A stretch of DNA of 37,374 bases. Origin: Acidobacteriota bacterium (GTDB taxonomy: Bacteria; Acidobacteriota; Terriglobia; Terriglobales; SCQP01). A program made the position numbers and the translations under genes. The notes under the pieces were generated by a model. That model saw nothing but the letters and a program-made list of their open reading frames with translations. It had not been told where the DNA came from and did not search any database. Below, in pieces: positions 1 to 37,374 of the stretch. Within the stretch, counting starts at the first letter, position 1. Each line of letters opens with the position of its first letter. Location: positions 1 through 37,374 of the forward strand of contig DAIDIF010000160.1 of the NCBI GenBank assembly GCA_027451805.1, written 5' to 3'.

Positions 1-987
1 GCGGCGGGGGCGGCGGGCGGGCTGCTGCGCCAGGCGGCGCCGAACCGGGAAGAGATCTGGGACTTTTCGCCGTTCATCGACCTGGAGCTGTGGCGCTGGC
101 TGCGCAACCGGCTGGACCGGCCCTTCCGCGACTGGCAGGCGTTGGTGTTCGCGGTGGTGATCGCCTTCACCGTGCTGCAGCTCGAGTTGGAGCGGCTGGC
201 GCCGCGGTGGCTGTACGCGCCCCACCCCCACACCTGGTGGGCGGTGGCGGCGGTGGCGGCGACCAACATTCTGCTGTTGGCGATTCCGATCAAGATCTGG
301 AACAACATCCGCAACGAGCGCAAGCTGGAGGCGCAGCGGCGGCTGCTGGTGCAGGCGCGGCTGGACGCGCTCACCCGCCAGATCAACCCGCACTTTTTGT
401 TCAACACGCTGAACTCGGTGGCCTCGCTGGTGCGGTTCGACCCGGACACGGCGCGCCTGCTGATCGTGAAGCTCTCGAACATCCTGCGGCGGATGCTGCG
501 CCAGCACGAAAGCTTTCTGCCGCTGCGGGACGAGGTGGGGTTCATTGACGACTACCTGGACATCGAGGTGGTGCGGTTCGGGCGGGAGAAGCTGCGGGTG
601 GAAAAGGAGATCGCGCCGGAAGCGCTCGATCTCTATGTGCCGAGCATGCTGCTGCAACCGGTGGTGGAGAACTCGATCCAGCACGGGCTGGCGCCCAAGG
701 TGGAAGGCGGATGGGTGGCGCTGCGCGCGCGGGTGGAGGGGGGGGCGATGGTGCTGGAGGTGGAAGACGACGGCGTGGGGATGGCGGCGCCGGCAGGCGA
801 GGCCGGGCCGGCGGGGCACGGCATCGGGCTCAGGAACGTGCGCGAGCGGCTGGCGGTGCTGTTCGGCGACGCGGCGGTGCTGGAGATCGCCAGCCGGCCG
901 GGCGCTGGCACGCGGGTGCGGATCCGGCTGCCGCGAGTGGAGGCGGCGCAGGCGGCGGCCACCGCCGCCTCGCTCGCAGGCGATTAA
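1..987 (+). CDS. LytS/YehU-family sensor histidine kinase (5' end missing)
   Basis: The reading frame is open from base 1, so the gene begins outside the window; the TTG at 142 in the ORF track is only an internal codon. Two hydrophobic segments are visible (about residues 46-62 and 80-98 counted from base 1). A short linker leads to the His_kinase domain, where 'INPHFLFNTLNS' holds the likely phospho-acceptor His (residue 131). An N-box ('VVENSIQHG') and glycine-rich ATP-lid motifs ('DDGVGM', 'GIGLRNVRERL') follow. This layout is the LytS/YehU/YpdA type, which normally signals to a LytTR response regulator. No regulator gene follows: the next gene, pckA, is convergent and ends 10 nt away. 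A partner, if adjacent, would be upstream of the window. The ligand cannot be told from the sequence. Confidence 0.9.
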   Translation, partial: AAGAAGGLLRQAAPNREEIWDFSPFIDLELWRWLRNRLDRPFRDWQALVFAVVIAFTVLQLELERLAPRWLYAPHPHTWWAVAAVAATNILLLAIPIKIWNNIRNERKLEAQRRLLVQARLDALTRQINPHFLFNTLNSVASLVRFDPDTARLLIVKLSNILRRMLRQHESFLPLRDEVGFIDDYLDIEVVRFGREKLRVEKEIAPEALDLYVPSMLLQPVVENSIQHGLAPKVEGGWVALRARVEGGAMVLEVEDDGVGMAAPAGEAGPAGHGIGLRNVRERLAVLFGDAAVLEIASRPGAGTRVRIRLPRVEAAQAAATAASLAGD

Positions 988-996
988 GCCGAGCAG

Positions 997-2586
<1,590 letters not shown>

Positions 2587-2621
2587 CAGACGGTTGCTCC
2601 CTCTCTCTCTTCTCTCTGGAT

Positions 2622-2629
2622 ATTTTATA
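2622..2629 (-). promoter_or_regulatory. Putative pckA -10 region
   Basis: On the minus strand 'TATAAAAT' directly follows the efp stop codon and lies 35 nt before the pckA start. It is the only AT-rich block in this GC-rich junction. No convincing -35 is seen at 16-18 nt spacing. The predicted leader is almost pure purine (GA repeats). Confidence 0.45.
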
Positions 2630-2630
2630 G

Positions 2631-3194
2631 CTACTTCACCCGCTCCAGATACGTGCCTTCAGCGGTGTTGACGCGGATTTTCTCGCCGGTTCCGATAAAC
2701 GGCGGCACCTGAACGACTAAGCCGGTTTCAAGCGTGGCGGCTTTTGTGACGTTGCTCACAGTGGCGCCCTTGAGACCGGGCTCGGTATCGGTCACCTCAA
2801 GGTCCACGACCTGGGGGAGCTCGACCGAGACCGGCTTGCCCTCGTAGAACTCGATGTTGATGCGCAGGTTGGGGATGAGGTAGTTGACGGCGTCGCCGAG
2901 GGTGTCGCGGTTGAGGTGGGTCTGCTCGTAGTTTTCGGTGTTCATGAAGTAGAAGGCGTCGCCGTCGTTGTAGAGGTACTCCATCTCGACTTCGTCGAGG
3001 GTGGCGCGCTCGATGCGGTCGTCGGAACGGAAGCGATGCTCGATCAGGGTGCCGGTGCGCAGATTGCGGATCTTGGCCTGGACGAAGGCGCGCAGGTTGC
3101 CGGGGGTGCGGTGGGTGATGCCGAAGACGCTGTACAACTCGTTGTCGTGGATGATGACCATCCCCGGGCGCATCTGATTGGCGGAAAAAGCCAT
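2631..3194 (-). CDS. efp: Elongation factor P, with Asn at the usual modification site
   Basis: EF-P binds between the ribosomal P and E sites and relieves stalling at polyproline stretches. The 187-residue product has the KOW-like N-terminal domain and two OB domains with the family signatures 'YLYNDGDAFYFMN' and 'DTEPGLKGATVS', ending in 'YLERVK'. The ATG at 3194 ('MAFSANQMRPGM') was chosen because it matches the usual family start and has AGGAG 10 nt upstream. The ORF-track extension to 3287 starts at TTG and overlaps a -10-like element. The loop that inserts near the peptidyl-transferase centre reads 'TPGNLRAF', so Asn33 replaces the Lys/Arg modified in E. coli, Bacillus or Pseudomonas types. 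No EpmA, EpmB or EarP gene is in the window. Confidence 0.96.
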   Translation of the reverse strand: MAFSANQMRPGMVIIHDNELYSVFGITHRTPGNLRAFVQAKIRNLRTGTLIEHRFRSDDRIERATLDEVEMEYLYNDGDAFYFMNTENYEQTHLNRDTLGDAVNYLIPNLRINIEFYEGKPVSVELPQVVDLEVTDTEPGLKGATVSNVTKAATLETGLVVQVPPFIGTGEKIRVNTAEGTYLERVK

Positions 3195-3286
3195 GGCTGA
3201 CGGACTCCTCGCTATCGGAAAAAGAGCGGCGGTCCGGCAGCGGTGCAAGGCAAGCGGCGCGGACGCGGTCGCGCGGATGAACCTCA

Positions 3287-3292
3287 ATTATG
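3287..3292 (-). promoter_or_regulatory. Putative efp -10 element
   Basis: 'CATAAT' on the minus strand lies 92 nt before the efp ATG, in an otherwise GC-rich spacer between ftsH and efp. A transcript from here would carry a leader of about 85 nt ending in the AGGAG ribosome site. No clear -35 is seen. Confidence 0.35.
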
Positions 3293-3364
3293 CCACGCGG
3301 GCTGGTACGGCGTCAGGCGAACGGATCTTCGATCCGGGGCTCGGCGTACAGCTCGGCGTACACC

Positions 3365-5281
<1,917 letters not shown>

Positions 5282-5372
5282 GAGTGCTACCTAACGATTA
5301 GACGCAGGCGGCGGCGCAGAGTTCCGTCGTCCGGAGGGGGGACGGTCCATTCCACACTATCGTGACGATTTG

Positions 5373-5378
5373 ATTATA
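5373..5378 (-). promoter_or_regulatory. Putative ftsH -10 element overlapping the tilS stop codon
   Basis: A consensus 'TATAAT' on the minus strand, whose TAA overlaps the tilS stop codon. The distance to the ftsH TTG start is 91 nt. The -35 position is unconvincing (CGATTT at 17 nt). It suggests ftsH can be transcribed independently of tilS. Confidence 0.45.
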
Positions 5379-6396
5379 ACTTAAGCGCCAGCACGAAATC
5401 GAGGGCCCGGGCGGCGACCCGGCACTCCACGCGGGCGAGGCGGCGTTGGCGGGGATGGCGGGCGGCTGAGGCGGCCCATTCCACCACCTCGTCGGCGGCG
5501 CGGAAATCCAGCTGCCGCAGATCGCCCTGGAGGCGGCGGACGGCCTCGCGCACCAGCCGGCGGCGCAGGGCGAGGGGCAGGGAGGCAAAATCGGCGCGCG
5601 GAAACCGGCCGCCGGCGGGATGCGGCTGCCAGAGGCGGGCAAAGGCGGAGGCGACGACTCCGGCCCAGTACTCTTCCTCGGCGCGGACGATGTCGGCGAG
5701 ATCACACAAGCTGCGGACCAGGGAGGGGTTGAAGGCGGCCGCCAGCGGCGGCAGAAAGCCCAGGCGGAGGCGGTTGCGGCGGGGGTGCAGATCCAGGTTC
5801 GTCGGGTCGTCGCACCAGGGCTGGGCCTGGCTGCGCAGCCAGGCGCGCAACTCCTCGCGCCGCGCCCAGAGCAGCGGGCGGGCGAGCATGGCGGGACCTC
5901 CGGGGACGAGACCGCGGCGGGGGAGGATGCCGGCGAGGCCGGTGGGGCCGGAGCCGCGCAGCAGCCGGAGCATGACGGTTTCGGCCTGATCGTCGGCCGT
6001 GTGAGCGGTGACGACCCAGGCGAGGTCTTCCGCGGCGACGCACTGCTGGAAGAAGGCGTAACGCGCGCGGCGGGCGTGCTGCTCGCGATCGGCAGTCGCG
6101 CGCGGCGGATGGGCGCGGGCGAGGCGCACGGGCCAGCCCTGGCGGCGGGCGAGAGCGGCGACAAAGGCGGCATCGGCGGCGGAGTCGGCGCGCCAGGCGT
6201 GGTCGAAGTGGAGCACGGTGAGTTGCCATCCGGCGGCGGGCGCGAGGGCGTGGAGCAGGAGCAGCAGGGCGACGGAATCGGAGCCGCCGGAGACGGCAAC
6301 GCCGATGCGGGCCCCGGGAGCGAACAACGCGTGACCGGCGGCAAAGCGGGCGAGCTTGCGCGCGAGTGGATCCGGGTAGCGCGGGCGGTTGTCCAC
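5374..6396 (-). CDS. tilS: tRNA(Ile)-lysidine synthase
   Basis: Ligates lysine onto C34 of the minor tRNA-Ile(CAU), switching it from Met to Ile identity and AUG to AUA decoding. The PP-loop ATPase signature 'VAVSGGSDS' lies at 33-41. It is followed by the N-type ATPase domain with 'HFDHAWR' and 'TAHTADDQAETVMLRLLRG', which are characteristic of TilS. At 340 residues it is nearer the short Aquifex-type protein than the 430-470-residue forms of E. coli or Bacillus, so a separate C-terminal tRNA-binding domain is probably reduced or absent. The start is GTG, with a -10-like TAGAAT exactly 6 nt upstream and no Shine-Dalgarno, so the mRNA may be leaderless. Confidence 0.94.
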   Translation of the reverse strand: MDNRPRYPDPLARKLARFAAGHALFAPGARIGVAVSGGSDSVALLLLLHALAPAAGWQLTVLHFDHAWRADSAADAAFVAALARRQGWPVRLARAHPPRATADREQHARRARYAFFQQCVAAEDLAWVVTAHTADDQAETVMLRLLRGSGPTGLAGILPRRGLVPGGPAMLARPLLWARREELRAWLRSQAQPWCDDPTNLDLHPRRNRLRLGFLPPLAAAFNPSLVRSLCDLADIVRAEEEYWAGVVASAFARLWQPHPAGGRFPRADFASLPLALRRRLVREAVRRLQGDLRQLDFRAADEVVEWAASAARHPRQRRLARVECRVAARALDFVLALKL

Positions 6397-6402
6397 TCCG
6401 GA

Positions 6403-6408
6403 ATTCTA
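6403..6408 (-). promoter_or_regulatory. TANNNT element 6 nt before tilS start (possible leaderless promoter)
   Basis: Minus-strand 'TAGAAT' followed by TCCGGA and then the GTG start. The distance places the expected transcription start at or next to the start codon. No ribosome site is present. The -35 is not recognisable. Confidence 0.4.
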
Positions 6409-6575
6409 GATCGGAAGCAGCCGGTTCCGCTGTGACATAAGCAGACACCCTGGCGGGCACGCCTAAGCCGCCTGCCTGGGTCGCGAGGGCCGACGTTTGG
6501 CCTTGGCCCGCAGACTGCACAAGCGATGGGTGACGGGCACGAGCGGAACCGATTCCGGCGGCCCGGAGGACACCT

Positions 6576-9500
6576 ATGAATTTGCATCGTGCGCTTTGTC
6601 AGTTCCTCGAAGGTTTTGCACTCGTGCTGGCCGGGCTCGGCCTGGCCCTGGCGCCGGGCGGCACGCCCGCCCGGGCGCAGACGACCACCTCGGGCGACGT
6701 GGCGGGCACCATCACCGATCCCAGCGGCGCGGCGATCCCGGGCGCCAAGGTGACGCTGACCAGCAACGCCACCGGCAACGTAATCAGCACCGACAGCAAC
6801 GCCAGCGGAGATTACCGCTTTTCGCTGCTGATGCCGGGCAGCTACGTGGTGAGCGCCACGGCCACCGGATTTGCGCCCAAGAAGGTGGCGGTGGAGGTGA
6901 CGATTGGGCAGGTGCGGGCCGCGAGCCTGCAATTGCAGGTGGGCGCGGCGACGCAAACGGTGGAAGTGACGGCACAGGCGGAGCCGGTGCAAATCCACAA
7001 CGGCAACATCTCGACCGGCTTCACCGCCCAGCAGGTGCAGTCGGTGCCGAACGGCGGCGGCGACTTGACCTCGACGGTGCAGGCGACGCCGGGCGCGGTG
7101 ATGAACACGCAATCCGGGTATGGCAACTTTGAGACCTACGGGCTGCCGGCGACCTCGAACGTGTTCACGGTCAACGGACAGCAGAACAACGACCCGTTCC
7201 TCAACCTGAACAACTCGGGGGCAACGAACTTGATGTTGGGGCAGAACGATGTGGAGCAGGTGACGGTGACCAACAACGGCTATTCCGGACAGTTCGGCCA
7301 AATGGCGGGAGCAAACGTGAACTACGTCACCATGGCGGGCACCAACCAATGGCATGGAAACGCGATCTGGAACTGGAACGGACGGGTGATGAACGCCAAC
7401 AACTTCTTCAACAACGCCGGGGGCACGGCGCGGCCGTTCGACAATGCCAATCAATGGGCCGCGCGGGTGGGCGGGCCGCTGGTCAAGGACAAGACCTTCA
7501 TCTTTGTGGACACCGAAGGGCTGGATGTGGTGCTGCCGACCAACCAGCAGGCGCGCATCCCCAGCCCGGGGTTTGAGAGCGCGACGCTGGCGAATCTGGC
7601 GGCGACGGGCAACAGCGCCCAAGTGCCGTTCTACCAGAGCATGTTCAGCCTCTACAACGGGGCGGTGGGAGCGGCGAACGCGGTGCCGGTGGTCAACGGC
7701 GGCTGCGGGACGAGCTTCGCGCTGCCGGGCGGCGGGCCCTGCGCGCTGCAGTTCCAATCCAGCGCGCCCAACCACACCCACGAGTGGATGCTGAATGGCC
7801 GGCTGGACGAGATCGTCGGGGCCAACGACCACATGTACCTGCAGCTCAGCCTGGACCGGGGGACGCAGGCCACCTTCACCGACCCGATCAACCCGGGCTT
7901 CAACGTCTCCAGCGACCAGCCGCAGTACCGCGGCCAACTCAACTGGACGCACAGCTTCAGCGCGGGGGCGGTAAACCAGATGATCCTGAGCGCGTCGCAC
8001 TACTCGGCGATCTTTGGCAACAACGCCGGGGCGCGGAGCGCGCTGTTCCCGTATTCGCTGAACCTCGCCGGGGCGGAGTTCACGGCGCTGGGCGGGATTG
8101 ACAACCTGTTCCCGCAGGGGCGGAACGTAACCCAGTACGGGGCCTCGGACGATTATTCGACCACGATGGGGGCGCACACGCTGAAGGCGGGCGTCAACTA
8201 CAACCTCAACCTCACCAACGACTACGACTTCGGGATCAACACCACGCCGTTCATCAGCACCTCGCTGGCAAGCTTCTTCAACGGGGCAGCGGATGTGTCG
8301 ACGCAGGCCTTCCCTTCGGCCTTCAACCAGCCGGTGCGGCTGTACTCGCTGGGGGCGTACCTGGAGGACGACATCCAGATGACGCGCGGGCTGACCTGGA
8401 CGCTGTCGATGCGGGCGGAACACAACTCCAACCCGATCTGCCTGCACAACTGCATCTCGCGGCTGGTGGCGCCGTTCACCGCGCTCAACCACGACCCGGC
8501 CGTACCCTACAACCAGGTCATCCAGACCGGCTTGCGCCCGACGCTGCCGGGCTACCAGGCGGTGATCTGGCAGCCGCGCGTCGGCTTCGCCTGGACGCCG
8601 TTTTCCAGCCAGCAGACGGTGCTGCGCGGCGGCTTCGGACTATTCACCAACAGCACCCCGGCGCTGGTCTTCGACAGCTATGCCGGCAACTCGCCCCAGG
8701 TGAACACGTTCACGGTGAGCGGGCCGCTGTCGCCGGCGGCGACGGGCAATGTGCTGAGCTCGGGCGCGGCCGACAACAGCTCGTTCCTGAGCGCCTTCGC
8801 CGCGGGCGGGACGCTGGCCTCGATTTCGGCCACCAATCCCGGGTTCACGTCGCCGAATTATTTCACCAGCGACCAGAAGGTCAAGAGCCCGCTGTATATG
8901 GAATGGAACCTGGAAGTGCAGCAACAGATCGGCAGCGTGAGCGCGCTGAGCATCAACTACGTGGGCAACCACGGCGAGCATGAAGCGATGCAGGTGGACG
9001 GCTTCAACGCCTTCTTCCCCGGCTTCACCGGGCTGCCGGCGACGGCGCCGGACCCGCGCTTCGGCGTGGTCAACCAACTGGTGACGGGCGGCAACTCGAA
9101 TTACAACGGCCTGACCGTATCGTTCTCGCGCAAGCTCAGCCGCAGTTTCCAGTTCCAGGCGAACTACACCTGGAGCCACGCGCTCGACATGGTCTCCAAC
9201 GGCGGGTTCCTGCCGTTCACCCTGACGGCGACCAACACCAGCGTGATCGGGGTGCAGGATCCCTACAACATCCGCGCCTTCAATTACGGCAACTCCGACT
9301 ACGACGTGCGCCATTACTTCAGCCTGAACTACGTCTGGACGATTCCGTTCCGCAGCGCCTTCGGCTGGGGCCCGGACGAGCTGTGGCGGGGCTGGACGCT
9401 GTCGGGCTCGCTGTTTGCGCGCAGCGGGCTGCCGCTGACCGTGGTGGACGGCAACGCGACCACGGCGCTGGAGGCCAACAACTACGGTCCCAATGGCGCG

Positions 9501-9899
9501 CTCTTCGCCAACCCGCTGGCCAGCGGGCAGACGGGGACCTGCACGGTGGGCATGCAGTGCATTGCGCCGGCCGCCTTTTCGCCCTCGACTTCGACGCCGG
9601 CGGCGTTCGGCAACCAGATCCGAAATCAGTACCGCGGACCGCGGTTCTTCGACACCGACCTGAGCGTCATCAAGAACACCCAGATTCCGGGCTGGGAACA
9701 GGGGCAGCTGGGCTTTGGGCTGCAGTTCTTCAACCTGTTCAATCATCCCAACTTCGACCTGCCGGTGGGCAACCTGGGGGCGAGCAACTTCGGCCAGGTG
9801 ATCAACACCGTGAGCGTGCCGACCAGCATGTTCGGCGCGTTCCTGGGCGGCGACGCGTCGCCGCGCATCATCGAGTTCACCACCAAGCTGACCTTCTAG
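6576..9899 (+). CDS. Oar-like TonB-dependent-receptor-type outer-membrane protein with carboxypeptidase-regulatory-like domain
   Basis: Residues 1-34 form a signal peptide (hydrophobic 'FALVLAGLGLAL', likely cleavage after 'ARA'). About 38-125 is a carboxypeptidase-regulatory-like beta-sandwich ('GDVAGTITDPSGAAIPGAKV', 'TATGFAPKKV'). Next comes a plug-like region with 'FTVNGQQNNDPFLN' and 'NVNYVTMAGTNQWHGN', then a long beta-barrel rich in Asn, Ser and aromatics, ending in 'FTTKLTF' with the terminal Phe expected of outer-membrane barrels. At 1107 residues it is typical of the Oar-like proteins abundant in Acidobacteriota, where they are predicted to import or bind sugars or other ligands. 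The substrate cannot be inferred. The ATG is preceded by GGAGGACACCT, a strong ribosome site. It is divergent from tilS and ends at a perfect hairpin. Confidence 0.9.
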   Translation: MNLHRALCQFLEGFALVLAGLGLALAPGGTPARAQTTTSGDVAGTITDPSGAAIPGAKVTLTSNATGNVISTDSNASGDYRFSLLMPGSYVVSATATGFAPKKVAVEVTIGQVRAASLQLQVGAATQTVEVTAQAEPVQIHNGNISTGFTAQQVQSVPNGGGDLTSTVQATPGAVMNTQSGYGNFETYGLPATSNVFTVNGQQNNDPFLNLNNSGATNLMLGQNDVEQVTVTNNGYSGQFGQMAGANVNYVTMAGTNQWHGNAIWNWNGRVMNANNFFNNAGGTARPFDNANQWAARVGGPLVKDKTFIFVDTEGLDVVLPTNQQARIPSPGFESATLANLAATGNSAQVPFYQSMFSLYNGAVGAANAVPVVNGGCGTSFALPGGGPCALQFQSSAPNHTHEWMLNGRLDEIVGANDHMYLQLSLDRGTQATFTDPINPGFNVSSDQPQYRGQLNWTHSFSAGAVNQMILSASHYSAIFGNNAGARSALFPYSLNLAGAEFTALGGIDNLFPQGRNVTQYGASDDYSTTMGAHTLKAGVNYNLNLTNDYDFGINTTPFISTSLASFFNGAADVSTQAFPSAFNQPVRLYSLGAYLEDDIQMTRGLTWTLSMRAEHNSNPICLHNCISRLVAPFTALNHDPAVPYNQVIQTGLRPTLPGYQAVIWQPRVGFAWTPFSSQQTVLRGGFGLFTNSTPALVFDSYAGNSPQVNTFTVSGPLSPAATGNVLSSGAADNSSFLSAFAAGGTLASISATNPGFTSPNYFTSDQKVKSPLYMEWNLEVQQQIGSVSALSINYVGNHGEHEAMQVDGFNAFFPGFTGLPATAPDPRFGVVNQLVTGGNSNYNGLTVSFSRKLSRSFQFQANYTWSHALDMVSNGGFLPFTLTATNTSVIGVQDPYNIRAFNYGNSDYDVRHYFSLNYVWTIPFRSAFGWGPDELWRGWTLSGSLFARSGLPLTVVDGNATTALEANNYGPNGALFANPLASGQTGTCTVGMQCIAPAAFSPSTSTPAAFGNQIRNQYRGPRFFDTDLSVIKNTQIPGWEQGQLGFGLQFFNLFNHPNFDLPVGNLGASNFGQVINTVSVPTSMFGAFLGGDASPRIIEFTTKLTF

Positions 9900-9922
9900 G
9901 GGTGGACTCGAGCCGGAGCCGG

Positions 9923-9954
9923 AACGGGCGGAGGATGCACATCCTCCGCCCGTT
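9923..9954 (+). terminator. Perfect 15-bp hairpin after the Oar-like gene
   Basis: AACGGGCGGAGGATG and its exact reverse complement are separated by CA, giving a 32-nt perfect inverted repeat 23 nt past the stop codon. The stem is very GC-rich and there is no T-tract after it. It may be a factor-assisted or T-less terminator, or a 3' mRNA-stabilising stem. Confidence 0.7.
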
Positions 9955-10019
9955 GCCGCGTTGGGGCGCTTGCGGCGGCGCCGGGGGTGCGGTAGGGTGA
10001 AGGCTCCAGCGGCGCAGGC

Positions 10020-10024
10020 GGAGG
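10020..10024 (+). promoter_or_regulatory. Ribosome binding site that fixes the phosphohexomutase start
   Basis: GGAGG sits 5 nt before the TTG at 10030. The upstream alternatives (TTG 9961, GTG 9997) lack a well-spaced site. Confidence 0.6.
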
Positions 10025-10029
10025 CTCAT

Positions 10030-11400
10030 TTGCTCGACCCGGCGATTTTTCGCAGCTACGACGTGCGCGGCGTGGTGCCGCAACAGTTGGATGAAGCCGG
10101 AGCCGGAGCCTTCGCCCGGGCCTTCGCCCAGGTGATCGGCGCCCGGCGCGTGGTGGTGGGCAAGGACGTGCGCGCCAGCGGGCCGATGCTGGCGGAGGCG
10201 GCGATCGCGGCGCTGCTGCGGGCGGGCGTCGACGTCATCGACATCGGCACGGTGTCGACCGACATGTTCTATTTCGCCGCCGCCACGCTCGACGCCGACG
10301 GCGGCTTCACCGTTTCCGCCTCGCACAATCCGCGCGACTGGAACGGGTTCAACTCCTGCCGCAAGGGCGCCGTGCCGCTGTCGCTCACCAGCGGCCTCGA
10401 CCAGGTGCGCGACCTGGCGCTCCAGGACGCCGGCGGCACGCCGGCGGCGCGGCCGGGCCGGCGCGAGCGGCGCGACGTCTGGAACAACTTTGCCGATTAC
10501 GTGCTGACCTATATCGACCGCTCCCGGCTGCGGCCGATGACACTGGTGGCCAACGGCAATTGCGGCTTGCAGGTCAAGGTGCTGCGGCTGGTGGCGGAAC
10601 GGGGCAAGCTGCCGCTCACTATCCATGGCATGTACGAGGAGCCCGATGGCGCCTTCCCCGTCCCCGGCGGCGTGCCCAATCCGCTCTTGCCGGAAAACCA
10701 GGGCGAGTTGGTAAAGTCCGTGCTCGGGCGGCGCGCCGATCTCGGCGTGGCCTGGGACGCCGATGGCGACCGCTGCTTCTTCGTGGATGAGAGCGGCTAC
10801 TTCCTCTCCGGCTACTTCACCACTGCGATCCTGGCGCGCTCGGTGCTGCAGCACGAGCCCGGGGCGACGGTGATTATCGACCCGCGCAGCATCTGGGCAA
10901 CGCAGGACACCATCGCGGCCTTGGGCGGGAAGACGGTGATCAGCCGGGCGGGGATGACGATCATCCCGGCGAAGATGCGGGAGCTGAACGCGGCGTTCGC
11001 GGGGGAGATGTCGGCGCACTTCTACTTTCGCCGCAACTGGTTCCGCGACAACGGCATGATCCCGCTGCTGCTGATGCTGGAACTGCTGGGGCGGGAGGGC
11101 AAGCCGCTGTCGGCGCTGGTGGCGCCGCTGCGGGCCAAGTACTTCGCCAGCGGGGAGATGAACTTCCGCGTGGCGGACGCCGCCGCGGCCATCGCCCGGG
11201 CCCAGCGCGAGTTTACTGGCGGCGAGACCGACTTCACCGATGGGCTGTCAGTGGCCTTCACCGACTGGCGCTTCAACCTGCGCAGCTCCAACACCGAGCC
11301 GCTGCTGCGGCTCAACGTCGAGTCCCGTAGCCAGGCGGCACTGGACCAGGGGCTGCGGCGGTTGACGGACTTGCTGGGCCAACCGCTGGCCGGTCATTGA
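10030..11400 (+). CDS. Phosphomannomutase/phosphoglucomutase family phosphohexomutase
   Basis: Interconverts hexose 6- and 1-phosphates via a phosphoserine enzyme, feeding GDP-mannose or UDP-glucose-type precursors for envelope glycans. From the TTG start it has 456 residues, the usual size of bacterial ManB/AlgC-type enzymes. Motifs appear in order: 'IFRSYDVRG' at the N-terminus, catalytic 'SASHNP' with phosphoserine at about residue 98, metal loop 'DADGD' (243-247), sugar-binding 'GEMSAH' (325-330; the common form has Gly in place of Ala) and phosphate-binding 'RSSNTEP' (418-424). TTG was preferred because GGAGG lies 5 nt upstream and the protein then begins '[13 protein letters not shown]'. 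Mannose versus glucose specificity cannot be settled by reading. It stands alone between the Oar-like gene and the purine cluster. Confidence 0.92.
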
Positions 11401-11425
11401 GCCGCAGCCGCTCCGGTTGTAAAAT
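11397..11425 (+). promoter_or_regulatory. Putative sigma70-type promoter of purQLF
   Basis: TTGAGC (11397-11402, four of six matches to TTGACA) is separated by exactly 17 nt from TAAAAT (11420-11425, five of six matches to TATAAT). The -35 overlaps the stop codon of the phosphohexomutase gene. The predicted start near 11432 gives a leader of about 16 nt before purQ. Confidence 0.55.
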
Positions 11426-11447
11426 CAAGGATGTCCCCAGATTCACC

Positions 11448-12134
11448 ATGCAAATCGGCGTAGTGGTTTTCCCCGGCAGCAATTGCGACCACGACGCGCT
11501 TCACGCCGCGACGCTCGCGTCGGGGCGGGAGGCGGTGCCGTTGTGGCACGAGAGCACCGACCTGCAGGGCTGCGACATGATCATCCTGCCCGGCGGGTTC
11601 AGCTACGGCGACTATCTGCGCACGGGCGCCATCGCGCGGTTTTCGCCGATCATGGCGGCGGTGGCGCAATTCGCGCGCGCCGGCAATCCGGTGCTGGGGA
11701 TCTGCAATGGCTTTCAGATTCTGTGCGAAGCCGGGCTGCTGCCAGGGGCGCTGCTGCGCAACGCCGGACTGCGGTTCGTCTGCCGGCAGGTCCACCTGCG
11801 GGTGGAGTCCACGGCGACGCCCTTCACCGGCGGGTGCAGGGCGGGCCAGGTGCTGCAGGTGCCGATCGCGCATGGCGACGGCAACTATTACGCGCCGCCG
11901 GAGGTGCTGGAGCAACTCGAGCGGCGGCAGCAGGTGATTTTCCGCTACTGCACGGCGGCGGGGGAGATCACGGCGGCGGCCAATCCCAACGGCTCGCTGC
12001 ACCATATCGCCGGCATCTGCAACGCGGGGCGGAACGTGGTGGGGCTGATGCCGCATCCGGAACGGGCCAGCGAAGCCGGGCTGGGCTCGGCCGACGGCCT
12101 GCAACTGTTCGCTTCATTGCAACCATGCCGATGA
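11448..12134 (+). CDS. purQ: Phosphoribosylformylglycinamidine synthase, glutaminase subunit PurQ
   Basis: Supplies ammonia from glutamine to PurL for the FGAR to FGAM step of purine synthesis. This 228-residue class I glutamine amidotransferase has '[12 protein letters not shown]' at the N-terminus, the nucleophile Cys86 in 'GICNGFQIL', and the His203/Glu205 dyad in '[10 protein letters not shown]'. ATG 11448 was chosen because the protein then begins '[12 protein letters not shown]' as in the family; the ORF-track TTG at 11397 would add a spurious 17 residues across the promoter. No clear Shine-Dalgarno is present. It overlaps purL by 4 nt (ATGA), so translation is probably coupled. The usual third subunit PurS is not next to it. 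Confidence 0.96.
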
Positions 12135-14428
12135 CCACCGACGAGACGCTGCGGCAGCAAGGCATCACGCGGGAGGAGTTCGAAGCGATCCGCAGGCTGC
12201 TGGGACGCGAGCCGAACCTCACCGAGCTGGGCATCTTCGGGGTGATGTGGAGCGAGCACTGCTCCTACAAGAGCAGCCGCGTCCACCTGAAGGCGCTGCC
12301 GACTTCCGGGCCCGACATTCTGCAGGGGCCGGGCGAGAACGCCGGCGTGGTGCGGGTGGGCGATGGCTGGGCCTGCGTGTTCAAGATCGAAAGCCACAAC
12401 CACCCCAGCTTCGTGGAGCCGTTCGAGGGCGCGGCGACCGGCGTGGGCGGTATTTTGCGGGACGTGTTCACGATGGGGGCGCGGCCAGTGGCGATCATGG
12501 ACTCGCTGCGCTTCGGGCCGCTGGCGACGGCGAAGAACCGGGCCTTGCTGGAGGGCGTGGTGGCGGGCATCGCGCATTACGGCAACTGCTTCGGAGTGGC
12601 GAATTTGGGCGGAGAAACGCAGTTCGATGCCAGCTACAGCGCCAACCCGCTGGTGAACGCGTTTGCGCTGGGGCTGGCGCGCGAGGACAAGCTGTTTTTC
12701 GGTAAGGCCACGGGCGTGGGCAACCCGGTGATTTACGCGGGCGCGAAGACGGGCCGGGACGGCATTCACGGGGCGACCATGGCGAGCGAGGAGTTTTCCG
12801 AGTCGAGCAGCGCCAAGCGCCCCAACGTGCAGGTGGGCGACCCGTTCCTGGAGAAGTTGCTGCTGGAGGCCTGCCTGGAGGCGATGGCGACGGGCGCGGT
12901 GCTGGGAATCCAGGACATGGGGGCGGCGGGGCTGACCAGCTCGAGCACCGAGATGGGGGCGCGGGCGGGCACGGGGATCGAGCTCGACCTGGACCAGGTG
13001 CCGCAGCGCGAAACCGGCATGACCGCCTACGAGATGCTGCTGAGCGAGAGCCAGGAGCGGATGCTGCTGGTGGCGGAAGCGGGGCGGGAAGCGGAGGTGT
13101 ACGCGGTCTTCGCCAAGTGGGGGCTCGACGCGGTGCAGGTGGGACGGGTGACGGCGGAGGGGCGGTTCCGGGTGCGGCACCGGGGCGCGGTGGTGGCCGA
13201 CATTCCGAACGCGGCGCTGACCGAGAGCGCGCCCCGCTACCGGCGGCCGCAGCGGCCGGCGGCGCGGACACTGCCGCTCGACCCCCCGGCGGGAGGGGAA
13301 GCGAGCGGGGCGGCGCCGACGCGGGATCCGGCAGCCGACCTGCTGACGCTGTTGGGCTCGGCGAACGTGTGCTCGAAGGCCTGGATCTGGGAGCAGTACG
13401 ACACCATGGTGCGGACCAACACGGTGGCGGGGCCGGGCGGCGACGCGGGGGTGATCCGGATCAAGGGCACGCGCTGGGGGCTGGCGATGGCGCTGGACGG
13501 CAACGGGCGCTATTGCCAACTGGACGCGCGGGCGGGGACTCGGCTGGCGGTGGCGGAGGCGGCGCGCAAGGTCGCCTGCGCCGGAGCGCGGCCGCTGGCG
13601 GCGACCAACTGCCTGAACTTCGGCAACCCGGAGAAGCCGGAGGTGATGGCGCAACTGGCGGAGGCGATCGCCGGCATGGGGGAGGCGTGTGCGGCGCTGG
13701 GGACGCCGATCACGGGGGGAAACGTCAGCCTGTACAACGAGACCCTGGGGCATGGGATTCAGCCCACGCCGGTGGTGGGGGTGGTGGGGCGGATCGAGCT
13801 GAGCGCGGAGCGCGGGCCGACGCCGGCGCGCTTCCAGCAGACCGGACGCGCGGTCTGGCTGCTCTCGGGCGCGGCGGCGCTGACGGCGGAAGAACGGCGG
13901 CAACGGCTGGGCGCCACCGAGTACGCGGCGGCGGTGCTGGGACAGACGTGGGGCCTGCCGCCGGCGCTGGACTTGGAGCGCGAGCGGGCGCTGCACGGAG
14001 TGCTGGCGGCGGGACGGGAGCGGGGGTGGATCGAGTCCGCGCACCAGGTTTCGACCGGCGGGCTGGCGGTGGCGCTGGCGGAGTGCTGCCTGGCGCGGCG
14101 GGCGGAAGAGGGCGAGACGGCACGGGTGGGCGCGCGGCTGACGCTGACGGAGGAAGGCGATACGGCGGCGACGCTGTTTGAGGAATCGGCGACGCGGGTG
14201 GTGGTGAGTTGCGCGCCGGAGCACGCCGCCGGACTCGAGGCGCTGGCGGATGCGGCCGGGCTGGAGGCGACCCGGCTGGGCGAGACGGTGGAGGCGGAGC
14301 GCGGGCTGGAAATCACCTGCGGCCCGGCGAGAATGCGCCTGAGCTTGGCGCGGCTGGCGCAAGCCTGGGAGACGAGCCTGGGACGGCAGCTGGAAAGCGT
14401 GATCAGCCCGATGGAGGTATTGACGTGA
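12131..14428 (+). CDS. purL: Phosphoribosylformylglycinamidine synthase, synthetase subunit PurL
   Basis: ATP-dependent amidination of FGAR to FGAM in the cytosol, the fourth step of purine synthesis. At about 765 residues it is the small PurL type that works with separate PurQ and PurS. Family motifs include '[20 protein letters not shown]' near the N-terminus, 'GPGENAGVV', '[20 protein letters not shown]', 'GGETQFD', 'LSESQERML' and a second AIRS-like half with '[13 protein letters not shown]' and '[10 protein letters not shown]'. The start is set at the ATG overlapping the purQ stop (ATGA); ATG 12125, two codons upstream in frame, is an equal alternative. The 3' end overlaps purF by 4 nt. 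The ORF-track start at 11483 runs through purQ in another frame and is not credible. Confidence 0.96.
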
Positions 14429-15858
14429 GCCGCCGCCCCGAGGCAGTCGAGCTGACGCCGTGGGACAAACTGCGCGAAGAGTGCGGCGTGGTCGGCATCT
14501 GGGGGCATCCGGAGGCCGCGAACCTGGCCTACCTGGGGTTGTACGCGCTGCAGCACCGCGGGCAGGAGTCGGCGGGCATCGCCTCCAGCGATGCGCGGGG
14601 AGCGGGGCAGGTCATCCACACCAAGCGGGCGATGGGCCAGGTGGCCGACATCTTCACCCCCAAGGCGCTGCACAAGCTGCCGGGGCGGGCGGCGATCGGG
14701 CACACCCGCTACTCGACCTGCGGCGACAGCGGCATCAATAACGCGCAGCCGCTGACGGTGGAGTGCAACAAGGGCCAACTGGCGGTCGCGCACAACGGCA
14801 ACCTGGTGAACGCGGCGGCGATCCGGGCGCGAATGGAGGGGCAGGGCTCGATCTTCCAGACCACCAGCGACACCGAAGTCATCCTGCATCTGCTGGCACA
14901 GTCGCGCGCCACCGGCTTCGATGCGGCGCTGGAAGAGGCGCTGAACCAGGTGGAGGGGGCGTATTCGCTGCTGTTGCTGACGCCCGACAGCCTGTATGCC
15001 GTCCGCGACCCGTGGGGGTTCCGGCCGCTGGCGATGGGGCGGATGGCGGACGGAGCGGTGTGCTTCGCGAGCGAAACCTGCGCCTTCGACCTGATCGGGG
15101 CGACGTTCGAGCGCGACGTGGCGCCGGGAGAATGGGTGCGGCTGACGGGGCAAGGTCCGGCCGCGCCGCAGGCGCACCGGTTCGCGGCGGCGCGGCCGCG
15201 GCGGCAGTGCGTCTTCGAGCACGTCTACTTCGCCCGCCCGGACAGCCTGGTGTTCGAGCGCAGCGTGCAGCTCAGCCGCGAGGAGATGGGACGGCGGCTG
15301 GCGCGCGAGGCGCCGGCGGAGGCGGACCTGGTGGTGCCGGTGCCGGACTCGGGCGTGGCGGCAGCGCTGGGATACGCCGCGGAGGCGGGGCTGCCCTGCC
15401 GCTTCGGGCTGATTCGCAGCCACTACGTGGGGCGGACGTTCATCGAGCCGTCGCAGCAGATCCGCGACTTCGGGGTGAAGCTGAAGCTGAACCCGGTGCG
15501 GCGGCTGCTGGAGGACAAGCGCGTGGTGCTGGTGGACGACTCGATCGTGCGCGGCACCACCAGCCGCAAGATCGTGACCATGATCCGCGACGCGGGGGCG
15601 CGCCAGGTGCACGTGCGCATCTCCTGCCCGCCGACGGTGTCCCCCTGCTATTACGGCGTGGACACGCCCTCGAAAGCCGAGCTGATCGCGGCCAACCAGA
15701 CGGTGGACGAGATCCGGGCGACCATCGGGGCGGACTCGCTCGCCTACCTCTCGCTCGCCGGGCTGGACGCGGCGGTGGACAACCGCGACGACAGCTTCTG
15801 CAAAGCCTGCTACACCGGCCGCTACCCCACCTGTGTTCCCGGCGGCAACGCCGGCTAG
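14425..15858 (+). CDS. purF: Amidophosphoribosyltransferase
   Basis: First committed step of purine synthesis: PRPP plus glutamine gives 5-phosphoribosylamine. A short propeptide (19 residues) precedes the nucleophile Cys20 in '[11 protein letters not shown]'. An Ntn-type glutaminase domain follows ('[15 protein letters not shown]', '[11 protein letters not shown]', 'AHNGNLVN'), then the phosphoribosyltransferase domain with PRPP loop '[15 protein letters not shown]'. Cysteines in 'QCVFEHVYF', 'SCPPTVSPC' and 'FCKACYTG' match the [4Fe-4S] ligands of Bacillus-type PurF, so a processed, iron-sulfur-containing enzyme is expected. GTG at 14425 overlaps the purL stop (GTGA) and has GGAGGT about 7 nt upstream. 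Length is 477 residues, normal for the family. Confidence 0.97.
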
Positions 15859-15876
15859 CCTGCTCCGGCCGGGCGC

Positions 15877-18465
15877 ATGCCGCACGATCTCGCCACCCTC
15901 AACTCGCTGCCGCGTTACCTCCTCAGCCTCGCCGGCTTGGGCGAGCGCACGGCGCTGATCGAGCAGCACCTGTACCGCAGCACGCGCGTCTCCTACGCCG
16001 AGCTGCTGGGCAAGGCGAGCGCGTTCCAGCGCGAACTGGAGCGCCGGGGCATCGGGCGCGGGCAAAGGGTGATGCTCTGGGGCGCGGCGGGCGTGGCCTG
16101 GGCGGCGGCGTTTTACGGCTGCGTGCTGGCGGGCGCGGTGGTGGTGCCGCTGGACGCGGCCTTTTCGCCCGAGCTGGCGGGCAAGGTGCTGCAGCAGACG
16201 GAAGCGGCGCTGCTGTGCACCGACCACGAGGCCGCGCTGGGCGCGGCACGGATGACGTTTGCCGAGATCGCGGCGCTGGCGCCGGCGCCGCTGCCGGCCG
16301 CGCCCGCCGACCCCCCGCCGGACACGCTGCTGGAGATTGTCTACACCTCCGGCGCCACCGCCGAGCCCAAGGGCGTGATGATCACCCACGGCAACGTGCT
16401 CGCCAACCTGCGGCCCATCGCCAAGGAAGTGGCGAAGTACAAGCCGCGGATGCGGATCGTGCTGCCGATCCGGTTCGTCCACCTGATCCCGCTCAGCCAC
16501 CTGTTCGGGCAGGTGATGGGGCTGCTCATCCCGCCGCTGGTGGACAGCACGGTGGTGTTTCCCGAATCACAGGCGCCGGCGCAGTGGGCGGCGATCATCC
16601 GCGAGCACCGCGCCTCGGCGCTGGTGGCGGTGCCGCAGCAGGTGCAGTTGTTCACGCAATGGGCGGAGGCGGAAACCGGCGTGGGCCGGGAGCAGGCGCC
16701 GGCGATCAGCCGCGGCCACGGCATGTTTTGGCGGTTCTGGCGCTGGCGCAAGCTGCACCGGCGGCTGGGCTGGAAGATGTGGGCGTTCATCGTGGGCGGG
16801 GCCGCGCTGGCGCCGGCGCTGGACGAGTACTGGCACGCGCTGGGCTACGCCATGGTGCAGGGGTACGGGCTGACGGAGACGGCGCCGGCGATCGCCATCA
16901 CGCACCCCTTCAAGATCCGGCGCGGCACGGTGGGGCAGACGCTGGAGGGGTTGGAAGTCAAGATCGCGCCGGATGGCGAGATCCTGGTGCGCGGGCCCAA
17001 CGTCTCGCCGGGATATTACCGCAACCCGGAGGCGACGGAGCAGACCTTCCCCGGGGGCTGGCTGCACACCGGCGACTTGGGTCGGATGGAGCCCAACAAG
17101 ATGCTGGTGTTTCTCGGGCGCAAGAAGGAAGTGATCGTCACGCCCGAGGGGCTGAATGTGTTTCCGGAGGACGTGGAGCGGGCGCTGGCGCAGCAGCCCG
17201 AGGTGGAGGAGAGCGCGGCGGTGGAGGATACGCGCGCGGGCGGCGGCCAGGTGCACGCGGTGGTGGTGCTGAAGCCGGGCGTGGCGGAAGCCGCGCTGGA
17301 TCGGGCGGTGGCGGCGGCCAACGCAAGCCTCGAGCCGCACCAGCGCATCCGCGCGGCGTCGCTGTGGCCCGGGCCCCACCTGCCGCGCACCACCTCGACC
17401 CGCAAGCTGCAGCGGCTGGCGATTGCGCGCTGGCTGAACCAGGGACAGCCGGCGGCGCCGGCGGCGGGCGGCGACGGGGCGGGCGATTGGAAGGCGTTCG
17501 CCGCGCAGCGCTGGGGCCTGGCGGCGGGGCGGTTGCAGCCGCTGGCGCGGCTGGACAGCGATCTGGGGCTGTCCTCGCTCGACCGGGTGGAGTTGTGGAG
17601 TTGGATCGAGGCGCACACCGCCGGCGGCATCGAGGAGACCGCGCTGACGCTGGCGCAGACGGTGGCGGACGTGGACGCGCTGCTGCGGCACGCGGAAGAC
17701 GGGGCCCCGGAGAGCGCTGGGCCGGCATCGCCGGCGACCATCGCCGGCGCCGGCAAACTCGAAGGCGCGGAACTGCGGGTGCCCGCGCACGAGAAGCGAT
17801 GGCCGCTGCGGCCGGCCTTCCGTCATTTCCGCTCCGCGGCGTACTCGGCCATCGCGCTGCCGGTGCTGCGCACCTCCGTGGTGCGCATCCGGATCGAGGG
17901 GCGCGAGCGCTTCGAGGGCCTTGAGCGGCCGGTGCTCTTCATCGCCAATCACCAGAGCATGCTCGACGTCCCGCTGATTCTGCGCGGCATGCCGCGCGCC
18001 TGGCGGCCGTGGGTGGCCCCGGCGATGGGCATCGAGCCGTTCGCCGGCGCCTTCGACGCCCGCGCCCGCCCCTGGCGGCGCTTCCGCGACCGCTGGCGGC
18101 TGCGCAGTGTGCAGTTGTTCTTCAACGGTTACCTGCTGACCGCCTACGGCGCGGTGGCGGCATCGCTGCGCCATACCGGCCGGCTGGCCGACGCGGGTTA
18201 CTGCCCGCTGATCTTTCCGGAGGGCGCGCGCACCCCGGACGGACGCCTGCATAAGTTCCGGCCCGGCATCGGCGTTTTCGTCGCGGCGCTGCGCTTACCC
18301 GTGATGCCGATCCGCATCGACGGACTTTTCCAGATTCTCCCGGACGGCGCGCTCTACCCCCATCCGGGCGGGGCGAGCGTTCATTTTGGACCAGTTATGA
18401 CGTTTCCGACCGAGACGCCAGAATCTATCACGACGCGCCTCGAATCCTGGTTTACAATCCCATAG
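15877..18465 (+). CDS. Acyl-AMP ligase / acyl carrier domain / PlsC acyltransferase fusion
   Basis: Three domains in one 862-residue chain. Residues 1 to about 510 are an ANL adenylate-forming ligase: phosphate loop 'YTSGATAEPKG' (156-166), 'GYGLTETAP', 'GWLHTGDLG' and 'GRKKEVIVTPEGLNV'. About 520-600 is a carrier domain, 'DSDLGLSSLDRVEL', with the probable phosphopantetheine Ser at 567. About 640-862 is a PlsC-like acyltransferase with 'NHQSMLD' (HX4D, His692/Asp697) and 'FPEGART' (780-786). The arrangement resembles E. coli Aas (fused acyltransferase and acyl-ACP ligase) but in reverse order and with a built-in carrier. It may activate a fatty acid, hold it on its own carrier and transfer it to a lysophospholipid or other acceptor. 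It starts 18 nt after purF and could be read through from it, though the functions are unrelated. Confidence 0.85.
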   Translation: MPHDLATLNSLPRYLLSLAGLGERTALIEQHLYRSTRVSYAELLGKASAFQRELERRGIGRGQRVMLWGAAGVAWAAAFYGCVLAGAVVVPLDAAFSPELAGKVLQQTEAALLCTDHEAALGAARMTFAEIAALAPAPLPAAPADPPPDTLLEIVYTSGATAEPKGVMITHGNVLANLRPIAKEVAKYKPRMRIVLPIRFVHLIPLSHLFGQVMGLLIPPLVDSTVVFPESQAPAQWAAIIREHRASALVAVPQQVQLFTQWAEAETGVGREQAPAISRGHGMFWRFWRWRKLHRRLGWKMWAFIVGGAALAPALDEYWHALGYAMVQGYGLTETAPAIAITHPFKIRRGTVGQTLEGLEVKIAPDGEILVRGPNVSPGYYRNPEATEQTFPGGWLHTGDLGRMEPNKMLVFLGRKKEVIVTPEGLNVFPEDVERALAQQPEVEESAAVEDTRAGGGQVHAVVVLKPGVAEAALDRAVAAANASLEPHQRIRAASLWPGPHLPRTTSTRKLQRLAIARWLNQGQPAAPAAGGDGAGDWKAFAAQRWGLAAGRLQPLARLDSDLGLSSLDRVELWSWIEAHTAGGIEETALTLAQTVADVDALLRHAEDGAPESAGPASPATIAGAGKLEGAELRVPAHEKRWPLRPAFRHFRSAAYSAIALPVLRTSVVRIRIEGRERFEGLERPVLFIANHQSMLDVPLILRGMPRAWRPWVAPAMGIEPFAGAFDARARPWRRFRDRWRLRSVQLFFNGYLLTAYGAVAASLRHTGRLADAGYCPLIFPEGARTPDGRLHKFRPGIGVFVAALRLPVMPIRIDGLFQILPDGALYPHPGGASVHFGPVMTFPTETPESITTRLESWFTIP

Positions 18466-18513
18466 CAGCAGTAGCGGAGCGCATGTGCCCCCCCTGCGCT
18501 CGATGGGATTCCG

Positions 18514-18792
18514 ATGACTTGCCCGCAGTGCCAGGAAGTGCCGTTGCGCCGCACGGCGCGCACCTTTGGGGAAAAGGTTGTGCGGCACGTGCTCGCCGCC
18601 TACGAATGCCCGAGGTGCGGGCGGCGGCACATGGTGCGCGCGGTGAAGCATTGCTGGCGCTGCGGCACCGATCTCGACCGCCGCAGGCGGCAGACCGGGG
18701 GCGACTGGATGGCGGCGACGCTGCTGCTGTGGCCGTACTCCTGCCGGCGCTGCGGCAAGCGCCGTTACCGGTGGGGGAAGCACTCCGGCTGA
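18514..18792 (+). CDS. Small four-CxxC zinc-ribbon protein
   Basis: 92 residues with eight cysteines in four CxxC pairs (3/6, 32/35, 47/50, 77/80), as in 'MTCPQC', 'CPRCG', 'CWRCG' and 'CRRCG'. This suggests two zinc ribbons or rubredoxin-like knuckles. Basic residues dominate (many Arg and Lys) and there is no signal peptide. It shows selection for a coding pattern that the overlapping ORFs lack, so I take it as a real gene of unknown function; a nucleic-acid-binding or structural role is only a guess. It lies 48 nt after the ligase fusion and 43 nt before the tRNA-Gln gene. The ribosome site is weak (GATGGGATTCCG before the ATG). Confidence 0.7.
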   Translation: MTCPQCQEVPLRRTARTFGEKVVRHVLAAYECPRCGRRHMVRAVKHCWRCGTDLDRRRRQTGGDWMAATLLLWPYSCRRCGKRRYRWGKHSG

Positions 18793-18816
18793 CGCCGGCC
18801 GCGCACCGGCGCAGGC

Positions 18817-18822
18817 TATAAT
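18817..18822 (+). promoter_or_regulatory. -10 element of the tRNA-Gln gene
   Basis: Perfect 'TATAAT' 13 nt before the mature tRNA 5' end, placing the transcription start a few bases upstream of the tRNA. No good -35 is seen at standard spacing. Confidence 0.6.
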
Positions 18823-18835
18823 GTTCGAGCGGCCT

Positions 18836-18909
18836 TGCCGGGTCGTTCAATGGTAGGACAGCAGACTCTGGATCTGCCTATCGGGGTTCGAGTCCCTGCC
18901 CGGCAGCCA
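18836..18909 (+). tRNA. tRNA-Gln(CTG)
   Basis: A 74-nt cloverleaf can be drawn by hand. The acceptor stem TGCCGGG pairs with CCCGGCA. The D arm contains AATGGTAG. The anticodon stem GCAGA/TCTGC closes the loop CTCTGGA with anticodon CTG, which reads CAG. The T arm CGGGG-TTCGAGT-CCCTG includes one G-T pair. Discriminator G73 and the weak U1-A72 pair are both identity elements of glutamine tRNAs, which supports the assignment. The 3' CCA is encoded. Confidence 0.95.
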
Positions 18910-18921
18910 ACTCCCTTACGC

Positions 18922-19548
18922 TCAATTGCTTAGCTTGTGCACGCGGCCGGTGAGCCCGGCGGCGAACAGGCGCGCGTCCACCCGCGCCAGCCGCCGGCCG
19001 GCGCCGTTGCGGAACAACGGCGCGTGCGGCATGCACACCAGGTAATCGTTGATCGGCCACAGGTCGGCTTCCGAGGTCATCCACCCCAGTCGGTCGAAGC
19101 GCGCCAGGTTCACCGGGCGCGAGTATCGCCGCAGCGTCTTCTCCCGCGCCAGGTTGAAATAGTGCTCGAAGTAGGACATCACCAGCTCGCGCAGCGTGCG
19201 ATACACCGGCTCGCGGAAGCGCAGCCCGGCGAAGTTCGACTTGCCGATCGCGCCCCACGCGCCGTGCGCGCGGAACAAAGCCAGCACATGGTCGTCGTCG
19301 CGCTCGGCCTCGAGGTCGAGCACGAGCGGCGGATGGCCGTGCAGGCGGAGCGCGGCAGCGGCGAAGAGCGCGCCTTCGAGGCAGTGCGCCACCCGGTCGC
19401 GCAGCACCCGGCGCGGCGAGCGCAGCGTGTCGCCGTCGGGCTCGGTGTTGTAGCCGATCTCGGTGTCGAGAAAGCGCTGCACGCGCGCGGGCGTGGTCAA
19501 GGCGCGCAAGCGGCGCAACTCGGCGGGCGTGAAGGCGAATTCGGGCAT
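18922..19548 (-). CDS. Conserved-looking protein, possible transglutaminase-like fold
   Basis: About 208 residues, soluble, no signal peptide. I do not recognise a named family with certainty. 'DRVAHCLEGALFAAAALRL' puts a Cys (about 56) at the start of a hydrophobic helix, followed by a strand 'PPLVLDLEAE' and 'DDDHVLALF' with a His (about 87). This is the order and spacing seen in transglutaminase/cysteine-protease-like folds; Asn105 or a nearby acidic residue could be the third member. A basic C-terminal part follows ('REKTLRRYSRPVNLARF'). ATG 19548 is preferred to the TTG four codons upstream. It is convergent with the tRNA-Gln gene and divergent from nadC. Confidence 0.65.
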   Translation of the reverse strand: MPEFAFTPAELRRLRALTTPARVQRFLDTEIGYNTEPDGDTLRSPRRVLRDRVAHCLEGALFAAAALRLHGHPPLVLDLEAERDDDHVLALFRAHGAWGAIGKSNFAGLRFREPVYRTLRELVMSYFEHYFNLAREKTLRRYSRPVNLARFDRLGWMTSEADLWPINDYLVCMPHAPLFRNGAGRRLARVDARLFAAGLTGRVHKLSN

Positions 19549-19617
19549 CGGACGGCGCAAGGCCGCGCTCAGTATCCGGGCGCGGCCGCGCGCGCGTCAA
19601 GCACGGCCTCCATCCTC

Positions 19618-19623
19618 TATAAT
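19618..19623 (+). promoter_or_regulatory. -10 element of the nadC-birA operon
   Basis: Perfect 'TATAAT' 15 nt before the nadC ATG, giving a very short leader (under 10 nt) with no Shine-Dalgarno. A -35 is not clear (GTCAAG at 16 nt spacing). Confidence 0.5.
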
Positions 19624-19638
19624 CAGTAGCGCCGCGCC

Positions 19639-20523
19639 ATGGACTGGAACGCACCCCGCATCAGCTCGCTGATCGAGCGCGCCTTATTGGAAGATCACGT
19701 CCTCGCCGACGCGACCACGCGGCTGACGGTCGAGCCGGGGCAGCGGGGGCAGGCGGAAGTGGTGGCCAAGCAGGAGTGCGTGCTGGCGGGCCTGGGGGCG
19801 GTGGCGCGGGTGTTCGAGCTCTACACCAGCCTGGCGCTGAAGGCCGGCGGGGAGCGGCAGCTGCCGGCGGTGGTGGTGACGCACCATCCGGAAGTGTTCG
19901 ATGGCGTGCGGCTGAGGCCGGGGCAGACCGTAGCGGTGGCGCGCGGGCCGGCGCAACCACTGCTGTCGTGCGAACGGGTGATCCTGAACCTGCTGCAGCG
20001 GCTGAGCGGCATCGCGACCCTGACGCGGCAGTACGTGGACGCGGTGCGGGATTTGCCGGTGCGGATTTTGGACACGCGCAAGACCGCGCCCGGGATGCGC
20101 ATCCTGGACAAGTACGCGGTGACCTGCGGAGGTGGGTTCAACCACCGCAGCGATTTATCCGATGCGGTGCTGATCAAGAACAACCACATCCGGCTGGCGG
20201 GCGGCGTGGCCGAGGCGCTGGCGCGGGCGCAGGCCCACCGGCGGCCGGGGCAGAGCCTGGAGATCGAGGTGCGGACGGAGGCCGAGATCACGGCCGCGCT
20301 GCACGGCGGAGCGGAGCGGCTGCTGCTGGACAACATGACGCCGGAACAGGTCAGGCAGGCGGTGGCGAGGATCGGCGGCAAGGTGCCGATCGAAGTCTCC
20401 GGCGGCGTGAAGCTGGCGACGGTGCGGGCTTACGCGGAAACCGGCGCCAACTTCATCAGCGTCGGCGCGCTGACGCACTCGGCCCCCGCGGTCGATCTCT
20501 CGATGCGCATCATCCCCTTGTGA
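19639..20523 (+). CDS. nadC: Nicotinate-nucleotide pyrophosphorylase (carboxylating)
   Basis: Converts quinolinate and PRPP to nicotinate mononucleotide and CO2 in de novo NAD synthesis. 294 residues. Diagnostic motifs are 'DHVLADATTRLT' (the N-terminal D-x-T region), 'LSGIATLTRQYVDAV', 'ILDTRKTAPGMRILDKYAV' with substrate-binding Arg/Lys, 'CGGGFNHRSDLSDAVLIKNNHI', and the C-terminal 'EVSGGVKLATVRAYAETGANFISVGALTHS'. It overlaps birA by 4 nt (GTGA), a coupled pair. The nadA and nadB genes are not in the window. Short leader; see the -10 element upstream. Confidence 0.97.
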   Translation: MDWNAPRISSLIERALLEDHVLADATTRLTVEPGQRGQAEVVAKQECVLAGLGAVARVFELYTSLALKAGGERQLPAVVVTHHPEVFDGVRLRPGQTVAVARGPAQPLLSCERVILNLLQRLSGIATLTRQYVDAVRDLPVRILDTRKTAPGMRILDKYAVTCGGGFNHRSDLSDAVLIKNNHIRLAGGVAEALARAQAHRRPGQSLEIEVRTEAEITAALHGGAERLLLDNMTPEQVRQAVARIGGKVPIEVSGGVKLATVRAYAETGANFISVGALTHSAPAVDLSMRIIPL

Positions 20524-21235
20524 TCCGCTGGTATCCGGAGCTGCCCTCGACCCAGTCCGCGGCCTTGCGCGCCGCCCGCGCCGCGAGCGCCGAGGGCACG
20601 GTCTTCGTCGCCGAGCGCCAGACCGCCGGCCGCGGCCGCCACGGCCACACCTGGGCCTCGCCGCCGGGCGCGGGACTGTACTGCAGCCTGCTGCTCTGGC
20701 CGCGCCGCCCGGTCGCGGACCTGCTGCTGCTGACGCTGGCGTCGGGCCTGGCCGCGGCGGATGCGGTGCGCGAGGCGTGCGGGCTCGAGGCCGAGATTCG
20801 CTGGCCCAACGATCTGCTCTTCGCCGGCAAAAAGTTCGGCGGCATCCTGATCGAATCGGCGCTCGAGGGCGGCCGGCTGTGCGCGGCCCTCGGCGTCGGC
20901 CTCAACCTGCGTCCGGCGGCGCTGCCGCCCGAGCTGGCGCCCATCGCCACCGCGCTCGATGACCACCTGCCGCGGCCGTGCGACCGCTGGGCGCTGCTGC
21001 AGGCGCTGGTGGCGAGCCTGGCGCGCCGCTACCGGGCGTGGTCAAACGGCGAGGACGCCGCCCTACTGGCCGAGTTCACCGCACGCTCGCGCTACGCCCA
21101 GGGCCTCGAAGTCGTCGTCGGCGGCGCGGACGGCTACCGCGGCGCCACCGCCGGCCTGGAAGTCAACGGCTTCCTCCGCGTCCGGCTGGCGTCGGGCGAG
21201 GTGCGCACGGTGGTGAGCGGCGACGTGCGCCCGGC

Positions 21236-21239
<4 letters not shown>
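20520..21239 (+). CDS. birA: Biotin--[acetyl-CoA-carboxylase] ligase (no DNA-binding domain)
   Basis: Attaches biotin to the acetyl-CoA carboxylase carrier protein through biotinyl-AMP. 239 residues with 'STQSAALRAA', the biotin/ATP loop 'GRGRHGHTW' (37-45), 'RWPNDLLFAGKKFGGILIE' and 'GVGLNLRP', then a C-terminal SH3-like domain ending 'VVSGDVRPA'. The N-terminal helix-turn-helix of E. coli BirA is absent, so this is the monofunctional class that does not repress biotin genes. The GTG start overlaps the nadC stop. The 3' end overlaps the convergent rlmN gene by 4 nt. Confidence 0.96.
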
Positions 21240-22324
<1,085 letters not shown>

Positions 22325-22331
22325 TTCCTTA

Positions 22332-22337
22332 ACTGTA
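22332..22337 (-). promoter_or_regulatory. TANNNT element 7 nt before rlmN start
   Basis: Minus-strand 'TACAGT' followed by TAAGGAA and ATG. The position fits a -10 box of a leaderless or near-leaderless transcript. No -35 recognised. Confidence 0.35.
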
Positions 22338-22503
22338 GCTCCCGACGAGGGTTATCTCGCGGGGAGAAGAACGCCACCACGCTCATTCTGGAACGAAGTG
22401 CTGGCAGAAGTCCTTTAGAATCAGCCGTGGAGGCCGCGACCGAGGAGTCCAGGACCGACAGGAGTGTGCCACAATGTAGCTAGCCGTTTTCGCGGGGAGC
22501 GCC

Positions 22504-23829
22504 GTGTCCAACCCAGTCTCCAGCGCCGCCATCAGCCCGACCCCGACGTCCAACGCGCCCGAGCTGCAGCAGATCCAGCGCACCGTGCTGGGCAACGGGC
22601 TGACGATCATCAGCGAACGCATGCCGCACGTGCGCTCCGTCACCCTGGGCATCTGGGTGCTGAACGGATCGCGGCGGGAGACGGCCGAGCAAAACGGCAT
22701 CACGCACTTCATCGAGCACATGGTGTTCAAGGGCACCAGCCACCGCTCGGCGGAAGAGATCGCGCGCTCGGTGGACTCGATCGGCGGCAACCTGGACGCG
22801 TTCACGTCCAAGGAGAACGTCTGCTTCAGCGCCAAGGTGCTGGATGAGCACGTGCCGCTGGCGTTCGAGGTGCTGGCGGATCTGGTGCTGAACCCGTTGT
22901 TCCGCGAGGAAGACATCGTGCGCGAGCAGGGGGTGATCCTGCAGGAGATCAAGATGGACGAGGACAACCCCGACTACCTCGTCCACGAAATCTTCACCCA
23001 GAACTTCTGGAAGGACCATCCGCTGGGGCGGCCGATCCTGGGCACCAAAGAGACCATCCGGCAACTGCGGCAGGACAAGCTGCTCGACTACTACCGCCTG
23101 TGCTTTTCGCCCGACAACCTGCTGATCGCGGCGGCGGGCAACTTCGAGCACGAGCGGCTGGTGGAGCTGGCGACGCACTGGTTCGCGGCGATGAAGCCGG
23201 TGCCGAACGGCCATCGCAATGCGCCCCCGGCCACGCACGCCCGCATCGTGATGCGCAACAAGAAGCAACTCGAGCAGGTGCAGATTTGCCTGGGAATGCC
23301 GGCGCAATCGCTCATGAGCGAGGACCGCTACGCCTGGAGCGTGCTGAACACGGTGGTGGGAGGCGGCATGTCGTCGCGGCTGTTCCAGAACATCCGCGAG
23401 CGGCAGGGGCTGGCCTACGCGGTGTTCAGCGACCTGAACCCTTACAGCGACACCGGCTTGTTCGGCGTGTATGCCGGCACCAGCAACCAGACGGTGCGGC
23501 AGGTGGTGGATTCGATCATCAAAGAGCTCCGCGGACTGCGGCGGGAGGCGGTGCCGGCGGAAGAGCTGCGGCGGGCGAAGGACAACCTCAAGGGCAGCCT
23601 GATGCTGGGGCTGGAGTCCACCGGCGCGCGCATGTCCAACCTGGCGCGGCAGCAGATCTACTTCGGCCGCTTCATCGGCATGAACGAGCTGCTGGAGCGG
23701 ATCGAGCGGGTGACGGCGGAAGACGTGCTGGCGATCACCAGCGCCGCGTTCGACCCGGCCCACATGGCGCTGACCGTGCTGGGCAACCTTAACGGCCTGC
23801 GCATTACCCGCGCCGACCTGGCGGCGTAG
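22504..23829 (+). CDS. M16 family zinc metallopeptidase (pitrilysin/processing-peptidase type)
   Basis: 441 residues. The inverted zinc motif HxxEH is present as 'HFIEH' (His68, Glu71, His72), with the third ligand most likely Glu148 in 'VILQEIKMDED'. The C-terminal M16 half contains 'MSSRLFQNIRERQGLAYAV' and the Arg/Tyr substrate-positioning region. This is the short single-chain type related to B. subtilis YmxG/MlpA and mitochondrial processing peptidase beta, expected to cleave small peptides. No signal peptide is seen, so a cytosolic location is likely. The start is GTG with GGGGAG 5-6 nt upstream. It is monocistronic, in a divergent pair with rlmN and convergent with mnmG. Confidence 0.95.
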   Translation: MSNPVSSAAISPTPTSNAPELQQIQRTVLGNGLTIISERMPHVRSVTLGIWVLNGSRRETAEQNGITHFIEHMVFKGTSHRSAEEIARSVDSIGGNLDAFTSKENVCFSAKVLDEHVPLAFEVLADLVLNPLFREEDIVREQGVILQEIKMDEDNPDYLVHEIFTQNFWKDHPLGRPILGTKETIRQLRQDKLLDYYRLCFSPDNLLIAAAGNFEHERLVELATHWFAAMKPVPNGHRNAPPATHARIVMRNKKQLEQVQICLGMPAQSLMSEDRYAWSVLNTVVGGGMSSRLFQNIRERQGLAYAVFSDLNPYSDTGLFGVYAGTSNQTVRQVVDSIIKELRGLRREAVPAEELRRAKDNLKGSLMLGLESTGARMSNLARQQIYFGRFIGMNELLERIERVTAEDVLAITSAAFDPAHMALTVLGNLNGLRITRADLAA

Positions 23830-23864
23830 TACTCCTATTCGTAGCGTTCACGCCCGCTCGTCGA

Positions 23865-23894
23865 GCCGGCGCTATCGCAGCGGCTCTCGCCGGC
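23865..23894. terminator. Inverted repeat between convergent M16 peptidase and mnmG genes
   Basis: GCCGGCG and CGCCGGC form a 7-bp stem with a 16-nt loop in the 168-nt convergent spacer, followed by a short TTT on the plus strand. It could act as a weak bidirectional terminator. Nothing else is recognisable in the spacer. Confidence 0.3.
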
Positions 23895-23997
23895 GCGTTT
23901 GGCTCCCCCACGGCCCCAGCGAGACCGATGAAGAGCTCCGGGCCGCGATCTTGGTCCGGTATCTGTGGCATAGCCGCAATTGTAAGCCGGAATGATC

Positions 23998-25872
<1,875 letters not shown>

Positions 25873-25878
25873 CCCTTA

Positions 25879-25906
25879 AGTGTACGGGCGAGCGGAAGCG
25901 GGTCAG
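25879..25906 (-). promoter_or_regulatory. Putative leaderless-type promoter of mnmG
   Basis: Minus strand: CTGACC (four of six matches to TTGACA), a 16-nt spacer, TACACT, then TAAGGG and the ATG. The -10 lies 6 nt from the start codon. This is the best formed of the close-spaced promoters in this window. Confidence 0.45.
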
Positions 25907-27144
25907 GGCAGGCGCTTGTGGAACTTGCCTTGGGCGAGGATGATGGCAAGGTGCTTGCCGCCTTCGGCGAGCAACGCGATGTCCTCCAGCGGGTTGCCGT
26001 TGACCACCAGCAGGTCGGCGGCGGCGCCCGGGCGGATGCAGCCCAAGCGGTCGGACTGGCCCAGGATTTCGGCGTTGACGGCGCAGGCGGAGCGGAGGAC
26101 GTCGGCGGCGGGCAGCACTTGGGCGCGGAGCGAGAACTCGGTGCTCTGGCGGTCGGTGAGCTGACCCAGCAGGTCGGTGCCGAGGCCCATGCGCACGCCG
26201 GCGGTTTTCATGATCTCGAGGCCGCCCAGGGCACGGTCGCCGATGCGGCGCAGTTTGTCGCAGCTCACCGGCGGCAGGCCGAGGGCCTCGCCTTTTTCCA
26301 GCATGGCGAAAAAGGTGGCCATGGTGGGGACGACGAAGGCGCCGCGCTCGGCGACGAAGTCGGCGGTGGCGGGATCCATCAAGGTGCCGTGCTCGATGGA
26401 GCGCACCCCCAGGGCGGCGGAGCGGCGGATGGCGGCGGCGGGATGGCAGTGGGTGGCGACGTAGCTGCCGGCGCGCTCGGCCTCCTCGACGGCGGCGGAA
26501 AGCTCGGCGTCGGAGTACTGGCAGCGCTCGAGCGGATCGGTGGGCGAGACGACGCCGCCGGAGGCCATGACCTTGATGTGGGTGGCGCCGCGGCGGAGCT
26601 CTTCGCGTACGGCGCGGCGGACGGCGTCGGCGCCATCGGCAATGATCGAAAAGGCGTCGGAGTGGGCGGCGCAGCCGCAGGGGACGTGGGTCTCGAGGGC
26701 GTGGTCGCCGGGGCGGAAGTCCCCATGGCCGCCGGTCTGGCTGATGACGCGACCGCTGTAGAACAGGCGCGGGACAAGGCCGAGCAGACCCTCGCGGATC
26801 GCGCTGGCGAGGCCGACGTCGGCGCCGCCGGCATCGCGCAGCGTGGTAAACCCGCGATCCAGGCTGGTGCGCATGAAGTGGGCGGCGAAGCTGGCGAGAT
26901 AGGACAGCGGCGCCTGGGCCAGGCGCCCGGGGTTGAGGCTGGCGGCGTAGACGTGCACGTGGGCATCAATCAGTCCGGGCATGAGCACGCGCCCGCCGCA
27001 GTCGACAATTTCGGCGTCGGCGGTGGGAACATGGGCGGCAACCTGCTCGATGGTGTCGCCGGCAATGCGCACCATCATGCCGGCGCGCAGCGCGGGCGAA
27101 TCCCCGTCGAATACTTTCGCGTTTTTAAAGACGAGAGCGGCCAT
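25903..27144 (-). CDS. Metal-dependent amidohydrolase (imidazolonepropionase/prolidase-like)
   Basis: 413 residues with the amidohydrolase TIM-barrel ligand set: 'DAHVHVY' (His62/His64), a probable carboxylated Lys191 in 'THIKVMASGG', His232/His234 in 'ATHCHPAAA', His252 in 'SIEHGT', and Asp324 in 'GLGTDLLG'. The N-terminal and C-terminal parts form the usual composite beta-sandwich ('RVLMPGLID', 'GAAADLLVVNGNPLED'). Relatives hydrolyse X-Pro dipeptides, cyclic amides or related compounds; the substrate is not predictable from this. No signal peptide is present, so it is cytosolic. ATG 27144 is preferred over TTG 27162 and ATG 27153 because a TACAAT element sits 7 nt before it and overlaps the others. 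It follows serS by about 34 nt. Confidence 0.9.
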   Translation of the reverse strand: MAALVFKNAKVFDGDSPALRAGMMVRIAGDTIEQVAAHVPTADAEIVDCGGRVLMPGLIDAHVHVYAASLNPGRLAQAPLSYLASFAAHFMRTSLDRGFTTLRDAGGADVGLASAIREGLLGLVPRLFYSGRVISQTGGHGDFRPGDHALETHVPCGCAAHSDAFSIIADGADAVRRAVREELRRGATHIKVMASGGVVSPTDPLERCQYSDAELSAAVEEAERAGSYVATHCHPAAAIRRSAALGVRSIEHGTLMDPATADFVAERGAFVVPTMATFFAMLEKGEALGLPPVSCDKLRRIGDRALGGLEIMKTAGVRMGLGTDLLGQLTDRQSTEFSLRAQVLPAADVLRSACAVNAEILGQSDRLGCIRPGAAADLLVVNGNPLEDIALLAEGGKHLAIILAQGKFHKRLP

Positions 27145-27151
27145 GGGCCGC

Positions 27152-27180
27152 ATTGTATCCAACCGAGGGTGGTTTCTCTA
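27152..27180 (-). promoter_or_regulatory. Putative leaderless-type promoter of the amidohydrolase gene
   Basis: Minus strand: TAGAGA (four of six matches to TTGACA, built from the serS stop codon), a 17-nt spacer, TACAAT (five of six), then 7 nt to the ATG. Confidence 0.45.
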
Positions 27181-28470
27181 GCGAATTGCGATGCGCTCGA
27201 GACCGCCCATGTAGGGGCGCAACGCGGCGGGGATCTCCACCGAGCCGTCCGCGGCCTGGAAGTTCTCGACCACCGCGATCCAGGCGCGCCCGATGGCGAG
27301 GCCGCTGCCGTTGATGGTGTGCGCCAGCTCGGTCCTGGTTTTGCCCTGGGGGCGAAAGCGGATGTTGGCGCGGCGCGCCTGGAAATCGCCGAAGTGGCTG
27401 CAGGAGCTGATCTCGCGGTACTCGTCCGAACTGGGCAGCCAGACCTCGATATCGTAGGTGAGGCGGGAGCTGAAGCCAAGATCGCCGGTGCAGAGGCTGA
27501 CGACGCGGTAGGGCAAATCGAGCGCCTGGAGCACGGCTTCGGCGTCGCGGGTGAGCTGCTCGTGATCGGCGGCAGAACGGTCGGGGTGGGCGATCTTCAC
27601 CAGCTCGACTTTCTGGAACTGATGCTGGCGGATAATGCCGCGCACGTCCTTGCCGTAGGAGCCGGCCTCGGAGCGGAAGCAGGGCGTGTACGCGGCGACG
27701 CTGACCGGGAGCATGGATTCGTCGAGCGTCTGCTCGGCGAACAGGTTGGTCAGCGGCACCTCGGCGGTGGGGATGAGCCAGAGATCGTGGCCTTCGCACT
27801 TGAACAGGTCGCTTTCGAATTTGGGCAACTGGCCGGTGCCGCGCAGACTCCTGCTGTTCACCAGCGCGGGCGGCAGCACCTCGGTGTAGCCGTGGCGGGC
27901 GGTGTGCAGGTCGAGCATGAAGTTCGCCAGGGCGCGCTCCAGCCGCGCGCCCGCGCCGCGATAGACGGCGAAACGGGCGCCGGAGATGCGCGCCGCGGCT
28001 TCGAGATCGAGGATGCCCAGCCGCTCGCCCAGCTCCCAGTGCGGCTGCGGGGCGAAATCGAACGCGCGCGGCGCGCCCCAACGGCGCACCTCCACGTTGT
28101 CGGCGGCGGAGGCGCCGACCGGCGCCTGCGGCGACGGCAGGTTGGGCAGGCTCCAGAGGAGGGGCTCGGTTTCGGCTTCGAGCTGCTTGCCCTCGGCGTC
28201 GAGGCGGGCGATCTCCTCGCCTAGGGCGCGGCTGCGCGCCATCGCCTCCTGGGCCGCGGCGCCGCCGCGGCTGGCGGGATCGCGCTGCAGGCGGGCGACC
28301 TCCTCGGAGGCGCGGTTGCGCTCGTTCTTGAGCCCATCCCCACTCGCGATGAGTTCGCGGCGGCGGCGGTCGAGCTCGGCGAAACGCCCGAGGTCGAGCG
28401 CCATGCCGCGCTGCTGGAGCATGGCCTCGACCTCGGCCAAATGTTCCCGGATGAAGGCGCGGTCGAGCAT
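27178..28470 (-). CDS. serS: Seryl-tRNA synthetase
   Basis: Charges tRNA-Ser (and tRNA-Sec where present) with serine. 430 residues. An N-terminal antiparallel coiled coil (about 30-105, rich in Glu, Arg and Leu) grips the tRNA long arm. The class II catalytic core follows, with motif 2 'CFRSEAGSYGKDVRGIIRQHQF' (shortened here to its recognisable core 'FRSEAGSYG') and motif 3 near the C-terminus ('NGSGLAIGRAWIAVVENFQ'), ending 'IPAALRPYMGG', a serS signature. The start is ATG with TAAACT 6 nt upstream and AAGG only 2 nt from the ATG. It lies 22 nt after glmU on the same strand, so either an operon or its own promoter is possible. Confidence 0.97.
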   Translation of the reverse strand: MLDRAFIREHLAEVEAMLQQRGMALDLGRFAELDRRRRELIASGDGLKNERNRASEEVARLQRDPASRGGAAAQEAMARSRALGEEIARLDAEGKQLEAETEPLLWSLPNLPSPQAPVGASAADNVEVRRWGAPRAFDFAPQPHWELGERLGILDLEAAARISGARFAVYRGAGARLERALANFMLDLHTARHGYTEVLPPALVNSRSLRGTGQLPKFESDLFKCEGHDLWLIPTAEVPLTNLFAEQTLDESMLPVSVAAYTPCFRSEAGSYGKDVRGIIRQHQFQKVELVKIAHPDRSAADHEQLTRDAEAVLQALDLPYRVVSLCTGDLGFSSRLTYDIEVWLPSSDEYREISSCSHFGDFQARRANIRFRPQGKTRTELAHTINGSGLAIGRAWIAVVENFQAADGSVEIPAALRPYMGGLERIAIR

Positions 28471-28476
28471 GGCCTT

Positions 28477-28482
28477 AGTTTA
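28477..28482 (-). promoter_or_regulatory. TANNNT element 6 nt before serS start
   Basis: Minus-strand 'TAAACT' followed by AAGGCC and ATG, inside the 22-nt glmU-serS gap. No -35 recognised, so this is weaker than the mnmG and amidohydrolase cases. Confidence 0.3.
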
Positions 28483-28492
28483 GCCGCCGCGC

Positions 28493-29896
28493 TCAGGACT
28501 TGGCGGGAGGGGCAGTCTGGCGGCGGCGGGCGGCCCAGCCCGGCTTGTTGGTCTGGCGGGCGCGGCCGAGGGCGAGGGCATCGCCGGGGACGGCCTCGGT
28601 GACCACGCTGCCGGCCGCGACGTAGGCGCCGTCGCCGATCTCCACCGGCGCCACCAGCGTCGCGTTGCTGCCGATGAAGGCGCCGTCGCCGATGACGGTG
28701 GGATGCTTGTGCACGCCGTCGTAGTTGCAGGTGATGGTGCCGGCGCCGACGTTGGCCTTGGCTCCCACCGTGGCGTCGCCGATGTAGGCCAGGTGGTTGG
28801 CCTTGCTGCCGGCCCCGATGCGGGATTTTTTGACTTCCACGAAATTGCCGATGTGGGCGTCCGGGCCGATGACTGCGCCCTCGCGCAGGCGGGTGAACGG
28901 ACCCAAGCTGGCGCCGGATTCGACCACGGCCGACTCGAGCACGGAGTAGGGGCGGACCAGAACGTGGTCGGCGAGCCGGCAATCGCTCAGGATCGCGCCC
29001 GCGCGGATGCGGCAATGGGCGCCGACGCGGGTGGCGCCGAGAAGCTGCACGCCGGCTTCGAGGATGGTGTCCGCGCCGACTTCGACGTCGGGGTCGAGGA
29101 TCACGGTGCCGGGCAACTGGATGGTGACGCCGGCGCGCATGAGCGCTTCGGCTTTGCGCCGGCGGAGCTCCTGATCGAGCTGGGCGAGTTCGACGCGATC
29201 ATTGATGCCCAGGCACTCTTGCGGATCGGCGAGCGGGAACGCGGCCACCCGGCCGCCGGCCTGGGCGATGGCGGCGATGGTGTCGGTGAGGTAGTACTCG
29301 CCGTGGGGGTTGTCGGTGCCCAGCCGGGCGAGGGCGGCGGCGAGCGGCGCGGCAGCGAAGCAGTAAAAGCCGGCATTCAGCTCGCGGATGCGCTTCTGCT
29401 CGGCGGTGGCGACGCGATCTTCGACGATGCCGACGATGGCCTCGGGGCGCGCTGGATCGCGCAGGATGCGGCCGTAGGCGCGGGGCTCGGCGGGCGCGGC
29501 GGTGGCGAGCACGGCGGCGGCGGCCAGCGCCTCGCGCTGCTGGGCCAAGCCGGCGACGGTAGCGGCGGAGAGCAGCGGCATGTCGCCGTGCAGCACCACG
29601 ACCTGATCGCACGCGCTCCAGAAGGGCTGCGCGGCGAGCACGGCGTCGCCGGTCCCCTGCTGGCGCTCCTGCGGGAGGATCCGGATGGCGGCGCCGCTCA
29701 AGCAGGCCTGCACCGCAGCCAGGCCGTAGCCGGCGACCACGCCGATCTGGCCCTCGGCGAACCCGGCGGCGCGCACGGCGGCGACCACGCTGGCCAGCAG
29801 TGTCCGGCCGCCGGCCTGGTGCAGCACCTTGGGCTGCTGCGAGCGCATGCGCGTGCCGCGCCCAGCCGCCAGTATCACCACCGCGGTCTTGCTCAT
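28493..29896 (-). CDS. glmU: Bifunctional GlcN-1-P acetyltransferase / GlcNAc-1-P uridyltransferase
   Basis: Makes UDP-N-acetylglucosamine for peptidoglycan and lipopolysaccharide. The N-terminal nucleotidyltransferase has 'VVILAAGRGTRMRSQQPKVLH' (core 'LAAGRGTRM'), 'QQGTGDAVL' and 'LHGDMPLL'. The C-terminal left-handed beta-helix has hexapeptide repeats and the family motifs 'IGNFVEVKKSRIG', 'KANHLAYIGDATVG' and 'NVGAGTITCNYDG', with the acetyl-CoA site in 'GDGAFIGSNATLVAPV'. Length is about 467 residues. ATG 29896 is chosen because GAAAGG lies 6 nt upstream of it; ATG 29902, two codons earlier, has that sequence directly abutting. It follows the TPR gene by about 46 nt and precedes serS by 22 nt. 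Confidence 0.97.
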   Translation of the reverse strand: MSKTAVVILAAGRGTRMRSQQPKVLHQAGGRTLLASVVAAVRAAGFAEGQIGVVAGYGLAAVQACLSGAAIRILPQERQQGTGDAVLAAQPFWSACDQVVVLHGDMPLLSAATVAGLAQQREALAAAAVLATAAPAEPRAYGRILRDPARPEAIVGIVEDRVATAEQKRIRELNAGFYCFAAAPLAAALARLGTDNPHGEYYLTDTIAAIAQAGGRVAAFPLADPQECLGINDRVELAQLDQELRRRKAEALMRAGVTIQLPGTVILDPDVEVGADTILEAGVQLLGATRVGAHCRIRAGAILSDCRLADHVLVRPYSVLESAVVESGASLGPFTRLREGAVIGPDAHIGNFVEVKKSRIGAGSKANHLAYIGDATVGAKANVGAGTITCNYDGVHKHPTVIGDGAFIGSNATLVAPVEIGDGAYVAAGSVVTEAVPGDALALGRARQTNKPGWAARRRQTAPPAKS

Positions 29897-29942
29897 CGCC
29901 ATCCTTTCCGAGGGCCTTCCGGCGATGCCGGGGGCCTGGCGG

Positions 29943-30458
29943 CTACTCGCGGGCTTCGGGATAGAGCACCTCGGTGAAGCGCGGATCCTCCATCAGCGGC
30001 TCGAAATCCCGATCCTGGCGCGCCAGCATGCGGCAGTGGGGATCGAGCCGGATGGCTTCCTTGAGATGCACCAGGGCGGCGTCGGCATCGTTGGTCTGCG
30101 CGCGCAGACAGGCGAGGGCGTAGGAGACGTGGGCGCCCTTGGCGCCGCCGCGCAGCGCTTTCGCCAGCAGCTCCTCGGCCTCCTGGTATTGGGCGATGTT
30201 GAGCTTGACGATGGCGTGGTGATACAACTCGTCGGGCGTCAGCGGCTGGCCGGCCTGATGGTTCAGGCGGCTGTTGCAGGTGTTGAGGTGCAGGGCGGCG
30301 CGGTCGGCGAGCTCGCGGTAGGGCAGGGCGCAGACCCTTTCCAACAGCGGCTTGGCGCGCTCGAACTTCTGCTGGCCGAACAACTTCATCGCGGCGGCAT
30401 ACTGCTCAACCGCGTTTTGAAACTCGGGATCCCTCAAACGGGCGGCGGCGGTGCTCAT
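29943..30458 (-). CDS. TPR-repeat protein of unknown role
   Basis: 171 residues, no signal peptide, all-helical in appearance. Tetratricopeptide-like units can be seen: 'QYAAAMKLFGQQKFERAKPLLE', 'LYHHAIVKLNIAQYQEAEELLAKAL' and 'VSYALACLRAQTNDADAALVHLKEAIRLDP' (each quoted in part: 'LFGQQKFERAKPLL', 'NIAQYQEAEELLAKAL', 'TNDADAALVHLKEAI'). The end, 'DPRFTEVL', is common in TPR proteins of this phylum. It probably mediates protein contacts; the partner is unknown. It is the first gene of a minus-strand run with glmU and serS. TTTAAT lies 6 nt before the ATG, and no Shine-Dalgarno is present. Confidence 0.8.
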   Translation of the reverse strand: MSTAAARLRDPEFQNAVEQYAAAMKLFGQQKFERAKPLLERVCALPYRELADRAALHLNTCNSRLNHQAGQPLTPDELYHHAIVKLNIAQYQEAEELLAKALRGGAKGAHVSYALACLRAQTNDADAALVHLKEAIRLDPHCRMLARQDRDFEPLMEDPRFTEVLYPEARE

Positions 30459-30625
30459 GGCAGTATTAAAGCAGAATCAGCGTCGCGTGGCCACCGGCGG
30501 CGAGGGGGGCGGCAATTCCCGCGGCATGGCCGCCAGCCGAATGGGCCGGGCGGGGCCAACCGGCTGCGGCCGGCCGCCCGCGTCCCGCGTGAGTATGATG
30601 GGAGGCGCAGGCTAAACCGACAGGT

Positions 30626-32017
30626 ATGTTTGAACAGGTTCCCACGCTGCTGGAAAAGTTGTTTCTGGGCAAGAGCATCCCGCGGCGCGCGGCCATCGCC
30701 CGGCACGTGCGCCCGGGACTGATCGAGCGCATTCAATTGGCCGAGTTCCGCGGCACGGTGGAGCGGGTGGGGGCGCACAGCGCGTTCTACCGCGAGCGCT
30801 TCCGGGCGGCGGGGATCGAGCCGCGGCGGGTGCGGCGGCCGCAGGACCTGGGCGGGTTCTTCACCACTTCGGCCGACCTGCGCCAGCGCGACACGGCGGA
30901 GTTCGTGTGCGCGCCGCCGCAGGCCGGCTTTGAAACCACCGGCACGACGGCGAAGAACAAGCGGATTTATTTTTCCAACGAGGAAGTGCACGACATCGGC
31001 TTCGAGGGCGCGGTGGGGCTGTGGAACCTGGGACTGCGGCCCGAAGACCGCGTGGTGGACGCCTTCGATTACGCCTTCTGGAACGCCGGCATCACGCTGA
31101 TGCACTCGCTGAACGCGCTGGGCTGCTTCCACATGATCGGCTCGAAGCTGGAGCCGGCGGAGTTTTACCGCCGGGTGAAGGACTACCGGTTCAACGTGCT
31201 CGTGGTGGATACGGCGTGGCTGGTGAGCTTGACCGAGATTGCCCAGCGCGAAGGCGCCTGGCCGGTGAAGTTCATCCTTTCGGGCAGCGAAAACATGAGC
31301 GAGTCCACGCGGGCGTGGATCGAATCGGTGTGGGGCGGCAAGGTGTATCTGGCCTACGGGCAGACGGAAACGTTGGGCGCGAGCGGCATCGAATGCCCGG
31401 CCCAGCGCGGCTATCACCTGAACGAGCTCAACTTCCTGTTCGAGATCATCAACCCGAACGCGCAAGGCTATGGCGAATTGGTGTGCTCGACGCTCACGCG
31501 CAAGGTGATGCCGCTGGTGCGCTACCGCTCGAACGACATCACGCGCTTTGTGGACGAGCCCTGCGGCTGCCTGCTGCAGCACCTGCGCCGGATCGATAAA
31601 ATCCAGGGGCGCGGGGACGAGATCGTCTCCTGCGGCATGGGAATGATCAGCCCGTGGATCTTCGAAGCCTGGCTGGGCAGCGCGGCCGAGATCGGCGACG
31701 ACTGGCAGGTGGCGGTGCGCCAGCCGGCCACACGCGACGTGATCGAGGTCCGGGTGGAGATGCGCAGCGGAGTCGAAACGCCGGCCGCCGAGGTGGAAGA
31801 AGGGCTGATGCGCCGCTTTCAAGAGATGTATCCCTACTACGGCAAGAACCTGCAGATGGGGATGTTTGAGTTGGGGGTGCAGATCCTGCCCCGGGGGACG
31901 CTGCGCGGCCGCTCGCCGGAAGGGCAAGCGGCCGGGAGCCGGCGCAAGCTGCGGCGGGTGGTCGACGAGCGGGTCGCCGCGGCGGCGCTGCCGGCGGACA
32001 GCGTTAAAGACCTTTAA
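30626..32017 (+). CDS. PaaK-like adenylate-forming acyl/aryl-CoA ligase
   Basis: 463 residues related to phenylacetate-CoA ligase. Expected chemistry: a carboxylic acid plus ATP gives the acyl-AMP, which is then passed to CoA or a carrier thiol. Visible motifs are the phosphate-binding 'FETTGTTAKNK' (about 105-115), 'YGQTETLGASG' (from about 244) where the AMP-binding region lies, and 'PLVRYRSNDITRF' in the hinge region. The C-terminal domain appears to carry extra basic sequence ('GSRRKLRRVVDERV'). It resembles the PaaK-type ligases found beside fatty-acid-like biosynthetic genes more than the phenylacetate catabolic enzyme: no paa genes are nearby, but ACP, FabZ and ketosynthase genes follow on the same strand. 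TATGAT 27 nt upstream may be its -10. The substrate is unknown. Confidence 0.85.
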   Translation: MFEQVPTLLEKLFLGKSIPRRAAIARHVRPGLIERIQLAEFRGTVERVGAHSAFYRERFRAAGIEPRRVRRPQDLGGFFTTSADLRQRDTAEFVCAPPQAGFETTGTTAKNKRIYFSNEEVHDIGFEGAVGLWNLGLRPEDRVVDAFDYAFWNAGITLMHSLNALGCFHMIGSKLEPAEFYRRVKDYRFNVLVVDTAWLVSLTEIAQREGAWPVKFILSGSENMSESTRAWIESVWGGKVYLAYGQTETLGASGIECPAQRGYHLNELNFLFEIINPNAQGYGELVCSTLTRKVMPLVRYRSNDITRFVDEPCGCLLQHLRRIDKIQGRGDEIVSCGMGMISPWIFEAWLGSAAEIGDDWQVAVRQPATRDVIEVRVEMRSGVETPAAEVEEGLMRRFQEMYPYYGKNLQMGMFELGVQILPRGTLRGRSPEGQAAGSRRKLRRVVDERVAAAALPADSVKDL

Positions 32018-32039
32018 TCCTGTTTTAACCGCCGGTTAA
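32004..32039. promoter_or_regulatory. Two AT-rich inverted repeats before the inositol-phosphate synthase gene
   Basis: TTAAAG-AC-CTTTAA (32004-32017, including the ligase stop codon) and TTAACC-GCC-GGTTAA (32025-32039) are both perfect. Their centres are about 21.5 bp apart, close to two DNA turns, and both carry TTAA at each end. They are conspicuous in this GC-rich DNA. A pair of operator sites for a dimeric regulator is one reading; a short mRNA hairpin is another. Confidence 0.45.
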
Positions 32040-32095
32040 TCGGCGCTCGGGGAGAATTTCTCATTAGAGTTGTTGCGTTCCAAGAGGAGAGCTCA

Positions 32096-33385
32096 ATGAG
32101 CCATTCGGCAGGTGCGGCCCAGCCGCGTTTGGGTGTGCTGTTGGCGGGCATGGGGGCGATCTCGACCACGCTGATCGCGGGAGTGGAAGCCATCCGGCAG
32201 GGCTTGGCGCGGCCCTTCGGCGCGCTGACGCAATTGGCCATGATCGCGCCGCCGGGGCAGCCCAAGCAGCGGGTCCCGCTGGCGGAGTATCTGCATTTGA
32301 CGCGGCTGGAGGATCTGGCCTTCGGCGGGTGGGATATCAACCCGGGCAACGGCTACGACATGGCGGTGGCGTCGGGGGTGCTGGAACCGCTGCTGCTGGC
32401 GGCGGTGCGGCCGGCGCTGGAGCAGGTCGAGCCGATGGCGGGCATCCACGACCCGCAGTACCTGCGGCGCACGGAAGGGCGGCGGGTGAAGGCGGAGACC
32501 AACAAGTTCGAGCAGGCGGAGGCGCTGCGCGCCGACATCCGCCGCTTCAAGCAGCAGCGCCAGGTGGACCAGGTGGTGGTGATGTGGTGCGGCTCGACCG
32601 AGGTGTTTTTGGCCGCCGGGCCGGCGCATCAGAGCCAGCGCATCTTCGAAGCGGCGATGAAGGAGAACGAGCCCACCATCGCGCCCAGCATGATCTACGC
32701 CTACGCGGCGCTGCAGGAAGGCTGCGGGTTCGTGAACGCGACGCCGACGCTGACCGTGGACATGCCGGTGATGATCGAGCTGGCGGCGCAGCGCGGCTGC
32801 CCGGTCAGCGGCAAGGATCTGAAGACCGGGCAGACGCTGCTCAAGACGATCCTGGCGCCGGGCATCAAGCAGCGCATGCTGGGGCTGTCGGGGTGGTTTT
32901 CGACCAACATCCTGGGCAACGGGGACGGGGCGACGCTGGACGATCCGGCGGCGTTCCGCAGCAAGGAAGAGTCGAAGCTGTCGGCGCTCAACCACATTTT
33001 GCAGCCGGAGCTGTATCCGGAGCTGTACGGCAAGCTCTCGCACCAGGTGAAGATCAACTACTACCCGCCGCGCGGCGACAACAAGGAAAGCTGGGACAAC
33101 GTCGATATCGTCGGGTGGCTGGGCTATCCGATGCAGATCAAGATCAACTTCCTCTGCCGCGACAGCATCCTGGCGGCGCCGTTGCTGCTCGATCTGGCGC
33201 TGCTCAGCGCGGCCGCGCAGCGGGCGGGGGAGAACGGCGTGCTCGACTGGCTGGGCTTCTACTTCAAGAGCCCGCAGACCAAGCAGGGACAGCCGGAGCA
33301 CGACCTGGCGGTGCAGCACCAGAATCTGCAGCAGGCCTTCCACCGCATGGCGCCGCGTCTGGCGCCGGCGGCGGTCAAGGCCTAA
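32096..33385 (+). CDS. Myo-inositol-1-phosphate synthase (Bacteroidetes-like type)
   Basis: Isomerises glucose-6-phosphate to inositol-3-phosphate with NAD as internal redox cofactor, the only de novo route to inositol. 429 residues. Family signatures are the NAD-binding 'GVLLAGMGAISTTLIAG', 'FGGWDINPGNGYDMA', 'APSMIYAYAALQEG', the catalytic 'VSGKDLKTGQTLLKTILAP', 'GWFSTNILGNGDG', 'NYYPPRGDNKESWDNVDI' and 'KINFLCRDSILAAPLLLDL'. From memory, these resemble the Bacteroides enzyme tied to inositol lipid synthesis more than the roughly 360-residue actinobacterial Ino1. AAGAGGAGAG 5 nt before the ATG is a strong ribosome site. It is the second gene of the ligase-to-ketosynthase run, 78 nt after the ligase and 109 nt before the reductase. 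Confidence 0.93.
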   Translation: MSHSAGAAQPRLGVLLAGMGAISTTLIAGVEAIRQGLARPFGALTQLAMIAPPGQPKQRVPLAEYLHLTRLEDLAFGGWDINPGNGYDMAVASGVLEPLLLAAVRPALEQVEPMAGIHDPQYLRRTEGRRVKAETNKFEQAEALRADIRRFKQQRQVDQVVVMWCGSTEVFLAAGPAHQSQRIFEAAMKENEPTIAPSMIYAYAALQEGCGFVNATPTLTVDMPVMIELAAQRGCPVSGKDLKTGQTLLKTILAPGIKQRMLGLSGWFSTNILGNGDGATLDDPAAFRSKEESKLSALNHILQPELYPELYGKLSHQVKINYYPPRGDNKESWDNVDIVGWLGYPMQIKINFLCRDSILAAPLLLDLALLSAAAQRAGENGVLDWLGFYFKSPQTKQGQPEHDLAVQHQNLQQAFHRMAPRLAPAAVKA

Positions 33386-33421
33386 GCGGGCGGAAGCCGC
33401 AGCCCAGTGTGTGGACACGCA

Positions 33422-33439
33422 CGCCGGAGCGATCCGGCG
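33422..33439 (+). other. Intra-operon hairpin with GNRA loop
   Basis: CGCCGGA-GCGA-TCCGGCG, a perfect 7-bp stem closed by a GCGA (GNRA) tetraloop, lies in the 109-nt gap between the inositol synthase and reductase genes. There is no T-tract, so full termination is unlikely. Stabilisation of flanking mRNA or partial attenuation is possible. Confidence 0.4.
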
Positions 33440-33494
33440 CGGCGGCGCGGCAAAGCAACGCCCCCAGGGCGCACAGCAACAGCAAGGAGACGGC

Positions 33495-34262
33495 GTGGCG
33501 GACGAACTGAAGGGCAAAGTAGCGTTGGTGACCGGGGCGGCGCGCGGCATCGGGCGCGCCATCGCGCGGCGGCTGGCGCAAGGCGGCGCGGACCTGCTGG
33601 TGAACTACGTGACCAGCGAGGCGGCGGCGCAGGCCTTGGTGGAGGAGATCCGCGGGCTGGGGCGGCGGGCGCAGGCGGTGAACGCGGACGCGATCAGCCC
33701 GGAGGGGATCGCCAAGCTGTTCGCGGCGGTGAAGGAACACTTCGGCGCGCTCGACATTTACATCAACAACGCGATTGACGTGGCCACGTACGGGCCGGTG
33801 CTGCGGCAACGGCTGGAGGGCTGGGACCACACCGTCGGCGGCAACACCGATGCGCTGCTGCTCAGCGCGCAGAAGGCGGTGCCGTTGATGAAGGGACGGC
33901 GGGGCAAGATCCTCAGCCTCTCGAGCCTGGGCTCGACGCGCTATATTCCCGGCTACGCCTCGATCGGCGTGACCAAAGCCGCCACCGAGGCGCTGACGCG
34001 CTACCTGGCGGTGGAGTTGGGCAAGCACGGCATCAACTGCAACACCCTGTCGGGCGGCCCGATTGACACCGACGCGCTCAAGCTGTTTGCCAATTACGAG
34101 CAGATGAAGGAAGCTTGCGAGAAGTATTCGCCGGCGGGCCGGATCGGCCGGCCGGAGGATCTGGCCGAGGTGGCGGCGTTTTTGTGTTCGGACGCCGCGA
34201 ACTGGATTTACGGCCAAACCATCATCGCCGACGGCGGCCTGTCGCTGCTGAGCGTCGGCTAA
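33495..34262 (+). CDS. FabL-like enoyl-[ACP] reductase (short-chain dehydrogenase fold)
   Basis: 255 residues. NAD(P)-binding 'VTGAARGIGRAIA' (Gly14/18/20) and 'NNAIDV' mark the SDR fold. The active-site motif is Tyr154-x6-Lys161 ('YASIGVTK'), the spacing of FabI/FabL enoyl reductases rather than the Tyr-x3-Lys of ketoreductases. 'SSLGSTRYIPGY', 'EALTRYLAVEL', 'SGGPIDTDALKLF' and 'GQTIIADGGLSLL' agree closely, from memory, with Bacillus subtilis FabL. The likely role is reduction of enoyl-ACP using NADPH. GTG 33495 has AAGGAG 5 nt upstream, which rules out the ORF-track start at 33411 that runs through the hairpin. It lies 36 nt before the carrier protein gene. Confidence 0.85.
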   Translation: MADELKGKVALVTGAARGIGRAIARRLAQGGADLLVNYVTSEAAAQALVEEIRGLGRRAQAVNADAISPEGIAKLFAAVKEHFGALDIYINNAIDVATYGPVLRQRLEGWDHTVGGNTDALLLSAQKAVPLMKGRRGKILSLSSLGSTRYIPGYASIGVTKAATEALTRYLAVELGKHGINCNTLSGGPIDTDALKLFANYEQMKEACEKYSPAGRIGRPEDLAEVAAFLCSDAANWIYGQTIIADGGLSLLSVG

Positions 34263-34298
34263 CGCGTTTCTGAATCTGTCCGCAAGGAGCCAAAGACG

Positions 34299-34784
34299 AT
34301 GCCCGAAGTCAACAGCGCCAACGCCGCCGAAGTCATGAAGATCCGCGAAACCGCCGATCGCGTGCTGGCGAAGCGGCACGACGAGATCCTGGCCACGGTG
34401 TGCGCCTCGGTCGCCGAGGTCCTGGGCCGCGAGGAGAACGAAGTGCAGGCCACCAGCAGCCTGATGAACGACCTGAACGCCGAGTCGCTGGACTTTCTCG
34501 ACCTGCTGTTCCGCCTGGAGTCGGCCTTTGGAATCAAGATTCCGCGCGGCGGCATCCAGCGCGCGACGCAGGGCTCGCTGACGGAAGCCGAGTTCCAGCA
34601 GAACGGCATTCTGACGGCGGCGGCGCTGGAGCGGCTGCGCATCCTGATGCCGGAGGTGGATGCGACCAAGCTGAAGACGGGGCTGACGGTGCGCGAGATA
34701 CCCACTCTGTTCACCCCGGAGACGTTCGCCCGCCTGGTGGCGTGGCGCATCGGCGAGATGGAAGCGGAGAAGGCCGCGGTTTAG
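34299..34784 (+). CDS. Long acyl carrier protein
   Basis: 161 residues, twice the normal ACP length. About 22-85 is an ACP helix bundle: 'VCASVAEVLGREENEV', then 'LNAESLDFLDLLFRLE' with the probable phosphopantetheine Ser63 in an ESLD context (DSLD in standard ACP). Instead of ending after helix IV, the protein continues with 'LTAAALERLRILMPEVDATKLKTGLTVREIP' (part: 'ALERLRILMPEVDATKLKTG') and 'TLFTPETFARLVAWRI', the last segment resembling an ACP helix IV displaced by an insertion of about 45 residues. AAGGAG lies 10 nt before the ATG. Its position between the reductase and the dehydratase implies it carries the chain made by the following ketosynthases. Confidence 0.85.
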   Translation: MPEVNSANAAEVMKIRETADRVLAKRHDEILATVCASVAEVLGREENEVQATSSLMNDLNAESLDFLDLLFRLESAFGIKIPRGGIQRATQGSLTEAEFQQNGILTAAALERLRILMPEVDATKLKTGLTVREIPTLFTPETFARLVAWRIGEMEAEKAAV

Positions 34785-34796
34785 GCCGACCTGGCG

Positions 34797-35297
34797 ATGC
34801 GCTACCTGCTTTTGGACCGGATCGTGGAGCTGGTGCCCGGCCGCTACGCGGTGGGGCACAAGTGCGCGGCGATGAGCGAGGATTATTTCGCCGACCATTT
34901 CCCCGGCTTCCCCGTGGTGCCGGGGGTGCTGATCGTGGAAGCGATGGCGCAGCTCGCCGGCCGGCTGATCACCTATACGGTCAAGCGGGAAAGCGGGGAG
35001 ACGGCGCTGCCGGTGCTGCTCACGGTGCACAACGCGCGCTTCAAACGCTTCGTGCGGCCGGGGGACCTGATGGTCATCCGGGCGGAGCTGGCGGGCATGG
35101 TGGAAGGCGCGGGGCGGTGCCGCGCCGAAGCCAAAGTCGGCGAGACCGTGGTGGCGACGGCGGAACTGATGCTGGGCTACGACACCGGCCAGGGGAACGT
35201 GATTCCGCCGGAGGCGCGGGCGGGGCTGGCGCAATGGGCGGAAACGGTGAATCGTACGCTGCTGGCGGGGCTGGAGCCGGAGGCGGCGCAGCCGTGA
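34797..35297 (+). CDS. FabZ/FabA-like 3-hydroxyacyl-[ACP] dehydratase
   Basis: 166-residue hot-dog-fold protein. The catalytic pair is His34 in 'DHFPGFPVVPGVL' and Glu48 in 'VEAMAQLAG', 14 residues apart as in FabZ. 'RFKRFVRPGDLMVI' is the standard central-strand signature. An extension of about 20 residues follows the core ('EARAGLAQWAETVNRTLL'). It removes water from 3-hydroxyacyl chains on the carrier, giving the trans-2-enoyl form for the FabL-like enzyme. It begins 12 nt after the carrier gene and overlaps the first ketosynthase by 4 nt (GTGA), so it is co-translated with it. No ketoreductase (FabG) is seen in the run so far. Confidence 0.93.
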   Translation: MRYLLLDRIVELVPGRYAVGHKCAAMSEDYFADHFPGFPVVPGVLIVEAMAQLAGRLITYTVKRESGETALPVLLTVHNARFKRFVRPGDLMVIRAELAGMVEGAGRCRAEAKVGETVVATAELMLGYDTGQGNVIPPEARAGLAQWAETVNRTLLAGLEPEAAQP

Positions 35298-36613
35298 GCG
35301 CGCCGTTGTCGCCGCGGCAGCGGGCGCGCCCGGACGGGGGGCGGCGGGTGGTGATCACCGGCTTGGGCGCGATCACGCCGCTGGGGCATACCGTGGCGGA
35401 GACCTGGGACGGGCTGGTAGCCGGCCGGTGCGGCATCGGGCCGCTGACGCTGTTCGACGCCGCCAGCTTCGAGACCCGGATCGGCGGAGAGGTGAAGCAC
35501 TTTCAGCCGCAGCTGGTGCGGACCCAGGCGCGCGCGGCCGTCGCCGAGGCGCTCGACCGCAAGAACGCGCTGGGGTGGGTCGCGGCCCAGGAGGCGTTTC
35601 GCGACGCCGGGTTCCAGCCGGGGGAGGGCTACGAGCCCGGCCGGATGGGGATTGCGCTGGGCACCGAGGGGCGGCGCGACAGCCTGCTGCCCGAGCTGGC
35701 GCAGCGCAAGCTGCGGGCGGGAACGCCGGCGCAGCGGCGGGCAGCGCTGGCGGAGGTGCCAGCGTGGGAGTATCTGCGTTACTCGCCCTACGGGTTGGCC
35801 TACGCCCTGGCGGCACAGTTCCACGCCCGCGGGCCCATCACCACGATTTCGACCGCATGCACCTCGAGCTCGCAGGCGCTGGGCTTTGCGCTCGACAAAA
35901 TCCGGCACGGCGAGGCGGACCTCATGCTGGCGGGCGGGGCGGAGTGCCTGATGGAGCCGACCATGGTGGCGGGCTTCATCCTGCTGGGCGCGCTGTCGAA
36001 GAACAACGAGCACCCGGAGTTGGCCTCGCGGCCGTTCGACGCCGAGCGCGACGGGTTCGTGCTGGCGGAAGGCGGGGCGATGCTGGTGCTGGAAGACGCC
36101 TGGCACGCCTACCAGCGGGGCGCGCGGATCTACGCCGAACTGGCGGGGTTCGGCGCCTCCATCAACGCCTACCGCATTACCGATTCGCCCCCCGACGGGC
36201 AGGGGCCGATGCTGGCGATGCAGGCGGCGCTGGCGGACGCGAATCTGGCGCCGCAGCAGGTGGATTACATCAACGCGCACGGCACCTCGACGGTGCAGAA
36301 CGACGCCAGCGAGACGATGGCGATCAAGCGCTGTTTCGGCGAGCACGCCTACCGCATTCCGGTGAGCTCGACCAAATCCATGACCGGGCACATGGTCAAC
36401 GCCGCCGGAGCGATCGAGGCGATCATCTCCACCAAGGTGATCGGCGAGGGGTACATCCCGCCGACGATCAGCTACCAGCACCCCGACCCCGCCTGCGACC
36501 TGGACTACGTGCCGAACCAGGGGCGGCGGCAGCGGGTGCGGACGGTGGCGAGCAACTCCTTCGGGTTCGGCGGATCGAACGGCAGCTTGGTGTTTCGCGC
36601 CTATGAACCCTAA
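35294..36613 (+). CDS. Beta-ketoacyl-[ACP] synthase, FabF-like (first of two)
   Basis: 439-residue thiolase-fold condensing enzyme. The Cys-His-His triad is Cys189 ('STACTSSSQALG'), His329 ('NAHGTSTVQND') and His366 ('TGHMVNAAGA'), with Lys361 just before it ('STKSMTGH'). 'NSFGFGGSNGSLVF' closes the fold. It catalyses decarboxylative condensation of malonyl-ACP with an acyl primer. GTG 35294 overlaps the dehydratase stop codon; the ORF-track start at 34400 runs through other genes. The gene overlaps the next ketosynthase by 11 nt. Given the neighbouring ACP, FabZ and FabL-like genes, this is more likely part of a dedicated pathway than the housekeeping fabF, which usually sits with fabD, fabG and acpP. 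Confidence 0.94.
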   Translation: MSAPLSPRQRARPDGGRRVVITGLGAITPLGHTVAETWDGLVAGRCGIGPLTLFDAASFETRIGGEVKHFQPQLVRTQARAAVAEALDRKNALGWVAAQEAFRDAGFQPGEGYEPGRMGIALGTEGRRDSLLPELAQRKLRAGTPAQRRAALAEVPAWEYLRYSPYGLAYALAAQFHARGPITTISTACTSSSQALGFALDKIRHGEADLMLAGGAECLMEPTMVAGFILLGALSKNNEHPELASRPFDAERDGFVLAEGGAMLVLEDAWHAYQRGARIYAELAGFGASINAYRITDSPPDGQGPMLAMQAALADANLAPQQVDYINAHGTSTVQNDASETMAIKRCFGEHAYRIPVSSTKSMTGHMVNAAGAIEAIISTKVIGEGYIPPTISYQHPDPACDLDYVPNQGRRQRVRTVASNSFGFGGSNGSLVFRAYEP

Positions 36614-37374
36614 CGGCAACGGAGCCAAGCCGTCCGGCGGGCGCACGGTGGTGATCACCGGCGTGGGGCTGGTGTCGCCCTTGGGCAACTCCGCGCCCGA
36701 GCTGTGGCAGGCGCTGCGGGCGGGGCGGAGCGGCATCGGGCCGGTGCCGCACCTGGCGCTCGACGCCTACCGCACGCGGGTGGGGGGAGCGGTGCGGGAT
36801 TTCCAGCCGCGGCAGTACATCGCCGACGGCAAGTCGCTGAAGCTCATGACGCGCCCGGTGCGGCTGGGAGTGGCGGCGGTGGAGCTGGCGGTGCGGGACG
36901 CGGGACTGAGCGCGGCGGCGGCGCTGGCCGAACTCGATCCGGCGCGCATCGGCTGTTTCGTCGGTTCGCCCGGGCACGCCGGCGACCGCGACGAACTGCT
37001 GCCGGCGCTCGACCTGTCCTACGGGGAGCATGGGCTGGACCTGCGCGCGTTCGGCGCCGACGGGATTCCCACGATCAACCCGCTCTGGCTGCTCAAGAGC
37101 TTGGCCAACCTGGTGCTCTACTTCGTCAGTCTGCGGCTGGGGGCGCAGGGCGCCAACGCCAACATCTGCATGAGCGGAGCCGGCGGCGCCATGGCCGTCG
37201 GCGAAGCCTTTCAGACCATTCGCGCCGGCGCCGCCGACATCGCCATCGCTGGCGGCTACGAGTCGCTCCTGGATGAAGAGCGTCTGGAAAGCTTCGAATC
37301 CAGCGGGCTGCTGTATCTGGGTAACGGCGAACCGGAGCGGGCCAGCCGCCCCTTCGATCGCGAGCGCGGCGGCT
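36603..37374 (+). CDS. Second beta-ketoacyl synthase (3' end beyond window)
   Basis: ATG 36603 lies 11 nt before the stop of the preceding ketosynthase; the frame stays open to the window end (257 codons), which is why the ORF track omits it. The N-terminal signature 'RTVVITGVGLVSPLGNSAPE' and 'FVGSPGHAGDRDELLPALD' identify the fold. The nucleophile region 'NICMSGAGGAMAVGEAF' keeps Cys189, the same residue number as in the first enzyme. It is therefore not a classical chain-length factor, which lacks the Cys. The two His residues lie beyond the end. Sequence between residues 60 and 160 differs clearly from its neighbour, so it is a paralogue of separate specificity rather than a recent duplicate. 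Confidence 0.88.
   Translation, partial: MNPNGNGAKPSGGRTVVITGVGLVSPLGNSAPELWQALRAGRSGIGPVPHLALDAYRTRVGGAVRDFQPRQYIADGKSLKLMTRPVRLGVAAVELAVRDAGLSAAAALAELDPARIGCFVGSPGHAGDRDELLPALDLSYGEHGLDLRAFGADGIPTINPLWLLKSLANLVLYFVSLRLGAQGANANICMSGAGGAMAVGEAFQTIRAGAADIAIAGGYESLLDEERLESFESSGLLYLGNGEPERASRPFDRERGG

Follow-up and report, generated by a model that had tools for sequence, protein, structure and literature searches.

A seven-gene run at the contig end

The window, by which we mean the whole 37,374-nucleotide stretch of acidobacterial DNA that was analysed, ends with seven genes between positions 30626 and 37374. Open reading frames and Pfam domains place all seven on the plus strand with the predicted domains in each, in agreement with an earlier sequence-only reading that had named these enzyme types. 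The run opens with PaaK1 (30626..32017; 463 aa; Pfam AMP-binding), a PaaK-like adenylate-forming, acid-activating ligase, followed by MIPS, a cluster-specific second copy of myo-inositol-3-phosphate synthase (32096..33385; NAD_binding_5 270 bits, Inos-1-P_synth 109 bits), the FabL-like enoyl-ACP reductase SDR1 (33495..34262), an acyl carrier protein (ACP) of 161 aa with a C-terminal extension of about 80 residues (34299..34784; Pfam PP-binding), and a FabZ-like 3-hydroxyacyl-ACP dehydratase (34797..35297; Pfam FabA-like; fabZ E 3e-32). Two genes of the ketosynthase (KS) type complete it: FabF-type KS1 (35294..36613) and the 5' part of KS2 (36603..37374). The GTG start of KS1 overlaps the FabZ stop by 4 nt (GTGA), and KS2 overlaps KS1 by 11 nt. 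The "several" overlapping starts and stops noted earlier are thus real but number only these two, the remaining intergenic gaps being 12-109 nt.

Position 37374 is also the end of contig C160, and it falls inside KS2. The gene is full length in three relatives (L030, L034 and L036), and in comparison with the nearest of these, L030, dN/dS is 0.07-0.12 for each gene of the run. All seven genes are under purifying selection.

A twelve-gene cluster in one acidobacterial family

Relatives supply the rest of the cluster, which reads PaaK1-MIPS-FabL-ACP-FabZ-KS1-KS2-FabG-KS3-KS4-PaaK2-DegT. All 12 genes are intact and in this order in six genomes of the window's family, a group of uncultured Acidobacteriota (f1), and the other f1 genomes are collinear up to their contig limits, with one exception: in G007, PaaK1 lies on another contig, unlinked to the rest. 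Gene-order conservation had been proposed as a check on the idea of a single pathway, and that idea comes through it unrefuted. The FabG/KS3 segment is missing from the assembly of the window's own genome, which has a gap between contigs C160 and C75.

Past KS2, the relatives encode FabG, the KS-type proteins KS3 and KS4, another ligase (PaaK2) and DegT, an aminotransferase. FabG directly follows KS2, so its reported absence was an artefact of a window that stops at a contig end; FabD and FabH, also reported as lacking, are indeed absent from the full cluster. Of the functions anticipated beyond 37374, the ketoreductase is there as FabG, but no CDP-alcohol (phosphatidyl)transferase, glycosyltransferase, exporter or thioesterase is encoded within the cluster, nor is a phosphatase or an acyltransferase. 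Homologs of SDR1 in Aquificota, Deltaproteobacteria, Omnitrophica and Chloroflexota have no other cluster genes nearby. A full-text literature search, which did not reach subscription journals, found no published account of this cluster.

Ligases and chain-building enzymes

PaaK enzymes require free acids. The cluster ligases have the AMP-binding fold, P-loop, YGxTE motif and C-terminal lysine of the PaaK-like group, and both PaaK1 and PaaK2 keep the catalytic residues. PaaK1 matches phenylacetate-CoA ligase 4r1l in the PDB (E 3e-33), and its ETTGTT and YGQTE motifs and C-terminal K441 are invariant among 11 orthologs. Terriglobia families other than f1 have a different PaaK-containing cluster (ACP-KS-MGDG-synthase-like GT-PaaK-HAD-class III aminotransferase). 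It likewise sets a PaaK-family ligase beside an ACP, a KS and an aminotransferase, but it has a sugar transferase and a class III aminotransferase and lacks MIPS, DegT and a chain-length factor (CLF). The PaaK of family f5 falls in a separate clade, and a search of f1 for the f5-type class III aminotransferase returned only generic homologs (28-35% over most of their length).

SDR1, which starts at GTG 33495 behind an AAGGAG, has FabL 3oic as its best PDB match (E 2.7e-61) and scores 284 bits against the NCBIfam FabL model, below the cut-off of 328. We considered and rejected a role as inositol dehydrogenase, since its Y182-x6-K189 motif and its similarity to FabL favour an enoyl reductase. 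In the ACP, alignment places the phosphopantetheine site in AESLDFLDL; fold searches gave weak matches throughout, the best being the specialised ACP RPA2022 (E 0.01). FabZ keeps its catalytic motif (HFPGFPVVPGVLIVEAMAQ).

The sequence-only reading had counted two ketosynthases in the window. KS1 has the Cys-His-His triad, as does KS4, but KS2, a ketosynthase by fold, lacks the catalytic cysteine, as does KS3. The latter is half-size (263-341 aa), and its AF2 model was unsuccessful (pLDDT 33). Judged from their residues, KS2 and KS3 look like chain-length-factor partners; KS1 and KS4 are probably active ketosynthases, with KS1-KS2 and KS4-KS3 as the putative pairs. The chain-length factor ApeC is likewise half-size and has lost its cysteine (PMC8358021). 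KS2 was also tried as a phylum-wide marker and discarded, because the threshold was too lax and ordinary FabF was recovered everywhere.

MIPS, DegT and the head group

Among PDB structures, the nearest match to cluster MIPS is 7nwr (E 3e-133), the inositol-3-phosphate synthase of Bacteroides inositol-lipid synthesis. Residues K290, K294, K330, D356 and K391 are invariant. A second MIPS, of the class-wide type, is encoded elsewhere in the window's own genome, and the gene is duplicated in 12 of 14 f1 genomes, this one included, whereas nearly all other Terriglobia genomes have one. The cluster enzyme is a dedicated second copy and, with its catalytic Lys and Asp residues retained, the cyclitol source expected for aminocyclitol biosynthesis.

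DegT keeps the PLP lysine (K210) but reached no curated family over its cut-off, and its best PDB matches are sugar and other aminotransferases, among them 8gyh, perosamine synthetase and AHBA synthase. Outside f1, its orthologs lie in f56 and f31, distant Acidobacteriota of classes other than that of f1, in cassettes free of chain-building genes. In f56 the order is PaaK-DegT-inosose dehydrogenase, the last an IolM (493 bits, cut-off 450); in f31 it is PaaK-Gfo/Idh(IolG-like)-DegT-MIPS. Ligase and inositol synthase standing apart from the ACP-KS genes had been named beforehand as a point against a single pathway. Such separation does occur, in four f31 genomes, but there the two genes lie beside a cluster-type DegT and an inositol-dehydrogenase-like gene, which strengthens the link to inositol. 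The f31 Gfo/Idh scores 118 bits against an IolG cut-off of 355. As the missing dehydrogenase of f1, a protein of this type or IolG was rejected: no f1 genome has one over the IolG cut-off, and the window's own genome gave no match.

An IolM homolog over the cut-off is present in 11 of 13 f1 genomes and, of the two families compared, in none of eight genomes of the sister family f2. In the window's own genome it scores 476 bits and is encoded outside the cluster. The f1 gene may act in a different path, since it lies in trans and has a two-component system and a class I aminotransferase as neighbours. The NCBIfam IolM reaction acts on scyllo-inosose, not myo-inositol. The company that DegT and PaaK keep with inositol and inosose dehydrogenases in f56 and f31, together with IolM in f1, points to amino-inositol as a more likely head group than inositol.

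A proposed amino-inositol lipid pathway

We favour, with moderate confidence, a model of a 12-gene pathway, opened by the seven genes of the run, that couples a type II acyl chain to amino-inositol. A special acyl chain joined to inositol in one pathway had been suggested before; the special chain and an inositol-derived group are retained here, and the head group is what changes. A dedicated type II acyl synthase (the long ACP, FabZ, FabG, the FabL-like reductase and two KS with CLF-like partners) would build a special long chain. Cluster MIPS would convert glucose 6-phosphate to inositol 3-phosphate, which would lose its phosphate to an enzyme outside the cluster set; the IolM-like dehydrogenase encoded elsewhere would oxidise inositol to inosose, and DegT would transaminate inosose to amino-inositol. 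The PaaK-like ligases would activate carboxylates, PaaK1 probably to prime or load the chain and PaaK2, adjoining DegT, probably to join chain and amine or to finish the lipid. We infer the substrates, the KS-CLF pairing, the length and saturation of the chain, the amide bond and a membrane lipid as product.

Several observations count against amino-inositol. The cluster has no phosphatase, thioesterase, acyltransferase or exporter of its own, and its ligases depend on free acids. IolM lies in trans and its family reaction is on scyllo-inosose, the f31 Gfo/Idh falls short of the IolG cut-off, and DegT has sugar and other aminotransferases as its structural matches and no curated-family assignment. 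PaaK1 is unlinked in G007, and the AcpXL fold resemblance of the ACP is weak.

Alternative readings

The cluster could instead make an aryl-polyene or flexirubin-like pigment, with PaaK1 activating an aryl acid, two KS-CLF pairs extending it and MIPS and DegT making a polar decoration. Two Cys-less KS-fold proteins beside active KS, the ApeC-like size of KS3, and weak, below-cut-off resemblances of the PaaK ligases to FlxY and of FabG to FlxB are in keeping with this. We nevertheless think it unlikely: an enoyl reductase of the FabL type speaks for a reduced chain, KS1 is FabF-like without specific affinity to aryl polyene (APE) enzymes, and the cluster has one ACP, not two, and no acyltransferases, exporter or thioesterase.

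DegT might aminate a sugar nucleotide or an AHBA-type aryl precursor, as its PDB matches would allow, giving an aminosugar lipid or an aminoaryl polyketide. This is quite unlikely, given that no nucleotide-sugar enzymes lie beside DegT in the variants read and that inositol or inosose dehydrogenases adjoin it in f56 and f31. It is improbable, too, that MIPS supplies ordinary inositol phospholipids and the acyl genes a special fatty acid for them, with DegT serving another purpose. The kinship of MIPS with 7nwr fits such a role, but f1 already has the class-wide MIPS, the cluster lacks a CDP-alcohol transferase, and DegT belongs to the conserved set and is found in other classes alongside PaaK and inositol dehydrogenases. 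Chance adjacency of unrelated genes, for which one could cite the unlinked PaaK1 of G007, is contradicted by the six complete loci, whose 12 genes follow a single order, by the collinear fragments of the other genomes, by the low dN/dS and by PaaK-DegT(-MIPS) cassettes in other classes, and we regard it as most improbable.

Relation to known systems

Aminocyclitol pathways (streptomycin StrI/StsC, 2-deoxystreptamine) use an inositol or inosose dehydrogenase with a DegT-family aminotransferase. Our amino-inositol model would share this pairing, with MIPS in addition; unlike those pathways, the cluster has no glycosyltransferase or kinase genes and is tied to acyl-chain synthesis and PaaK-like ligases. 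With 7nwr-type inositol-lipid systems it shares the type of MIPS, but it lacks their phosphatidyltransferase and phosphatase and has DegT and a type II acyl synthase.

The Rhizobiales cluster for very-long-chain fatty acids runs acpXL-fabZXL-fabF2XL-fabF1XL (PMC11901934), so that a dedicated, specialised ACP, a FabZ and two FabF-type KS stand in the same ACP-FabZ-KS-KS order, albeit with only the weak likeness of our ACP to RPA2022. The acpXL-lpxXL cluster has no ligases, MIPS, DegT or FabG and enoyl reductase of its own, all present here; the acidobacterial cluster lacks the lpxXL acyltransferase and has double the number of KS-type genes. Aryl polyene clusters also have a ketoreductase, a dehydratase, starter activation and co-directional, overlapping genes, and they combine a KS with a half-size, catalytically dead CLF, a pairing that may recur here with KS3 (PMC8253772, PMC8358021). 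Their transport and attachment genes, methyltransferase, thioesterase and second ACP are absent here, and the enoyl reductase, MIPS, DegT and second ligase go beyond them.

Acidobacteriota abound in soil, most of them uncultured, and genes have not been assigned to many of their membrane lipids. We tentatively propose a new bacterial lipid class, which would have arisen in a single acidobacterial family through the capture of a chain-building module by an older PaaK-DegT amino-inositol cassette. If the model is true, PaaK-like ligases would have the further, putative function of joining acyl chains to amines, and the pathway is compact enough to be amenable to expression in a laboratory host. 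Such a pathway, present across a whole family and equipped with a dedicated chain builder for a lipid headed by amino-inositol, would then define a new class of lipid and a possible biomarker.

The twelve-gene cluster and its conservation

The sequence-only reading had described seven co-directional genes at 30626-37374, and all seven are present with the domains it had named: a PaaK-like ligase (PaaK1), myo-inositol-3-phosphate synthase (MIPS), a FabL-like reductase (SDR1), an ACP, FabZ, and two ketosynthase-fold proteins (KS1 and KS2). The window is all of contig C160, from a 3.16-Mb acidobacterial draft genome of 305 contigs, and stops within KS2. The most likely start of SDR1 is GTG 33495, which is preceded by AAGGAG. 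KS1 starts at GTG 35294 with a 4-nt overlap with the FabZ stop, and the overlap between KS1 and KS2 is 11 nt. Compared with the nearest relative (locus L030), each gene has a dN/dS of 0.07-0.12, and therefore all of the genes are under selection.

In relatives, the gene order is PaaK1-MIPS-SDR1-ACP-FabZ-KS1-KS2-FabG-KS3-KS4-PaaK2-DegT, ending in a second ligase and an aminotransferase. Within f1, the family to which the window belongs, six genomes (G004, G005, G006, G008, G009, and G010) have all twelve genes in this order on a single contig; in G001, G002, G003, and other drafts the loci are collinear as far as the contigs extend. The genome that the window comes from has KS4-PaaK2-DegT on contig C75 (L062), and the FabG/KS3 segment is missing from its assembly. 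The sole exception to the order is G007, with PaaK1 beside glmU on contig C39 and MIPS to DegT on C45. PaaK-family matches occur in every f1 genome tested; in the sister family, f2, none of 46 genomes has one. The cluster contains no phosphatase, thioesterase, acyltransferase, or exporter gene.

Chain-building enzymes and ligases

SDR1 is closest to FabL and carries Yx6K, the motif of SDR-family enoyl reductases. FabG passes the curated FabG cut-off (307 versus 298 bits), and catalytic motifs are retained in FabZ, MIPS (with residue roles that we take to be those established for yeast MIPS), DegT, PaaK1, and PaaK2. The ACP is extended at its C terminus, and the model predicted for it (pLDDT 74) bears a weak resemblance to the specialised ACP RPA2022. 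The Cys-His-His triad is retained in KS1 and KS4, which group together in a tree, and the cysteine is lost from KS2 and KS3, which sit on long branches. By best PDB match KS1 and KS2 are FabF-derived. At 263-341 residues KS3 is half-size, and since ApeC, the chain-length factor of aryl polyene synthases, likewise has roughly half its ketosynthase's size (PMC8358021), two pairs of ketosynthase and chain-length factor are a reasonable inference.

PaaK1 and PaaK2 fall in a clade with ligases of families f10, f31, and f56, with f5 ligases apart. Within it PaaK2 pairs with the f56 ligase (moderate support, 80/86). Both adjoin DegT, and PaaK2-DegT may thus be the older pair and PaaK1 a copy recruited to the chain builder. 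By eye, an MglA-like small GTPase gene lies immediately upstream of PaaK1 in some genera (L125 6662-7249; L123 5842-6429; L061 16757-17344, minus strand), and is absent there in the window's genus.

Other ligase genes were also seen. Two further Terriglobia families (f5: L085-L089, L092, L093; f10: L083, L084) share a conserved cluster of a response regulator, ACP, KS, MGDG-synthase-like glycosyltransferase, PaaK-family ligase, HAD phosphatase, and class III aminotransferase, with an extra FabZ-like gene in f10, and this appears to be a further uncharacterised amino-lipid pathway. At 15877-18465 the window itself encodes an 862-aa protein in which an AMP-binding ligase is fused to a PlsC-type acyltransferase; by eye, an ACP-like stretch separates the two.

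Links to inositol and to an amino group

MIPS was found in 277 of the 299 Terriglobia genomes searched, almost always as one copy. Genomes of f1 carry two, a cluster copy (~760-860 bits) and a class-wide copy (~570-597 bits). Both were seen in the genome of the window, in G004, and in 10 of 12 further f1 genomes; completeness is 54% and 88% for the two that have only one. A second, dedicated copy of an enzyme of primary metabolism is to be expected of a special pathway.

Outside f1, DegT orthologs were found in only 5 of 247 genomes sampled phylum-wide. G474 (f56) has the order PaaK-DegT-zinc dehydrogenase, and this dehydrogenase scores 493 bits against the curated IolM (scyllo-inosose 3-dehydrogenase) cut-off of 450. 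Four f31 genomes have a cassette of PaaK, a Gfo/Idh/MocA dehydrogenase, DegT, and the genome's only MIPS, with ACP and KS genes absent; the best curated family for the dehydrogenase is inositol 2-dehydrogenase, at 118 bits, under its cut-off of 355. Where readable, a patatin-like lipase/phospholipase gene lies immediately upstream of PaaK in three of the four (L140, L142, L143), and could be a source of free fatty acid for the ligase.

The search for IolM covered genomes of f1, f2, and f56. A homolog above the cut-off is encoded outside the cluster in 11 of 13 f1 genomes, including the window's own (G000:C216:38046-39188, 476 bits), and in 0 of 8 f2 genomes; the two f1 genomes that lack it have completeness values of 73% and 54%. 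It would fill the oxidation step required before transamination. Around the f1 homolog, a response regulator, a histidine kinase, a metallo-hydrolase-like gene, and a class I aminotransferase form a conserved block (L160 4654-10210; equivalents L162-L165). Because this gene thus has its own conserved surroundings, including a two-component system and an aminotransferase, it may have a role separate from the cluster.

In several f1 genomes a short ClpB-like AAA ATPase gene adjoins DegT (L062 4353-5384; L128 3373-4485; L125/L126 join 20849-21874). In G004 an AAA-HAD-PanC block adjoins IolM instead (L164 2429-3993), a rearrangement that brings IolM and the DegT flank into one neighbourhood.

A candidate pathway

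The sequences themselves show the gene content and order, selection, intact motifs, the dedicated MIPS, and that DegT and PaaK are associated with inositol dehydrogenases; the proposed explanation that fits best is a twelve-gene pathway for an amino-inositol lipid. Inositol 3-phosphate would be dephosphorylated, oxidised, and transaminated to an amino-inositol, and the type II module would build a special long chain, probably reduced. Of the PaaK enzymes, which would activate acids, one would act when the chain is begun and the other at coupling.

Clusters with acpXL and aryl polyene clusters are each partly alike in chain building, but defining features of both are lacking here; aminocyclitol pathways are partly alike in the head group. 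Full-text literature searches found no description of this cluster. An amino-inositol lipid has about an even chance of being the product. The enzyme families are all known; their combination and the proposed product are not, and no described set among those found matched.
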